Below, piece after piece: positions 1-64,000 of a stretch of 64,000 nt of DNA. The notes beneath the pieces were generated by a model. It was not told the origin of the DNA and made no database searches. It saw nothing but the letters and a program-made list of their open reading frames with translations. The stretch covers positions 310,001-374,000 of the forward strand of contig JABCZH010000003.1 in the NCBI GenBank assembly GCA_013289795.1. Reading direction: 5' to 3'. The DNA comes from Acidobacteriota bacterium. GTDB taxonomy: Bacteria; Acidobacteriota; Terriglobia; Terriglobales; Acidobacteriaceae. The position numbers were made by a program, and so were the translations under genes. Position 1 is the stretch's first letter. Each line of letters begins with the position of its first letter.

Positions 1-621
1 GCCCCCGGCAGCGAATGTCCAGGCATCCACATCTGACGACATTCGATCAACGATCTGATACTTCGACCTGAGCAGCTCCAGTCCACGACTGACAGCATCT
101 TGCGAAAGTCCAATTGCTCCGGCTACGTTGACGCTAGCAAAACTTCCTGTGGTGTGAATGTGCTCTCTGAGCCAAAGAAGAACCGTGTCCGCGTAAAGTT
201 GATCGGTTTCCAATTTGAATTGACCTGCCAACAAAAGACTTTGATTTAGTTTCTCCTCCCTCTGTACGAGCAGGTCGCGTAGTCCTGCATTTTCCCGCTG
301 TATACCTTCATGCTCTGCGCGAAGTGAAGCAAGCCCCGCCGGTTCTTCGGCTGGGGCTGGCGCAGTTGCCGACGCATCCGCCACTGTTACAGTCTTGTTT
401 TGCGACCTACGACTGGCCAACAGCGTGACTACCGCAATGCCCAAGAAAGAGATAACAAACACAATTCCAGCGAAATCCCAGCTAAACGGAAGTCTCCGTA
501 ATTCCTTAGCTGCAATGCTGATGGCCGTCAGCATTCCACCGCCGAATACCCAGATCAGAATTTGCCAGATGAGGTTTCCGCGAACATCCTCCCAGCGCTT
601 TTTCCAGAAGCCTGCTCCCAT
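1..621 (-). CDS. Membrane protein with coiled coil and winged-helix-like C-terminus (3' end cut by window edge)
   Basis: An open frame reads leftwards from an ATG at 621 to the window edge (207 codons, no stop), so the C-terminus is missing. GGAGGT lies 7 nt before the ATG and supports this start. Two hydrophobic stretches are visible at about residues 17-37 and 46-68. An Ala/Pro linker follows, then a charged heptad-like stretch at about 97-130 that looks like a coiled coil. Residues about 147-195 resemble a small helix-turn-helix/winged-helix fold (segment 'GLSQDAVSRGLELL'). I do not recognise the family. A membrane-anchored protein with a cytoplasmic DNA-binding-like tail is an inference. 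It is divergent from the toxin-antitoxin operon. Confidence 0.75.
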   Translation of the reverse strand, partial: MGAGFWKKRWEDVRGNLIWQILIWVFGGGMLTAISIAAKELRRLPFSWDFAGIVFVISFLGIAVVTLLASRRSQNKTVTVADASATAPAPAEEPAGLASLRAEHEGIQRENAGLRDLLVQREEKLNQSLLLAGQFKLETDQLYADTVLLWLREHIHTTGSFASVNVAGAIGLSQDAVSRGLELLRSKYQIVDRMSSDVDAWTFAAGG

Positions 622-690
622 CCGATACACCTCCGCTCTACCAAGCAACCTCCGCAACCGCTCTCAATGAAGTGTACTGCACTCCATCAA

Positions 691-718
691 TTGAAGTACA
701 TAACTAATAAAATATAGT
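691..718 (+). promoter_or_regulatory. Possible sigma70-type promoter for the RES/Xre operon
   Basis: TTGAAG (691-696) and TATAGT (713-718) are separated by 16 nt in an unusually A+T-rich spacer ahead of the antitoxin gene. A second -10-like hexamer (CATAAT, 784-789) lies 6 nt before the likely ATG. Either could be used. Type II antitoxins usually autoregulate, but no clear operator is visible. Confidence 0.4.
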
Positions 719-795
719 GCCTGTATACAATGACTTACGCGCTACCCATTTGCAACAAGTACACTCCGCCCATTCTTCTATGGCATAATGTCCCT

Positions 796-1245
796 ATGCA
801 ACCCAACCCAACCACCCCGCCCTCCACCGCCCACCAACTCTCCAATTTCCTCCGCGAATGGCTCGGCGGACGCATCTCCTCAGAACTCGAATTGGCCTCG
901 CTCGCCGAGCGCGGCCTGCCGCTGACCACCGTCAGCCGCATGACCCGCCACGGCCTCACTCGCGACGAAGTTCACGCCCTGGTCATTCATCGCCGCACCT
1001 TCAAACATCGCAAGGCCAGCCATCAGAAGTTATCGAAAGAAGAATCCGATCGCGCCATCCGCACCGCGCGCATTCTGGCCCGCGCGCAAGCCACGCTTGG
1101 CGACGCCGCGTCGGCACTAACCTGGGTACGCGAACCCAAAACGCGTTTCGAAGGCAAGACGCCCATTCAGATGATGTCCACCGAAACCGGTGGCCGCTTA
1201 GTGGAAGAAATGCTGGTGCAGATCGACGAAGGAATGTTTGCCTGA
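796..1245 (+). CDS. Xre/MbcA/ParS-type antitoxin (DUF2384)
   Basis: The product is 149 residues and looks like the antitoxin partner of the RES toxin that follows directly. The N-terminal part is helical and Xre-like. The C-terminal 60 residues carry the DUF2384 pattern: an alanine-rich helix ('ARILARAQATLGD'), then 'WVREPKTRFEGKTPIQMM', then a terminal Gly/Val helix. In this family the C-terminal domain binds and inhibits the toxin and the N-terminal domain binds the operon promoter. The frame is open from 730, but the ATG at 796 is preferred because the upstream residues are not family-like and a CATAAT hexamer lies 6 nt before it, suggesting a leaderless message. The stop codon abuts the toxin start. 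Confidence 0.85.
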   Translation: MQPNPTTPPSTAHQLSNFLREWLGGRISSELELASLAERGLPLTTVSRMTRHGLTRDEVHALVIHRRTFKHRKASHQKLSKEESDRAIRTARILARAQATLGDAASALTWVREPKTRFEGKTPIQMMSTETGGRLVEEMLVQIDEGMFA

Positions 1246-1704
1246 GTGTTTCTCTGGAGAATCAGCAACCACGACTCACTCGACGGACGCGGTGGCCTCC
1301 TGGCCTCAGCCCGCTGGCACACTCGCGGACGGCCCATCGTTTACCTCGCCACCACGCCCGCCGGAGCGCTGGTCGAGGCGCTGGTCCATCTTGAACTAAA
1401 GCCCAATCAGTTGCCCAAGAGTTACCGCCTGCTGAAGGCCGAGGCGCCCGATGACTTGCCAATGATGCATTTCTCCGCGCTCACCGAAGACTGGCGGAAA
1501 AACGAAACCGCCTCTCGCACTCTCGGAGATGAATGGCTGTCGCAAGCTCAAACCACACTGCTCGAAATCCCGTCGGCAATCCTGCCTGAAACGATGAATA
1601 TCCTGCTGAACCCTCTTCACCCGGACGCCGCCCGAATCAGCGTGCTATGGCACGAGGCGTACCCGTTCGACCAGCGGCTGTTCGTCGGTAAGACAAAATC
1701 CTAA
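1246..1704 (+). CDS. RES-domain toxin (ParT/MbcT-like)
   Basis: This 152-residue protein has a RES domain, the toxin half of RES-Xre type II systems. Family members attack NAD+ or ADP-ribosylate targets. The residues that name the domain are present: Arg5 in 'WRI', Glu44 in 'GALVEAL' and Ser132 in 'ARISVLW'. Tyr33 in 'PIVYLA' also matches. It starts with GTG directly after the antitoxin TGA, so the genes are translationally coupled and the antitoxin is made first. The length is normal and no disruption is visible, so the pair looks intact. The exact chemistry (NAD degradation or ADP-ribosylation) cannot be read from the sequence. Confidence 0.87.
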   Translation: MFLWRISNHDSLDGRGGLLASARWHTRGRPIVYLATTPAGALVEALVHLELKPNQLPKSYRLLKAEAPDDLPMMHFSALTEDWRKNETASRTLGDEWLSQAQTTLLEIPSAILPETMNILLNPLHPDAARISVLWHEAYPFDQRLFVGKTKS

Positions 1705-1705
1705 A

Positions 1706-1735
1706 ACGCAGAGTACGCAGAGGTCTCGCAGAGAT
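1706..1735. repeat. Periodic intergenic repeat (cgcagag type)
   Basis: Three imperfect units of about 10 nt built on 'acgcagag' lie directly after the toxin stop. A related stretch on the other strand lies at 50396-50440. This is one sub-type of the dispersed periodic repeats seen in many spacers here. Confidence 0.6.
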
Positions 1736-1767
1736 GACGGGAAAAACGCGAACGGTTTACTTGCATA

Positions 1768-2250
1768 TCATTGCTCGCCAAACATGGGCACCTGCAACGT
1801 ATCACTCGGCATCCCACGGCGGCGCCGCCGCGTCGCCCCAATCACCGCCAACACCGTAAGCGACTCCAGCGCACTCCGCGGCACAAACATGCGCTGCGTA
1901 TTCGACCGCAGGTCCGGAGGATTGATCAAGTATCCCTCCGCCGACGCCTGCTGCAAGTCATTCGGCATCATTCCTTCCAGAACGTCGCCGTCTTTGAATT
2001 TAAGCCGCACCCACAACCCCTCGGTGCGAGGGCGGGTCGTGAAAGTCTTGCGGCTGGGCGATTCCGCCTCGCCAAATTCGCGCACAAAGTAAACCACCTT
2101 GACCTCGCGCAGCTCAATGGCGACCACGTTGCCGGCCGTATTCAGGATCTCCAGTTTGCCCTCGCGCACGAAATTCGCCGGCGCCACGTGGCCATTCACG
2201 GTGTCGCGGTCGATTTTTCTGACAACTACCTTCTTATGGGTCGAGGGCAT
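1768..2250 (-). CDS. Conserved hypothetical protein, two short beta-rich halves
   Basis: This 160-residue basic protein has no signal peptide or membrane segment. It alternates short beta-like strands in two similar modules: an N-terminal part reading 'FVREGKLEILNTAGNVVAIEL' in outline, and a second with 'LWVRLKFKDGDVLEGMMPND'. Both end in short hydrophobic runs, reminiscent of small SH3-like or PilZ-adjacent barrels. 'FVPRSALESLTVLAVIG' precedes an Arg-rich run near the C-terminus. I think it belongs to a conserved acidobacterial family but cannot name a function. It is transcribed alone, convergent with the toxin gene and divergent from the nucleotidyltransferase gene. Confidence 0.7.
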   Translation of the reverse strand: MPSTHKKVVVRKIDRDTVNGHVAPANFVREGKLEILNTAGNVVAIELREVKVVYFVREFGEAESPSRKTFTTRPRTEGLWVRLKFKDGDVLEGMMPNDLQQASAEGYLINPPDLRSNTQRMFVPRSALESLTVLAVIGATRRRRRGMPSDTLQVPMFGEQ

Positions 2251-2538
2251 GCGCTTCTCGCCAAACCCGCCCGGGTTGCGGTTTCCTGCGGTCCGGCGTA
2301 GTCACATTCTCACATTTTTGCCGCGAACACAGTCAGTCATCTCGTTCGCAGTAGCCAAATCGTTAACCTTGTGATATTTTGTGTAGTTTGCCGAGGGTAC
2401 GCCTGAATCATCTAAAGCTAGTCTACAGAGCAGTTTACGTGGAAGTCGGCGGCTGTGTTCCTAAGCTCCTAGTGTGCCCTGTGGAAAAGTTGTGCCCCAC
2501 TCCGGCCGCTGGCCTAACCCTGCACTCCCGAGTCCAGC

Positions 2539-4086
2539 ATGGCTGATTACATATACACCATGGAAATTCGTCTGACGCCCGATCAGCAACGCGGCGTCAC
2601 GCTGGTGCAGGACATCGCCCGCGCCGCCGAGATGAACATCTATCTCACCGGCGGTGCTGTCCGCGACATCATCAGCGGCTTTCCCATTCGCGATCTCGAT
2701 TTCACCGTCCAGGGCAATCCTCTCAAGCTGCAAAAAGAATTGGAGCGCGCTGGCGCCGTGGTCTCGTCAACCGACGAAGATCTGAAAGCGATCTATTTAA
2801 TATTGCCCGGCAAGGTGCGCGCCGAGATCAGTCCCGCCCGCACCGAGCGCTACGACAAAGTAGGCAAGCCGCCCATCGTTGCTCCCTCAACCATCATTGA
2901 AGACCTGCGCCGCCGCGATTTCACCGTCAATGCCATGGCGTTGTCGCTCAATCCTGGTTCGCGCGGTCTGCTCATGGACCCCTTCAATGGGGCGGCGGAC
3001 ATCGAGGCCAAGCTGCTCCGCGTGCTGCACAATTACGCTTTTGTCGAAGATCCCTCACGGCTGATTCGTGCCACTCGCTTTGCCGCGCGCTTTCATTGGC
3101 CGCTCGAGGAGCGCACCCAGGCCCGCTACCAGTCCGCCAAGGAAAACAACTATATCGATCACATCAACCACCGGTCGATTGGTCTCGAGATCGAGCAGTT
3201 GGCCTATGAAGACGACCCGCTCCACATCGTGCGCACGCTGGAGAAAGAAGACTGGCTCAAGGTTCTCAACCCCCACTGGACCACCGCCAAAGTGGATGCC
3301 GTCGGACTGAGTCAGCTGGTCAAAACCCGGCAGCAGATGAATGAACTTGGCTACACGCCCGATCCTTCGCCCGCCGTGCTCTATTTCCTGACTTCACGTT
3401 TGAGCGACAAAGATGTCGCCGACGTCCGCAGGATGATTCCGCGCAAGGATCTGATCGAAGCCTGGAAAGATCTCGAAGACAACTCAAAAGATCTGGCGAA
3501 GCGGCTGGCCGGTAAAGAAGCCGCGACTCCCTCGCGCACCTGGAAGCTGCTCTCCGAAGCGCGGCCGGAAATGACCTTATTCTTGGCCGTAACCGCCAAG
3601 CAACAAGCGGTGGCGCAGAAGATCAAGAACTTCTTCACCAAGTGGCGGCAAGTGCAGCAGAGAATACCTCTGCCTGAAATGACGGAGCTGTTCATTACGC
3701 CGCAGTTGCCCGAGTATCCCAAGATTGCCCACGATGTGTTCATGCTATTGCTCGACGGCCGGCTGCGCTCGCGCACCGAAACGCTGAAATTCTTAAAACC
3801 GCTGGCGCCGCCTCCACCGCCCCCACCGCCACCACCCAAGCGTGGGCGCGCTGCCAAAGCCGCTGCCGCGGCACAAGCGCCTGCAGCGCCAAATCCAGCC
3901 ATCGGAAAAACAGGAAAGAAGACCAAGCCCGTAGCTCACGTCGCGTCCCCGGTCGCGCCGGCTCCGCCCGCGAAGCCGCCAGTAGTCGCAAAGCCTGCGA
4001 AAGCTGTTCCCAAGAAACCCGCGCCTAAGAAAAAGTCTGCCAAGCCCACGCCCAAAAAGGCCAAACCCAAGAAGCACAAACGCTAG
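2539..4086 (+). CDS. CCA tRNA nucleotidyltransferase / poly(A) polymerase family protein with long KP-rich tail
   Basis: Class II nucleotidyltransferase acting on RNA 3' ends, either CCA addition to tRNA or poly(A) addition. Motifs appear in order: 'LTGGAVRD' (about 35-42), the metal-binding 'RDLDFTV', 'RRRDFTVNAMA' for nucleotide selection, and 'EDPSRLIRATRFAARF' for the neck region. No HD domain is evident. Residues about 1-410 form the usual enzyme. The last ~100 residues are an added tail: a run of ten prolines, then Ala/Pro/Lys-rich repeats ending in a very basic stretch. ATGs at 2539 and 2560 are both possible starts. Sequence alone does not separate CCA-adding from poly(A) activity. 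Confidence 0.85.
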   Translation: MADYIYTMEIRLTPDQQRGVTLVQDIARAAEMNIYLTGGAVRDIISGFPIRDLDFTVQGNPLKLQKELERAGAVVSSTDEDLKAIYLILPGKVRAEISPARTERYDKVGKPPIVAPSTIIEDLRRRDFTVNAMALSLNPGSRGLLMDPFNGAADIEAKLLRVLHNYAFVEDPSRLIRATRFAARFHWPLEERTQARYQSAKENNYIDHINHRSIGLEIEQLAYEDDPLHIVRTLEKEDWLKVLNPHWTTAKVDAVGLSQLVKTRQQMNELGYTPDPSPAVLYFLTSRLSDKDVADVRRMIPRKDLIEAWKDLEDNSKDLAKRLAGKEAATPSRTWKLLSEARPEMTLFLAVTAKQQAVAQKIKNFFTKWRQVQQRIPLPEMTELFITPQLPEYPKIAHDVFMLLLDGRLRSRTETLKFLKPLAPPPPPPPPPPKRGRAAKAAAAAQAPAAPNPAIGKTGKKTKPVAHVASPVAPAPPAKPPVVAKPAKAVPKKPAPKKKSAKPTPKKAKPKKHKR

Positions 4087-4104
4087 GCCGGACAAAGGAA
4101 AACC

Positions 4105-4551
4105 GTGAAACTGCGCCATCTCTTCCTGCTGCTTCCGCTTCTGCCCGGACTGGTCCAAGCGCAGACGCCACTAGGAACCACTACTGAGAGTAAGCTCATT
4201 GCCCTCGAAAACGCATGGAACCAGGCGCAACTCCACCACGACGCCAAGGCATTGGAGCACCTGGTAGGTGACCGCTTCATTTACACCGATACCGATGGGT
4301 CAGTCATGAATAAAGTCCAGTTTCTCGCCGACGCGAAAGACATGGACTACCGAGCCACGTCAGCAGCGAATGACAACGTGAAAGTTGACCTGTACGACAC
4401 CACCGCTGTGGTCAGCGGCAGCTACCACACTAAGGGGATCTATAAGGGCAAACCTTTCGATCATCATGGCCGCTTCACCGACACCTGGATTTATCTCAAC
4501 GGCCAGTGGCAATGTGTCGCCAGCGCTACCACACTTTTGCAGCACAAGTAA
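4105..4551 (+). CDS. Secreted NTF2-like protein (DUF4440/SnoaL-like)
   Basis: 148 residues with an N-terminal signal peptide (about 1-19, cleavage after 'LVQA'). A single NTF2-like cone domain follows: helix 'ALENAWNQAQLHHDAKALEHL', then 'RFIYTDTDGSVMNKVQFL' and paired C-terminal strands ending 'GQWQCVASATTLL'. Such proteins bind small ligands or act as minor enzymes; the substrate here is unknown. The start is GTG at 4105 with AAAGGA about 6 nt upstream. It lies 18 bp downstream of the nucleotidyltransferase gene and may be cotranscribed with it. Confidence 0.8.
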   Translation: MKLRHLFLLLPLLPGLVQAQTPLGTTTESKLIALENAWNQAQLHHDAKALEHLVGDRFIYTDTDGSVMNKVQFLADAKDMDYRATSAANDNVKVDLYDTTAVVSGSYHTKGIYKGKPFDHHGRFTDTWIYLNGQWQCVASATTLLQHK

Positions 4552-4564
4552 TGAATCTCAGTGG

Positions 4565-4597
4565 TGCCTCTGTGTCCCCTGTGCCCTCTGTGGTTAG
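4565..4597. repeat. Periodic intergenic repeat (cctctgtg type)
   Basis: Three near-identical 10-12-nt units of 'cctctgtg/ccctgtg' end in 'gtggtta'. The same motif recurs at 12975-13009, 57998-58030, and inverted at 26596-26632 and 35588-35620. Confidence 0.7.
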
Positions 4598-4724
4598 GGC
4601 TGTTTACCAAGTGTGCCAACCCTTTGTAAGCACCAGAAATCCACTGCCTGTGCATAAACCACATGAAGCGCACAGCCACCTTCCCGTTACAATGACGCCG
4701 ACGTAAAATCAAAGACAGAGCCCC

Positions 4725-8207
<3,483 letters not shown>

Positions 8208-8366
8208 AATCAGCGGCGGATGAGAGCTTCCCACCACAGCGCTTTCGGCGTGCAAGTGACGAGCGGTTCCAGAGTCGTCAACGTCGGGCTGGTGGTGACG
8301 GGAACAGATTTCCTGCTGTCGATGGTCGAGTCGCGCTGGGCCGCAAGGAACGGTGATGCCCGTAAG

Positions 8367-9326
8367 ATGGACTTACAACTCAAGGCAAGACAGGAACTGG
8401 AGAAAATCGAGCAACAGCTTTCCCGGCTGCAGGCTGCGCCGGGACAGAACGACGATCTCCGCACTCAGATCAAACAGCTGAATGATCGCATCGACTCTCT
8501 TCGTATCGAGGTCTCCGCGAATCACGACGCCTGGCAGAGGACAGAATTGGCCCGACATCCCCAACGCCCCTATGCATTGGATTACATCGAACGGATCTTC
8601 ACCGACTTCAGTGAGATCCACGGCGACCGGGGCTTCGGCGACGATCCCGCGATCGTGACCGGCATGGCCCGCTTCCAGGGCCAGGAAGTAATGATCATCG
8701 GCCACCAGAAAGCCCGCGACACCAAGCAGAAGGTCTACCGCAATTTCGGCATGCCCAATCCCGAAGGCTATCGAAAAGCACTGCGAGTGATGAAGATCGC
8801 AGAGAAATTCCGCCGCCCGCTGTTTACGTTTGTCGATACTCCCGGAGCTTATCCCGGTCTAGGCGCAGAAGAGCGCGGCCAAGCCGAAGCCATCGCCCGC
8901 AATCTCCGCGAGATGGCTCGCTTGCAGGTTCCAATCATTACCACCATCACCGGGGAAGGCGGCAGCGGCGGCGCCTTGGCCATCGCCATCGCCGACCGCG
9001 TCCTGATGATGGAGAACTCGATATACTCCGTCATTTCGCCCGAAGGCTGCGCCTCCATCATGTGGCGCGACGCCACCAAAAAAGAACTAGCCGCCCAGGC
9101 CCTGCACATCACCGCCAAAGATTTGAGCGAACTAGGCTGCGTAGACTCAATTGTCCCCGAACCCGAAGGCGGAGCCCACACCGACCACGCCGCCGCCGCC
9201 GACCTGCTAGCAGAATCCTTAAAGACCAATCTCGCTCAACTGCTGAAGATGCCGGTTCCCGACCTCGTGGACGCCCGCTACAACAAATTCCGCAAGATGG
9301 CCCAGTTCTTTAGGGTTGAAGTCTAG
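8367..9326 (+). CDS. accA: Acetyl-CoA carboxylase carboxyltransferase subunit alpha
   Basis: The alpha half of the carboxyltransferase that moves CO2 from carboxybiotin to acetyl-CoA, the first step of fatty-acid synthesis. The 319-residue length is normal. It has an N-terminal helical hairpin ('ARQELEKIEQQLSRL'), 'HPQRPYALDYIERIF', 'GHQKARDTKQKVYRNFGM' and the oxyanion-hole segment 'TGEGGSGGALAIAIADR' (about 193-209). An open frame extends upstream to 8220, but ATG 8367 matches the family N-terminus. No accD, accB or accC is nearby, which is common outside operons. The gene follows dnaE by about 160 bp. Confidence 0.96.
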   Translation: MDLQLKARQELEKIEQQLSRLQAAPGQNDDLRTQIKQLNDRIDSLRIEVSANHDAWQRTELARHPQRPYALDYIERIFTDFSEIHGDRGFGDDPAIVTGMARFQGQEVMIIGHQKARDTKQKVYRNFGMPNPEGYRKALRVMKIAEKFRRPLFTFVDTPGAYPGLGAEERGQAEAIARNLREMARLQVPIITTITGEGGSGGALAIAIADRVLMMENSIYSVISPEGCASIMWRDATKKELAAQALHITAKDLSELGCVDSIVPEPEGGAHTDHAAAADLLAESLKTNLAQLLKMPVPDLVDARYNKFRKMAQFFRVEV

Positions 9327-9339
9327 ATACCTAGGCATT

Positions 9340-9372
9340 CTGAGAACTGGGAACTGAGATCTGAGAACTGGG
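9340..9372. repeat. Periodic intergenic repeat (gagaactgg type)
   Basis: 'ctgagaactgg' occurs twice around 'gaactgagat' directly after accA. It is another member of the periodic spacer repeats. Confidence 0.55.
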
Positions 9373-9443
9373 TTCAGATACCGTATTTCCCAACCAGGTA
9401 CACACCAACCCTTCCGTTCCACACCTCTACCCACCTACTGCCG

Positions 9444-9449
9444 TATAAT
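9444..9449 (+). promoter_or_regulatory. Candidate -10 element for korAB
   Basis: A perfect TATAAT lies about 75 nt ahead of korA in a spacer without genes. I see no convincing -35 at 16-18 nt, so only the -10 is proposed. Confidence 0.35.
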
Positions 9450-9523
9450 CAAGGGTTGCTCCAATCACTCTTCACAACACCGAGCGGCCCAAACTCCGCT
9501 CCAGCCAAAGGAAGGAACAGGCC

Positions 9524-11374
9524 ATGGCCACCACAGATGTAACCCCTCGCGGCACTTCGGGGCCGGCGGGGCAGAAGCGCGTCGTCAACGACATGACAAT
9601 TCAAGTCGCGACGGTGAATGGATCGGGTTCGCAAAGCTCGAACTCGGTGCTCTTGCGCAGTATCTTTCAGATGGGAGTTCCTGTCTCCGGCAAGAACATG
9701 TTTCCTTCGAACATTGCCGGATTGCCCACCTGGTTCACCATCCGCGCCAACAAACACGGCTACATCGCGCGCAAGAAGGAAATCGATTTCCTGGTGGCCA
9801 TGAATGCTGAGACTGCCCAGGACGACGTGAAGTCTCTGGCCGCTGGCGCAGTTGTGCTCTATGACGAACCGCTGAACCTTAATCAAGTTCGCAATGATCT
9901 GATCTTTTATTCTGTCCCCTTCGACAAGATCGTCGCCCCCGTTTGCCCCGAGGCCAAACTGCGCAAGCTGGTCAAGAACATGGTGTACGTGGGCGTGGTG
10001 GCGAAGCTGCTGTCCATCGACATGGCTGAAGTTGAAAAGGCCATCCGCAAACAGTTCGCCAGCAAGCCCAAGGCTGCCAATTTGAACTTCGCCGCCGCCA
10101 AGGCTGGCTTCGACTATGCCGAAGCCTCATTAACCAAGCTTGGCCCCTACGTCATCGAGCGCATGGACAAGACTGCCGGCAAGATCATCATCGACGGCAA
10201 CTCCGCCGCCGCCCTCGGCTGCATGTTCGCCGGAGTCACCGTCGTGACCTGGTATCCCATCACGCCCTCGTCTTCACTCGTCGAGACGTTGATCGAATAC
10301 ATGAAGGAGTACCGTATCGGCCCCGACGGCAAAGCCACGTTCGCCATCGTCCAGGCAGAAGACGAACTTGCTGCCATCGGTATGGTGCTCGGGGCAGGCT
10401 GGGCCGGAGCGCGGTCCATGACTTCCACCGCCGGGCCGGGCATTTCGCTGATGTCGGAGTTCGCCGGCCTCTCTTACTACGCCGAAGTCCCGGGCGTGGT
10501 CTGGGACATTCAACGCGTCGGCCCATCCACCGGCTTGCCTACTCGCACTTCGCAGGGTGACATCCTCTCCACCGCGTTTCTCTCTCACGGCGACACCAAG
10601 CACATCATGCTGATTCCGTGTTCCGTAACCGAATGTTTTGAGATGGCGTCCGACGCCTTCAATCTCGCCGAACAGTTTCAGACTCTTGTATTCGTAATGT
10701 CGGATCTCGATCTCGGCATGAACAACTGGATGTCCGATCCCTTCACCTATCCAACTGCGCCGCTCCAACGTGGCAAGGTTCTCTCCAAAGAAGACCTCGA
10801 CCGCCTCGGCGGTTTCAACCGCTACAAAGACGTTGACGGCGACGCCATCGGCTACCGCACCCTGCCCGGCACCGAGCATCCCGCAGCCGCCTATTTCGCC
10901 CGCGGCAGCGGCCACAACGAGAAAGCGCAATACAGCGAACGCCCCGACGACTTCGAGCGCAACATGGAGCGCCTCAATCGCAAGTTCGAGACCGCCCGCT
11001 CTTTCGTCCCCCGTCCCGTAGTCATGAACGGCAAGTCCACCGCCGGAAAGAAGAACATCGGGATCATCGCCTATGGCACATCGCACTGGGGCATCATCGA
11101 AGCCCGCGACCAGATGCGCGATGAATATCAAATGGAAACCGATTACCTGCGCCTTCGTGCCTACCCCTTCACCCGGGAAGTCCACGAATTCATCGAAAAT
11201 CACGACCGCGTTTACGTAGTCGAACAAAACCGCGACGCCCAGATGCTCAGCCTGCTGAAGCTCGACATCAAGCCGGAACTCGTAACCCGGCTGCGCAGCA
11301 TCGCACACATTCACGGGCTGCCGCTCGATGCCCGCTCGGTCACCGACGAACTCACCAGCATGGAGGGGAAGTAA
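9524..11374 (+). CDS. korA: 2-oxoacid:acceptor (ferredoxin) oxidoreductase subunit alpha
   Basis: Subunit alpha of a thiamine-diphosphate enzyme that oxidatively decarboxylates a 2-oxoacid, most likely 2-oxoglutarate, to the acyl-CoA and passes electrons to ferredoxin. The protein is a fused gamma-alpha type of 616 residues. The N-terminal gamma domain (about 20-195) has 'GSGSQSSNSVLLRSIFQMG' and 'MNAETAQDDVKSL'. The alpha pyrimidine domain starts about 215 with 'DGNSAAALGCMFAGV' and 'WYPITPSSSLVETL', then 'STAGPGISLMSEF'. A C-terminal transketolase-like domain follows. AAGGAAGG precedes the ATG. It forms an operon with korB. Substrate choice (oxoglutarate over pyruvate) is inferred from the gamma-alpha plus short beta layout. 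Confidence 0.92.
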   Translation: MATTDVTPRGTSGPAGQKRVVNDMTIQVATVNGSGSQSSNSVLLRSIFQMGVPVSGKNMFPSNIAGLPTWFTIRANKHGYIARKKEIDFLVAMNAETAQDDVKSLAAGAVVLYDEPLNLNQVRNDLIFYSVPFDKIVAPVCPEAKLRKLVKNMVYVGVVAKLLSIDMAEVEKAIRKQFASKPKAANLNFAAAKAGFDYAEASLTKLGPYVIERMDKTAGKIIIDGNSAAALGCMFAGVTVVTWYPITPSSSLVETLIEYMKEYRIGPDGKATFAIVQAEDELAAIGMVLGAGWAGARSMTSTAGPGISLMSEFAGLSYYAEVPGVVWDIQRVGPSTGLPTRTSQGDILSTAFLSHGDTKHIMLIPCSVTECFEMASDAFNLAEQFQTLVFVMSDLDLGMNNWMSDPFTYPTAPLQRGKVLSKEDLDRLGGFNRYKDVDGDAIGYRTLPGTEHPAAAYFARGSGHNEKAQYSERPDDFERNMERLNRKFETARSFVPRPVVMNGKSTAGKKNIGIIAYGTSHWGIIEARDQMRDEYQMETDYLRLRAYPFTREVHEFIENHDRVYVVEQNRDAQMLSLLKLDIKPELVTRLRSIAHIHGLPLDARSVTDELTSMEGK

Positions 11375-11375
11375 C

Positions 11376-12422
11376 ATGGCCACCACACCGACCGCAACGC
11401 CCGCGCCCAAAACCAACCGCATCGGCCTCACCGTGCTCGACTATCGCGGCGGCAAGACCACGCTCTGCGCCGGCTGCGGCCACAACGCAATTTCCGAGCG
11501 CATCATCGACGCCATGTACGAGATGGGCGTCCAGCCCGAGCGCGTCATCAAACCCAGCGGCATCGGCTGTTCTTCCAAGACTCCCGCATACTTCATGAGC
11601 CGCTCGCACAGCTTCAACGCCGTCCATGGCCGCATGCCGTCGGTCGCCACCGGCGCGGTCCTGGCCAATCACAAGCTCATCGCCCTCGGCGTCAGTGGCG
11701 ACGGCGACACTGCCTCCATCGGCATCGGCCAGTTCGTGCACCTCATGCGCCGCAATCTGCCGATCATCTACATCATCGAAGACAACGGCGTTTACGGGCT
11801 CACCAAGGGCCAGTTCTCCGCCACTGCCGACGTGGGATCGAAGTTGAAAAGTGGCGTTCTCAACGATCTTCCCGCCATTGACACTTGCGCCATGGCCATC
11901 ACCCTGGGTGCAACTTTCGTAGGACGCTCATTCTCCGGCGACAAAAAGCAATTGCACGCCATGTTGAAGGCCGCCATCGCCCACAAAGGCACGGTCATGA
12001 TCGACGTGGTCTCGCCCTGCGTTACGTTCAACGATCACGAAGGCTCCACCAAGTCATACAAATACATGAAAGAGCACGAGGAGCCGTTGCAGACTCTCGA
12101 CTTTGTACCCGCGTTCCAGGAAATTGACGTGGAGTACGATCCCGGCACCACCGTCGAAGTCACCATGCATGACGGATCGCGGCTGCGTCTAACCAAGCTC
12201 GAGGAAGACTACGACGCCACCAACCGTATCCGCGCCATCAGCCGCCTCCACGAAGCGCACGAGAAGGGCGAAGTCCTGACCGGCATGTTCTACGTTAACC
12301 CTAAAGCTCCGAGCTTCATCGACATGCTCAACGTCACGGATCAACCTCTGGCCACGCTGCCCGAGTCGGTCATTCGTCCCGGCAAAGAGGCACTCGACGA
12401 AGTGATGCAATCGCTCCAATAG
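11376..12422 (+). CDS. korB: 2-oxoacid:ferredoxin oxidoreductase subunit beta
   Basis: The TPP- and [4Fe-4S]-binding beta subunit paired with korA (348 residues). Cluster cysteines are visible in 'CAGCGHN' (about 29-35), 'GIGCSSK' and 'SPCVTFND'. The TPP motif runs from 'GDGDTASIGIGQF' to 'IIEDNGVYGLTKGQ'. The start is ATG at 11376, one base after the korA stop, with GGAGGGGAAG inside the end of korA as ribosome-binding site. The upstream in-frame ATG at 11328 lies inside korA and is rejected. The ~60-residue C-terminal extension after the TPP domain is typical of korB-type subunits. Intact. Confidence 0.93.
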   Translation: MATTPTATPAPKTNRIGLTVLDYRGGKTTLCAGCGHNAISERIIDAMYEMGVQPERVIKPSGIGCSSKTPAYFMSRSHSFNAVHGRMPSVATGAVLANHKLIALGVSGDGDTASIGIGQFVHLMRRNLPIIYIIEDNGVYGLTKGQFSATADVGSKLKSGVLNDLPAIDTCAMAITLGATFVGRSFSGDKKQLHAMLKAAIAHKGTVMIDVVSPCVTFNDHEGSTKSYKYMKEHEEPLQTLDFVPAFQEIDVEYDPGTTVEVTMHDGSRLRLTKLEEDYDATNRIRAISRLHEAHEKGEVLTGMFYVNPKAPSFIDMLNVTDQPLATLPESVIRPGKEALDEVMQSLQ

Positions 12423-12428
12423 GACTCC

Positions 12429-12971
12429 GTGACTGCACCACAACCGACGACCGTATCTATCTTCATCGGCACCAGCCTCGACGGCTTCATCGCTCGCCCC
12501 AACGGCGCTCTAGACTTTCTCCCCCCAGACGGGGGCGAGCCCCACGGCTACAACGAATTTATAGCCAGCGTTGATGCTCTTGTCATCGGCCGCAATACTT
12601 TCGAGACCGTTCTAGCCTTTCCCAAATGGCCCTACGGCAAAAAGCGTGTAATCGTTCTTAGCGGCAAGCCGCTCGACTTTTCCAAAGTCCGCGGAGGCGC
12701 AGTCGAACAAATGTCCGGCACTCCCGCCGAAATCGTGGGGAAACTCGCCGCCACCGGCGCGCACCACCTCTACGTCGATGGCGGCATCACCATTCAACGA
12801 TTCCTCCGCGCCGGCCTGGTCCACCGTCTCGTCATCACTCGTGTCCCGGTGCTCATCGGAGAAGGAGTCCCTCTCTTCGGTACGCTGCCACAGGACATCC
12901 GCCTGCATCACGTCTCCACGCAGCACTATCCCAGCGGCCTGGTCAAAAGCGAGTACGAAGTAATTCGCTAG
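12429..12971 (+). CDS. Dihydrofolate reductase-like protein (RibD C-terminal domain)
   Basis: 180 residues. The sequence opens with a typical 'IFIGTSLDGFIARPNGALDFL' strand-loop, followed by 'ALVIGRNTFETVLAF', 'KRVIVLSGKP' and 'HHLYVDGGITIQRFLRAGLV', the NADPH-binding core of the RibD_C/YyaP family. Members are NAD(P)H-dependent reductases of pteridine- or riboflavin-like substrates; true substrates are mostly unknown. It starts with GTG 6 bp after korB, so it is probably the third gene of that transcript, although a metabolic link is not obvious. A canonical folate role is unlikely because this is not the FolA branch. Confidence 0.85.
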   Translation: MTAPQPTTVSIFIGTSLDGFIARPNGALDFLPPDGGEPHGYNEFIASVDALVIGRNTFETVLAFPKWPYGKKRVIVLSGKPLDFSKVRGGAVEQMSGTPAEIVGKLAATGAHHLYVDGGITIQRFLRAGLVHRLVITRVPVLIGEGVPLFGTLPQDIRLHHVSTQHYPSGLVKSEYEVIR

Positions 12972-12974
12972 CTG

Positions 12975-13009
12975 CCCTGTGTACCCCTGTGCCCTCTGTG
13001 GTTAAGGTT
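12975..13009. repeat. Periodic intergenic repeat (cctctgtg type)
   Basis: 'ccctgtgtacccctgtgccctctgtg' in three units followed by 'gttaagg'. This is the same family as 4565-4597 and 57998-58030, here directly after a stop codon. Confidence 0.7.
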
Positions 13010-13139
13010 TTGCACGACCCACGACGAACACGGACTAACCCCGAATCTCCTTGACCCCCGCCCATCGGCAAAGTCATAATTCCTCCACTCACCAACTCCA
13101 GCCTGTATGTAACTTTGCTGTACACAAGGGGGCCTTCCG

Positions 13140-14729
13140 ATGACTGAAGCCATCAACAAGCGCATTGGCGACTACGAAATCCTCAACGAGCTCGGCGCCG
13201 GAGGCATGGGCAAAGTTTACAAAGTCCGCAATGTCATTTCCGACCGCATTGAGGCCATGAAGATCCTTCTTCCCGATCTCGCCGGCCGCCAGGAACTCGC
13301 CGCCCGCTTTCAGCGTGAGATCAAAGTTCTCGCCGCCCTCGATCATCCCAACATCGCTGCCCTGCGTACCGCGCTAACCCTCGACAACCAGTTCGTCATG
13401 ATTATTGAATATGTCGAGGGCACGACTCTTACTCAGCGCATGCAGCAAGGCCCCATTCCGGTTGCCGACGCCGTCAACTACATCAGCCAGGTGCTCGACG
13501 CGCTCGGCTACGCGCACCAGCATCACGTCATTCATCGCGACATCAAGCCTGCGAACATGATGCTCACTCCCCAAGGGATCGTGAAACTCATGGACTTCGG
13601 TATCGCCCGCTCCGGCGACGAATCCACTCTCACCATGACCGGCACCACTCTCGGTTCGCTCGGCTACATGTCGCCTGAGCAGGTGAAAGGCGAGCCCACC
13701 GACGCGCGCTCCGATCTTTATTCGGTCGGCATCTCGCTATATGAAATGGCCACCGGACGCCGTCCCTTCCGCGAGTCCAGCGACTACTCGATCATGGCCG
13801 CGCAAGTGAACCAGCCGCCCACGCCTCCCATCGAGATCAAGCCCGGCCTGCCGCCCGCACTCAACGAGATCATTCTGCTGGCGATCGCCAAAGATCCCGC
13901 CGCGCGCTTCCAGTCCGCCGAGGCTTTCAGAAACGCTTTAAGTCGCGTGGTTCCGGTGGCGCCGCAACCCAGCAACGCCGCCGCCCACGCCGACACCGAC
14001 CGCACCGTTACCAGCATCAACCCGTTGCCTCCGACTGCCACCATGTTGCCGGTGCAGACCGTGACCGCTTCCACTATTTCCGTCAGGCAACCCCAGCCCC
14101 CACCAGCCGCGTCGCAACCAGGTATGGCTACTACCGTCGCGCCGCCGCCTTCCGCCAGCCATCGCGGTCTTTACATGGCTGTGGGAGCGCTGCTGCTGCT
14201 GATGGTTCTCGCGGCTGCCGGAATGTACAGCCGCAACGCCGATGCCCGCCGCGAGGCCTCCCATGCATCCGCCCCTACTACTCAGGATGCAGCCTCGCCC
14301 GCGGCACCGGCGCCGCAAACCGCCGCGCCCGCGCCGGATACTTCCACTCAACCTGCCGCGGAAACGCCCGCCCCGCCCCCGGCAACTCCTCCGGTGAAAG
14401 TGAAAGCCCACGCCGCTACCCCGCCGCCGCAAGCCGTGCCTGATCCTAATGCTCCGCCGCCCATCGATCTCGATGCGCTCGAGCATGAGATCGATCAGAT
14501 CTCCGCCCGCGCCGGTTCCGTAAACAGCGGCCTCGACGGCCTGCGCGCCCAGCAAGCCCGCGACGGCTACGGACTGCGCGGCGACATCGCGCAGCGGCAG
14601 GAAAGCATGAAGCTCAACGTCCAGAAGGCGCAGGATGCCATTACCCACGGCGACGGTGTACGCGCCAAGCGCTACACCGACCTAGCTAATGCTGACATCG
14701 AAGCCCTGGAGAAGTTCCTAGGACGATAG
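13140..14729 (+). CDS. Membrane-anchored serine/threonine protein kinase (PknB-like)
   Basis: 529 residues. A complete kinase domain occupies about 10-275: Gly loop 'GAGGMGKVYK', Lys in 'EAMKILL', 'VIHRDIKPANMM', 'LMDFGIARS' and 'GYMSPEQ'. A Pro/Thr-rich juxtamembrane linker leads to one transmembrane segment at about 343-363 ('LYMAVGALLLLMVLAAAGMY'). The outside part is an Ala/Pro-rich stalk followed by a helical, coiled-coil-like region of about 90 residues instead of PASTA or WD repeats. So it probably senses something across the membrane through an unusual coiled-coil domain (inference). All catalytic residues are present. It stands alone. Confidence 0.93.
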   Translation: MTEAINKRIGDYEILNELGAGGMGKVYKVRNVISDRIEAMKILLPDLAGRQELAARFQREIKVLAALDHPNIAALRTALTLDNQFVMIIEYVEGTTLTQRMQQGPIPVADAVNYISQVLDALGYAHQHHVIHRDIKPANMMLTPQGIVKLMDFGIARSGDESTLTMTGTTLGSLGYMSPEQVKGEPTDARSDLYSVGISLYEMATGRRPFRESSDYSIMAAQVNQPPTPPIEIKPGLPPALNEIILLAIAKDPAARFQSAEAFRNALSRVVPVAPQPSNAAAHADTDRTVTSINPLPPTATMLPVQTVTASTISVRQPQPPPAASQPGMATTVAPPPSASHRGLYMAVGALLLLMVLAAAGMYSRNADARREASHASAPTTQDAASPAAPAPQTAAPAPDTSTQPAAETPAPPPATPPVKVKAHAATPPPQAVPDPNAPPPIDLDALEHEIDQISARAGSVNSGLDGLRAQQARDGYGLRGDIAQRQESMKLNVQKAQDAITHGDGVRAKRYTDLANADIEALEKFLGR

Positions 14730-14863
14730 AGCCGCTACAACTCACGCAGGGGCACACGCCCTCGTCTGCCCAGCCGAACGAAGCTCGGCAGATGTATGCG
14801 CGAGCGTCTCGCTCGTGCGGCCTCGGAAGGCATGGCTTCGGAAAGGCTCCCGATTCGTATCAG

Positions 14864-14883
14864 GGTATGCCTTCAGGCATACC
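14864..14883. repeat. Perfect hairpin, member of the GGyAyGsCT-tc family
   Basis: GGTATGCCT and AGGCATACC form a 9-bp stem around 'tc'. It shares layout with hairpins at 22047-22066 and 22449-22468 but differs at three stem pairs, each time on both strands. The spacer 14730-14988 holds several other short inverted repeats, for example one around 14904-14917, and no gene. Confidence 0.7.
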
Positions 14884-14988
14884 GCAACTGTGCGTTTTCA
14901 GACGCGCCTTTAGGCGCTGCGGGTAAACTCGACTCTGTCCCACGTTCTTGCGCCCCACCCCGGTAGTGGGCTACTTTCATTTTGAGAC

Positions 14989-15243
14989 TGGCGCGAGAAC
15001 TGGACTGTCCGCGCGAACATGCGCCGCTATACACCCCCGTCCAACGGGTTCAGCCGCAAACTGGCGAATCATGCGGCTGCAACTGCGCTAAACTACTTCG
15101 CATACAATTTCATCTAGACTCACCGTACACTGCGGATGAGTCCAGCGATGGCGGCTGGTGTCACAGATCGGCTGTGGAGCGTAGAAGACCTTGTGGCTCT
15201 CTGAGAAGCCTACGAACAGCGGAGAGCGGGAAGAGCAGCGTAG
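14989..15243 (+). pseudogene. C-terminal remnant of an IS1-like transposase with two in-frame stops
   Basis: One frame across this stretch reads like the tail of IS1-family-type transposases: 'WRENWTVRANMRRY', 'NGFSRKLANHAAATALNYF', 'YNFI*THRTLRMSPAMAAG', 'VTDRLWSVEDLVAL*EAYEQ'. The match to the usual '...NFxRxHxTLRxTPAMAAGxTDxxW...' ending of these proteins is strong by eye. Two nonsense codons interrupt it: TAG at 15115-15117 and TGA at 15202-15204. The frame ends at TAG 15241-15243. No N-terminal part or terminal inverted repeats are recognisable, so it is a decayed fragment. The family name is from memory of such tails. Confidence 0.7.
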
Positions 15244-15255
15244 GTGAAGCCACCG

Positions 15256-15510
15256 ATGTTTATCACGTTCTTGGCTGCCCTTGCTGGAATCGTAATAGCG
15301 ATCGTATGTGCATTCTGCGCAATTCGCCCGCAAAGAGCTGCCGCTTATGCTCGAAACCACTATATAAAGAGTCCCAAATGGGTAAGGAATTGGCCATTCG
15401 CAAAGATGGTCATGATGGAATGGTATCCGCTTTATCTTCGGGGAATAGGAATTTTCGGCTTCGGCTGTGCATTAATATGGCTCGTTGGGTTAGTCCAGTG
15501 GTCAAAGTAG
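15256..15510 (+). CDS. Small two-TM membrane protein
   Basis: 84 residues with one hydrophobic helix at about 2-22 ('FITFLAALAGIVIAIVCAFC') and a second at about 58-80 ('YLRGIGIFGFGCALIWLVGLV'). A basic loop lies between them ('RNHYIKSPKWVRNWPFAK'). AGGTGAAG lies 6 nt ahead of the ATG at 15256, which is better than the in-frame GTG at 15244. The ribosome-binding site overlaps the last codon of the decayed transposase. I do not recognise the family. The layout suggests a membrane helper or stress peptide, but that is a guess. Confidence 0.65.
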   Translation: MFITFLAALAGIVIAIVCAFCAIRPQRAAAYARNHYIKSPKWVRNWPFAKMVMMEWYPLYLRGIGIFGFGCALIWLVGLVQWSK

Positions 15511-15629
15511 CCCACTACCATCACCCAAAACCCTTGCTCCGCCTGCCATTCCTGCGCTATACTCCGCGCCGCGCGGAGAAGGCTTCTCCAGTCTCTCCCA
15601 ACCCCGCGCATTCCTTGAGGAGGCACCCA

Positions 15630-16916
15630 GTGCCGAACCAATTCGCGTCCATCCCGCGCGTAATCGTCACACTTTTCACAACCTTTATGTTGCTCAACGT
15701 CGCCTGGGCGGCTCCCAAAGAATCAATCCTCTACAACTTCAACGGCGGCAGCAATGACGGCGCGGGACCAGTCGGTGGCCTAATCGCCGATCCTGCCGGA
15801 AACCTCTACGGCACCGCCGCCGAGGGCGGCAGCTACACCGATTGCAGTCCCTTCGGCCAGACCTGCGGTGTGGTTTTCGAACTCACTCCCAATAGCGGCA
15901 GTTGGAACGAATCCATTCTTTACACTTTCACCGGCGGCGCGGACGGCGGCGAACCTCTCGCCGGCCTCGCTATGGATAGCCACGGAAACCTCTACGGAAC
16001 CACTGCGATCGGCGGTTCTTCCGGCACCGGCACGGTTTTCATGCTCTCCTTCGCTGGCAGTTGGACCGAGTCCGTGCTCTACAGCTTCCGCGGAGGCACC
16101 GACGGCGCCTATCCGCAATCTGCGGTCACTCTGCGCAACGGCAGCATCTACGGCACCACCTACGCCGGCGGAGGTAACAACTGTTTGGGCGCGCCTTCGG
16201 GATGCGGGACCATCTTTCAGCTGCAACAGGGAAACAACGGCTGGACCGAGAACGTGCTGTACCGCTTCGCCAACGGCTCCGATGGCGCGTTTCCTTACGC
16301 CAGCCTAATTCTGGATCCCGCGGGAAATCTCTACGGCGCGACCACGCAGGGCGGGTATCTATCCGGCAACTGCGCTCCTTATGGTTGCGGCAATGTCTTT
16401 CAGCTCAAGCATGGATCCTCGGGCTGGTTCCTGAATTCGCTTTACGCCTTTACTTATAACACCGACGGCTCCGCTCCCATAAGCGGGTTGCTCGCCGGCC
16501 CCCATGACACCCTCTACGGCACCACATCTGGCGGAGGCGGAGGCTTTTCGGGAACCATCTTCCAACTCGCTTATGCCAAGGGTGTATGGAGCTTCAGCCT
16601 GTTGTATACATTTTCTGGTCCTGATGGCGCTGCACCCGAGGGTGCGCTAGTCGGCAAGGGCAAGTACTTGTTCGGGACGACACACGGCGGCGGCACCGGC
16701 TCAGGATGCTTTTTCGGCGGTCCCTGCGGCGCAGTCTTCATGCTCACGGCAACCCAGAACGGCTGGAGAGAAACGGTGCTGCACAGCTTCACCAACAACG
16801 GCACTGACGGAACCTATCCCGACGACGGCGTGATTCTCCGCAACGCCGCCCTCTATGGCACCACCACCGCCGGTGGCCCCGCCGACAAAGGCACTGTGTT
16901 CGCTATTACTCCGTAA
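15630..16916 (+). CDS. Secreted GloVer-repeat protein
   Basis: 428 residues with a signal peptide (cleavage after about residue 27, 'LLNVAWA'). The rest is a tandem array of about seven units. Each has 'xLxxDxxGNLYGTTxxGG' followed by 'GTVFxLxPxxGxWxExxLYxFxGGxDGxxP'. These are the choice-of-anchor tandem repeats known as GloVer, common in Acidobacteriota exported proteins and predicted to fold as a beta-propeller. No sorting domain is visible after the last repeat ('GTVFAITP'), so it is probably freely secreted or periplasmic. GTG 15630 is chosen because GAGGAGG sits 8 nt upstream and the signal peptide starts there. The open frame upstream runs through the transposase remnant. The role is unknown. 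Confidence 0.88.
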   Translation: MPNQFASIPRVIVTLFTTFMLLNVAWAAPKESILYNFNGGSNDGAGPVGGLIADPAGNLYGTAAEGGSYTDCSPFGQTCGVVFELTPNSGSWNESILYTFTGGADGGEPLAGLAMDSHGNLYGTTAIGGSSGTGTVFMLSFAGSWTESVLYSFRGGTDGAYPQSAVTLRNGSIYGTTYAGGGNNCLGAPSGCGTIFQLQQGNNGWTENVLYRFANGSDGAFPYASLILDPAGNLYGATTQGGYLSGNCAPYGCGNVFQLKHGSSGWFLNSLYAFTYNTDGSAPISGLLAGPHDTLYGTTSGGGGGFSGTIFQLAYAKGVWSFSLLYTFSGPDGAAPEGALVGKGKYLFGTTHGGGTGSGCFFGGPCGAVFMLTATQNGWRETVLHSFTNNGTDGTYPDDGVILRNAALYGTTTAGGPADKGTVFAITP

Positions 16917-16929
16917 TTACTGCGACTCG

Positions 16930-16951
16930 CTGCCGAGCGAAGGCTCGGCAG
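16930..16951. terminator. 9-bp hairpin between convergent genes
   Basis: CTGCCGAGC and GCTCGGCAG pair perfectly around 'gaag', 13 bp after the GloVer stop and 11 bp before the end of the convergent membrane-protein gene. It could stop transcription from both sides, but there is no T-run. An imperfect copy of the motif lies around 14779-14800. Confidence 0.5.
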
Positions 16952-16962
16952 TGGCTGTGTGG

Positions 16963-17544
16963 CTACCGCGGCCAAAGCCACCCAAATGTTCCCGCGGTCA
17001 GCAACCCATAAACCAGTCCGTCAATCACCTCTTTGATCACGCTCGACCACGGCTGACCTTTCCAGATGCCGTTGCTCAGGCCTCCGAGGCCATAGGCCAG
17101 GAAGCCAGCCGTGCCGGCCACGCGAAACACTGCCAGATATTGCATCCCCGGCGCAACCGTGCGTCCCGTAAGGTAAGCCACGAAGAACCCGATCACCAGG
17201 CAATAGACGAACCACTGAATCAGGAACTTCCCCATCGCCACCGGCCCGCTGGGACGAATGGTCAGGAACCCGACCGGTCCTTGCCTAAACTTTTCCATCA
17301 TCACTGGCGACTTCATCTCTGCGTGCGTAGTGTGCGGAAAGACATAGAGACCGGGCTGGAGATTAGCCGGACGCAGCGCCCCGAGAATCTTGTCCTCGTC
17401 AGGCAGTTTGCGATAGTCGCTGTTGTGGTATTTCAGCATCATGTGCATGACGAAGCTGGCGAAGAAGACGATCACCGCCGACAACACGATGGGCAGCCAC
17501 AAAGCAGTAAGAGGAACCAAGCGCAGCCTCCTTCGAATTCGCAT
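16963..17544 (-). CDS. Conserved membrane protein of unknown function
   Basis: 193 residues. One TM helix is near the N-terminus (about 13-38), followed by a soluble loop of about 65 residues ('DKILGALRPANLQPGLYVF', 'SPVMMEKFRQGPVGFLTIRP'), then two or three more TM helices (about 108-127, 140-160, 170-190). The loop between TM1 and TM2 is well ordered and proline-rich. The same layout occurs in many Acidobacteriota and Bacteroidota proteins with no assigned role. The start at 17544 is the longest choice; an internal start just before the first helix is possible. It is divergent from the VWFA gene. Confidence 0.75.
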   Translation of the reverse strand: MRIRRRLRLVPLTALWLPIVLSAVIVFFASFVMHMMLKYHNSDYRKLPDEDKILGALRPANLQPGLYVFPHTTHAEMKSPVMMEKFRQGPVGFLTIRPSGPVAMGKFLIQWFVYCLVIGFFVAYLTGRTVAPGMQYLAVFRVAGTAGFLAYGLGGLSNGIWKGQPWSSVIKEVIDGLVYGLLTAGTFGWLWPR

Positions 17545-17706
17545 GTGAAGCTACGCCTGTGAGAGGCCGCGGTCAAGAGGGCTGTCAACAACCCACGTGG
17601 GAACGGGCGCCCGCGCCCTGTCCAGCCGAGCGAGACCGCCTGAGGTACAATTGCACCCCTGTGGATTGAGAGGGGGCGCATCCACAGGCTAGATCCGAGG
17701 AAAACC

Positions 17707-19398
17707 ATGTTCAGATGCCAGGTCAAGCCCCGTTTCCTGTGCGGCGTTCTCTGCCTCTCACTCGTAGCTGTTTCCTCACCGCTGCCCGCGCAATCTCCCC
17801 AGGAACCGGAACCGGTACCAACTCTGACCATCCGCGTCGCCACTCGCCTGGTGCTGGTTGACGTGGTCGTGACCGATAAGCACGGCCAGCCCGTGCTCGG
17901 ACTGCAACCCGCCGACTTCACTGTCACAGAAAAAGGCAAGGCGCAGAAAATATCTGTTTTCACTCCTCCAAACCAGGCGACTCCTAAACCAGCACCGCCC
18001 GTACTGCCGCTAGGAGAATACTCAAACCGTCCCGAGTATCGCTCGCCGGGTGGCCCGCCTACCGTCATTCTGCTCGACGCCGCCAACACTCCCTTCTCGG
18101 ATCAATCCTACGCGCGCATGCAAATGTTGAAGTGGGTGGTTGACGAATACCGCCCCGGCGATCGCGTAGCCGTCTTCGCCCTCACCAACGGTCTATTCGC
18201 GCTGTCGGACTTCACCGATGACCCGCGGATCCTGCGCACCGTGTTGCAGCATTATGTTGCGCAAGTTCCGGCAGGAACCGGCAGGCCTGCGCCTCCCGAC
18301 CTGCCCGCCTCAATTGCCGGCGGCGCCAGTCAATCGATGATGCTGCTGACCCAGCAACTGGCCAGCTTCCACTCCGCGGAGCTTCAATTCATTCAGAATC
18401 GCCGCGCCGACGTAACCGTGTCCGCTATGCGCAGCTTGATCCGCATCCTCGGCGGCCTTCCCGGGCGCAAGAACATCGTCTGGCTCACCGCTGGTTTTCC
18501 TTTTAGTCTCATCCCGCAAGAGGCCACCGGGCTCGATATAACCGGTTCCCGCTGGACCAACGCCCAACTCGCAGCGACCGGAGGCCGCGGCGCCTTTCAA
18601 ACCGGCCTGGACCCCGGACAGCAGCGCCTCTATGCCGACAAAGTTCGAGACATCGCCGCCGAGTTTGCCAGTTCCCAGATCGCCATCTATCCCGTCGATG
18701 TCACTGGCCTTGTCACCTCCCGTTTCGGACAGGCCTCCTTCGAACGCCAGGAGACCATGAAGGAAATCGCCCGCGAGACTGGCGGTCAGGCCTTTGTCAA
18801 TCAGAACGACCTTCACCGCGGAGTTGAACTCGCCTTCGCCGATCGTGCTGCTTCCTACACCGTCGGTTATTACCCAGACGACAAGAAGTGGGACGGCAAC
18901 TATCGCAAGATTTCCGTCAACGTTAACCACGAGGGAGCGGAAGTCCGCCATCGTCGCGGCTACTTCGCCGTCGATCCCACCAGGGAAAAAGAGAACGAAA
19001 AGAAGCTCCAGCAGGACTTTTCCGACGCCGTCCAGGACCGTATCTCCTCGACCCAAATTGCCTTCGATGCCAAAGTCTCCGCCATCGACAACGCCAGGAC
19101 TCGCATCGAGTTCATGGTCGACGGCAATTCTCTCTCCGTCGAGGACGCCGACAAAGGCAAGCATCTGAACCTGAATTTCGCAGTCGTCGTCTTTGGCCCC
19201 AACGGCAAAGCCGTCGGCAATCACGTTATGAAGCTCGACAAAGTCTTGCCTCTCGAAACCTATCAACAAATCATGCAGCAAGGCCTGAGCGTCCATATCG
19301 ACGTGGACACGCCCTCCGGCAAGAACCTCGCCTGGCTCGCCATCCGCGACAACCACAACGGCTACGTCGGCACCCTGCAAGCCCCCGTCGGCCAGTAG
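17707..19398 (+). CDS. Secreted VWFA-related acidobacterial protein (TIGR03436 type)
   Basis: 563 residues with a signal peptide ('LVAVSSPLPAQS', cleavage about residue 29). Strand-rich 'VRLVLVDVVVTDKHGQPVLG'-type and 'ADFTVTEKGKAQKISVF' segments come first, then a von Willebrand A-like fold starting at 'TVILLDAANTPFSDQ'. The MIDAS motif is degenerate: Asp is present but the usual DxSxS serines are not. A central 'GRKNIVWLTAGFPF' and 'IAIYPVDVTGLV' complete the fold. The C-terminal 'AASYTVGYYPDDKKWDGNYRKI' and 'VRHRRGYFA' are family hallmarks. These exported proteins are lineage-specific and of unknown role. The gene is monocistronic. Confidence 0.9.
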   Translation: MFRCQVKPRFLCGVLCLSLVAVSSPLPAQSPQEPEPVPTLTIRVATRLVLVDVVVTDKHGQPVLGLQPADFTVTEKGKAQKISVFTPPNQATPKPAPPVLPLGEYSNRPEYRSPGGPPTVILLDAANTPFSDQSYARMQMLKWVVDEYRPGDRVAVFALTNGLFALSDFTDDPRILRTVLQHYVAQVPAGTGRPAPPDLPASIAGGASQSMMLLTQQLASFHSAELQFIQNRRADVTVSAMRSLIRILGGLPGRKNIVWLTAGFPFSLIPQEATGLDITGSRWTNAQLAATGGRGAFQTGLDPGQQRLYADKVRDIAAEFASSQIAIYPVDVTGLVTSRFGQASFERQETMKEIARETGGQAFVNQNDLHRGVELAFADRAASYTVGYYPDDKKWDGNYRKISVNVNHEGAEVRHRRGYFAVDPTREKENEKKLQQDFSDAVQDRISSTQIAFDAKVSAIDNARTRIEFMVDGNSLSVEDADKGKHLNLNFAVVVFGPNGKAVGNHVMKLDKVLPLETYQQIMQQGLSVHIDVDTPSGKNLAWLAIRDNHNGYVGTLQAPVGQ

Positions 19399-19410
19399 GG
19401 TTTTCAGATT

Positions 19411-19438
19411 CGCGTGAATCCGTGAAAATCCGTGGCCG
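19411..19438. repeat. Periodic intergenic repeat (gtgaatccgtgg type)
   Basis: 'cgtgaatccgtgaaaatccgtggcc' is built of 10-12-nt units and lies just after the VWFA stop. The same type occurs at 33587-33622, 35255-35293, 52640-52696 and 57970-57995. Confidence 0.65.
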
Positions 19439-19520
19439 CTCTTGTCTTTGCCCAATCTGCGCATCTGCGGCCAAGCCTCGGCAGCTAGAGCCTTGCTAAA
19501 ATAAACTCGAGGCCACCGCC

Positions 19521-19790
19521 ATGTGCCGCAATATCAAAACCCTATTCAACTTCGCTCCGCCCGTCACCGACGACGAGATTCGCGCCGCTTCGCTCCAGTT
19601 CGTAAGAAAGATCACGGGCTTCAACAAACCTTCAAAAGCCAACGAGGACGCCTTCCTCGCCGCCATCGACGAAGTAGCCGCCGTTTCGACTCGCCTTCTC
19701 CGCTCGCTAGAAACCACCGCCCCGCCAAAGAATCGCGAAGAAGAAGCCGCCAAAGCCAGAGCTCGCGCCCTCGAAAGATTCGGCGCCTGA
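19521..19790 (+). CDS. DUF2277 family protein
   Basis: 89 residues. Starts 'MCRNIKTLFNFAPPVTDDE', continues 'ASLQFVRKITGFNKPSKANE' and ends 'APPKNREEEAAKARARALE', the highly conserved signature of the small DUF2277 family. Cys2 and the flanking Arg/Asn are invariant in members I know. Cytoplasmic and all-helical by pattern. The function is unknown. A TAAAAT hexamer at 19497-19502 may be the -10. It is a single gene between the VWFA protein and the beta-propeller protein. Confidence 0.9.
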   Translation: MCRNIKTLFNFAPPVTDDEIRAASLQFVRKITGFNKPSKANEDAFLAAIDEVAAVSTRLLRSLETTAPPKNREEEAAKARARALERFGA

Positions 19791-19986
19791 ATCTCGCAAT
19801 GCAGGGCCCTGCCGGCATCCGCGTCAGCCCGCCGTCCGCCACATTCCTTACTCCGTTACCGAACAGTGTGATATACCTTCTTGGCTGCTCTTTAGCAGGG
19901 CGTCGGACATGCTCAAAGCCGCGCCCACTAGGGCGTTCAGCCCTGCAACATCTGTCATGCTGGCGAAATTTCCCAAGGAGATGGAC

Positions 19987-21114
19987 ATGAAAATCGGATC
20001 CCGCACCCTGGCGGCGCTTTCCCTCGCGGCTGTATTGTCCGCAGCTTTCCCCTGTGCATTGCACGCCCAGCAATACGTCTACGCCAATAACGACGACGAT
20101 TCCGGCGGCGATCACAACATAGTCACCGCCTTCAAAGTCAGCAATACCGGACAAATGTCCGTGATCAACACCTATCAGACCGGCGGCCTGGGTACCGGCG
20201 GCTACAACGCCGTGAGCACCGTCGCCGCCGCCAAGGTCGGATCCACCGACTGTCTGTTCGTTTCCAACGGCGGCAGCAACAACGTCTCCGCATTCACCAT
20301 CAACCCAGCCAACGGCACTCTAATCGCCGTCACCGGATCTCCCTTCGCCAGCGGGGGCGCAGGTAACAACTTCGGCATCGGACTCGCCGTCGCCGACAAC
20401 AAACTCCTGTTCGCCGGCAACACGGTCTCGAACAACATTTCCGTCTTCGTAATCAAATCGGGCTGCGCGCTCCATCTCGGCAACACTTACAACGTCCCCG
20501 GTTCGCCCGACGGCATGAAAGTAACTCCCAACGGAAAATTCCTCATCGAAGCCAACCTCGGAAATCCCGACTCCTGGCAGATCAATTCCAACGGCACCCT
20601 CACCGAACTCGGCCCCTTCTCCTCGCACGGCACCGCCGTCGGCGTGGACATCAGTTGCGACGGCACCACCGCCTACTTCGGCGACGCCGGCACCGACACT
20701 GAAGTCGAAGTCTATAGCATCAGCGCAACCGGCCAACTCACCGAGCTCAACGACTACACCAATACCAACGGCCTGAATTCCAACAACGTCATGCTCAGCG
20801 CCGACGGAACCCTTCTCTACGTCAGCGAAACCGCGTCCAACCAGGTCGAAACTCTGACCACCGGCGCGAACGGCGCGCTAACTTATGACAGCGTGGTCTC
20901 ACTCAAAGTCGAGCAGTTTAATTCCACCCTGGGGATGGCCACCGTGCAAAGCGGGAAGGGAATCTTCGTAGCCGAAGACAGCCCCGCGCAGATCGCCGTC
21001 CTGGGCGCGCACGGAACATCGTTGAAGGAGGTCGCGAACTCGCCATTCTCGCTGAACGACAATTTCGCCTTCGTGATCGGCATAGCAGCCGTTCCCGGCA
21101 AGTCCTGCCACTAA
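19987..21114 (+). CDS. Secreted beta-propeller protein (lactonase-like)
   Basis: 375 residues with a signal peptide (about 1-25, 'AAFPCALHAQ'). The remainder is repeated blades with phrases such as 'NNVSAFTINPANGTLIAV', 'FVIKSGCALHLGNTYNVPG', 'VEVYSISATGQLTELNDY' and 'QVETLTTGANGALTYDS'. This is the YncE/6-phosphogluconolactonase-like seven-bladed fold used widely in exported Acidobacteriota proteins. Lactonase chemistry is not supported by visible catalytic residues, so a binding or scaffold role is as likely. ATG 19987 is preferred over 19981 because AAGGAG lies exactly 6 nt before it and abuts the earlier ATG. Confidence 0.8.
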   Translation: MKIGSRTLAALSLAAVLSAAFPCALHAQQYVYANNDDDSGGDHNIVTAFKVSNTGQMSVINTYQTGGLGTGGYNAVSTVAAAKVGSTDCLFVSNGGSNNVSAFTINPANGTLIAVTGSPFASGGAGNNFGIGLAVADNKLLFAGNTVSNNISVFVIKSGCALHLGNTYNVPGSPDGMKVTPNGKFLIEANLGNPDSWQINSNGTLTELGPFSSHGTAVGVDISCDGTTAYFGDAGTDTEVEVYSISATGQLTELNDYTNTNGLNSNNVMLSADGTLLYVSETASNQVETLTTGANGALTYDSVVSLKVEQFNSTLGMATVQSGKGIFVAEDSPAQIAVLGAHGTSLKEVANSPFSLNDNFAFVIGIAAVPGKSCH

Positions 21115-21124
21115 ATCTGGGTGG

Positions 21125-21162
21125 CCCACTCTAACGTCGCGCTTTTGCGACGTTAGGGTGGG
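21125..21162. repeat. 16-bp hairpin 'CTAACGTCG' element
   Basis: CCCACtCTAACGTCGC pairs with GCGACGTTAGgGTGGG around 'gctttt', with only one wobble pair. It starts 10 nt after the beta-propeller stop. An inverted copy is at 32067-32103. It may end transcription or be a REP-like element. The rest of 21163-21459 holds a CGGACA-ctct-TGTCCG hairpin (21181-21196), a 'cttgtcattccga...gagggatct' repeat (about 21217-21250) and no gene. Confidence 0.7.
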
Positions 21163-21459
21163 GAAGTTGGCTATCTGGGGCGGACACTCTTGTCCGTTAA
21201 CGCCCTAGAGCACTTGTCATTCCGAACGCACTCCAACACCGAGGGATCTCCCTTTTATTCTCAAAATCTTCCCACATCGGGAATCTCACCCGACATTCCC
21301 ATTATTTCCCGACCTCTCCCGCAACCTTGTCAAGCCCCCTAAATCACCAATTTCCTCGCAAACTCCTGATTCCGCCACGAATATAAACTTCCAAACCGTG
21401 TCTCACTTACCCCTTCAACTTGCTATTCTGAACTTATAGAGACAAATTCAAGAAAGTCC

Positions 21460-21492
21460 AGGCGTGGGCCATCAGCCCGCGCCTTTTGTTTT
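21460..21492 (+). terminator. Terminator-like hairpin in the leader of the PD-(D/E)XK gene
   Basis: GGCGTGGGC (21461-21469) pairs with GCCCGCGCC (21475-21483), with one G-U pair, around a 5-nt loop, and is followed by TTTTGTTTT. This is a standard intrinsic terminator shape placed 4 nt before the first ATG of the nuclease. It could attenuate that gene or insulate it from upstream transcription. Confidence 0.65.
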
Positions 21493-21496
21493 GCCT

Positions 21497-21919
21497 ATGA
21501 AAATGCCTATGCTCAATCGCAAACGCCGCGGCGAAGTCGCCGAAGCCGCTTTTCTCCATAAGGCCGCCAGCCTCGGCTTCAGCGTCGCCAAGCCCTGGGG
21601 CGAAAGCGACCGCTACGACTTCATCGTCGAAACCGGAGGCCGTTTCCTCCGCGTCCAGGTCAAATCCGCCTACTCCCCCGGCGAGTTCGGCGGCTACACC
21701 TTCCACAACCACGGCAACACCCCCGCCGATGTCTACACTTCCGACGACATAGACTTTCTCGTCGCTTACATCGTCCCCGAGGACGTCTGGTACGTCCTCC
21801 CCATCCATGTATTCGCCCACACCAGCGCCGCCAAAATCTTTCCCTCCAGCCGCCGCCGCATGTCCCGCTACGAAAAATACCGCGAAGCCTGGTCCCTAAT
21901 GACCGACCCCCCAAAATGA
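21497..21919 (+). CDS. PD-(D/E)XK nuclease, group I intron-associated endonuclease type, stand-alone
   Basis: 140 residues matching the family called group I intron-associated PD-(D/E)XK endonuclease. Visible: 'RRGEVAEAAFLHKAASLG' (helix with conserved Glu), 'ESDRYDFIVE' (motif Asp), 'RFLRVQVKSA' (the E/QxK motif, here Q-V-K) and 'DIDFLVAYIVPEDVWYVLP', ending 'RYEKYREAW'. Catalytic spacing looks intact. No group I intron core is visible around it, so it is free-standing. ATG codons at 21497, 21503 and 21509 are possible starts. A GTG at 21464 would lie inside the terminator-like stem and is rejected. It sits at the edge of a repeat-rich patch, suggesting acquired DNA (inference). Confidence 0.8.
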   Translation: MKMPMLNRKRRGEVAEAAFLHKAASLGFSVAKPWGESDRYDFIVETGGRFLRVQVKSAYSPGEFGGYTFHNHGNTPADVYTSDDIDFLVAYIVPEDVWYVLPIHVFAHTSAAKIFPSSRRRMSRYEKYREAWSLMTDPPK

Positions 21920-21936
21920 ACGCCACATATAGTAAA

Positions 21937-22250
21937 TTTGTCATCCTGAGCGGAGCGAAGAGCCTGCCCTGAGCCTGTCGAAGGACCTATGCACTTTGCT
22001 GCCAGCATTCGCCCTCCGACCACCCGCAGAGGCGCGGATTTGAAAGGGCACGGCTTCAGCCGTGCCGATAGGCTCCGAGGGATGTCGAGAACCGAGAAGG
22101 GAACTACGCTGCGGCGCAACTCTATCCCCCTTTTGTCCAACTCCCAAACAACTTGTCATTCCGAGTTGTCCGCAGCCGCGCATCGCGCGGCGAGGACACC
22201 GAGGAATCTGCTTTCCCCGCCTTCACCACGAACCATGTGGGACGGACACT
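21937..22250. repeat. Tandem repeat unit 1 (about 396-bp period)
   Basis: Contains in order 'tttgtcatcctgagcg', 'cgaagagcctgccctgagcc', a GGCACGGCT-tc-AGCCGTGCC hairpin (22047-22066), 'cgataggctccgaggg', 'aacaacttgtcat', 'gaggacaccgaggaatctgc'. The same order recurs 396 bp later. A CGGACA-ctct-TGTCCG hairpin (22243-22258) and a degenerate hairpin near 22294 lie between the units. Nothing in it looks coding. Confidence 0.75.
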
Positions 22251-22332
22251 CTTGTCCGCCAATGTCCGGACCATCACCGTGCCGATGCGAAAGGGTATGG
22301 CTTAGGCCATGCAGGCAATCTCCGCCTCATAA

Positions 22333-22640
22333 AATAAATTTGTCATCCTGAGCGAAGCGAAGAGCCTGCCCTGAGCCCGGCGAAGGGACCTATGCATTTC
22401 GCCGCGAGCATTCCCGTTCCGACCACCGGTAGGGGGCGGAGTTGAAAGGGCACGGCTTCAGCCGTGCCGATAGGCTCCGAGGGATGTCGAGAAACGAGAA
22501 GGAACTGCGCGGCGGGGCAACTGTTTCCCTTGTCCACCTCCTAAACAACTTGTCATGCCGAGCTGTCCGTAGCCGCGCATCGTGCGGCGAGGACACCGAG
22601 GAATCTGCTTTCCCCGCCCGCGCCACGAACCGATCCGCTC
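22333..22640. repeat. Tandem repeat unit 2
   Basis: Second copy of the unit at 21937-22250, in the same orientation and order, highly similar by eye with scattered substitutions. The embedded hairpin is at 22449-22468. Its right end abuts an apparent membrane-protein remnant. Confidence 0.75.
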
Positions 22641-22850
22641 TTACTGCCAAACCGTCGGATAATATCTCCGTGGCCAGGCGTTCCATCACCGCCAACTCCG
22701 GCCTGGTTCTTGTTCCTCTGCACCGTCCTCGGATACATCCGCGGCCGCACCCTCCCCGCCGCCATCGGACACGTACTCTTCGGCCTGCTCAGCACATTCG
22801 CGTTTCTACTCTGGTGGTGGATTCGCAACAACGACGACCAAGGAGAATAA
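22635..22850 (+). pseudogene. Truncated membrane-protein C-terminus next to the repeat unit
   Basis: A frame ending at TAA 22848-22850 reads like the end of a small integral membrane protein: 'AWFLFLCTVLGYIRGRTL', 'PAAIGHVLFGLLSTFAFLL', 'WWWIRNNDDQGE'. Two hydrophobic helices and a charged tail are clear. No start codon with a ribosome-binding site precedes it; upstream the frame runs into the second repeat unit. The only near start is TTG at 22710. Most likely the 5' half was lost when the repeat block arose or expanded. It could instead be a short real gene starting at TTG. Confidence 0.4.
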
Positions 22851-22884
22851 GGCAGCTCGCAAATTGCAGAGTGCTTCGTAAAAG

Positions 22885-22904
22885 GGCACGGCTTCAGCCG
22901 CGCC
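22885..22904. repeat. Hairpin, third copy of GGCACGGCT family
   Basis: GGCACGGCT-tc-AGCCGCGCC, one mismatch from the two perfect copies at 22047 and 22449. It lies in the spacer after the membrane-protein remnant. Confidence 0.6.
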
Positions 22905-23000
22905 GATCAGCCACCAACTTTGACCAACGCGCCAGTAAGGCGCAACTGTCCACTGATAGTAGGTTTCGCGCGAAACCCGTAGTACTCTCGACAGATCCCT

Positions 23001-23507
23001 CTACAAATACTTCTCCCTCACCACCCCGACATGATGCGCAAAATGTCCCGGAACGATATAAGCCAAAGCCCGTACGGTGAAGCGATTGTCGCTGGCGATG
23101 CCGCTGCGCGTCCATGCCTCGGCGGGCAGGTTGCCGAATAGAGAAATGGTCGCGAGACGCACCCGGCGAAACTCCTCGACATGCGCCGCCCAAGAAACCT
23201 GGTCGGCACGAGCGCCGGCGGCGGACACAGTCTGGTCGTAACTGGGCAGGGGAGTCTCGAACCCGCGCGCGAACCAGAGCGCGCGAAAGGCGAAGGCGCG
23301 CTCAGTGTCGGTGACGTGGTTCAGCACTTGCCGGATGCTCCATTTGTCCGGAGCATAACGATGCAGCGACTTCTCCTCCGAGATCGCCGAGAGCAGAGGC
23401 TCGTCGAGCTGGGCTTCGAGCGCGGCCAGCGGATCGTCGCCCGTGATCTGGTTGATGTAAGTGAAGTAGTAGGGCGCGGCGTCGTCGGCAGCAGGGCGGG
23501 GAATCAT
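23001..23507 (-). CDS. DinB family protein
   Basis: 168 residues, four-helix-bundle pattern of the DinB/YfiT superfamily, proteins that bind a divalent metal with three histidines and often act as thiol-dependent transferases. Candidate metal ligands are His in 'QVLNHVTDTERAF' and two in 'GHFAHHVGVVREKYL'. 'RYAPDKWSIRQVLNHV' is the classic DinB entry motif. No signal peptide. The DNA-damage link of the name-giving protein does not carry over to most members. It is 9 bp downstream of the DUF2442 gene on the same strand and probably cotranscribed with it. Confidence 0.9.
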   Translation of the reverse strand: MIPRPAADDAAPYYFTYINQITGDDPLAALEAQLDEPLLSAISEEKSLHRYAPDKWSIRQVLNHVTDTERAFAFRALWFARGFETPLPSYDQTVSAAGARADQVSWAAHVEEFRRVRLATISLFGNLPAEAWTRSGIASDNRFTVRALAYIVPGHFAHHVGVVREKYL

Positions 23508-23516
23508 GAATCTATT

Positions 23517-23789
23517 CTACTTCGCGTGAACCGATGCCTTCGGCGCGGGCGCGCCTCGCAACAAACCTTCTGTGCTCAAGTCTTCGTCGATGTCGGGCCA
23601 ATGAATCCCGTAACCACCGCCGACAATCTTCCAATTCTTACGTTGGGCAGGCGTGGCGTTGAGCAGGCGCGGATACCAGACCAAAGGCACAGTGATGACG
23701 CGGCCATCCCGCAGACTCACGCTAAGCGTATCGTCGCTGGACTGCACGTCCAGCACCCGCTCATCAGCCGCCGATGCCGAAAAACTCAT
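23517..23789 (-). CDS. DUF2442 family protein
   Basis: 90 residues. 'VSLRDGRVITVPLVWYPRLL' and 'YGIHWPDIDEDLSTEGLL' are the fixed core of DUF2442. Members are often found beside DUF4160 genes and have been suggested to form toxin-antitoxin-like pairs, but no function is settled. ATG 23789 is chosen because GGAGG lies 6 nt before it; a longer frame to 23882 overlaps the upstream gene. The C-terminal tail 'GAPAPKASVHAK' is variable in the family. It sits between an unrecognised small protein (22 bp upstream) and DinB (9 bp downstream). Confidence 0.88.
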   Translation of the reverse strand: MSFSASAADERVLDVQSSDDTLSVSLRDGRVITVPLVWYPRLLNATPAQRKNWKIVGGGYGIHWPDIDEDLSTEGLLRGAPAPKASVHAK

Positions 23790-23811
23790 TCCATGCCTCC
23801 AGCGGTGAACG

Positions 23812-24087
23812 TCATGCGACAGAGATGTCACCCTCGGACTCTTCCTCCACGTGACGCAGCCAAACGCCCTTGCTCTCTGCAAGGCCAGTCGCCGCTATCT
23901 TCGGAGCCAATGGTTCTGGGCAACAACGCTCGATCCAACCATTATCGAGTAGCACGAACATCTGGCGGACTGCGCTACGACGAGCTGCCGTACCCGGACT
24001 GGAGAGCACCCGATGGTCTTTAGTCTCTATTCTCGTGATGACCCCCGTACCCTTTCCCTTCAGGAGGTACTCTTCGCCGACCTTCAA
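23812..24087 (-). CDS. Small hypothetical protein upstream of DUF2442
   Basis: 91 residues, beta-rich N-terminal half ('YLLKGKGTGVITRIE', 'RQMFVLLDNGWIERCCPEP') and an acidic tail ('HVEEESEGDISVA'). Two adjacent cysteines at about 55-56. No signal or TM segment. I do not recognise the family; it does not look like DUF4160, the usual DUF2442 partner. The only in-frame start is TTG at 24087, with a stop just upstream, so the start is uncertain. Close spacing suggests an operon with DUF2442 and DinB. Confidence 0.5.
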   Translation of the reverse strand: MKVGEEYLLKGKGTGVITRIETKDHRVLSSPGTAARRSAVRQMFVLLDNGWIERCCPEPLAPKIAATGLAESKGVWLRHVEEESEGDISVA

Positions 24088-24194
24088 AACGCCATACGTA
24101 ACCTATGAAGTCTGTTTACACAAAATTATACGTCACTGCTTGCTCTGCGGGGAATCACGCTCTCCCCCCGTGATGTGGAATGGGTTCCATCGTT

Positions 24195-24214
24195 GGCGGA
24201 CAAGAGTGTCCGCC
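24195..24214. repeat. GGCGGACA hairpin
   Basis: GGCGGACA-agag-TGTCCGCC, an 8-bp perfect stem. Copies in the opposite orientation are at 21181-21196 and 22243-22258 (6-bp stems with flanking extensions). Confidence 0.6.
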
Positions 24215-24220
24215 CCACAC

Positions 24221-24254
24221 AAACAAACAAAAAGCCCCGCCTCGCGGCAGGGCT
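24221..24254 (-). terminator. Intrinsic terminator of groES-groEL
   Basis: On the minus strand AGCCCTGCC-gcga-GGCGGGGCT forms a 9-bp stem followed by TTTTTGTTTGTTTG, about 45 nt beyond the groEL stop. The T-rich tail on the groEL-distal side fixes the direction. Confidence 0.88.
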
Positions 24255-24296
24255 CTTGATCTAGCCGAAAGCTGACGGCTGATAGCTGACAGCCGT

Positions 24297-26027
<1,731 letters not shown>

Positions 26028-26034
26028 CTAATCG

Positions 26035-26097
26035 GCTTCTAGCTTTTAGCTGTTAGCTCCTAGCGAACGGCCAACGAACGAGCGACCAACGACGTGA
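26035..26097. repeat. Periodic repeats inside the groES-groEL gap
   Basis: 'cttctagcttttagctgttagctcctagc' followed by 'gaacggccaacgaacgagcgaccaacgacg', both 8-11-nt periodic. Related stretches lie at 24266-24295 and 31583-31666. The site is unusual because it splits an operon. Confidence 0.6.
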
Positions 26098-26098
26098 C

Positions 26099-26425
26099 TT
26101 ACCGTCGCGAGCCGGCGGTTTCTTTCTTGGCTGCGCCGCTGAGGATGCCGAGTACTTCCTCTTCGCGCATGATGATGTAGTCTTCGCCATCCAGCTTGAT
26201 CTCTGTGCCGGAGTACTTGCCGAACAGGATGCGGTCGCCCTCTTTCACATCGAGCGGACGAACCTTGCCGTCCTCGTTAACTTTGCCTTTGCCGGCGGAG
26301 ATGACTTCGCCCTCCTGCGGCTTGTCTTTCGCGGAGTCTGGAATAATTATGCCTCCGCGGGTGGTTTCGGATTCTTCCACACGGCGGACTAAGATGCGGT
26401 CGTGGAGTGGGGTAAACTTGGCCAT
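26099..26425 (-). CDS. groES: Co-chaperonin GroES
   Basis: 108 residues. '[18 protein letters not shown]' opens the beta-barrel, the mobile loop is '[20 protein letters not shown]' and the core continues '[23 protein letters not shown]'. The C-terminus is extended by a short basic tail ('[12 protein letters not shown]'). The ATG at 26425 gives the family N-terminus. A longer frame to 26500 is not used, since CIRCE and the promoter lie further upstream and 'MAKFTPL' is the usual beginning. First gene of groES-groEL. Confidence 0.97.
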
Positions 26426-26512
26426 GGTTATTGCTCCTTTCGTTCTGTTCTTTTTGAGTTTGGGTTTGATTGCCAGGTCATACGGGCTCGCCAACGGCAT
26501 GAAGGACTATTG

Positions 26513-26539
26513 TTAGCACTCATTGTTGGCGAGTGCTAA
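26513..26539 (-). promoter_or_regulatory. CIRCE operator (HrcA binding site)
   Basis: TTAGCACTC, 9-nt spacer, GAGTGCTAA: a perfect match to the CIRCE inverted repeat, 88 nt upstream of groES. HrcA binds this site and represses class I heat-shock operons until heat stress. No hrcA is in the window. Confidence 0.96.
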
Positions 26540-26569
26540 TCATAGCAGATGTGATGGTCGGGTTGTCAA
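26539..26569 (-). promoter_or_regulatory. Sigma70-type promoter of groES-groEL
   Basis: On the minus strand TTGACA (26569-26564) and TATGAT (26544-26539) are separated by 19 nt, with TG one base before the -10 (extended -10), which may offset the long spacer. CIRCE begins at the last base of the -10, so HrcA would block the start site directly. Confidence 0.8.
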
Positions 26570-26666
26570 GGGGAGTCGCGGGACGGAAAAACTGATCAAG
26601 CACAGGGGGCACGGAGGGTCGCAGAGGAAAGCGTACCACCGGTTGACTGTTAATGATGGTAACTCT

Positions 26667-27917
26667 ATGAATATAAAACATAAACTGCTTATCTTTCTCA
26701 TGAGTACTGGACTGGCGGTTGTGGCCCAAGTGACCCCGGCTGACCTAGTTTTGAGGGGTGGGACGGTCTATCCGGCGCCGGGAGTCAGGGCGATCCACGA
26801 TGCCGTGGTGGTGATTCGTGGCGGGAAGATTGCCGTCATAGGAAAGAGCAAGAACGTGCGGGTTCCGCGCTCGGCGACGGTTTTGGACTGCTCGGGCAAG
26901 GTGATTGTGGCGGGATTCTGGAACAGCCATGTCCACTTCACTGAAGATATTTGGAGCGACCCACAGGGCACTGCTGTCAAGGCCGGGAACAGTTGCGTCA
27001 CTTGCCTGGAAGTAGTCCACATGCGCGACATGCTCACGCGCTGGGGATTTACTACCGTGTGGGACCTGGGGTCGGATCCGCAGAAGACTCTGAGCTTCCA
27101 GCACATGGTCGATTCCAACGTGATTCCTGGGCCGAAGATTCTGATGGCGGGAAGCATTTTCCCCAAGGAGGGGCATCCGGTTTATCTGCCCGCTGAGGTG
27201 CGATTGCCCGAGGCGGCGACTCCGCAGGAAGCCGAGAAGATGGCGCGGGGCTACATGGACATGAGGCTCGATGGGATTAAGCTGTTCACCGGCGCGTACA
27301 TGGGGCGTGACAAGCCGGTCATCAATATGGACACGGCAATCGTGAAAGCTGCGGTGGACGTGGCTCACGCAGAGGGCAAACCGGTGTTCACGCATCCGCA
27401 GAACCATGTGGGCGTGGACAATGCGCTGGCTGGAGGCGTGGATATTCTGGCGCACACCATTCCGACGGAGGGCAGTTTCACGGCGGATGAGCTGGCGCAG
27501 ATGAAACGACAGCATACGGCGCTGATCCCGACGCTGACGCTTTGGACTACAGTGACGTCGAATGTGGACGCGCAGAAGCAGTTGGTGCAGGCGGGAGTGG
27601 ACCAGGTGAAAGCGTATGCGTCGCAGGGAGGAACGATTCTGTTTGGCACCGACGTGGGATTCATCACTAAGTACGACACCGCTGAAGAGCTCGAATACAT
27701 GGGACGGGCGCTGACTTGGAGTGAGATTCTGGCGTCGCTTACGACTAACCCTGCGGCGTTCTTTAAAGCTTCAAGCAAGGGCCGGGTAGAAAAAGATATG
27801 GACGCGGATTTGGTGGTGCTGGAGGGTGATCCGGCGGTGGATGTTAGGAATTTTGCGAAGGTGGCTTGGACTGTGCGGGCAGGGAAGGTGATTTGGGCGG
27901 CGGTGGGGAAGAAGTAG
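26667..27917 (+). CDS. Exported amidohydrolase (imidazolonepropionase-like)
   Basis: 416 residues of the metal-dependent amidohydrolase superfamily with an N-terminal signal peptide ('LLIFLMSTGLAVVAQ'). 'DLVLRGGTVYPAPGVRAI' starts the small beta domain. The metal pair His-x-His is in 'WNSHVHFTED' (about 88-90), a likely Lys ligand in 'DGIKLFTG', His in 'PVFTHPQNH' and 'ILAHTIP', and Asp in 'FGTDVGF'. The C-terminal 'DADLVVLEGDP' closes the fold. The substrate is unknown; relatives act on cyclic amides and dipeptides. ATG 26667 starts the signal peptide. The frame upstream crosses the CIRCE region and is not coding. Divergent from groES. Confidence 0.88.
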   Translation: MNIKHKLLIFLMSTGLAVVAQVTPADLVLRGGTVYPAPGVRAIHDAVVVIRGGKIAVIGKSKNVRVPRSATVLDCSGKVIVAGFWNSHVHFTEDIWSDPQGTAVKAGNSCVTCLEVVHMRDMLTRWGFTTVWDLGSDPQKTLSFQHMVDSNVIPGPKILMAGSIFPKEGHPVYLPAEVRLPEAATPQEAEKMARGYMDMRLDGIKLFTGAYMGRDKPVINMDTAIVKAAVDVAHAEGKPVFTHPQNHVGVDNALAGGVDILAHTIPTEGSFTADELAQMKRQHTALIPTLTLWTTVTSNVDAQKQLVQAGVDQVKAYASQGGTILFGTDVGFITKYDTAEELEYMGRALTWSEILASLTTNPAAFFKASSKGRVEKDMDADLVVLEGDPAVDVRNFAKVAWTVRAGKVIWAAVGKK

Positions 27918-27980
27918 AGAGGCTCATAACTTAGGTTGGTTCTGAGACAGCGCGAAGGTGACCGCTGGACTACAGGATGT

Positions 27981-28565
27981 CTATACCTTCTTGAGCGCAT
28001 CGAATTTTTTCAACAATGATGCATACTGGTACGCTGCTTTTAGCAGCTCCTTTGCAAACTCGACTGCCAATTCTACTTCCTCCTTTCCAACTTGTTGGTA
28101 TTCTTGTGATTCAATGTGTGCAGCGTCGTTACCCAGCAGTCTGAGATTGTCTGCACCCTCCAGCAATTCCTTTGGAAGGACGATGTTTTTTCCTAAGGCC
28201 TGGATCCTTTCCCTAAGGTTGCTTCCGGTCGCTCCTTTGTCGCGGCAAAGCTCCTCAAGGGTCTTGCGGACCATGATGGCCGAGGCCACAAAGCACTGCT
28301 GGGAGTGGCATTCAATCGCCTCCTCGAAGGCCTTTCTAACTGCCGCTGGGATGTTCGTAGAGTCGAAGTCAAGCTGTTCGGGTGGGTAGGAGATTGCCAC
28401 TCGACCCCCTTCCATAACTACAAAAATGTGCTTTCGGCATGCGGGATTAGGGCACCGCCGCTGTCCGAAGACGACCTGTCCGGCCGTGCCGGCGATCGGC
28501 GTCACGAAATCGGGGACACTTAGCGCATCCAGGGTCCCATACTGTTTGCATGCTGGACACCTCAT
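27981..28565 (-). CDS. Zinc-ribbon DUF4145 protein
   Basis: 194 residues. The N-terminus has a zinc ribbon: Cys3-x2-Cys6 ('MRCPACKQ') and a second knuckle 'RRCPNPACRKHIF'. The C-terminal two-thirds are helical with 'AIECHSQQCFVASAIMVRKTLEELC', 'LRERIQALGK' and 'LRLLGNDAAHIE', which is the DUF4145 (HEPN-like) pattern with the conserved N-D-x-x-H. These proteins often accompany defence or restriction genes, but no such partner is adjacent here. It lies alone, convergent with the amidohydrolase. Confidence 0.85.
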   Translation of the reverse strand: MRCPACKQYGTLDALSVPDFVTPIAGTAGQVVFGQRRCPNPACRKHIFVVMEGGRVAISYPPEQLDFDSTNIPAAVRKAFEEAIECHSQQCFVASAIMVRKTLEELCRDKGATGSNLRERIQALGKNIVLPKELLEGADNLRLLGNDAAHIESQEYQQVGKEEVELAVEFAKELLKAAYQYASLLKKFDALKKV

Positions 28566-28804
28566 GCTAGCAGGGTTGTTTGAGCCCGCTGATTGTCCCG
28601 CGTCGGATTCTGAATTTGGAAAGACATTGGTCTATAGCTTAGATGGTACGACATTTTGGCCCTGACGCGTCTTTCCGCGCCCATGAACCGTCATTTTTCT
28701 TGTTGCACCCAGCAGGCCGAGGGGGGCCTACGTGGTTCGTGGTGGTTCATACATTCGCGGGCGAGGGCGCCCGCGCCACACGCGATAGTTTGGTCCGTCG
28801 GCAA

Positions 28805-28847
28805 TGCCCGCCTCTTGCGCAAAGGGCGCGCAAGAAGCGGGGCACCC
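28805..28847. repeat. AAAGG-loop hairpin, copy 1
   Basis: 'CCGCcTCTTGCGC-aaaggGC-GCGCAAGAaGCGG' followed by GGGGCACCC. A 41-nt stretch matches 29401-29441 with a single change. The spacer 28566-29045 has no gene. It also holds 'gcgggcgagggcgcccgcgcc' (about 28757-28780), inverted relative to the element at 53919-53940, and a lone TTGACA near 28961. Confidence 0.7.
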
Positions 28848-29045
28848 ACGCTTGGGTTGGCCAACCCCGCCCGTCCGCCTCCACATCACCTTACGATGCG
28901 GGTGAGTCTGAGGACTGGTGAACTTTCGACTCCAGACTGCTAAGAATGACACACTGTGTCGTTGACAAGGGTTCCGACAGATGAGAAGTTGAGTTTGTAA
29001 GACGCCCTTCCCCCTCCCATTTCTTCCTGTGAACGGAGATATATC

Positions 29046-29387
29046 ATGAACAAACCACTTTTGCTCTTGCTGGCTGTGCTGGTTGCGCCCTTCGCCGCAG
29101 CCCAGACGTCCGCTAGTTTGTCTTCAACCTACCAGCCCGCCGATCACGCGCAACCTGCGAGCCACCAGTCGCTACAAATCGAGCGCGCTTTGGTTTCAGA
29201 CAGCGTGGTCACGGCAGCGGGCGAGATGCCGCTCTCGGATGTGCCATTGCCGGCGGTGCACGAAGAACCATTGGGCGATGTGGCTCGACGGTATCGTGGG
29301 ATGTCGAGAGATGCGCAGGCGTCGGCGGCCCAACCCGTTCTCAAGCGCAGCACCGGGGCTTTTCCTGGGTGGTGGTTGGCTGACTAA
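29046..29387 (+). CDS. Small exported hypothetical protein
   Basis: 113 residues with a clear signal peptide ('LLLLLAVLVAPFAAAQ', cleavage about residue 20). The mature part is low-complexity and disordered, with 'SDVPLPAVHEEPLGDVARRYRGM' as the only ordered-looking segment. 'PLGDVARxxR' recurs in short exported proteins of Acidobacteriota as far as I recall. GGAG lies 8 nt before the ATG. It is flanked on both sides by copies of the AAAGG-loop hairpin. The function is unknown. Confidence 0.65.
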   Translation: MNKPLLLLLAVLVAPFAAAQTSASLSSTYQPADHAQPASHQSLQIERALVSDSVVTAAGEMPLSDVPLPAVHEEPLGDVARRYRGMSRDAQASAAQPVLKRSTGAFPGWWLAD

Positions 29388-29400
29388 GGCGGCGAGAGCG

Positions 29401-29441
29401 CCCGCCTCTTGCGCAAAGGGCGCACAAGAAGCGGGGCACCC
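29401..29441. repeat. AAAGG-loop hairpin, copy 2
   Basis: Near-identical copy of 28807-28847 (one substitution in the 3' arm). It lies 13 nt after the small exported protein and before the convergent TIGR03118 gene, where it could act as a shared terminator. Confidence 0.7.
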
Positions 29442-29474
29442 GCGGCTGGTATTCGCACCCGGCAGCGAGGAAGT

Positions 29475-30488
29475 TTATTTTGGTGACACGTAGCCGAACG
29501 CGCCTTCAAGATTGTTGTTTGGGCCGGCTGTCCAGAACAGTTGGTTGGTTTGTCCGTTTGCGGGGGATCCGCCGCCAAACATAATTCCCCAAAGCTGCGG
29601 GATTTTGATGGCTTTGCCGTTCGCGCCGGTGACCGTTCCCACGAACTTGCCGGTCGAGGGATCGAACCCGTTAATGGTTCCGGCGTTGGTGTTGTTCGAA
29701 ACCAGCAGCGTGTTGCTGAGCGCGCCAAAGTTGCTGGGCGCCATGGCCACGCCCCAGGGCTGATTCAGAGGCGCTCCGCTGATCAGGCGTTTCACGAATG
29801 TACCCTGCTCGGTAAAGATGTCCACCGCTCCGTTGGGACCGCCGTTGGCAGCCACGAAGGTTACATAAAGCTGGCCAGCGATGTCTTGGATTCCAAACGG
29901 AACTGCGCCCTTGGGCAACGTGGTATCGGTGAAGGAGCCCACGAGTTGGAAGGCTGAGTTGTACATGTCGATCTTGTTGTTGGCGGTGTCGGCGGCGTAG
30001 ATCATGGTGTTGGCCGCGTTGATGGCAAGTCCGGTGTAAACCGCTCGGAAGTTGGTCACGGCGATCAACGAAGCGCCCGGTGAGAAGGATGACCAGCCTT
30101 GAATGGTGCCGTCGAGAGTGCAAAACATGAATTCGGATGGCCAGGTGTCGATCTTGAAATTCCGGCTAGAGTTGTAAACGATTCCTGTGGGTGAACCTTG
30201 TCCGCCGTTGGCGCCGGGGACGACGACCTGGAGGTTTTGCGGATTTCCGCTGCCGTCGTAGAGGGTTGACCAGCCGCTGCCCTCGTCACTGAGCCAGAAG
30301 GGTGCGCCCGGCGCGTAGGTCAAGCCCCAGCCGTTCACCAGGAGCGGGTCAACGTGTCCGTGGCCCGTCACGTCCGAGTCCAGCACGGTAAGGTTGTATT
30401 GAGCGAGAGCTGAAGCGGGTGCGAGAGCGATTACCAGGGCGAGCACCGCGGCAGAGAGGATGAGATTGCTGCTGTACCATCGTTGCAT
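29475..30488 (-). CDS. TIGR03118 family secreted protein
   Basis: 337 residues with a signal peptide ('LALVIALAPASALAQ', cleavage about residue 29). The mature domain begins 'YNLTVLDSDVTGHGHVDPLL' followed by 'NGWGLTYAPGAPFWLSDEGSG', the signature of the TIGR03118 family, then NHL/beta-propeller-like blades ('GLAINAANTMIYAADTANN', 'LISGAPLNQPWGVAMAP'). It ends 'LFWTAGPNNNLEGAFGYV'. The family is widespread in Acidobacteriota and Planctomycetes and has no proven role. No sorting signal is evident. It is transcribed alone, probably from the promoter at 30599-30629. Confidence 0.88.
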   Translation of the reverse strand: MQRWYSSNLILSAAVLALVIALAPASALAQYNLTVLDSDVTGHGHVDPLLVNGWGLTYAPGAPFWLSDEGSGWSTLYDGSGNPQNLQVVVPGANGGQGSPTGIVYNSSRNFKIDTWPSEFMFCTLDGTIQGWSSFSPGASLIAVTNFRAVYTGLAINAANTMIYAADTANNKIDMYNSAFQLVGSFTDTTLPKGAVPFGIQDIAGQLYVTFVAANGGPNGAVDIFTEQGTFVKRLISGAPLNQPWGVAMAPSNFGALSNTLLVSNNTNAGTINGFDPSTGKFVGTVTGANGKAIKIPQLWGIMFGGGSPANGQTNQLFWTAGPNNNLEGAFGYVSPK

Positions 30489-30598
30489 TTGAATCTCCTT
30501 GACAGTTGACGGGAGGTTTTGATCGAGGTGGATGGCAGACAGTTCGGCAGGTGGAAATTGCCAATGCCTGGATCTGTCGAGTCCAGCAAGTATAGCGT

Positions 30599-30629
30599 GG
30601 CCGGTATGCAGTTTGTCAGGGGAAGGTTA
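30599..30629 (-). promoter_or_regulatory. Possible promoter of the TIGR03118 gene
   Basis: Minus strand CTGACA (30629-30624), 19-nt spacer, TATACT (30604-30599), about 110 nt before the start codon. The spacer is longer than ideal. Confidence 0.3.
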
Positions 30630-30664
30630 TTTGTTTGTAAAATCGGTGTCTCTGGAATCTGCAA

Positions 30665-31066
30665 TTGGCAGATGCTGGTGATGAGGTCGCATTGGAATCC
30701 AAGAAACGAATCCTTCCGCGCAAGGTCCGTTGGCTGGCAGTGGTCACGGGATGCGTTGTGGGAATCGCACTCCTGAGTTTTAAGTGGGCAGCGGTTTGTG
30801 GGATTGTTCTGACTGTGGCGGCGGTAGTGCAGCCGTGGATGCCGCGGACGGGGAGGTGGGTGCTTTCAGTGGTTGCCCCGTTGCTGGGGGTGTGGATAGT
30901 TCCGATGGGCGGCTTGTTTCTGCTGGGAGCAGTTAAGGGCGAGACCTTAGGGGTCGACTTTTTCAGCCGGGGGCTGGCGTTGGCGTGGATGCTGTCGCCG
31001 ATATTGCTGGTTTGGTGCGTTGCGGCGCTTGTGGTCGAGGCCAGAAAAGAGAGGCTCGGTCGCTAA
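30665..31066 (+). CDS. Small multi-TM membrane protein
   Basis: 133 residues. A charged N-terminal stretch (about 1-20) is followed by hydrophobic segments at about 24-40, 42-56, 66-88 and 104-125, and a short basic tail ('VVEARKERLGR'). No known motif. The indicated start is TTG; a second TTG 10 codons in could also serve, so the N-terminus is uncertain. Divergent from the TIGR03118 gene. The frame is clean and hydrophobicity is well organised, which supports a real gene. Confidence 0.6.
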   Translation: MADAGDEVALESKKRILPRKVRWLAVVTGCVVGIALLSFKWAAVCGIVLTVAAVVQPWMPRTGRWVLSVVAPLLGVWIVPMGGLFLLGAVKGETLGVDFFSRGLALAWMLSPILLVWCVAALVVEARKERLGR

Positions 31067-31094
31067 GGATGGCTGACATGGTGCAGCAGAGGAG

Positions 31095-31135
31095 CCTCCC
31101 ACGTCTCGCAAAGGCGGCGAGACGTGGGGCACCCG
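31095..31135. repeat. AAAGG-loop hairpin, copy 3 with a different stem
   Basis: CCCACGTCTCGC (31098-31109) pairs perfectly with GCGAGACGTGGG (31117-31128) around 'aaaggcg', and GGGGCACCC overlaps its 3' side. Loop and flank match copies 1 and 2 while the 12-bp stem sequence is different. Confidence 0.7.
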
Positions 31136-31182
31136 CATCCAGTTCCCGTGCTGGGCAGCACACTTTGTTAGAATTGGTCGCG

Positions 31183-31581
31183 ATGAGGAAACTGGGATTC
31201 TTGTTGTTACTCGGGCTGGTTAGTGTTCTCGCCTTTGCGGGAAAGCACGACTACGCCGGGCCGGAGAGCAACGTAAACTTCGTGGTGATCAGAGACTATA
31301 ACGGCAAGCCGGTGCGCAATGCGAGTGTGGTGTTGCATCTGGTCAATGAAAAAGGCAAACAGGACCGCGGCGGGCTGGAGCTGAAGACCGATGCCGATGG
31401 CAAAGCGAATTACGAGGGCGTCCCTTATGGCAAGCTGCGGGTGCAAGTGCTGATGCCGGGGTTCCAGACGTACGGTGGCGATTACGATGTCAACCAGGTG
31501 CGCATGGAGATCACTATTCGGATGAAACGGCCGGAGGAGCAGTATTCGACTTATGGGCCGAATGGGGAAGAGAAAAAATAA
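31183..31581 (+). CDS. Secreted carboxypeptidase-regulatory-like (Cna-B-type) domain protein
   Basis: 132 residues with a signal peptide ('FLLLLGLVSVLAFAG', cleavage about residue 20). A single Ig-like beta-sandwich follows, with 'VIRDYNGKPVRNASVVLHLV', 'LELKTDADGKANYEGVPYG' and 'LRVQVLMPGFQTYGG', the pattern of carboxypeptidase-D regulatory domains used for protein or glycan contacts on the cell surface. ATG 31183 starts the signal peptide; TAGAAT (31169-31174) lies 8 nt before it and there is no SD, so the message may be leaderless. Confidence 0.8.
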   Translation: MRKLGFLLLLGLVSVLAFAGKHDYAGPESNVNFVVIRDYNGKPVRNASVVLHLVNEKGKQDRGGLELKTDADGKANYEGVPYGKLRVQVLMPGFQTYGGDYDVNQVRMEITIRMKRPEEQYSTYGPNGEEKK

Positions 31582-31582
31582 A

Positions 31583-31666
31583 CCGTCGTTGGTCGTCGGT
31601 CGTTGGCCTTTAACATCCTGATGGCGGCGGCGGTTGCTAACGACCAACTAACAAAGACCAAGGACC
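31583..31666. repeat. Periodic intergenic repeat (cgttggtcgtcgg / gaccaa type)
   Basis: 'gtcgttggtcgtcggtcgttgg' on the left and its complement-like 'cgaccaactaacaaagaccaaggacc' on the right, separated by about 25 nt. They could pair loosely. Related text lies in the groES-groEL gap. Confidence 0.6.
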
Positions 31667-31678
31667 ATGGACAGATTT

Positions 31679-32062
31679 ATGGACTATCTGCTGAAGACTG
31701 AGCCATCGGAATATGCTTTCGCTGATCTGCAGCGCGACAGGGAGACGGTGTGGGATGGTGTGTCGAATCCGGTGGCGTTGAAGAACCTGCGGGGGATGAA
31801 GGCGGGCGAGCGCTTGGTGATCTATGAGACGGGAGATCATAAGAGCGCGGTCGGGACGGCGACGGTGGTTTCGGTGGACGCGGCAGATCCGAAGAACCCG
31901 CGAGTGAAGATCAAAGCCGGCAAGGGACTGGGCACGCCGGTGACGCTGGCGGAAGTGAAAGCCAACAAACTGTTCGCGGACTCGCCACTCGTACGGCAGG
32001 GAAGACTAAGCGTGGTGCCGTTGAATGCGGCGCAGTATAAGTTCTTAACGGGGAGTGATTGA
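31679..32062 (+). CDS. EVE domain protein
   Basis: 127 residues, a single EVE domain (PUA-like fold), a fold that binds modified bases or RNA. 'MDYLLKTEPSEYAFADL' is the usual N-terminus, then 'WDGVSNPVALKNLRGMKAGE' and 'YETGDHKSAVGTATVVS', with the conserved aromatic/Asn pocket residues present. ATG 31679 fits the family better than the ATG 4 codons upstream, which lies in a repeat. EVE proteins often sit near defence genes, but none is adjacent. Its stop is followed after 4 nt by a TAACG hairpin. Confidence 0.88.
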   Translation: MDYLLKTEPSEYAFADLQRDRETVWDGVSNPVALKNLRGMKAGERLVIYETGDHKSAVGTATVVSVDAADPKNPRVKIKAGKGLGTPVTLAEVKANKLFADSPLVRQGRLSVVPLNAAQYKFLTGSD

Positions 32063-32066
32063 AATC

Positions 32067-32103
32067 CCCATCCTAACGTCGAAAAGCACGACGTTAGGGT
32101 GGG
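32067..32103. repeat. TAACG hairpin, inverted copy
   Basis: CCCAtCCTAACGTCG pairs with CGACGTTAGGgTGGG around 'aaaagca', 15 bp with one wobble. The loop is the reverse complement of the loop at 21141-21146, so this copy is in the opposite orientation. It lies between the convergent EVE and FKBP genes. Confidence 0.7.
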
Positions 32104-32117
32104 CCGCTCGCGTCCCG

Positions 32118-32963
32118 CTATTTCTTGTCTTCTTTCTTTTCTTCCGGCTTCTTGTCTTCTGGCTTGTCGGCAGCCTTTTCTGGGGCTTTGATCGACAGCA
32201 ATTCAACTTCGAAAATCAAAGTGGCGTTGGGGGCGATGTCGGTGCCCGCGCCGCGCTCGCCGTAGGCAAGATCAGAGGGAATGACTAGCTGCCATTTGGA
32301 TCCGGTGGGCATGAGTTGCAGGGCCTCGGTCCAACCCTTGATGACGCCAGTGACGGCGAAAGTGGCGGGCTGGCTGCGTTTGTAGGAGCTGTCAAATTCG
32401 GTGCCGTTGATCAGCGTACCGCGATAGTTGACGGTGACAGTGTCGGTTGCGGCGGGTTTGGGTCCTGTGCCGGGGGTTAGGATCTTGTACTGAAGGCCAC
32501 TGGGCAGGGTGACGACGCCGTCTTTATTTTTGTTAGCTGCCAGGAAAGTGGCGCCCTCGGCTTTGTTAGATTCTCCCAGTTGTTTCGTCCGCTCGCGCTG
32601 CTGTTGTTGGAATTCGGCTTGCACAGCCATCAGTACGGCGCGGGCCTCGTCCTCGGTGATGAGGGTCTTGCTGCCCGCCATGCTGTCTTTTAACCCACGA
32701 GCGATGAGGTCCACGTTTACGGTCATGCCCTGCTTTTTCAGGTTCGTGCCCAGGTTCGTGCCCACGTTCATTCCCAAGGCATAGCTGAATTTGTCTTTCT
32801 GGAGGGCGAGGGACGGAGTGGTAGAAGTCTTGGCCGCCGGGGCCTGCGCTTTCTTGGCTGCGGGAGCGGCGGGGTTGGTGACGTCCGGAGTCTGGGCGAC
32901 GGCATTGCCCACGAAGAGCAGGCCTGTGAGTATGAGTGCTGAGAAGATCGAAGGTCTAGGCAT
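32118..32963 (-). CDS. Exported FKBP-type peptidyl-prolyl isomerase (Mip-like)
   Basis: 281 residues with a signal peptide (about 1-23, 'FVGNAVAQ'). An Ala/Pro linker leads to an N-terminal dimerisation helix region ('KFSYALGMNVGTNLGTNLKK', 'ARAVLMAVQAEFQQQQRER') as in Mip/FkpA. The FKBP domain (about 165-260) has 'VTVNYRGTLINGTEFDSSY', 'VIKGWTEALQLMPTGSKW' and 'LAYGERGAGTDIAPNATL', with the hydrophobic active-site residues in place. The tail is charged ('EDKKPEEKKEDKK'). Acts on proline bonds of periplasmic or surface proteins. ATG 32963 begins the signal peptide; the longer frame lacks it. Confidence 0.93.
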   Translation of the reverse strand: MPRPSIFSALILTGLLFVGNAVAQTPDVTNPAAPAAKKAQAPAAKTSTTPSLALQKDKFSYALGMNVGTNLGTNLKKQGMTVNVDLIARGLKDSMAGSKTLITEDEARAVLMAVQAEFQQQQRERTKQLGESNKAEGATFLAANKNKDGVVTLPSGLQYKILTPGTGPKPAATDTVTVNYRGTLINGTEFDSSYKRSQPATFAVTGVIKGWTEALQLMPTGSKWQLVIPSDLAYGERGAGTDIAPNATLIFEVELLSIKAPEKAADKPEDKKPEEKKEDKK

Positions 32964-33004
32964 CCGTATATTGTTACATCGACTGGCCGGGGCGGCAAAT
33001 CGGG

Positions 33005-33080
33005 GCGGCGCAGATGCCACGGATTGGGGCGGATCTTCAGGGATCTGGCGATCTGTTGTCCGGGCCGCAGATTTCCGCGG
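33005..33080. repeat. Periodic intergenic repeat (cagatt / cggatct type)
   Basis: 'gcagatgccacggattggggcggatcttcagggatct' and 'gccgcagatttccgcggatcttcgctg' are degenerate periodic units ahead of the FKBP gene. Related stretches lie at 33543-33622, 35209-35293 and 52640-52696. Confidence 0.6.
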
Positions 33081-33189
33081 ATCTTCGCTGTGCTCTTCAC
33101 TGGTCCTCTCTGCTCTGGGGGCCGCTGGACGAAGGTAATTTGCCCACGAAGCGGCGACTCGCTAGGGTCGTAATAGTTACTTCATAGCG

Positions 33190-33540
33190 ATGAGCACCCA
33201 ACCCAGCGCCGTGCACCCGCGATTCTCCGTCGCTATTACGGTGATGCTGCGCGAGGCGACGGGCGACGCTATTCTGGCGCAACTGAAGAATATCAGCCTG
33301 AGTGGATGCTACCTGGAGACTCCGCGAGAAATTAAAGAAGACGCGCGCGTGCGGGTGGTGTTGCAAGCGGCCGATCTTCAGGCTGAAGTTTGGGGAGTGG
33401 TGCGACGCCGGGATGGCACCGGCGTGGGCATACGCTTCACCAACGGCGCTACCGTGGAAGACTGGAAACGTCTGGAAGCGCTGATTGACGACTTGCAGGC
33501 CTCGGTGCCGGCCCGGGCCGCGGCGGCGTCACAGCCTTAG
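33190..33540 (+). CDS. PilZ domain protein
   Basis: 116 residues, one PilZ-like barrel: 'HPRFSVAITVMLREATGD', 'LKNISLSGCYLETPREI' (the NxSxxG-like motif, here N-I-S-L-S-G-C) and 'GVVRRRDGTGVGIRFTNG'. The usual RxxxR c-di-GMP motif near the N-terminus is reduced to a single Arg ('HPRF'), so nucleotide binding is doubtful. The Ala-rich tail is non-conserved. A c-di-GMP receptor or a degenerate adaptor are both possible; a diguanylate cyclase is encoded 7 kb away. Confidence 0.8.
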   Translation: MSTQPSAVHPRFSVAITVMLREATGDAILAQLKNISLSGCYLETPREIKEDARVRVVLQAADLQAEVWGVVRRRDGTGVGIRFTNGATVEDWKRLEALIDDLQASVPARAAAASQP

Positions 33541-33542
33541 CG

Positions 33543-33622
33543 GCAGCCGCAGATTTCGCTGATCTTTGCTGATCAAGAACAACCCCAAAAAGCGGCCACG
33601 GATTTACACGGATTCTCACGGA
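33543..33622. repeat. Periodic intergenic repeats (gcagatttcgctgat and gccacggatttacacggatt types)
   Basis: 'gccgcagatttcgctgatctttgctgat' then 'gcggccacggatttacacgg', with units of about 10-12 nt. It fills the gap between the convergent PilZ and acyl-CoA ligase genes. Confidence 0.7.
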
Positions 33623-35188
33623 TTAAAGCAATTGCTTTAGTTCGCGGCGAAGGATTTTGCCGGATGCGGTCTTTGGAATCGTTTCCACGAAGCGCACGGC
33701 GCGCGGCTGCTTGTAGTGCGTGAGGCGGTCGGCGACGAATCCGCAGAGTTCTTCTTTCATCTTTTCCGAAGCGACGGAACCGTTGCGCAGGACGACGAAG
33801 GCGACGGGAATCTCGCCGGAAGCGGCGTCTGGGCAGCCCACAACTCCGCAATCCCGAACCCCAGGATGTTCGAGCAGCACGCTCTCGACTTCCGCCGGGG
33901 CCACGGGAAAGCCCTTGTACTTGATCATTTCTTTTCTTCGATCCACCACGAAGAAAAAGTCCTGAGTATCGCGGGTGACGACGTCCCCTGACCAGAACCA
34001 GCCGTCGCGCAGAGCCGCTGCCGTTGCCTGCGGCTCCTTCCAGTATCCCAACATGAATTGCGGTCCGCGCATAACCAACTCGCCGGGCTGACCGGCGGCA
34101 AGCTCAGTGCCCAGTTCGTCCACGACACGGCACTCGGTTGCGGCCAGCGGCTGGCCGATGGATTCGGGGCGATAGAGTTGAGGATCGAGATAGCCGATGT
34201 GGGTGACCGGAGAAGCTTCGGTCATGCCGTATCCCTGGCAGACGAGAATGCCGGTGAGGGAAGTGAAACGGCGCGCCAGCTCCGGAGCCAGGGGCGCTGC
34301 GCCGGATTTGACCCAGCGTACACGATGGTTCTTGGGGAACTCGCCGGCTTCGGCGGCCTGACACATGGCGAGGAGCGCGGGCGGAACCGCCGGTATCATG
34401 GTGATATTTTCCTGCTCCAGTAAGCCGGGCAGTTGCTGGGGATGAAAGCGCGGAACCAGCACCACAGTTGCGCCCAGTACGAGGGCCGGATTCATGATCA
34501 CGTTGAGGCCGTAGATGTGGAAGAGCGGCAGAAAGCACAGCACGACGTCATTGCCACACAGGTCGGTGGCATTGGGTGCAATGAACTGAAACACGTTGGC
34601 CACCAGATTGTGATGCGAGAGCATCACGCCTTTGGGCAGACCGGTGGTGCCGCTGGAATAGGGAAGTGCGGCCAGGGTGTGGTCGGAAGGCTGGCCGGGA
34701 GCGGGGAAGCTGGCGGCGCTGGATCGCAGTAGATTGGCGAAAGGCTCGGCTCCGGCGGCGGGCTGGCGAGTGGTGTACACACGGCGGAGGTTGGGCAGAC
34801 CGCTGAGATTGACGCCATTGAGGCTGGAGCCGTCGCTGATCAGAAAGACAGCGCCGGAGTTTTCCAGTTGATAGCGGGCTTCCCGTTCGCGGTAGGTTGG
34901 ATTCAGCATCGTGGGTATGGCTCCGGCGAGCGTGGCGGCGTGGTAGGAGGCGCAGAATTCCCAGCAATTGCAAAGAAAGATGGCGACGACTTCTCCGGGC
35001 TTGAGGCCAGCGGCGATGAATCCGCGTGCCAGGGCCTCGACCATCTCGCCGTACTCGGCATAGGAGAAACGGCGGTTGCAGGAAGTGTCGACGATGGCGG
35101 TTTTTGAGGGGAAACGGCGGCAACTCTCGAGCACGAGGTCGTGGACGAAACGGCCGTGCGGATCGGCGTAAAGCTGGGTGCGGAGCAT
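33623..35188 (-). CDS. AMP-dependent acyl-CoA ligase (4-coumarate/long-chain type)
   Basis: 521 residues of the ANL adenylating family; activates a carboxylate with ATP to the AMP-ester, then the CoA thioester. Motifs in order: P-loop A3 'YSSGTTGLPKGV', 'GYGMTEASPVTHIG' (A5), 'GWFWSGDVV' (A7), 'DRRKEMIKYKGFPVAPAEVE' (A8) and 'PKTASGKILRRELK' with the catalytic Lys (A10). Order and spacing match 4-coumarate-CoA ligase-like enzymes; the true substrate (aryl or fatty acid) is unclear. ATG 35188 starts the family-like N-terminus. The open frame further upstream crosses glutaredoxin and repeats and is rejected. Confidence 0.9.
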   Translation of the reverse strand: MLRTQLYADPHGRFVHDLVLESCRRFPSKTAIVDTSCNRRFSYAEYGEMVEALARGFIAAGLKPGEVVAIFLCNCWEFCASYHAATLAGAIPTMLNPTYREREARYQLENSGAVFLISDGSSLNGVNLSGLPNLRRVYTTRQPAAGAEPFANLLRSSAASFPAPGQPSDHTLAALPYSSGTTGLPKGVMLSHHNLVANVFQFIAPNATDLCGNDVVLCFLPLFHIYGLNVIMNPALVLGATVVLVPRFHPQQLPGLLEQENITMIPAVPPALLAMCQAAEAGEFPKNHRVRWVKSGAAPLAPELARRFTSLTGILVCQGYGMTEASPVTHIGYLDPQLYRPESIGQPLAATECRVVDELGTELAAGQPGELVMRGPQFMLGYWKEPQATAAALRDGWFWSGDVVTRDTQDFFFVVDRRKEMIKYKGFPVAPAEVESVLLEHPGVRDCGVVGCPDAASGEIPVAFVVLRNGSVASEKMKEELCGFVADRLTHYKQPRAVRFVETIPKTASGKILRRELKQLL

Positions 35189-35208
35189 GCGGAGGAGATT
35201 GTAGCGGA

Positions 35209-35293
35209 AATCAGCCGCAGATTTGCGCTGATTTCGCTGATGGAACAAACCCCGAAAACGCGGCCACGGATTTGCACGGATCAACACGGATAG
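35209..35293. repeat. Periodic intergenic repeats between ligase and glutaredoxin
   Basis: 'cagccgcagatttgcgctg' followed by 'gcggccacggatttgcacgg' and 'atcaacacggat': the same two repeat types as 33543-33622, in the same order. Confidence 0.7.
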
Positions 35294-35301
35294 AGCTGAA
35301 G

Positions 35302-35547
35302 TCAGTTTGCCAGTTTGCGGAGGAATTCGTGTTCGTCCATGCGGTATTTGAAAGCCTTGCGGCCATCGATGAAGACGACGGGGACCTCGTCGGTGAACTG
35401 GCGGCGCAGTTGGTCGTCGGAGTCGACGTCGATTTCCTGCAAATTGAAGCCGCCGCGGCGATGAAGTTTGGTCAGAGTCTCCTTCACAACTTCGCACAGG
35501 TGGCAGCCTTTGCGGGAGTAAATGACTACCTGACGGGGGGCTGACAT
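35302..35547 (-). CDS. Glutaredoxin family protein
   Basis: 81 residues, thioredoxin fold. The redox motif is Cys15-His-Leu-Cys18 ('KGCHLCEVV'), with the conserved cis-Pro in 'EVPVVFIDGRKAF'. 'FNLQEIDVDSDDQLRRQF' matches the glutaredoxin-like (NrdH/DUF836-type) small proteins. The N-terminal strand is 'QVVIYSRKG'. Likely a thiol-disulfide reductase or electron donor in the cytoplasm. The gene is transcribed alone between the ligase and the SDR. Confidence 0.85.
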   Translation of the reverse strand: MSAPRQVVIYSRKGCHLCEVVKETLTKLHRRGGFNLQEIDVDSDDQLRRQFTDEVPVVFIDGRKAFKYRMDEHEFLRKLAN

Positions 35548-35587
35548 AGGGGGAGTCTAGCAGAGGCGCTGAAGTATGAAAAACTAA

Positions 35588-35620
35588 ACCACCGAGGACA
35601 CAGAGGAACACACAGAATGC
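35588..35620. repeat. Periodic intergenic repeat (gaggacacagagg type)
   Basis: 'accaccgaggacacagagg' with a further 'aacacacagaatg', the inverted form of the 4565-4597 repeat. It ends 15 nt before the TACAAT -10-like box of the SDR gene. Confidence 0.7.
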
Positions 35621-35646
35621 GCAGGAACTCAAGGTACAATTCCATC

Positions 35647-36387
35647 ATGCGAAGAGAGAAACCGCTTGAGGGGAAGGTAGCCTTGATCACCGGCGGGGCA
35701 AAGCGTCTGGGAAGGGCCTCGGCATTGGCGTTGGCGCAAGCCGGGGCGGATGTGGCCATCACGTTTCGCGAGTCGGGGCGCGAGGCACAGCATACGGTGA
35801 TCGATATCAGCGGCTTCGGGGTGCGGACTGTGGCGGTGCGTTGCGATGTCACTGAAGAAAGAAGCGTAAAGGCGGCGATCAAAGAGACAAGAAGGGAACT
35901 GGGCGGGATCGACATTCTGGTGAATAATGCCGGCAATTACGAGACGGCGGAGTTCGAGAAGCTGACGTTGAACCAATGGGATGCGATCTTCGCCTCGAAC
36001 ACACGCGGGCCGTTTCTGGTTTCGCGGGAAGCGGTAAAGTTGCTGCGTGAGCGGCGGGGAAAGATCATCAACATGGGGTCGCTGGGCGGACTACGGCCAT
36101 GGGCGACGCACGCGCATTACTGCTCGTCGAAGGCGGCGCTGCACATGTTGACCAAGGTGATGGCGAAAGCGCTGGCACCGGAGATTGCGGTGAATTGTGT
36201 AGCGCCGGGAATGATTGATCTGGGGGAGAAAGCAGCGGCGGCGTTCATGCGACGCCAGGCAAAGGTGACTCCCATGCGGCGGAATGGTACGGGCGAAGAG
36301 ATCGCGGCGGCGGTGCTGTTCTTTGCCACCGCGCCGCATTTCATCACCGGGCAGGTTATGGCAGTGGACGGAGGTTTGGGGTTGTAG
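35647..36387 (+). CDS. Short-chain dehydrogenase/reductase (FabG-like)
   Basis: 246 residues. Cofactor motif 'ITGGAKRLGRASALALAQ' (Gly-rich, TGxxxGxG type), 'VRCDVTEERSV', 'ILVNNAGNYE', catalytic 'INMGSLGG...HYCSSKAAL' with Tyr-x-x-x-Lys, and the closing 'ITGQVMAVDGGLGL'. Basic residues after the first strand (Arg-Glu-Ser-Gly-Arg) suggest NADP(H). The substrate is unknown. ATG 35647 is chosen because TACAAT (35635-35640) lies 6 nt upstream and the upstream codons lie in a repeat. No SD is visible, so the message is probably leaderless. Confidence 0.92.
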   Translation: MRREKPLEGKVALITGGAKRLGRASALALAQAGADVAITFRESGREAQHTVIDISGFGVRTVAVRCDVTEERSVKAAIKETRRELGGIDILVNNAGNYETAEFEKLTLNQWDAIFASNTRGPFLVSREAVKLLRERRGKIINMGSLGGLRPWATHAHYCSSKAALHMLTKVMAKALAPEIAVNCVAPGMIDLGEKAAAAFMRRQAKVTPMRRNGTGEEIAAAVLFFATAPHFITGQVMAVDGGLGL

Positions 36388-36393
36388 GCGATC

Positions 36394-36666
36394 TCACTCT
36401 GCGGTCGTGGGATCAATGATCTGTTTGACCTCGGAAATGCGACTTGCGGGGAAGCCTCCCTGGCTGGCGTGTTCGCGGATCATTTGTTCGTTGGGGGCGT
36501 TGTAGATGCAGTAGATCTTGTCGTCGGTGACATAGCTGTGCACCCATTGAATCGTGGGGCCAAGGTTGCGGAGAACACTGCACGATTTTTGTGATACTGC
36601 CTGAAGTTCCTGCGGAGTGAGCTTTCCCGCACCGGGTAGTTCGCGCTCAATCACATATTTTGGCAT
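36394..36666 (-). CDS. DUF4242 family protein
   Basis: 90 residues. 'MPKYVIERELPGAGKLTPQE' and 'GPTIQWVHSYVTDDKIYCIY' followed by 'NEQMIREHASQGGFPASRI' are typical of the DUF4242 (SCO4226-like, nickel-binding) family. The conserved His and Cys are kept ('VHSYV', 'IYCIY'), and 'EHA' near the end. The ferredoxin-like dimeric fold is inferred from family. ATG 36666 gives the family N-terminus; two upstream in-frame ATGs add 7-12 non-conserved residues. Single gene, convergent with the SDR. Confidence 0.88.
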   Translation of the reverse strand: MPKYVIERELPGAGKLTPQELQAVSQKSCSVLRNLGPTIQWVHSYVTDDKIYCIYNAPNEQMIREHASQGGFPASRISEVKQIIDPTTAE

Positions 36667-36721
36667 GAGGATAGTTTGCATTGCTTGGTGGACTTGAATC
36701 AAGGGGACTTCAGGCTAGACT

Positions 36722-39401
36722 TTACTTCTCCAACGACTCCGGAAAGTGCAACACCATCCGTAACGGCTCCGTTTGCTGGCCGTTGGCGGACTTCAGCACC
36801 AGCAGACGGCCGTCGCTTCCAAAGCCCAAGGGTTGAGCGTCGAGCGTGGTGACCAGGGCGGTGCCGCCAAGTTCCATGGTCTCGGGATTACGGATCTCTG
36901 TCGCCATCAATTTCTTGCCATTGGCGAAATATAGCCGTTTGCCGTCGTGGCTCCAGTCGTGCCAAAACGATCCTTCGGAAGAAACCTGCATCTTGGAGTG
37001 AGCCCCGGGGAAATCGGTGACGTATAGCTCCAGGCGCCCGGACTCGTCCGACAGGTAAGCCATCCACTTTCCATTCGGCGAAACCACTCCGTCTCTTTCG
37101 TCGTAGCTCTGAGTGAGCAAAGGGATTGGTTTGCCACCGTCCGTCGGCTGAGCATATATGTCGAATAACGTCTTGGGATCCTGAATACTCACGATCAAGT
37201 ACTGGCCATCCGGAGTCCACGAGTGTACGTAGGCGATGTCTTGAATGCCAGAAGGGATCACCTGCTCTGCGCCGGTGGCCAAAGTCCTGATTCTCATGCT
37301 TCCCCTGGTGCCGATGCTGGCAGTAATGGCGAGCTTCGCTCCGTCCGGCGAGAACGCTGAGTAGATGAACCCCGGAACATTGAAGGTTTGCCGGGTCATA
37401 ATCTGGCGCTCAGCATCGAAGAGCCAGAGATCGGTGTCAGGGGCGTTGGGCTCGCGTTTGGGAAAGGCAATTTTCTTCGCATCTGCCGACACGCTAATCG
37501 GATAGGTAATGCCGCTAATCGTGTCTCCGAATTCCTCGCTTTCTTTTCCCGGCAGCTTCACCCACGCGAAGCGCGACTCGCTGGTTTGCGCCTTCCGGTA
37601 CACCAAGGTGCCCGCAGTTGAAACGGAAAAATTGCCCAGGTCCTTCGGGCCCCAATACTCCACATTCTCGGTCACCGGAATCGGATTACCGCTGACCGCC
37701 ATCGATCGAGGATCGAAGTGCTGCGCCATGAGATTGCGGTCGTGGAGGTAGAGCAAATATCCTTGTGCGTATTCCCCATTGGAGGCCTGCTGCACCACCA
37801 GTTTCGGCTCACTTCCGTCCAGCGATCCGCCATATAGATCGCCCACGGTTCCCGCTACCAGACGTCGTGTGAACAGAAAGTGCTTGCCGTCAGGCAGGAA
37901 TATCGGATTGCGATGGGTGTGGCCTGTGGCTTCCAGTTTGGTCACCGCCACGGGAATGCCGCCGCTCTCCGCGACCTTGTAGAGAGGCTCTTCAATGTTC
38001 GGCGTAAATACGATCATTCCCGCCTGACTCCACGCTCCTCCGCGCCCGGCGGGTGCGTCGCAAATGATCTGCACTGGGCCGCCCGCAGCCGGCACCGTGC
38101 GCAATTTGCCGTGGGAGAAGAAGCCGATCATCTTGCTGTCTGGCGACCAGAAGGGAAACTCGACGCCCTGGGATCCGGGAATCGACGCCGCCTTGCCGGT
38201 AGTCAGATCGCGGACCCAAAGCTCGCTGCCATTCGGAACTGCGGCGGGGATGGCCAGCTTCTTGCCATCCGGCGAGATGACCGCCCCGCCGAATGAGTTC
38301 ATACTCATGTCCACGCCGCTGGGCAACTCAATATCGACGCGCACCGGTTGCTGCTCTTCGGAGAGACGACGGGAATAAAGCAGCGCGGCAACCAGGCCGG
38401 CCAATGCCAGCACCCAGCCGGCGATAGCGAAAATCGTCCCCAGGCGCTTGCGTTCGCGGCGCGCGCCGGCTACGACCGCCGGCACACCGGCTTTGCTGCC
38501 CATTTCTGAAATAGCTTCCAGTTGCAGCTTCAGGTCATGCGCTGATTGCCAGCGTTGGTCGGGATCTTTCGCCAGGCAAGTGCGGATTAGCTTCTCCAGT
38601 GCGGGCGGGGTCATGGGCTGCACTGTGCTGATCGGTTCTGGGTCTCTTTCCAGAATGGCGGCCAGGACTCCTACTTGGGACTTGCCGTCAAAAGGGCCGC
38701 TTGCCGGCGGCCATTTCATAAAGCGCGCAGCCGAAGCTGAAAATGTCGGAGCGAGCGTCGGCCTCAGCGCCTTGCAACACCTCCGGCGCCATGTACTGGA
38801 AGGTGCCGACGATCAAACCTTTCTGGGTGAGCGGCGTCAGTGGAGAAGTCATCTGGGCGACGTTCATGGTCGGGGTTGACGGGGTCAGCACACCGACTCC
38901 GCCTCCGCCGGACATCGCCCCCGCAGCTTTTCCCTTGGCGAGACCAAAGTCCATGAGCTTGGCTCCTGACTTGGTCAACATAATGTTTCCGGGTTTCAGA
39001 TCGCGATGAATGATTCCGTGACGGTGCGCGCGCTCCAGTGCATCAGCAGTCTGGATCGCGATGGTCAGCACCTGATCGATCGGCAACGGACCTTTTAGCA
39101 GTCTGGCGGCGAGCGTTTCGCCCTCCAGATACTCCATCACCAGGTAATCAATTCCGTCCTGATGGCCCACGTCGAAGAGGGTGCAGATGTGCGCGTGCTG
39201 GAGTGACGAGATGGCGCGAGCCTCACGCTCGAAGCGGGCTTTCAGGTCAGGATCGGCTTGCAATTGCGGCGGGAGAACTTTGATGGCGACATCACGACCG
39301 AGGCGGGAGTCGTGTGCGCGGTAGACTTCTCCCATGCCACCCGCCCCGAGCGGAGAAACGATTTCGTAGGGTCCAAGCTTGGTACCCGAAGTCAGCGCCA
39401 T
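36722..39401 (-). pseudogene. Serine/threonine kinase with PD40/TolB-like repeats, split by a frameshift
   Basis: An N-terminal kinase (ATG 39401) has 'LGAGGMGEVYRAHD', 'DVAIKVL', 'IIHRDLKPGNIML' and 'LMDFGLAKG'. It is read to TGA 38688-38690, ending '...AAGKRPF*'. Shifting by one base in a run of four T (minus strand, 38690-38693) restores 'PFDGKSQVGVLAAILERDPEP' and an unbroken frame to 36722. That part has the end of the kinase lobe, one TM helix ('IAGWVLALAGLVAALLYSR') and at least seven 'SPDGKxL'-type PD40 blades. Repaired length would be about 890 residues, normal for these acidobacterial kinases. It may be a sequencing/assembly error, a young pseudogene, or programmed slippage. Confidence 0.9.
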
Positions 39402-39411
39402 GCAGGGCGAA

Positions 39412-40215
39412 TTATACCGGACGGCATGGTTCGCCGCGGGTTGCGCGCACCGCCCATGCTCGGGCGGGCAACTCGATTGCGCCATCCGGGCTCACGGGCA
39501 GGGACTCTTGCAGCCGCCCGCGAATGGCTTTTTGCGTCGCTTTATCGCAGGCCGCCAGATAATTGGGAGCAGAACCTTGTCCCGTCATAAGTGGTTGCCA
39601 GTAGTCATCGAAATCCGAGAAGCGGGTCGTAATGTCGAGGGCGTGCACCGTGACTTGCCCGAACCCGGCGAGCTCAAATGCCTTTCGCAGTCCTTCGGGA
39701 TTGCACAAAGGGAAGCGGCGGGCCTGATCGTAAGCTGACGCCTTGGGGTCGACCGCTGAGGCCGCATCCCAGAACTCTCGCAGGAAGTGTGCTCCCTCCG
39801 CGTAGTCCCACACGTAAGCGGCGACCACGCCGGCTGGAACCGTGACCCGGCGCATTTCCTGGAGCGCATGCTTGGGCTCGGGAACGAAATTTAGGCCCAG
39901 GCCGCAAACGGCCACGTCGAAGCTCGCGTCGGCGAAAGGAAGAGCCTGCGCATCTCCGATTTCGAAGCTCACTTCCGGGCTAGCACGATGCAAACGGGCA
40001 AATTCGATCTGTTGGGGAGATGCATCCAAGCCCGCGACCCGAGCTGGCGCGTAACGATTAACAATGGCTTCCGTGAGTACGCCGCTGCCGCAACAAACGT
40101 CCAGCCAGCGCAACTTCGAGGGCAGACCCAACCAGGATAGGAATTCGTCGGCGAGCAGGCAGCTCCAGCGCCCCATCCACTGGTCGTAGGCTGCTCCGGA
40201 GGTCCACTTGTCCAT
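39412..40215 (-). CDS. Class I SAM-dependent methyltransferase
   Basis: 267 residues. Motif I 'LRWLDVCCGSGVLTEAI' (about 34-50), acidic end of strand 2 'VAGLDASPQQIEFAR', then 'DAQALPFADASFDVAVCGLG' and 'MRRVTVPAGVVAAYVWDY' (motifs II-III): a UbiE/BioC-like methyltransferase. The substrate is unknown. Its 3' end lies 10 bp before the ATG of the split kinase, on the same strand, so the two may be cotranscribed. A 135-bp spacer separates it from the GGDEF gene. Confidence 0.85.
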   Translation of the reverse strand: MDKWTSGAAYDQWMGRWSCLLADEFLSWLGLPSKLRWLDVCCGSGVLTEAIVNRYAPARVAGLDASPQQIEFARLHRASPEVSFEIGDAQALPFADASFDVAVCGLGLNFVPEPKHALQEMRRVTVPAGVVAAYVWDYAEGAHFLREFWDAASAVDPKASAYDQARRFPLCNPEGLRKAFELAGFGQVTVHALDITTRFSDFDDYWQPLMTGQGSAPNYLAACDKATQKAIRGRLQESLPVSPDGAIELPARAWAVRATRGEPCRPV

Positions 40216-40350
40216 ATTCAGTTGATGGCTCTCGACTGCAAAGGACGCAAAGTGTTCGCCAGATCGTAGAACCGGAAAAAGATGGCGAAGGAAACTCTTA
40301 GCTCGAGTGCGGAATCTTTCCCCTGGAATTGTATGCGGCCACCAATTAGA

Positions 40351-42081
40351 TCAGATTCCCTGGGACGCGGGAATTGCTTTTGCCCGGACTGGCCCGATTG
40401 CGGGATCTCCGGGCTGAGCCGGACCGGGCGTGGTCACAGTGCGCGCCGCGAGTTGCTCCGCCAGACGGTCACGCTTGCCTCCGCTCGAGCTCTTGGCGCC
40501 AGGCGCTGGCTCTTTGCGGGTGGGCAAAACACCGACCGCCTGGTTTCTTCCCGCCTTCTTGGCCTGGTAGAGGGCCTCGTCGGCCAAGCGAAGCACTTCA
40601 GTGTAGGCGATTGCCTCAGCATCGCTTTCATACCACGGGAATACCGCCCAGCCGATCGAGCAGGTGCAAGGAATGCTGACGCAGCCTTCGAGTTCGAAGC
40701 GCTCCTGGCCAACAAAATTCAATACCCGGTGGGCCAGCGTAACGGCATCACCGCGGTCGGTATAGCGTGAAACCACCAGAAACTCATCTCCACCCCAGCG
40801 GATGAGCGCATCCGAGTGCCGGATGGCGGAACTGACCCGGCGCGCGATCTCCACCAGCAGCTTGTCACCGACGTCGTGTCCGTAGCGGTCGTTGACCTGT
40901 TTGAAGGAGTCGGTATCGATGATGTAGAAAACCAAATCGCGATTCCGCTTTCCTTGAGATGAGGTTATCGGAGAATACGAGCGTGCCGCTTGGCGTACGT
41001 CGGCAGCGATGGTGGCGTTGAGGAAGCGGCGGTTTCTGGCCCCGGTGAGAACATCGGTGAGCGAATCCTCGCGCAGTTCCCGGTTGGCCCGTGCCAGTTC
41101 CTTGTCCAGACGATGCTGCTTGATCCAGGCCATGGTGCCCAGGATCATCATGGTGATCAGGGTCAGCAGCAGACGGAAGCTGCGAACTGGGCCGGGCGCC
41201 GGGCTGTAGTATAGGGCCCATCCGGCCATTGCCGGCAAGGAGAGAATTGTCACCACCGCCAGCCCTGACATCCAAAGATCACGTTTCCCCTGGTCCGCCT
41301 TCGCTGGTTCCGCGCGCAGCGTCTGCGTTCGCGCCACCAATCCCACACGGGCGAAGCAGGCCATGGCCACCATCAGCGGGGGGTCATAAACGCTGCCGGT
41401 GTAATACTTCCCAAAGTCGATGGCGAGACTGGAGGCGACCGAAGCTCCGGCATACACGAGTCCCGCCACGAACAGGATTCTGTAAACCCCTCTCCAGTTG
41501 CCGGTGCTGCGCAGCCAGATTATCCCCGAACAGACCAGAAAAACGAAATGTTCCAGAAAAAACACCAGATCGAACCTGCGGCCGTAAACCTTCTCGTCGG
41601 GCCACACATACTGCCACGGGATCACCACGAAGAGATAGAGATACAGCCACCAGGTCACCAACAAGGCAAGATCCAGCGCCCCCAGTTGGCTGGTTTGTCC
41701 GTCGCGTTCTATGTGGGGTTGCAGCGCCAGTGCACCCATAAAAGGCACCAGGTGCAGGATGAGAATCACATCTCCGATAAAAGGGTTGGGGACTTCCTGG
41801 CGCAACACCACTTCAAAGTAGGTCCATAGTCCCTGCGCCACCAGCCAGAGTGCGCATCCCAGCGAGATCAGCCGCCAGAAAAGGCGGGCCCGAGCATCCG
41901 GTCCGCGAGTGTTGGCGAGGAAGCAGACCAGCACTGCGGCCAACAACAGACACTGCGTGAGATCGCCGATGGTCGTCAGCAGATAACCGCGTGGGACGGC
42001 GAGAGACAGGACCGCGTGAAAGATGACCAGGGCGCAGATCAGCCACCAACACTTCTCCCGCGGCATGAAACGAACATCCAC
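40351..42081 (-). CDS. Membrane diguanylate cyclase (GGDEF)
   Basis: 576 residues. The N-terminal half has about nine hydrophobic helices between residues 10 and 320, a MASE-like sensor without a named family. A helical linker follows ('DKELARANRELREDSLTDVLTGARNRRFL'-type, about 325-360). The GGDEF domain (about 345-505) has the intact active site 'RWGGDEFLVV' at about 430-434 and an inhibitory RxxD motif exactly five residues before it ('RHSDALIRW'). So it should make c-di-GMP and be product-inhibited. The C-terminal ~60 residues are Pro/Ala/Arg-rich and not conserved. No EAL domain. Confidence 0.92.
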   Translation of the reverse strand: MDVRFMPREKCWWLICALVIFHAVLSLAVPRGYLLTTIGDLTQCLLLAAVLVCFLANTRGPDARARLFWRLISLGCALWLVAQGLWTYFEVVLRQEVPNPFIGDVILILHLVPFMGALALQPHIERDGQTSQLGALDLALLVTWWLYLYLFVVIPWQYVWPDEKVYGRRFDLVFFLEHFVFLVCSGIIWLRSTGNWRGVYRILFVAGLVYAGASVASSLAIDFGKYYTGSVYDPPLMVAMACFARVGLVARTQTLRAEPAKADQGKRDLWMSGLAVVTILSLPAMAGWALYYSPAPGPVRSFRLLLTLITMMILGTMAWIKQHRLDKELARANRELREDSLTDVLTGARNRRFLNATIAADVRQAARSYSPITSSQGKRNRDLVFYIIDTDSFKQVNDRYGHDVGDKLLVEIARRVSSAIRHSDALIRWGGDEFLVVSRYTDRGDAVTLAHRVLNFVGQERFELEGCVSIPCTCSIGWAVFPWYESDAEAIAYTEVLRLADEALYQAKKAGRNQAVGVLPTRKEPAPGAKSSSGGKRDRLAEQLAARTVTTPGPAQPGDPAIGPVRAKAIPASQGI

Positions 42082-42214
42082 GTTGTGATTCTAGGCCCGC
42101 CCTCAGCAGGAGAAATGTTACCGAGGTCATCTGCGCTTGGTCCGATTGGGAATGTACCCTGAGCGTTTCCGGGACACCGACGGACATTATTCGACATTCG
42201 ACAGACAGGTTGAA

Positions 42215-42373
42215 TCAGGCCGCAGTTTCGAACTGGCGTTCAGGCATAGGCGGCGCCTTGGTGATTTCTGGATCCGCCTCACGGCTCAAGTGCGTGGTCC
42301 ACATTAGTCCTGTGACCACCGTCACAACTCCGAACACCAGCCAGCCTTCCACCATTAACTTGAGCCAATGCAT
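42215..42373 (-). CDS. Small single-TM protein (52 residues)
   Basis: The frame starts 'MHWLKLMVEGWLVFGVVTVV', continues 'TGLMWTTHLSREADPEI' and ends 'PPMPERQFETAA'. One hydrophobic helix (about 5-26) with a charged, proline-containing tail. GGGGGA lies close upstream of the ATG as a possible ribosome-binding site. No related named family comes to mind. It lies between the diguanylate cyclase and the divergent ABC permease operon. The overlapping + strand frame at 42210-42392 has no protein-like features. Confidence 0.5.
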   Translation of the reverse strand: MHWLKLMVEGWLVFGVVTVVTGLMWTTHLSREADPEITKAPPMPERQFETAA

Positions 42374-42648
42374 GAATCCCCCGGGATATTGAAACAGCCG
42401 TCCGGCGCCGATTATAGGGCAAATCGGTTGTTCTGGGAACGATGCAAAGTTTTTACCATAAATTGCAATTGTAGAAACCAGCCCGCCTATCCTTTTTGGC
42501 CGTGTCGGCGTCTATTGTGATAAGGATCCGGGAATCGGCCTGAGGTCGGCGCGCCCAAGTCTGGCGTCTTGGCGCGCAGGCGAGTACGGTTGCTGGAACC
42601 GAATGCTTTCTCCTCGCGTATCATGTAGTTAGAACCAGAGTCAGAGCC

Positions 42649-43899
42649 ATGCGGGTGCTTCTCGAAATCTTCGCTCAAACCCTCCGCACCCTGTGGGCTC
42701 ATAAGCTGCGCTCCTTCCTTACCATGTTTGGAATCGCCTGGGGCGTGGGCTCGCTGCTTCTGCTGGTGGGACTGGGAGAGGGTTTTCGCTCCGGCAACCG
42801 CAAGCAATTCGACCAGATTGGCGAGAACGTATTGTTCATCTTCGGCGGCCGTGCTCCCGCCATGAATGGCAGCTTCACCAGTCTGCGCCAGTATTACCTC
42901 ACCTACAAGGATTATCAGGACGTTCGCGACGAATGCCCTGACGTGGGCCTGGTCGTACCCATCATTGCGCGGGACGACATTCGCGCGGTTAGCGACTTCT
43001 ACCAGAGCAGCGGACGTCTCATGGGCGTGCCGACGGAATTCAGCAAGGTCCGCTATATGCCCATGAACGAGGGACGTTGGATCAACGATCTCGACGACTC
43101 GCAGCAGCGTCTGGTCGTGGTGCTGGGCGACGAAGCCCGCAAGAATTTGTTTCCCGGACGCCCCGCCCTCGGCAACACCATTCTTCTCGGTGGATTCCGC
43201 TTTCAGGTGATCGGAACCGCCAAACGCATTGGCCACGGCGATGACAACACCATGAACCTGCGGATCTTCGTTCCCTTCCATACCATGCAGAACAATTTCC
43301 GCCCTCTGAACGTCGGCGAGATCGACAATGCCATCTCTTTTCTCAACTATCAACCCAAGGTGCGGGAACTGAACGAGGTCGCCAAGTTGGAAGTCCACAA
43401 GGTGATCGCCCGAAATCACGGCTTCGACTATCGCAACGTCGATTCCTTTGATGAATGGGACACAGTCCGCACTTCCGATCAAGTGGGCAAGATTTTCGAC
43501 GCCATGAACCTGTTTCTCGGCAGCGTTGGACTGGTTACGTTGGCACTGGGGGCCATCGGCATTATCAATATCATGCTGGTCGCGGTCGCCGATCGCACAC
43601 GCGAAATCGGCCTGCGCAAAGCCCTGGGCGCAACCAACCGCAGCATCATGTTTCAGTTCTTTGTTGAGGGCGCGTTTCTCACTCTGCTCAGCGGCGGCAT
43701 TGGCATGGGAGGAGCTGCGGCCCTGATGGCGGCGCTTTCCACTCTACCCTCGCCTCCGGGCTGGGACACGCCCAAGATCGTTCCCGTGACCGCCGCTTTG
43801 GCGATTGGCTCGCTGGCCTTTGCGGGGGTTGTGGCCGGCCTGTACCCTGCGCGCAAAGCTGCGCTGCTCCAACCCGTTGAAGCTCTGAGGAGGGAATAG
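42649..43899 (+). CDS. FtsX/MacB-type ABC permease, first of a pair
   Basis: 416 residues. TM1 is at about 22-44 ('FLTMFGIAWGVGSLLLLVGLG'), followed by a large periplasmic MacB_PCD domain (about 50-280) and three C-terminal TM helices in the FtsX-like domain ('ALGAIGIINIMLVAVADRTREIGLRKALGA', then about 340-365 and 375-400). 'REIGLRKALGA' is the FtsX signature coupling loop. No ATP-binding motif is present. The following gene starts at the base after its stop. The ATPase and membrane-fusion partners of a MacAB-like machine are not in this neighbourhood. Confidence 0.9.
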   Translation: MRVLLEIFAQTLRTLWAHKLRSFLTMFGIAWGVGSLLLLVGLGEGFRSGNRKQFDQIGENVLFIFGGRAPAMNGSFTSLRQYYLTYKDYQDVRDECPDVGLVVPIIARDDIRAVSDFYQSSGRLMGVPTEFSKVRYMPMNEGRWINDLDDSQQRLVVVLGDEARKNLFPGRPALGNTILLGGFRFQVIGTAKRIGHGDDNTMNLRIFVPFHTMQNNFRPLNVGEIDNAISFLNYQPKVRELNEVAKLEVHKVIARNHGFDYRNVDSFDEWDTVRTSDQVGKIFDAMNLFLGSVGLVTLALGAIGIINIMLVAVADRTREIGLRKALGATNRSIMFQFFVEGAFLTLLSGGIGMGGAAALMAALSTLPSPPGWDTPKIVPVTAALAIGSLAFAGVVAGLYPARKAALLQPVEALRRE

Positions 43900-45141
43900 G
43901 TGAAGCGCGACCTGCTGGAGCAAGCCTACAGCGCCATGCGCCACGACCTCCGGAAGACCGTGCTCACCATGTTGGGCATGGCGTGGGGGATTGCCACCGT
44001 CGTCTTGTTGCTGGCTTACGGCGAAGGTTTCGGCCGCGCCATCGAAAACATCTTTCACAGTTTTGGCGCTACCGCGGTTGGTGTGTTTCCCAATCGTACT
44101 TCCGAACAGGCGGGAGGCAACAAGGCAGGCGTGCAAGTCCGTTTCACCAACGACGACATCGAGCTCTTGCGAAACGTCGTGCCGCTGGTTCGGCATATCT
44201 CCCGTGAGTCCGATAAACAAGGCAAAGTCCAGTACGGCTCCCGTACCTTCAGCTTTCCCGTCATGGGTACCGATCCCAGCATCTTCGACATTTGGAACCT
44301 GCACGTGGCAGACGGGCGGTTCCTCAACGATCAGGACAATATGACCCACGGCCTCTACGCCGTCATCGGCTCCGAGGCCAAAGATAAATTATTTTCCGGC
44401 TTGCCCGCGGTCGGAGAGTCCATCCGCGTGGACGGCGTCACCTTCCAGGTTATCGGCGTGTTGCAGCCCCGTATGCAAGAGGCCGACGATGATGACAATC
44501 GCTACATATACCTTCCTTACAGTTCCATGGATGTGTTGCAGGATACTCACTTCCTGGGCGGAATCTGGCTGTCGTCCGAAGGCGTCGATCACGACAAGTT
44601 GACTCGCACCATCCGCGAGTCGCTCGGGCTGGCCCACAGTTTCAAACCCACCGACGAGCGCGCCATTTTTCTCTTCGATGCCGCCAAGCAACTCGATCAG
44701 TTCAACATCATCAGCATGGGACTGAAGATTCTGCTGGGATTCATTGGCACCATCACACTGGGAATTGGTGGAATCGGGCTGATGAATATCATGCTAGTTT
44801 CAGTCACGCAGCGCACCCGCGAAATCGGGGTAGAGAAAGCCCTGGGCGCGCGCAAGCGGGATATTCTGTTTCAATTCCTGGCGGAAGCGCTGGTCATCAC
44901 CGCAGTGGGCGGAGTCTTCGGCATCCTGCTTTCTTATGCGATTTCCTTGTCGGTAGGAACTCTGACGTTGTATAGCGCGCTCGCCCAGCACGCTTCGGCG
45001 GGCGACATTACGTTATTCGTCGCGCCTAGGACGCTGATTACCGCGACCGTAATTCTTGCCATCGTAGGCATCGCCAGTGGAATGTTTCCGGCCTTGCGCG
45101 CGGCCAACCTCGATCCCATCGAAGCCCTGCGCTATGAGTGA
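43900..45141 (+). CDS. FtsX/MacB-type ABC permease, second of a pair
   Basis: 413 residues, with the same layout as its neighbour: TM1 about 20-42 ('TMLGMAWGIATVVLLLAYGEG'), periplasmic domain (about 45-280), then 'GIGGIGLMNIMLVSVTQRTREIGVEKALGA' and two more TMs. It starts with GTG directly after the TAG of the first permease (translational coupling). The two probably form a heterodimeric permease. In Acidobacteriota such permeases often occur as 800-residue fusions (ADOP type); here they are separate. Substrate unknown. Confidence 0.9.
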   Translation: MKRDLLEQAYSAMRHDLRKTVLTMLGMAWGIATVVLLLAYGEGFGRAIENIFHSFGATAVGVFPNRTSEQAGGNKAGVQVRFTNDDIELLRNVVPLVRHISRESDKQGKVQYGSRTFSFPVMGTDPSIFDIWNLHVADGRFLNDQDNMTHGLYAVIGSEAKDKLFSGLPAVGESIRVDGVTFQVIGVLQPRMQEADDDDNRYIYLPYSSMDVLQDTHFLGGIWLSSEGVDHDKLTRTIRESLGLAHSFKPTDERAIFLFDAAKQLDQFNIISMGLKILLGFIGTITLGIGGIGLMNIMLVSVTQRTREIGVEKALGARKRDILFQFLAEALVITAVGGVFGILLSYAISLSVGTLTLYSALAQHASAGDITLFVAPRTLITATVILAIVGIASGMFPALRAANLDPIEALRYE

Positions 45142-45258
45142 GTGCCCGTCCCTTTCCGTGATCTGCTAGTGCAGATTTTCGCGACTGCCTCCCGAAAGTA
45201 TCCACCGCTTTCCTCGACCTGAAACGCTATCCAAAACAAAATACAGCATCTACCCGAT

Positions 45259-45274
45259 TGGCAAAATTCGTGCA
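45259..45274 (+). promoter_or_regulatory. Possible sigma54 (-24/-12) promoter of the STAS gene
   Basis: TGGCA and GTGCA have their GG and GC exactly 10 bp apart by the usual -24/-12 spacing ('TGGCAAAATTCGTGCA'). One position in the -12 box (T to G) deviates. It lies about 30 nt before the start codon. Chance occurrence cannot be excluded. Confidence 0.3.
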
Positions 45275-45305
45275 TCCTCTAGATTTGAGTAGTCGGAGGA
45301 AGGCA

Positions 45306-45641
45306 ATGCTTGAGGTTCATATCACCAAGAGCGGTGACGTGGTTGTGGTTCTGTGTAAGGGCAGAATCGTGCGTAGCGCCGCTGCCTTCGCGTTGCGCGA
45401 TGCTGTTACCCAACAGGGAGACGCACGGGTTGTTCTGCTCGATCTCTCAGAGGTGGAGTCCATTGAAGGTGGTGGTCTGGGCATGCTTGTATTTCTCCAG
45501 CGATGGACGCGCGACAACGGCATTGAACTCATACTGTTTGGTCCCTCCAATCCTGTGCGAAAGAGCCTGGAACGCACCAGTTCGACGTCTGGGTTCGAGA
45601 TCACTCCAGCCCAAGACGCTGGCTCTCTGCACGCGAGCTGA
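45306..45641 (+). CDS. STAS-domain protein (anti-sigma factor antagonist-like)
   Basis: 111 residues, a single STAS domain: 'VVVVLCKGRIVRSAAAF', 'ARVVLLDLSEVESIEGGGLGMLVFL', 'GIELILFGPSNPVRKSLERT'. In canonical anti-anti-sigma proteins the loop is D-S/T-S/A-G-L with a phosphorylated Ser. Here the sequence is E-G-G-G-L, so the phospho-acceptor is missing and the switch must work differently, or the protein is a structural partner. ATG 45306 has GGAGGAAGG just upstream; the longer frame to 45258 is rejected. No kinase or phosphatase of the RsbW/RsbU type is adjacent. Confidence 0.88.
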   Translation: MLEVHITKSGDVVVVLCKGRIVRSAAAFALRDAVTQQGDARVVLLDLSEVESIEGGGLGMLVFLQRWTRDNGIELILFGPSNPVRKSLERTSSTSGFEITPAQDAGSLHAS

Positions 45642-45694
45642 TTGCATTTCGGAAACAAGCAGTGTGGGTAAACATCTGGTCGCTGGAGATCTTG

Positions 45695-45901
45695 ATGAAC
45701 TCTCGTTTCACGGATGACTCACTGAATTGGCGGAGGCTCTGCCGGGCTGCCGTATTAGAGCGAGATCCTGACAAGCTCTTCCACATTGTTCAGAAAATAA
45801 GTTCTGGTCTCAGGGCCCGTCAGCGCAGTCTGCGCCGGTTCTCGGAAACGCGGCGGCAGAACATCTCGCCTATGGCTCGGACATTGAGCCGGGCAGCTTA
45901 A
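45695..45901 (+). CDS. Small hypothetical protein with 'WRRLCRAAVLERDPDKL' motif
   Basis: 68 residues, helical. 'WRRLCRAAVLERDPDKLFHI' resembles small proteins found widely in Acidobacteriota. The C-terminal half is Arg/Ser-rich and probably disordered. ATG 45695 has GGAG 6 nt upstream; the frame is open from GTG 45662. The role is unknown. It follows the STAS gene by 53 bp on the same strand. Confidence 0.6.
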   Translation: MNSRFTDDSLNWRRLCRAAVLERDPDKLFHIVQKISSGLRARQRSLRRFSETRRQNISPMARTLSRAA

Positions 45902-46017
45902 ATCCAAAAACTACCTTGTCCAGCCCCTCGTCACAACCCTAAATAGTTGAAAATACGAACCAAGAGTGGTAGTACGATTGCGACACCTCTGGGTAAGTGC
46001 ACATCGCAGGAGGAAAT

Positions 46018-46668
46018 ATGAAACGACACATTGACCCTCTGTTGTTATCACTACTGCTGGTTTTGTTCCTACTTGCCGGGTGTAGCAAAAAATCGAACGA
46101 CGCACAGTCGGCGGGCGATCAGCAGAACGCGACATCGAGCGCTTCGCAAGAACAGCCCGTGGTCAGCCTGCCCGCCGGCACAGCAGTGACAGTACGTTTG
46201 CAGACTCCGGTTTCAAGTGCATCGTCCGAGGCCGGCGAGATTTTTGACGCGGTGCTTGACGAGCCTCTGGTGGTTGACGGACAGACGGTGGCGCCCCGTG
46301 GCGCAGCAGTGCGCGGCAAAGTGACCATCGCGCGTCACTCAGGGCGTCTGCACCATCCGGGAGAACTCGGACTGACCCTGGTTTCGGTGAGCCTAGGGAA
46401 CCAGGACGTCCCGCTCGAGACTTCGCACATCTACGCCAAAGGCAAATCGCACAAGAAACGTAACCTTGCCTTGATCGGCGGCGGCACTGGAGCCGGCGCT
46501 TTGATCGGTGGGGTCGCGTCGGGTGGAACTGGGGCTCTGATCGGTAGTGCCATCGGCGGTGGCGGCGGAACCGCGGTCGCCTTTGGAACTGGTAAGAAGG
46601 ATGTTGGGTTTGGTCTAGAACGGCGCTTGACCTTCAAGCTGACAGAGCCTCTGACCATCAAGGGTTAG
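46018..46668 (+). CDS. Lipoprotein with glycine-zipper-like region
   Basis: 216 residues. Lipobox 'LLAGC' with Cys22 as the lipid anchor, preceded by a hydrophobic signal. The middle part is beta-like ('PAGTAVTVRLQTPVSSASSE', 'GQTVAPRGAAVRGKVTIARH'), resembling the DUF4384/TrbI-like barrels of outer-membrane lipoproteins. The C-terminal third holds a Gly/Ala zipper ('GGGTGAGALIGGVASGG', 'GTGALIGSAIGGGGGTAVA'), which often embeds in membranes. AGGAGG lies 4 nt before ATG 46018. A periplasmic face of the inner or outer membrane is likely. Function unknown. Confidence 0.82.
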   Translation: MKRHIDPLLLSLLLVLFLLAGCSKKSNDAQSAGDQQNATSSASQEQPVVSLPAGTAVTVRLQTPVSSASSEAGEIFDAVLDEPLVVDGQTVAPRGAAVRGKVTIARHSGRLHHPGELGLTLVSVSLGNQDVPLETSHIYAKGKSHKKRNLALIGGGTGAGALIGGVASGGTGALIGSAIGGGGGTAVAFGTGKKDVGFGLERRLTFKLTEPLTIKG

Positions 46669-46792
46669 ACTGGAAGTGAAAGCGCCCCGTGTAAGTAGCG
46701 GATTGGCAATGAACGGGGGAAACTCGATGGGAGCGGGTTTCCCCAACCTCCTACTTGACGGCAAGCCTGCAGTCGTTCAAGGAGATTGCTGC

Positions 46793-48223
46793 ATGAAACG
46801 GATTCGCATTTTAACCGTCACCGCTGCGGTCCTCAGCCTCGAAGCCCTTCTGCTCGGCCTTAGTGCCTGTGGCGGGGGTGCCGCGACGGTCGTTCCAGAA
46901 CCGCCCCCGCCCGCGGCCGTTATCAAACACGTTGTGGTCATCTTTCAGGAGAATCGCACGCCTGACAATCTCTTCCAGGATCCCATCCTCATCTCACGCG
47001 GTGCCGATATCGTCAAAGCCGGCAAGAATTCACTGGGTCAGAGCATTCCGCTCAGCCCAATCGACTTGGGCACAACCGGCTCGAACCCTCAGAATTATGA
47101 CCTCAGCCACAGCCATCCATCCTTCGTTGCCATGTATGACGGTGGCAAAATGGACGGGGCAGACTTAATCCCATGCGCTCCGGCCGCCAATTGCCCTCCA
47201 AATGCGCATCCCAACCCGCAATTCATGTATGTCGTTCCGTCCGACGTACAGCCCTATTTCGCTTTGGCCGAGCAATACACTTTCGGGGACCGCATGTTTC
47301 AGAGCAACCAGGGCCCCAGCTTTCCGGCCCACCAATTCATTATTTCCGGCACATCGGCGCCGAGTGCGACCAGTAACCTTTTCGCTTCTGAAAACCCCAA
47401 CATACTGACCGTCCCCGCTGGATGTATCGCTCCCGCCGGGGAAACCGTTTCTCTCATCGATCCCACGGGAAGCGAAACCAACAACCCGCCCATTTATCCT
47501 TGCTTTGACCATCCCACGTTGACCGACCTCCTGGACAGCAAGGGTGTGAGTTGGCGCTACTATGCGCCCTCCCCTGGTTCGATCTGGAGCGGACCCGACG
47601 CTATTCAGCATATCTGCCAGCAACAGACCATCAACGGCACGCCCACCTGCACCGGCCCGGATTGGACAAACAATGTGATGATCCCCGAAACCCAGGTCTT
47701 GCAAGACATCACCAGCGGGCACCTTGCGCAAGTGAGTTGGATCATTCCCAATGGCACCGCTTCCGATCACTCCAATCTCAGCGACGGCAGCGGACCCTCG
47801 TGGGTGGCCTCCATCGTGAATGCGATTGGCAATAGCTCGTATTGGGCAGACACCGCAATCATCATTACCTGGGACGACTGGGGTGGCTGGTACGATCACG
47901 TCGCGCCCAAGGTCATTGACGACGGCGTCAGTTGGGGTTCGGGTTATCTTTACGGTTTCCGCGTGCCGCTGATCGTAGTTTCGCCCTATGCCAAGGCCGG
48001 CTACATCTCTCACACCACACACGATTTCGGCAGCATCGTCAAATTGATCGAAACCACTTTTGATCTGCCCTCGCTAGGGTACGCTGACGCTTCGGCCGAC
48101 GATCTTTCCGATTGTTTCGATCTCAGCCAGAAACCCAATACCTTCAAGGCGATTCCCGCAGTGCTCGGTGCCGCGCACTTCATGAACGACAAGATTCCGC
48201 GCACAGACCCCGATGATGACTAG
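46793..48223 (+). CDS. Lipoprotein phosphoesterase (phospholipase C / AcpA-like alkaline phosphatase superfamily)
   Basis: 476 residues. Lipobox 'LGLSAC' with Cys26. Then the start of the phosphoesterase family: 'IKHVVVIFQENRTPDNLFQD' (motif Glu/Asn metal ligands), 'YDLSHSHPSF', 'FSNQGPSFPAHQFIISG'-type segment, and 'AIIITWDDWGGWYDHVAPK' with 'FRVPLIVVSPYAKAGYIS' (metal-binding Asp/His). Related enzymes cleave phospholipids or act as acid phosphatases; the substrate is not evident. ATG 46793 has AAGGAG nearby. The frame upstream to 46676 is rejected because the signal peptide starts here. Confidence 0.88.
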   Translation: MKRIRILTVTAAVLSLEALLLGLSACGGGAATVVPEPPPPAAVIKHVVVIFQENRTPDNLFQDPILISRGADIVKAGKNSLGQSIPLSPIDLGTTGSNPQNYDLSHSHPSFVAMYDGGKMDGADLIPCAPAANCPPNAHPNPQFMYVVPSDVQPYFALAEQYTFGDRMFQSNQGPSFPAHQFIISGTSAPSATSNLFASENPNILTVPAGCIAPAGETVSLIDPTGSETNNPPIYPCFDHPTLTDLLDSKGVSWRYYAPSPGSIWSGPDAIQHICQQQTINGTPTCTGPDWTNNVMIPETQVLQDITSGHLAQVSWIIPNGTASDHSNLSDGSGPSWVASIVNAIGNSSYWADTAIIITWDDWGGWYDHVAPKVIDDGVSWGSGYLYGFRVPLIVVSPYAKAGYISHTTHDFGSIVKLIETTFDLPSLGYADASADDLSDCFDLSQKPNTFKAIPAVLGAAHFMNDKIPRTDPDDD

Positions 48224-48312
48224 GCCGCTTTGCAGGTTGAGAATTCGGCCCGCCAGAATCGGGGCAGACTTCACCCGGGTGAGCGGCGGAACGCGGAGGA
48301 TTCTTCTCCAGG

Positions 48313-49947
48313 TTACAACTTTACGCTCCCCAGAAACTCCGGCCCTTTTCTCGCTTTCGCCAACTGCTCGAACCCATAAGCGATCTTCAACAATGTCCCT
48401 TCGCTCCACGCCCGCCCGAAGAACGACACACCCACCGGCAAACCAAATATGAATCCCGCCGGCACCGTAATGTCGGGATACCCCGCCACCGCCGCCGCAT
48501 TCGAGCTGCCGCCATTCGAGCAGTCGCCGTTGACCCAATCGGTAAACCACGCCGGCCCCGCCGTGGGCGCCATAATCGCATCCAGCTTGAATTGGTCCAT
48601 CACTGCATCGATGCCCTCAGTACGCGAAAGTCGCAGGTCCTTTTCCAGCGCGTCGGTGTACTCCTTAGTCGTAAGCGGGCCCTTGGCTTCTGCTTTGATG
48701 AAAATATCCTGATCGAAATACGGCATCTCTTTATCTTTGTTGTGGCTATTGAAATCAATAAGCTCCTTCAGCGATCCCGGTGCTCCGGGCCGCGCCGCCA
48801 AATACGCATTGAGATCAGTCTTCAGTTCATACAGCAGCACCATAAACTCTGACTCGCCGAATTTCCCATGCGATGGCAGGTCTGCCGGATCGACCACCTC
48901 TGCGCCTGCCCTTTTGATCTGTTCGACTAACTGGTTCATCAACGCGTCCACCGGATCGCTGAAGCCAAAGTATTTTCGCGCCACACCAATGCGCGCGCCT
49001 TTCAATCCGTTGGGGTCGAGAAAGCTGGTGTAATCCGTCGCCGCTTTGCCAGTGCTCGCCGCCGTGGCACTGTCTCGCGCATCCACACCTGCCATCGCTC
49101 CCAGCAGGATCGCCGCATCCCGCACCGTCCGAGCCATGGGGCCGGCAGTATCCTGGCTGTGGGAAATGGGAATGATTCCCGAGCGGCTCACCAGCCCCAG
49201 CGTCGGCTTGATCCCCACCAACCCATTGGCCGACGCCGGACACACCACCGAACCGTCCGTTTCTGTGCCCACGGCTACGGTACACAAGTTTGCCGCGGTT
49301 GCAGCTCCTGATCCCGAACTCGATCCACAAGGATTTCGATCCAGCGCATAAGGATTCTTGGTCTGCCCGCCGCGCCCGCTCCATCCGCTGCTGGAATGCG
49401 ACGAGCGAATATTTGCCCACTCGCTCAAATTCGTCTTCCCCAGAATGACGGCTCCCGCCTCACGCAATCGCTCTGCTACAAACGAATCCTTCACCGGCTT
49501 CGACCCCAGCAGCGCCAGCGATCCCGCCGTCGTCTGCATGCGGTCGGCAGTGTCAATGTTGTCTTTGATCAGCACCGGAATACCGTGCATCGGCCCACGC
49601 ACGTGTTTCTGCGTCCGTTCTTTGTCGAGGCCATCGGCAATCGCCAACGCATCCGGATTCACTTCGATCACACTTGCCAGCGCCGGCCCGTGCTTGTCGA
49701 TCTCCTCGATACGTTCCAGATATTTCTGGGTGATCGAGCGCGCGGAGTATTTCCCCGAGGCCATGGCTGCCTGTAGGTCGGCGATCGTAGTCTCGTCCAG
49801 CTCGAAAGCATTCGGCCGAGCTTGGGGCGCCGGTGACACTACCAGCTCCCGCGCGCCCGCCAGCGCGGGCAGTGCGGCGGCAGTTACGCCACTGAGTAGG
49901 CTTGTCTGCAAGAAACGTCGACGTTGGGGCGAGAGAGGGTTGTTCAA
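48313..49947 (-). CDS. Exported amidase (amidase signature family)
   Basis: 544 residues. A twin-arginine-like signal 'RRRFLQTSLLSGVTAAALP' at the N-terminus. The amidase signature core is complete: catalytic Lys in 'HGIPVLIKDN', the cis-Ser and nucleophile Ser in 'NPCGSSSGSGAATAA', and 'GTETDGSVVCPASANGLVG'. Hydrolyses an amide (glutamyl-tRNA-type amidotransferase relatives, but with no gatB nearby, so a catabolic amidase). Tat export of a folded enzyme is inferred from the Arg-Arg-Arg motif. Convergent with the phosphoesterase gene. Confidence 0.92.
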   Translation of the reverse strand: MNNPLSPQRRRFLQTSLLSGVTAAALPALAGARELVVSPAPQARPNAFELDETTIADLQAAMASGKYSARSITQKYLERIEEIDKHGPALASVIEVNPDALAIADGLDKERTQKHVRGPMHGIPVLIKDNIDTADRMQTTAGSLALLGSKPVKDSFVAERLREAGAVILGKTNLSEWANIRSSHSSSGWSGRGGQTKNPYALDRNPCGSSSGSGAATAANLCTVAVGTETDGSVVCPASANGLVGIKPTLGLVSRSGIIPISHSQDTAGPMARTVRDAAILLGAMAGVDARDSATAASTGKAATDYTSFLDPNGLKGARIGVARKYFGFSDPVDALMNQLVEQIKRAGAEVVDPADLPSHGKFGESEFMVLLYELKTDLNAYLAARPGAPGSLKELIDFNSHNKDKEMPYFDQDIFIKAEAKGPLTTKEYTDALEKDLRLSRTEGIDAVMDQFKLDAIMAPTAGPAWFTDWVNGDCSNGGSSNAAAVAGYPDITVPAGFIFGLPVGVSFFGRAWSEGTLLKIAYGFEQLAKARKGPEFLGSVKL

Positions 49948-50148
49948 CAGATTTCTCCTGGTTGGGAAATAATCGCTTCCGCTTCTGCTAGAAAACGAGA
50001 AACGGCATTATAGGCGATTCGCGCAAATCGGATGTTAAGTAGAGCGAGCGGCGGGGTGACGTTCAGAAGGGAACTCAGGCCAGGGCGGGATCACCAACCA
50101 TCGCCCGGCCAGTGGCGTTGCATGCTGCGGAATCTGATTTGTCGACGT

Positions 50149-50259
50149 TTAGGACTGCTTCGTCTCCAGCTTCTTTCGGATTCGTCGCAGCTCTATGAAA
50201 TTCAGGGCGGTCATGGTGCAAAGCACGCTGCCAAACATGATCATCACAATACTGTCCAT
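50149..50259 (-). CDS. Small single-TM peptide (36 residues)
   Basis: The frame reads 'MDSIVMIMFGSVLCTMTALN' then 'FIELRRIRKKLETKQS': one hydrophobic helix followed by a basic tail, the usual look of small membrane peptides. AGGAG lies about 9 nt upstream of the ATG. It sits alone in the 570-bp spacer between amidase and glycosyltransferase, and nothing else in that spacer looks coding. The evidence is short but coherent. Confidence 0.4.
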   Translation of the reverse strand: MDSIVMIMFGSVLCTMTALNFIELRRIRKKLETKQS

Positions 50260-50395
50260 TGAGGCGGGCTCCTACCCCGCGGGGCTGCTCGGACGACTCA
50301 TTCACCCAAGGATAGACTTCTCACAGGAAATATAACTGAAAGCCGCCCCTGTTGTGTTGGCATACTAGTGACGGAACCGAACCTGGTTTCTGGCA

Positions 50396-50440
50396 TTTCT
50401 CTGCGTTCTCGGGGTTGATCTCTGCGAACTCTGCGATGGA
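50396..50440. repeat. Periodic intergenic repeat (ctctgcg type)
   Basis: 'tctctgcgttctcggggttgatctctgcgaactctgcg', the opposite-strand form of the repeat at 1706-1735. Confidence 0.6.
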
Positions 50441-50520
50441 GGCCCTTCTTACGCCGGAGGCAACGTACCACGCCGGTTATGCTTCAAAATGAGTACCTGG
50501 CGAGTATAATTAGGTGGTTC

Positions 50521-51501
50521 ATGCCCAAATATTCCATCGTGGTTCCCCTGCATGATGAGCAGGAGAACGTCACCGATCTCTATGACCGCCTGAAAGCCGT
50601 CATGGAAGTCAGCGGCGAGACTTTTGAGCTGGTGTTCGTTGACGATGGTTCCCGCGACCGCACCTTTACTCTGCTGCGCGAGATTGCTGCCATTGACAGC
50701 CGCGTGACTGTGGTTCGGTTGCGCCGCAACTTTGGCCAGACTTCGGCCCTGGCGGCCGGCTTCGACCACACTCGCGGCGAATACACCATCGCCATGGACG
50801 GCGACCTGCAACACGACCCCGCCGACATCCCGCTGTTTCTGGAAAAGATTGCCGAGGGTTACGACATCGTCAGCGGATGGCGCAAAGTCCGCATCGACAA
50901 TCTCTGGATGCGCCGGATTCCATCGCGCTGTGCCAACTGGCTCATGGCCAAGCTGAGCGGCGTTGACATCCACGACTTCGGCACCACTTTCAAGGCTTAT
51001 CGCCGCAGCATTCTTGAGCAGGTCCCGCTCTACGGCGAGTTGCATCGCTTCATCCCAGCCCTTGCTTCCGCCTACGGTGCGTCCATCTGCGAGGTTCCCA
51101 TCCGCAACGTAATGCGCGACAAGGGCGCTTCGCATTACGGCATCTCGCGGACTTTCCGCGTGTTCTTCGATCTCATCACCATACGGTTCTTGTTGCGCTA
51201 TCTGTCGCGGCCGCTGCACTTCTTCGGCAGCCTGGGGATGCTCAGCATTTTCTCCGGAGGCGGCATCGCCCTCTGGCTGATGCTCGACAAGCTCTTCAAC
51301 CACTCCGACACCATGGCCCAGCACGGCCCACTCATGATCTTTGCGGCCGTGCTTCTCTTGGCAGGACTGAATATGCTGGCCGTCGGCCTGCTGGGCGAGA
51401 TGCAAGTCCGCCACTACCACGAACCCACGCGCCGCGCACCATATTTTGTGGATCGCGTCCTGCGAGCCCAAAGCAGCGAAGAACATACCGTCTCGGAATA
51501 G
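50521..51501 (+). CDS. GT2 family glycosyltransferase with C-terminal TM helices (GtrB/DPM1-like)
   Basis: 326 residues. 'YSIVVPLHDEQENVTDLYDRL' and 'FELVFVDDGSRDRT' (DxD-like) open the GT-A fold, then 'GQTSALAAGFDHTRGEY', 'MDGDLQHDP' (donor/metal binding) and 'DFGTTFKAYRRSILEQV'. Two TM helices at about 235-257 and 272-295. This pattern transfers a sugar to polyprenyl phosphate, feeding cell-envelope glycan synthesis. ATG 50521 has TATAAT (50505-50510) 10 nt upstream, so little or no leader; the open frame from 50479 is not used. Confidence 0.9.
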   Translation: MPKYSIVVPLHDEQENVTDLYDRLKAVMEVSGETFELVFVDDGSRDRTFTLLREIAAIDSRVTVVRLRRNFGQTSALAAGFDHTRGEYTIAMDGDLQHDPADIPLFLEKIAEGYDIVSGWRKVRIDNLWMRRIPSRCANWLMAKLSGVDIHDFGTTFKAYRRSILEQVPLYGELHRFIPALASAYGASICEVPIRNVMRDKGASHYGISRTFRVFFDLITIRFLLRYLSRPLHFFGSLGMLSIFSGGGIALWLMLDKLFNHSDTMAQHGPLMIFAAVLLLAGLNMLAVGLLGEMQVRHYHEPTRRAPYFVDRVLRAQSSEEHTVSE

Positions 51502-51506
51502 GCCCC

Positions 51507-52616
51507 CTACTTCCCGAACGCTTCCTTATTCACCACATAAGGCATCTTCCTAACATCGCCGTCGTAGTTGCCCTCAAGCACGTCAATCAACCCCTGAGCC
51601 GTCCGTCCGGCCATCCCTTTATTAGGATCGGTCGACAGCCGCGTGATCCGCGCTGCGCTGGCAAAGTGCGGCAACAACCGGAAGCGGTCTTCAATCGCGG
51701 GATCGCGCAACGGCGAATCCTCCGGCAGCGGTTCTTTCTCGTACACATCCAACGCTGCACCGGCAATCCATTTCTCGCGCAACGCCTTGGCCACAGCCAG
51801 CTCGTCCACCACCGGCCCCCGTGACGTGTTCACCAGATAAGCCGTCGGCTTCATCATGCGGAGCGTCTTTTCGTTGAATAAATGATAGGTCGGCGTCGTG
51901 CTCTCGCCTTCGCGCAACAGTGGCACATGCACACTCACGAAATCCGCGGTTCGCAGGGCTTCCTCCAGCGAAACATACTTGATCCAGGTTTTCTCTTTCT
52001 GGATTCCCCGCGCCTGCCGCAGGTCCATCACCTCTTGAATTCCTTTGACATATTCATGATTCTGATACGCCGGGTCATAACACAGAATGTTCATATCGAA
52101 CCCGGAGCATTTCTTGATCAGCGCCAGCCCGATGCGCCCCGTACCAATCACCGCGATGGTTTTGCCGGTGACTTCATCGCCAAGGAAGGGAAGATAAGGA
52201 TGCCAATATCCCCAGCGGTTTTCGCGGGTTAGATGCTCGGCTGGCCACATCTTTCGAGCCAGTGACCCCAGCAGGAAGAAAGCAAACTCCGCCGTAGCCT
52301 CGGTCAGCACATCGGCGGTATGAGTAAACGGAACCTTGTAGCGATTGGCGTCAGCGCGATTGATGTTGTCAAAGCCCACGGCAATCTGCGCCACCACCTT
52401 CAGGGTGCCTTTGCCGACCTCGAACACCTCGGCATCAATCGGATCGCGCAGCGTAGTGATCAGCCCATCGACCCCTGACTTCACCTTCTCGATGATCAGG
52501 TTCTTCGGCGGCGCCTCAGGCCGTGGATAGACCTCGACCTCATAACCTCGTTTGCGCAGCAGCTCAATCGAATCTCCAATATCACAGGTAGCAAAAACCC
52601 GGAATTTCTTGCTCAT
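51507..52616 (-). CDS. D-isomer specific 2-hydroxyacid dehydrogenase (glyoxylate/hydroxypyruvate reductase-like)
   Basis: 369 residues. NAD(P) motif 'AVIGTGRIGLALIKKC' and catalytic triad Arg in 'NTSRGPVVDE', Glu in 'DVYEKEPLPED' and His in 'LLPHFASA'. The middle insert 'DLRQARGIQKEKTWIKYVSL' is longer than in the short enzymes. Reduces glyoxylate or hydroxypyruvate, or oxidises D-glycerate; the exact direction cannot be read. Transcribed in the same direction as the upstream aminotransferase with an 80-bp spacer holding repeats, so they might serve one pathway. Confidence 0.9.
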   Translation of the reverse strand: MSKKFRVFATCDIGDSIELLRKRGYEVEVYPRPEAPPKNLIIEKVKSGVDGLITTLRDPIDAEVFEVGKGTLKVVAQIAVGFDNINRADANRYKVPFTHTADVLTEATAEFAFFLLGSLARKMWPAEHLTRENRWGYWHPYLPFLGDEVTGKTIAVIGTGRIGLALIKKCSGFDMNILCYDPAYQNHEYVKGIQEVMDLRQARGIQKEKTWIKYVSLEEALRTADFVSVHVPLLREGESTTPTYHLFNEKTLRMMKPTAYLVNTSRGPVVDELAVAKALREKWIAGAALDVYEKEPLPEDSPLRDPAIEDRFRLLPHFASAARITRLSTDPNKGMAGRTAQGLIDVLEGNYDGDVRKMPYVVNKEAFGK

Positions 52617-52639
52617 GATGTATCTTCGTTTTGTGGTTC

Positions 52640-52696
52640 GATCAGTGTGAATCCGTGGCCAGGTTTTTGATCAGCGAAGTCAGCGGGAATCTGCGG
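52640..52696. repeat. Periodic intergenic repeat (gtgaatccgtggcc / gatcagcgaa types)
   Basis: 'gtgtgaatccgtggccagg' and 'gatcagcgaagtcagcggg' followed by 'aatctgcggct': the same two repeat types in opposite orientation to those near the ligase gene. Confidence 0.65.
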
Positions 52697-53887
52697 CTAG
52701 AGATTCTTCTTAGTCCACTCATCCACTCGCGCCAGCGCCTTATTCAGATTCTCCAAAGAATTGGCTACACTGAACCGCAGATAGCCTTCGCCATAATCCC
52801 CAAACGCGGTCCCCGAAAGACAAGCCACACCCGCCTGTTCCAGCAACGCATCCGCCAGCTTCTTCGACTTCCATCCTGTCTTCGTAACATTGGGGAAGAC
52901 GTAAAACGCGCCTTTCGGCAGCCGGCAAGAGAATCCCTTGATCTTGTTCAAGCCCGCCACAAACGCGTCCCGCCGCCGCTGAAATTCAACTCGCATCTTA
53001 TCCACTGACGACTGGTCTCCCTGAATCGCCTCGATCCCCGCAATCTGCGTAAAGCTCGCCGTGCAGGAATTCGAATTCGTGTTCAGCCGCGCGATCTGCG
53101 CCGCCAGGTCAGCCCGCATAACACCGTACCCCATGCGCCATCCCGTCATCGCCCAGGTCTTCGAAAACCCATCCAGCAGAATCGTCCGCTCCTTGAATCC
53201 CGGCACCGACATAATCGAATGGTGCTCGCCCTCAAAAATCAGCCGGCTGTAAATCTCGTCCGATAACACCATGATGTTGCGATCGCCAATCGCCTCGGCG
53301 ATCCCCCCGATGTCCTGTTTGCTCAACACGCCCCCTGTAGGATTCTGGGGTGAATTGATAATGATCAGCCGAGTGCGATCGGTGATCAGAGCTTTCAGCT
53401 CCTTTACATCCAGCCCGAAATCGCGCTCCTCATAAAGGTGAATCGGCACCGCTTTTGCCCCTGCATAATTGATCATCGACTCATAAATCGGAAATCCAGG
53501 ATTCGGATAAATAACCTCATCCCCGGCATCAGCTAAGGCCAGCAGTGCAAAGAAAATAATAGGCTTACCGCCGGGTACTACGACCACCTCATCGCTCGAT
53601 ACTTTTACTCCGCGCGATTTCGAGACGTCTTCTGCGATGGCTTGCCGCAACTCGGGCAATCCGGCCGACGGCCCGTAGTGTGTCCAGCCTTTGCGCAAGG
53701 CATCGATGCCGGCATCGACCACATTCTTTGGAGTATCGAAATCAGGCTCGCCAATCTCCAGGTGGACAATGTCCTTACCCTGGAGCTCCAGCGCGCGCGC
53801 CTTGTTCAACACTTCAAAAGCAGTTTCCGTGCCCAGACGCGACATGCGCTGAGCCAGCTTCAATTCGTATTGCGTAGAGGTTTCCAT
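52697..53887 (-). CDS. PLP-dependent aminotransferase, class I/II (aspartate aminotransferase-like)
   Basis: 396 residues. 'VHLEIGEPDFDTPKNVVDA' at the N-terminus, 'GPSAGLPELRQAIA', the PLP lysine in 'DGFSKTWAMTGWRMGYGV', 'INSPQNPTGGVLS' and the substrate Arg in 'GYLRFSVANS'. Typical of type I beta (Bacillus/Thermus-like) aspartate or broad-range aminotransferases. The start is taken as ATG 53887: TATAAT at 53903-53908 lies 15 nt before it, and an ATG at 53902 would sit directly against that -10 and could not be within the message if that -10 is used. Confidence 0.9.
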   Translation of the reverse strand: METSTQYELKLAQRMSRLGTETAFEVLNKARALELQGKDIVHLEIGEPDFDTPKNVVDAGIDALRKGWTHYGPSAGLPELRQAIAEDVSKSRGVKVSSDEVVVVPGGKPIIFFALLALADAGDEVIYPNPGFPIYESMINYAGAKAVPIHLYEERDFGLDVKELKALITDRTRLIIINSPQNPTGGVLSKQDIGGIAEAIGDRNIMVLSDEIYSRLIFEGEHHSIMSVPGFKERTILLDGFSKTWAMTGWRMGYGVMRADLAAQIARLNTNSNSCTASFTQIAGIEAIQGDQSSVDKMRVEFQRRRDAFVAGLNKIKGFSCRLPKGAFYVFPNVTKTGWKSKKLADALLEQAGVACLSGTAFGDYGEGYLRFSVANSLENLNKALARVDEWTKKNL

Positions 53888-53918
53888 GGTGGCAGGCGTC
53901 ATATTATATCCCTACCCT

Positions 53919-53940
53919 GTGGCGCGGGCGTCCTCGCCAC
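53919..53940. repeat. Imperfect hairpin (GTGGCGcgggcg... type)
   Basis: GTGGCG and CGCCAC flank 'cgggcgtcct'. The same element appears inverted near 28757-28780 and, in part, near 17599-17612. Confidence 0.5.
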
Positions 53941-54021
53941 GAAATTTCAGGTACACCAGCTGCTGAAGACACGGAGTCTCAGGTTTTAGCTTCAAGGGAT
54001 TCCGTTGCCTGTCTTTGTGGT

Positions 54022-55317
54022 TCAACGGTTCTCCCGGATCAGACTCCTGGGCAACACAGGGATGAGTCGCACAGCGTTTTCTTCACGGTCATGCATCGCC
54101 TCGTTCCCCGCCGCCTTTCCCGACAAGCGAAAGATGGTGCCACACCCGGTTGGGGCAAAGCAGTTATCATTTCCGCCTTGCTCGGTTCCGCCGTAAAGTC
54201 TTCCGTCGGTGGCTTGAATGACACCAGCCACGGGGAACGCGCCGTCGGCCTTGTCGTCGAACCCAAAGAGGCCAGTGACCACGCCCGCCGAGGTCATCCT
54301 ATAGACCGTGCCAAAGCCTCCCGTCCCGCCAAGGTTGGCAGTTCCGTAGAAGTTCCCGTCGCTGGCTTGAATGAGTCCGGCGTAAGGGATGCCGCCGTCG
54401 GAGCAACTGCCAGTGCAGAAGCTGTGCAGGGTTGTGAACTTGCCTCGCGCATTGATTCGAAACGCAGTGCCAAGGCTACTGCTCCCGCCGCCGTCGGTTG
54501 TGCCGTATAAGCTTCCATCTTTTGCTTGAATCATGAGGCCTTGCGGAATGGCTCCATCGGCGCAGGAAGCTTGTGAACAGAAGCTGTAAATGGTGGTGAA
54601 CTTGCCGCCCGGTGTGATTCTGAACAGTGTGCCGCAGCGGTACAGGCACATTGGGCTACTGTTCCCGCCAAGCGCCGCCGTTCCATAGAAGTTTCCATCG
54701 CTGGCCAGGGTCAACCCAATGTTCGGCTGGGCCCCGTCTGCGCAGTCGGCCTTCGCGCAGAAGTTATAAAGCGTCGTCAGCACGCCGCCCGGAGTAATGG
54801 TGAAAACCGTCCCCTGGTTCTGAGTGCCGCCGATGACGGTTGTCCCGTAGAAGGTTCCGTCATTGGTTTGCACCAGGGCGGATTGCGGCAGTGCGCCGTC
54901 TGTGCAACCCGGTTGCGAGCAGAAGCTGTAAAGCGTCGTCAGCGCGCCGCTTGACGTGATCTTGAAAACTGTTCCGGCATCGCTGCCACCACCCTGGTAG
55001 GTCTCGCCGTAGAAATCACCATCAGCGGCTTGGGTTAGCCACGCTGGATACCTGCCGTCAGTGCACCCGGCTTGCGCGCAAAAGCTATAAAGGATGGTGT
55101 GTACTCCCTGCGGCGAGATTTTGAAAACCGTGCCATCATTCGCGCCTCCCCCATATACAGTCGTGCCGTAAAGATTATGATCAATGCCTTCGATCAGAGA
55201 GGCAAAAGGGTCCTCGCCGTTTGTCTCATCGAAGGTGACGAGAGTTCTTAAGGTCTGAGCAGGGGATGCGCCCGCCATAGCCGCGCAGAGAAATAAGCCG
55301 CAGATCATTCTGAACAT
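54022..55317 (-). CDS. Second secreted GloVer-repeat protein
   Basis: 431 residues with a signal peptide ('LFLCAAMAGASPAQ', cleavage about residue 20). About seven tandem GloVer units, for example 'LIEGIDHNLYGTTVYGG', 'LVQTNDGTFYGTTVIGG' and 'LIQASDGNFYGTANLGG', each followed by 'GTVFxIxxxGxxTTLYSFC'. It is a paralogue of the protein at 15630. After the last full unit there is a 30-residue tail ('AAGNEAMHDREENAVRLIPV') not resembling the repeat. ATG 55317 has AGGAG 8 nt upstream; the longer frame to 55443 is rejected. Confidence 0.88.
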   Translation of the reverse strand: MFRMICGLFLCAAMAGASPAQTLRTLVTFDETNGEDPFASLIEGIDHNLYGTTVYGGGANDGTVFKISPQGVHTILYSFCAQAGCTDGRYPAWLTQAADGDFYGETYQGGGSDAGTVFKITSSGALTTLYSFCSQPGCTDGALPQSALVQTNDGTFYGTTVIGGTQNQGTVFTITPGGVLTTLYNFCAKADCADGAQPNIGLTLASDGNFYGTAALGGNSSPMCLYRCGTLFRITPGGKFTTIYSFCSQASCADGAIPQGLMIQAKDGSLYGTTDGGGSSSLGTAFRINARGKFTTLHSFCTGSCSDGGIPYAGLIQASDGNFYGTANLGGTGGFGTVYRMTSAGVVTGLFGFDDKADGAFPVAGVIQATDGRLYGGTEQGGNDNCFAPTGCGTIFRLSGKAAGNEAMHDREENAVRLIPVLPRSLIRENR

Positions 55318-55489
55318 TTGAGGTTCTCCTGGGTGTAAAGCTCGCGAAGATGAACCAGACGTCCCTGGCAGTCTTGCGGTATTGGACGGGATTCTATCAC
55401 CCTTTATAGCCCGTGCGGGTGGCTGGCTTCGCCTAATCCCCACACACGCCCATGTGTCGTGCGGCCCTCATTGCGTATGATGTCCCGGT

Positions 55490-56644
55490 ATGTTTTCCCG
55501 CCGCACCGACTGGAAGCTTACGCCCAACCGCTTCACGCAGGCGCAACAGGAGTTGCACGCCGCCGGCAGGGAAGTCCTCGATCTGGCAATTTCCAATCCC
55601 ACTCGCGCCGGGCTTCATTACGACAACGCGGCCATTCTCCACTCACTCGCCAATCCCGCTTCGCTCGACTACGATCCCCAACCCAAAGGTCTGCTCAGCG
55701 CCCGCCAAGCCGTAGCCGATTACTACAACCAACAAATCGATCCCGAATCCGTGCTGCTCACCACCAGCACCAGCGAAGGCTACTCATTCGTCTTCCGCCT
55801 GCTCGCGAATCCAGAAGACGAGATCCTGGTCCCGAAACCCAGCTACCCGCTATTCGAATTTCTAGCCGACTTGCAGGATGTGAAACTCGTCCCCTACCCA
55901 CTACTCTACGATCACGGCTGGCAGATCGACTTCCCGTCTCTTGAAAAGGCCGTCAGCCCTCGCACTCGAGCGATCGTCCTTGTGCATCCGAACAATCCCA
56001 CCGGGTCCTATGTGAGTAACGCCGAGCGCGCGACCCTCAACCATTTTTGCGGTCAGCATAACCTGGCCATCATCGTCGACGAAGTCTTTCTCGACTACGC
56101 CCACGACGGCGCTCCACGCCCGTCCTTTGCGACCAACAGAGACGTCCTGACTTTTACCCTCAGCGGCACCTCGAAAATCTCCGCCCTGCCACAAATGAAA
56201 CTGGCCTGGATCGCTGTCAGCGGCCCCGCCGACCAACTGCAAGCAGCCCTGTCGCGCCTCGAAGTCATTGCCGATACTTATCTCTCGCTGAATGCTCCTG
56301 TCCAGTTGGCGGCGCCAGCGCTCCTGAACCAACGAAAGCAAATCCAGCCCCAACTGCTCGCTCGCGTCCGCAGCAATCTAGCCGAACTCGATCGCCAACT
56401 CGCTCAGCAAAAAGCCTGTCAGCGGCTCGCCGTCGAAGGCGGGTGGTACGCCATTCTCCGCGTCCCCGCCACCCGATCCGACGAAGACCTCGCCATCGAT
56501 CTGCTGCGCAAAGCCGGAGTCCTCGTCCATCCCGGCCACTTCTACGACTTCCCCCGCGACGGATACCTGGTCTTGAGCCTCATCACTCCGCCCTCCCAAC
56601 TCCGTGAGGGCATGGAGCGAGTATTGGACGTGCTTGCCGTGTAG
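55490..56644 (+). CDS. PLP-dependent aminotransferase, class I
   Basis: 384 residues. 'LDLAISNPTRAG' at the N-terminus, 'LTTSTSEGYSFVFRLLANP', 'PNNPTGSYV', the PLP lysine in 'LSGTSKISALPQMKLAWIAV' and a C-terminal 'FPRDGYLVLSLITPP' with the carboxylate-binding region. It differs clearly from the aminotransferase at 52697 and lies on the other strand. It resembles the AlaT/aromatic-type aminotransferases; the substrate is open. TATGAT (55476-55481) is 8 nt before the ATG with no SD, a likely leaderless start. Confidence 0.87.
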   Translation: MFSRRTDWKLTPNRFTQAQQELHAAGREVLDLAISNPTRAGLHYDNAAILHSLANPASLDYDPQPKGLLSARQAVADYYNQQIDPESVLLTTSTSEGYSFVFRLLANPEDEILVPKPSYPLFEFLADLQDVKLVPYPLLYDHGWQIDFPSLEKAVSPRTRAIVLVHPNNPTGSYVSNAERATLNHFCGQHNLAIIVDEVFLDYAHDGAPRPSFATNRDVLTFTLSGTSKISALPQMKLAWIAVSGPADQLQAALSRLEVIADTYLSLNAPVQLAAPALLNQRKQIQPQLLARVRSNLAELDRQLAQQKACQRLAVEGGWYAILRVPATRSDEDLAIDLLRKAGVLVHPGHFYDFPRDGYLVLSLITPPSQLREGMERVLDVLAV

Positions 56645-56714
56645 GGGAGAAGTTGTGGCTTCACTTCTGCCCTCTGACTTCTCACCTCTCACCAGATGTC
56701 ATATACTTCCCCCC

Positions 56715-57500
56715 ATGCGCACTATCGACAAACACCAGCCCGGCTCTTTCTGTTGGATCGAACTGGCCACCACCGACCAACCCGCCGCCAAGAAGTTTTA
56801 CAGTGGGCTCTTCGGTTGGGAGATCAACGACATGCCCATGGGGCCGACCGAGGTCTATACCATCTTCCGCCTCAATGGCCGCGACGCGGCTGCCGGATGC
56901 ACTTTGCGCCCCGAGCAAAAAGGTGTTCCGCCCCACTGGATGCTTTACATCGCCGTGGATAACGCCGATGCAGCTGCCGCCCGCGCTGCGAAAGCCGGCG
57001 GCAACGTCTGCGCTCCTGCATTTGACGTGATGGATGCCGGCCGCATGGCCGTGCTCACCGATCCTACCGGCGCAACGTTCTGTGTCTGGCAGTCCGGCAA
57101 GAACACCGGTATCGGCATCGCCGGAGTTGACGGCACGTTATGCTGGGCCGACCTGAGCACGCCCGATCCCGACCGCGCGCGCAAGTTCTACGCCGACATG
57201 TTCGGATGGAAGATCACCGATGACACTGACGACGATCCGCCGTCAGGTTATGTTCACATTCAGAATGGTGAGGAGTTTATCGGAGGGATTTCCCCGGTCA
57301 AGATGCGCCAGCCCGGGACGCCTGCGCACTGGCTGCCATACTTCTTCACTTCAAATTGCGACGCCACCGCAGCCAAGGCGAAGCAGCTGGGAGCGAAGTT
57401 CTACATGGAACCGATGACGTTGGAGAACGTCGGCCGCTTCGGGGTGTTGGCCGATCCCCAGGGCGCCACCTTCGCTATTTTCCAGTCCGCGCGAAAGTAG
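56715..57500 (+). CDS. Two-domain VOC protein (glyoxalase/bleomycin-resistance fold)
   Basis: 261 residues with two tandem VOC domains at about 8-125 and 135-258. Each has the strand pattern 'FCWIELATTDQPAAKKFYSGLFGWEI' and 'LCWADLSTPDPDRARKFYADMFGWKI', then 'VLTDPTGATFCVWQ' and 'VLADPQGATFAIFQ'. Such proteins use a divalent metal for lyase, dioxygenase or binding roles; the ligand is not clear. ATG 56715 lies 7 nt after TATACT (56702-56707), again without an SD. The frame upstream to 56604 overlaps the preceding gene and is not used. Confidence 0.88.
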   Translation: MRTIDKHQPGSFCWIELATTDQPAAKKFYSGLFGWEINDMPMGPTEVYTIFRLNGRDAAAGCTLRPEQKGVPPHWMLYIAVDNADAAAARAAKAGGNVCAPAFDVMDAGRMAVLTDPTGATFCVWQSGKNTGIGIAGVDGTLCWADLSTPDPDRARKFYADMFGWKITDDTDDDPPSGYVHIQNGEEFIGGISPVKMRQPGTPAHWLPYFFTSNCDATAAKAKQLGAKFYMEPMTLENVGRFGVLADPQGATFAIFQSARK

Positions 57501-57512
57501 CGACCACTGGAG

Positions 57513-57800
57513 CTAGACTGCCCGGCGGCTGGGTACCGTGTATTCGGCAAGTTCGTCGGAACGCGCAACGTTCTTCTTGGCGAACTCCAGCGTAATCTGC
57601 TGCCGCACTGCGCTGGAAATATCCATCATCCGCTGGTCCGTGCTCTCCAACTCACGTTTCAAGTCCGCGCTGGCCTTCAAAGCCTGATCGCGAGCGTCGC
57701 TGATCTCCTGCAGCTTGGCTGCAAGTTCGCCCACCAGATCGTTAAACTTCCGGACCGCTTCTACATAACTGTTGATATCAAGAGTCAAAGCTTCCCCCAT
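57513..57800 (-). CDS. Small coiled-coil protein
   Basis: 95 residues, almost entirely helical with heptad-like spacing ('VRKFNDLVGELAAKLQEISD', 'LKASADLKRELESTDQRMM'). No domain recognised. The start is uncertain: ATG 57800 sits directly behind a TATAAA box (57801-57806), so TTG 57788 after GGGGGAA may be the real start. Convergent with the VOC gene, 12 bp apart. It may be a helper or structural protein. Confidence 0.6.
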   Translation of the reverse strand: MGEALTLDINSYVEAVRKFNDLVGELAAKLQEISDARDQALKASADLKRELESTDQRMMDISSAVRQQITLEFAKKNVARSDELAEYTVPSRRAV

Positions 57801-57934
57801 TTATACCGCGCATCAAAATACCATACGCCGCCCCACCTATCAAGCCACCGTCCGCATAGCCCGAGCAGAGACGAATGTCTCCCTATCCTCAGTCTCCAAG
57901 GGCTCAGCTTTTCTTTGCGATCTCCGCCGCCCCT

Positions 57935-58032
57935 CTCAGCGGCCTCTGTGATTAAAGGCTCTTTTCTACGATACGTGTAAATCCGTGGCCAAGCTTTTCT
58001 CTGTGCGCCTCTGTGTCCTCTGTGGTTAGGTT
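57935..58032. repeat. Block of periodic repeats ahead of the enoyl-CoA hydratase-like gene
   Basis: 'cagcggcctctgtgattaaagg', 'tacgtgtaaatccgtggccaag' and 'gtgcgcctctgtgtcctctg' in a row: both repeat types within 100 bp, ending at 'tggttagg'. The -10-like TATACT of the next gene lies about 30 nt downstream. Confidence 0.7.
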
Positions 58033-58074
58033 CTTTCCTGCCCACCCCCAGGCGCCCGCGTATACTCGATCTAC

Positions 58075-58827
58075 ATGATTCACACCATTAACCATGGCCC
58101 GATCCGCGAACTCCGGCTGAACCGCCCGCCCGTCAACGCCCTCACCGGAGACCTGATCGTCGCTCTCCGCCAGGCGGCAGAATCCGCCCCGAAAGACGGT
58201 GTCCGCGCCCTGGTGCTCTCCGGCACGCCCGGCAGGTTCTGCGCCGGCCTCGACGTCCCGCTACTCATGGGCCTGGATCGCAAAGCCATCACCACTTTGT
58301 GGCGCGAACTCTATGCGCTGATGAAGGTACTCGCCTGTTCGCCCATCCCCATCGTCGCCGCCATCATCGGACACGCCCCCGCCGGCGGCACGGTCCTTCC
58401 ACTATTTTGCGATTGGCGAATCATGGCCGATGGCGAATTCAAGATCGGACTCAGCGAGGTGCAAGTCGGCATTCCTCTGCCCGCTGTGATTCTCGCCGCG
58501 CTTCGCCGCCAGGTCGGCCCGCGCCAGGCCGAACGTCTCTCCACTGCGGGCCTGCTGATGTCGCCCGCCCAGGCCCTCGAAATCGGATTGGTGGACGAGT
58601 TAGTTCCCACCGAACATGTGGTCGAGCGCTCTATCGAATGGTGTAAGACACTGCTCGCGCTGCCCGCCGAAGCCATGACTGCCACTCGGCACGAAGCCCG
58701 CGCCGACCTGATCGCCATCTTCCGCCGCGACCTCGACGGCGAGCTAAAGAAAGTTGCCGCCAGTTGGTGGCACCCCGAGACCCAAGCCACCCTGCGTGCG
58801 GTGGTTGAGCGGTTAAAAAAGAGATGA
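58075..58827 (+). CDS. Enoyl-CoA hydratase/isomerase family protein
   Basis: 250 residues, crotonase fold. 'LNRPPVNALTGDLIVALRQA', oxyanion-hole 'LSGTPGRFCAGLDVPLL' and 'IGHAPAGGTVLPLFCDWRIM'. The first hydratase Glu position (Gly-x-E in typical enzymes) is replaced by uncharged residues, while the second is kept in 'KIGLSEVQVGIPLP'. That combination is typical of isomerase-like (ECI) members, so hydration may be weak or absent. TATACT (58061-58066) is 8 nt before the ATG. No beta-oxidation neighbours are in view. Confidence 0.85.
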   Translation: MIHTINHGPIRELRLNRPPVNALTGDLIVALRQAAESAPKDGVRALVLSGTPGRFCAGLDVPLLMGLDRKAITTLWRELYALMKVLACSPIPIVAAIIGHAPAGGTVLPLFCDWRIMADGEFKIGLSEVQVGIPLPAVILAALRRQVGPRQAERLSTAGLLMSPAQALEIGLVDELVPTEHVVERSIEWCKTLLALPAEAMTATRHEARADLIAIFRRDLDGELKKVAASWWHPETQATLRAVVERLKKR

Positions 58828-58874
58828 GTCCATTGCCGATCTGATGACCACAGCGTTGGGGCGAGAAGAACCAC

Positions 58875-61800
58875 CTAATCCGCGTGGCTCGCAGCCGGTG
58901 TAGCCGGCCTTGACAGGCCGAATACTCGGCGTAACCACAGCCGGAACCTGTCCATGTAGAGATACACCACCGGAGTAGTAAACAGCGTCAGCGCCTGGCT
59001 GACGATCAATCCGCCGACAATCGTGATACCGAGCGGCCGTCGCAACTCCGATCCAATGCCCGTCCCTAGCGCCAGCGGCAACCCACCCAGCAGCGCCGCC
59101 ATCGTCGTCATCATGATGGGACGAAAACGCAACAGGCAGGCCTCGTGAATCGCGTCCAGCGGCGACTTGCCTTCGTTCCGCTCCGCCAACAGCGCGAAGT
59201 CGATCATCATGATGGCGTTTTTCTTCACGATGCCAATCAGAAGGATGATGCCGATCAGGCCAATGACATCCAGCTGGTTATGAGTTAGTTTCAGCGCCAG
59301 CAGCGCCCCCACACCGGCCGAGGGAATGGTGGAAAGAATGGTGATGGGATGAATTAAGCTTTCGTACAGAATTCCCAGAACAATGTAGACAGTAAACAGC
59401 GCAGTAAAAACCAGGATCGGTTCACTCGACAGCGAATCCTTGAATGCTGCCGCCGTTCCCTGGAAATTGCCTTGGATGGTTGCCGGAAAATCAATTGCGC
59501 GCTGCGCATTCTCAATCGCGGTGGTCGCCTGACCCAACGAGACACCCGGCGCAAGATTGAAGGAAATCGTCACCGCCGGCCACTGTCCCTGGTGATTGAC
59601 AGCGAGTGAAGTGTTGGCCGGGCCGTAATGGGTGAAAGCGGAAAGTGGAACCGTCGCGCCGGTGGATGAATGCACGTAGGTGTTTGCGAGCGTGTCTGGA
59701 CTCTGCTGAAACTGCGGCGCCACTTCCATCACCACGTGGTATTGGTTCAGTGGCTGATAAATGGTCGAGACCTGGCGCTGGCCAAACGCGTCATACAGGA
59801 TCGTATCGATGTCCGCCGTCGACACTCCCAGACGCGACGCGGTATCCCGGTCGATGATCAGGTTCGCCGCCAAGCCCTTGTCCTGCTGGTCGGTGTTCAC
59901 CTGCATGAGAATCGGGATGGCGCGCATTTTCTGCAGCAATTGCGGCGCCCATACGTTCAACTCATTCAAGTCCTCGCCTTGCAGAGTGTACTGATATTGC
60001 GCCTGGCTCAGACGGCCGCCGATGTTGAGGTCCTGCTGCGCCTGCATGTAAAGCGTCGCTCCCGGCACCTCAGCAAACTTCTTGCTCAACTCGTTGATCA
60101 CCTGGTCGGCTGTCAGCTTCCGGTCCTTCTTCAAGGTGATAAACATGCGTCCCTGGTTCATCGCCGTGGTGCCGCCGCAGAATCCGATCATGTGCACTAC
60201 GTTCGGGTCCGCCATCGCAATCTGCACATAGCGCCGCATCTTCTGGCTCATGGCATCGAAGGAAATATCCTGCGCGGCTTGTATCGATCCTTGAATTCGT
60301 CCGGTATCCTGCTGGGGAAAAAACCCTTTGGGTACATCCTGATACAGAAATACACTCAGGCAAGCGGTTGCTATGGTGATCAGCAATACCGTGAACTGGT
60401 GGCGCAAAACCCAGCCCAGGCCGATCCCGTACACTTTCAGGATTCCATCGAATACCTTCTGGCTCGCCTGGTAAGCATGCCCATGTTTCTCTTCGTGCAG
60501 CGACTTGAGTAACTGGGCGCACATGGCCGGTGTTGTAGTAAGTGACACTATCAACGACACCGCGATCGCCGCGCTCAATGTGACCGCAAATTCACGGAAC
60601 AGCCGTCCGACAATCCCTCCCATCATCAAGATTGGAATGAACACAGCTACCAGCGAAGTGCTCATCGAGAGCACCGTGAATCCAATTTCACGCGCCCCGC
60701 GGTACGCCGCCTGCACCGGTTTCATCCCCTGTTCCAGATAGCGGGTAATGTTTTCCAGCACCACAATGGCATCGTCCACCACAAAGCCGGTCGAAATGGC
60801 CAGCGCCATAAGTGACAAATTGTTCAGGCTATAGTGCAGGAGATACATCACCCCAAACGTGCCAATCAGCGACAACGGCACCGCGATGCTGGGAATAATG
60901 GTCGCCCGCACCGTACGCAAAAATACGAAGACCACGCCAATCACCAGCACCACCGAGATCACCAGCGTGATCTCGATATCGCGCAACGACGCGCGCACCG
61001 TGGTGGTACGGTCGGAGACGATGGTCAACTTGATGGCAGGCGAGATCGTTGCCTCCAGCTGCGGCAACAGGTTGAGTACGTTGTCCACCGTCTGAATAAT
61101 GTTGGCGCCGGGCTGGCGAAAGATAATGAGTAGAACCGCAGGCTTGCCATCGGAGAGCCCATAAATGTGCGCGTCTTCCACCGAGTCCCATACCGTACCA
61201 ACATCTCCCAGACGCACGGCCGCTCCACTTTGTTGGTTGTAAGCCACCACTAGCGGTCGATACTGGTCGGCGTGCATCATCTGGTCGTTGTCAGAGATCG
61301 GCCAGGAATGCACGCCATTGCCGACTTCGCCCTTGGGCCGGTTCGCATTGGCCGCCCCCAGCGCCACCCGCACCGCATCCAGACCGATGCCAAACTTGTT
61401 GAGCAGATTCGGATCCAGCTCCGCCCGCACTGCCGGATTCGCTCCGCCCGCCACATACACCTGGCCTACGCCACCCACCTGTGCCAGCTTTTGCGAGAGG
61501 ATCGAATTGGCCTGATCGTATATGTCCGGCAGCCGCACGCTGTCGGAGGTCATGGAAGCAATCAGAATCGGCGCATCCGCCGGATTCACTTTCCGGTACG
61601 AGGGATTGCCGGGAAGATTCGAAGGCAGCTGGCTCCGCGCCGCATTGATGGCGGCCTGCACATCACGCGCGGCCGCGTCAATGTTGCGAGTGAGATCGAA
61701 TTGCAGGACGATGCCGGTCGCCCCCAGCTGGCTGACCGAAGTCATCTGGTTGATGCCGGCGATGCGTCCGAATTGCCGCTCCAGCGGAGTTGCCACTGCC

Positions 61801-61982
61801 GACGCCATGGTCTCCGGGCTGGCTCCCGGCAAGCCGGCCGACACCTGGATCACCGGAAATTCAACCTGAGGAAGCGGCGCAACTGGAAGAAAACTGAACG
61901 CCAGCGCTCCTGACATTAACAGTGCCAGCGTCAGCAGCGATGTTCCGATGGGCCGCTTTATAAAGGGAGCAGAAACATTCAT
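58875..61982 (-). CDS. RND efflux permease (MdtC-like)
   Basis: 1035 residues, a complete RND (HAE1-type) transporter with 12 TM helices and two large periplasmic loops. TM4 contains the proton-relay pair in '[16 protein letters not shown]'. TM10 has the conserved Lys in '[16 protein letters not shown]'. Porter-domain phrases such as 'GANPAVRAELDPN' and 'FRQPGANIIQTVDNVL' fit multidrug pumps. It starts 3 nt after the stop of the neighbouring RND gene, so they are coupled. Two adjacent unlike RND proteins match the MdtB-MdtC arrangement. No membrane-fusion protein is within the window on this side. Confidence 0.93.
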   Translation of the reverse strand: MNVSAPFIKRPIGTSLLTLALLMSGALAFSFLPVAPLPQVEFPVIQVSAGLPGASPETMASAVATPLERQFGRIAGINQMTSVSQLGATGIVLQFDLTRNIDAAARDVQAAINAARSQLPSNLPGNPSYRKVNPADAPILIASMTSDSVRLPDIYDQANSILSQKLAQVGGVGQVYVAGGANPAVRAELDPNLLNKFGIGLDAVRVALGAANANRPKGEVGNGVHSWPISDNDQMMHADQYRPLVVAYNQQSGAAVRLGDVGTVWDSVEDAHIYGLSDGKPAVLLIIFRQPGANIIQTVDNVLNLLPQLEATISPAIKLTIVSDRTTTVRASLRDIEITLVISVVLVIGVVFVFLRTVRATIIPSIAVPLSLIGTFGVMYLLHYSLNNLSLMALAISTGFVVDDAIVVLENITRYLEQGMKPVQAAYRGAREIGFTVLSMSTSLVAVFIPILMMGGIVGRLFREFAVTLSAAIAVSLIVSLTTTPAMCAQLLKSLHEEKHGHAYQASQKVFDGILKVYGIGLGWVLRHQFTVLLITIATACLSVFLYQDVPKGFFPQQDTGRIQGSIQAAQDISFDAMSQKMRRYVQIAMADPNVVHMIGFCGGTTAMNQGRMFITLKKDRKLTADQVINELSKKFAEVPGATLYMQAQQDLNIGGRLSQAQYQYTLQGEDLNELNVWAPQLLQKMRAIPILMQVNTDQQDKGLAANLIIDRDTASRLGVSTADIDTILYDAFGQRQVSTIYQPLNQYHVVMEVAPQFQQSPDTLANTYVHSSTGATVPLSAFTHYGPANTSLAVNHQGQWPAVTISFNLAPGVSLGQATTAIENAQRAIDFPATIQGNFQGTAAAFKDSLSSEPILVFTALFTVYIVLGILYESLIHPITILSTIPSAGVGALLALKLTHNQLDVIGLIGIILLIGIVKKNAIMMIDFALLAERNEGKSPLDAIHEACLLRFRPIMMTTMAALLGGLPLALGTGIGSELRRPLGITIVGGLIVSQALTLFTTPVVYLYMDRFRLWLRRVFGLSRPATPAASHAD

Positions 61983-61985
61983 CGT

Positions 61986-64000
61986 CTAGTCTCCCGTCGC
62001 CGGCTCCTCAATCGCATTGCCAATCCCCAGGCGCTCGAACCTCCGCGCCAGCCGGTCAAACCACAAATAAACCACCGGCGTCGTATACAAGGTAAGAGCC
62101 TGGCTGACCAGCAGACCACCCACAATCGTGATGCCCAGCGGGTGCCGCAATTCCGATCCCGTGCCTCGGCCCAGCGCCAGCGGCAACCCGCCCAGCAGCG
62201 CCGCCATAGTCGTCATCATGATCGGGCGGAAACGCAGCAGACAAGCCTGGAATATGGCCTCCTCCGGTGGCTTGTGTTCCACGCGCTCCGCCTCCAGCGC
62301 GAAGTCAATCATCATGATCGCGTTCTTTTTCACGATGCCAATCAGCAAAATAATCCCGATGATCGACACCACACCCAAATCATTCCCCGTGACCAGCAAG
62401 GCCAGAATCGCTCCCACGCCGGCAGAGGGCAGAGTCGAGAGAATCGTGATGGGGTGAATGTAGCTCTCATACAAAACTCCCAACACGATGTACACCGTCA
62501 CAATCGCCGCCACTATCAGCCACGGTTCCGTGGACAGCGAGTTTTGAAACGCCGCTGCGGTGCCCTGAAATGCGGTGTGAACGCTCGCTGGCATCCCGAT
62601 TTCCTGTTCCGCCTTATCAATCGCTTTAGTGGCGTCACCCAATGACTTTCCCGGAGCCAGGTTGAACGACAATGTCACCACTGGAAACTGCCCCTGATGA
62701 TTGACCGCCAACGATGCATTCGAGGTGTTGAGCTGGGTAAACGTGGAAAGCGGCACCTGCGGCCCGGAGGCCGACTTCACATATAAATCTTTGAACGACC
62801 CCGGATTCTGTTGAAATTGCGGAGCCACTTCCAAAACCACGTGGTACTGATTCAATTGCGTGAAGATGGTCGAAACCTGCCGCTGTCCGAACGCGTCGTA
62901 AAGCGTGTTATCAATCTGCGCCGGCAGAATGCCCAACCGCGATGCGGTATCGCGGTCGATGGTCAAGTCCGCTTGCAGGCCGCCGTTTTGCTGGTCGCTC
63001 GCCACGTCCTGCAATTCGGGCAGAGTGCGCAGCTTGGCCACCAATGTAGCCGACAGCGTATTCAACTCCTTGGCGTCGGCGTCCTCAATGGTGTACTGAA
63101 ACTGCGTGCGGCTCACCCGGTCTTCAACCGTCAAGTCCTGCACCGGTTGCATGAACAGCTCAATGCCCTCGACTTCCGCCAGCTTCGGTTGCAGCCGCCG
63201 GATAATGTCTGTCGCCTTCGCGGTACGCTCCTCGCGCGGCTTCAGGTTGATCTGGATGCGACCGCTGTTGGGTGTAAGGTTCGTGCCATCCACACCAATG
63301 AACGATGACAGACTTTGAACATCCGGATCTTGCAAGATCACCCGCGCCAGCGCCTGCTGATGGTCCGCCAACGACTGGAACGACACACTCTGCGGCGCAT
63401 CTGAAATCCCCAGAATCACGCCCGTGTCCTGCACCGGGAAGAATCCCTTCGGCACGATCACATAAAGGAACAACGTCAGTACCAGCGTCCCCAGCGTGAC
63501 CAGCAACGTTATAGGCTGATGCCTGAGAACGACCTTCAGCGTCCGGCCGTAGAAGGCGATGACATTTTCGTAGAACTTCTCGGTCGATTTGTAGAACCAC
63601 GTCTGGTGGGCAGGGTCTTTCGCCTTGAGCAGCTTGGCGCACATCATCGGCGTCAAACTCAAAGACACTGCCGCCGACACCAGAATCGTCACCGCCAGCG
63701 TCACCGCGAACTCGCGGAACAGCCTGCCGACAATGTCTCCCATGAACAGCAGCGGGATCAACACCGCAATCAGCGAAACCGTCAGGGAAACGATCGTGAA
63801 CCCAATCTGTCCCGCGCCCTTCAGCGCCGCATCCAGGGGCGAATCGCCCTCTTCCAGATAGCGGTCGATATTCTCGATCATGACGATGGCGTCGTCCACC
63901 ACAAATCCGGTGGAAATAGTCAGCGCCATCAGCGTCAGATTGTTGAGGCTGTATCCCAACAGATACATGACGCCGAATGTTCCAACAATCGAAAGCGGCA
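61986..64000 (-). CDS. RND efflux permease (MdtB-like), 5' end cut by window edge
   Basis: The frame reads through the right window edge without a start, giving at least 671 residues of a ~1030-residue protein. Visible: '[14 protein letters not shown]' before TM4, TM4 '[20 protein letters not shown]' and '[21 protein letters not shown]'. It is clearly a paralogue of the next gene but not a copy. The N-terminal TM1 and first porter domain lie beyond 64000, together with any membrane-fusion gene. Drug substrates cannot be predicted. Confidence 0.93.

Follow-up and report, generated by a model that had tools for sequence, protein, structure and literature searches.

What are three short hairpins that share a loop and a 3' flank, differ in their stems and lie close together on a contig of an Acidobacteriota bacterium? 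An earlier note, made from the letters alone, had seen in them selection on the fold, as in a REP or an RNA element. We analyzed the whole stretch of DNA (the window, 64,000 nucleotides) together with its source genome and related genomes. We conclude, with a probability of about 0.9, that the hairpins are REP elements of one RAYT (TnpA-REP, Y1/HUH) lineage of an Acidobacteriota family, that is, non-autonomous DNA repeats which the RAYT would recognize and move.

The hairpins of the window and their copies in the genome

Read on the plus strand, the repeat unit consists of a CCC/GGG foot, a stem and an A-rich loop, followed by the tag GCACCC. Copy 1 occupies positions 28807..28841 with its tag at 28842..28847, copy 2 lies at 29401..29435 with its tag at 29436..29441, and copy 3 at 31098..31128 with its tag at 31129..31134. 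All three are on one common strand, at spacings of 594 and 1697 nt, and the mismatch bias described below points to the minus strand, where the tag reads 5'-GGGTGC, as the one that folds. The pattern AAAGGN{8,25}GGGGCACCC gave three matches in the window, all on the plus strand (28821-28847, 29415-29441 and 31110-31134), compared with a mean of 0.01 in 100 dinucleotide shuffles of the window, none of which contained three. The set is beyond chance, and the description of three copies with a common loop and 3' flank was borne out. Copies 1 and 2, with the stem CCCGCCTCTTGCGC, are nearly identical, as had been claimed; the single base that differs creates a C.A mismatch in the stem of copy 2, which the opposite strand shows as a G.T wobble. 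Copy 3 does have its own stem, CCCACGTCTC, with 12 perfect pairs. Some hairpins that surround the RAYT at locus L240 have this stem as well, and hairpins at the loci L160 and L181 have a stem, CCCAGGTCTC, that is near to it. When plus-strand RNA was folded with flanks, copy 3 lay 4.2 sd below the shuffled sequences, and copies 1 and 2 just 1.8 and 0.3 sd. A possible weak fourth copy was seen at window positions 21119-21166 on the minus strand (19.1 bits, E 0.012), with the tag form GGGCCACCC.

The genome-wide covariance-model search that the earlier note had proposed revealed further copies. Model R1, built from 11 same-length copies and used to score 150 of 4061 first-look candidates in the 4.67 Mb genome, returned 41 matches at E<=0.1; relatives had up to 84. 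Such numbers of short palindromes per genome are typical of REPs, and so is a mainly extragenic placement: by a crude codon-model gene caller, 39 of the 41 copies lie outside called genes (28 in tandem, 6 in convergent and 4 in divergent gaps, 1 at the end of a stretch) and 2 are genic. The outer stem nonamers of the 41 copies gave 22 keys, two of them slicing artefacts (about 20 different). The three window copies do not form the two close inverted REPs of a REPIN or BIME. Elsewhere in the genome, four near-identical copies follow one another in a single orientation about 500-740 nt apart (L207, G000:C6:137503-139304), and at L016:1501-1522 (G000:C3:67821-67842) two tags stand 13 nt apart past a long perfect stem (CCGTCCAAG..CTTGGACGG).

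Genome-wide, the pattern used in the window matched 5 times compared with 1 for its backwards control, and GGGGCACCC alone 41 times compared with 22. The latter excess, only twofold, would suit a chance resemblance of unrelated GC-rich hairpins. We consider such an origin next to impossible, since it is refuted by the window shuffles and, as described below, by the covariation, the arm-swap result, the family-wide spread, the RAYT flanks and the matching stems.

The tag, the fold and the strand that folds

A set of 327 elements was drawn from all fetched loci and the window. Each element had to have GGG[GC]CACC, a foot of CCC and a net pairing score no lower than 8; as RAYT-flanking copies are numerous in the set and its sources overlap, it is not a random sample. 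It held 258 distinct hairpins with 52 distinct outer nonamers. The loop, first described as a fixed AAAGG, has this sequence in the three window copies, while across the family it is A-rich and not strictly AAAGG. The sixth base of the tag, the next letter on which no selection was made, was C in 282 of the 327 elements. Beyond the tag conservation dropped to 0.22 bits, and on the far side of the hairpin it was 0.21 bits; the element has sharp edges. On one strand the conserved tag GGGTGC stands 5' of the foot, which is the layout of REPs in the available text of PMC6006769 and PMC8266576, and the guide-like tetranucleotide is GTGC in 285 and GTGG in 42 of the 327.

In the alignment of the 11 model copies 95.5% of the cells pair and 8 of the 12 pairs vary on both sides, with a covariation score of 0.559; shuffling lowered the score to 0.172, and with slid partners it never exceeded 0.121. 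Since these copies had been picked partly for folding, we ran an arm-swap test on a pairing-blind set of 102 hairpins, for which CCC, a central AAA and the tag were the sole anchors. Arms of the same hairpin gave 70.6% Watson-Crick pairs and swapped arms 37.5% (sd 2.0, maximum of 200 swaps 45.4). The proposed selection on the fold was thus confirmed: the stems vary, and the tag, the three-G foot and the A-rich loop are constant.

If neither strand were preferred for folding, the frequencies of C.A and G.T mismatches should be the same. On the strand as given, the stems of the 327 elements had 153 C.A and 11 G.T mismatches, a ratio that includes mismatches shared by descent and is not a tally of independent events; the pairing-blind set had 74 and 19, and swapped arms 16% and 11%. 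Because the excess C.A mismatches are G.T wobbles on the complement, we infer that the complement, 5'-GGGTGC-CCCR.., is the folding strand, and it is this strand, with the tag 5' of the foot, that appears to have been selected to fold.

The folding strand bears on whether the hairpins could be RNA elements, either terminators or mRNA 3'-end stabilizers under selection at the level of the transcript. Stable stems with compensatory change would suit such a role, and so would a terminator-like 5-pair site over the copy 2 tag on the minus strand and the position of two window copies shortly past ORF stops. The reported distances of 13-29 nt do fit the ORFs 29046-29387 and 30665-31066; neither ORF, however, was called a gene by the crude codon-model caller, and stop-codon proximity in the window is a weak argument. 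The mismatch asymmetry favours the tag strand, which is opposite to the strand that had been read, and the tandem copies show no strand preference, since a count by hand put 11 of the 28 on the same strand as the genes beside them. Terminator-like sites numbered 5 compared with 3.5 in shuffled sequence (sd 2.1), which is no excess. Of these sites, that over the copy 2 tag is the only one to coincide with a hairpin, and none uses the family stems; with a number so near that of the shuffles, the terminator reading was dropped. Rfam, run over window positions 26000-34000, gave nothing at the hairpins and one sub-threshold match elsewhere. The placement and orientation of the hairpins around RAYT genes and a gain inside a coding sequence, both described below, also argue against selection on transcripts, which we regard as very improbable as the origin of the family; a secondary RNA role for some copies is possible. 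Of the suggested 'REP/RNA element' it is accordingly the REP part that holds, by the 41 copies and the RAYT association, and the transcript-end part that fails on the terminator count, the gene-strand count and the folding strand.

Hairpins around one lineage of RAYT genes

The biochemistry of how RAYTs recognize and spread REPs comes from a few GTAG systems. The source genome has 6 Y1_Tnp genes. When the flanks of 74 Y1_Tnp genes from this genome and its relatives were aligned with each other, with no tag presupposed (one further locus had too short a flank), the hairpins were found to bracket one RAYT lineage, class A, and other lineages were accompanied by other repeats. Strict detection placed hairpins at 24 of 30 class-A members, leaving 6 with none, compared with 4 of 44 other RAYTs (p 4e-10); this comparison is favoured by six regions (L159-L164) that were picked for nearness to model matches, and class-A membership was read from a single unrooted tree, where branches of other RAYT lineages emerge within the group. 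Reversed sequence gave 3 matches in this detection, compared with 88 in the real sequence.

The second set, without the model-match bias, consisted of the top 80 among 551 relatives identified by protein alone; their titles were all Acidobacteria or taxa within, and several of the loci coincide with places already in the first set. Hairpins were present on both flanks at 62 of these loci, on one flank at 14 and on none at 4, so that at least one hairpin flanked the RAYT gene, as REPs do, at 76 of the 80. Near the gene there were 194 matches per 72 kb, some of them nested alternatives of one place, compared with 34 per 144 kb further out. The tag pointed outward in 166 of the 194 matches, namely 82 on the minus strand upstream and 84 on the plus strand downstream; 14 upstream plus and 14 downstream minus matches had the opposite orientation. 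Of the 56 loci with a minus hairpin upstream and a plus hairpin downstream, 46 had an identical outer nonamer on the two flanks, compared with a mean of 5.6 and a maximum of 13 when the flank pairing was shuffled. At some loci the downstream hairpin overlaps the RAYT stop codon.

Other repeats were seen near RAYT genes. Next to a class-A RAYT, at L160:1337-1445, short units of GGGGCACCC follow one another in tandem, which looks like an amplification of the tag end. Another RAYT lineage, with proteins of about 147 residues (L132-L155), is accompanied by long repeats of its own, in many of which the core resembles CCCAGCGCTT..GCGCTGGGCTA. At L066 a RAYT of another class lies between inverted GGGGACAG..CTGTCCCC palindromes (L066:1116-1155 and 1944-1983) that fit the published motif GGGGWSAS; a copy of our family stands beside this RAYT, which was rejected as its partner on account of its own inverted GGGGACAG repeats and its class.

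Class-A RAYTs have about 180-200 residues and the motifs MPxGLxRF, HFxTFSCYRR, HVH and YxHRNPV. The first member scored 113.1 bits against NCBIfam REP_Tyr_transpos (cut-off 80), which was matched by all 14 aligned class-A proteins at E<=0.001; together with a Y1_Tnp score of 43.4 bits (cut-off 23) this places the protein in the RAYT family. Among solved structures TnpArep 4er8 comes nearest (E 1.2e-17), and its residues W94, Q95, E100 and H101 contact GTAG according to the text available of PMC6006769. W94 and Q95 are matched in class A; unlike in the E. coli RAYT, the position of E100 holds an invariant D, and that of H101 an F in 9 of the 14 proteins.

Class-A units in the source genome lie at C5:60439 (L067), at C7:4 (L069/L290, cut by the contig end) and at C2:36886 (L294, a relic with a stop), and the sole further fragment-level match is at C1:102553 (E 0.017). 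Class 2 TnpA genes have a low copy number in the accessible text of PMC6006769. The genome's own class-A RAYTs go with the stem CCCAGGTTAGCG, which is absent from all 41 genome copies found with model R1, a model that is poor at long-loop hairpins. Because their stems are unlike CCCAGGTTAGCG, the window copies are probably either orphans left behind by earlier RAYT sublineages or hairpins that a RAYT tolerating other stems has moved.

Flanking pairs with matching stems and outward tags, and the decayed RAYT with a downstream hairpin at C2:36886, would also be expected if the elements served solely as terminal repeats of a RAYT unit, the scattered copies being what is left of decayed whole units. 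A genome, however, can hold up to 84 model matches and at most 8 class-A matches, C1:102553 is the only further RAYT fragment, most copies have no detectable RAYT remnant, and the integrase-gene copy described below is shorter than 100 nt and has no RAYT. We therefore consider such an origin of the scattered copies unlikely and prefer to read the hairpins as REPs in their own right.

As REPs of class A, the hairpins are most likely tiny mobile passengers recognized as folded single-stranded DNA. The RAYT would most likely recognize the fold of single-stranded 5'-GGGTGC-hairpin-3' (the minus strand in the window), made up of the tag next to the three-G-C foot, the loop, T-rich on the folding strand, and a stem that varies with the RAYT sublineage, and would bind and move the hairpins. 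The tag would guide the cut; by the IS200/REP guide scheme, as given in the available part of PMC8266576, GTGC would select GC or GA, not CT.

Spread, mobility and relation to known systems

Within the GTDB family 53 of 60 genomes match the covariance model at E<=0.001. In a phylum-wide draw 21 of 199 genomes matched at E<=1e-4, 20 of them in Acidobacteriaceae and one, with a single match, outside (the 158 genomes not listed may include further members of the family). As far as sampled, the RAYT lineage is centred on one acidobacterial family. Genomes with a full class-A RAYT (34) had a median of 23 elements, those with fragments (9) a median of 14 and those without (17) a median of 1. Exceptions to this trend are G034 (genus g35), with 63 elements, and G075 (70% complete), with 25, neither of which has a class-A match at E<=1e-20; G034 has no Y1_Tnp match at all. 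Genome G023 has a class-A RAYT and no R1 match.

One genus has an integrase-family gene that, in 3 of 10 species, contains a hairpin and some sequence flanking it (L312, L315 and L316). The hairpin is present in G172, G241 and G233, in all of which the reading frame is open through it, and absent from G181, G225, G129, G034, G141, G190 and G271. The gene product, taken for a XerC/D-like recombinase, scored 21.6 bits against Phage_integrase over 90 residues, below the cut-off of 27.1. The in-frame copy in 3 of the 10 species shows a gain within the genus. Empty sites between the close pair G172/G241 were found in none of the 7 aligned pairings (9 tried), and the loci L298 and L300 are orthologous to each other; because the element is present in both members of each pair, no recent movement is seen at these sites. 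A second locus compared in ten genomes is an intergenic repeat cluster found mainly in the nearest species.

We put forward tentatively, as somewhat less than an even chance, that the family represents a third REP tag superfamily. In it a constant handle (GGGTGC, foot and loop) would be combined with a stem address that drifts with each RAYT sublineage; both flanking hairpins would change stem together, address and transposase would diversify as a pair, and genomes would collect the orphan hairpins of lost RAYTs. Under a single tag the family supplies 258 distinct hairpins and dozens of transposases, each of the latter with a flanking pair of its own, and what a RAYT reads (tag, loop or stem) and how new recognition pairs originate become open to direct in vitro test. 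Many intergenic hairpins of a common soil phylum also gain an identity.

The general kind of system is already known, and it is the recognition tag that differs. In the text, without figures, of the open-access literature we found no description of a GGGTGC-tagged REP/RAYT family, and the text seen of PMC12306157, in which Granulicella aggregans was analyzed, names no such family. The GTAG REPs with RAYT (REPtrons) of E. coli, Stenotrophomonas and Pseudomonas, as far as the texts of PMC3733652, PMC6006769 and PMC8266576 describe them, are likewise many extragenic palindromes with a 5' tetranucleotide, frequent stem mismatches, RAYT-specific stem families and a RAYT related to TnpArep 4er8. The acidobacterial family differs in the tag GGGTGC with tetranucleotide GTGC (minority GTGG), in the many stem types under one tag and loop per genome, and in flanking hairpins that are mostly inverted with the tag outward. 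We place it among the RAYT-linked REPs, apart from the GTAG REPs, because 285 of the 327 copies, having GTGC, do not fit GTAG or its variants GYAG, GYRG, GTRG and GTMG; the 42 with GTGG would fit.

The REPs with the tag CGTC are also tagged short palindromes, but the family does not carry that tag, and in the part of PMC3733652 available CGTC-tagged REPs have no transposase partner. The same text describes TIRYT genes and TIRtrons of Koribacter, Terriglobus, Acidobacterium and Granulicella that share the motif GGGGWSAS; as in the present family, RAYT-like genes of Acidobacteria are flanked on either side by inverted repeats, some of which recur in the genome. Unlike theirs, our sequence GGGGCACC does not fit GGGGWSAS, which fits the other RAYT class seen at L066. 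The family, set apart here by the published motif and not by repeat sequences, may overlap with the TIRtrons, Koribacter ORF1552 above all. In IS200/IS605, as outlined in the available text of PMC8266576, a Y1/HUH transposase acts on single-stranded hairpins with 5' guide tetranucleotides; class-A RAYTs resemble REP_Tyr_transpos and TnpArep more than they do IS200 models and, unlike IS200/IS605, go together with many solo hairpins.
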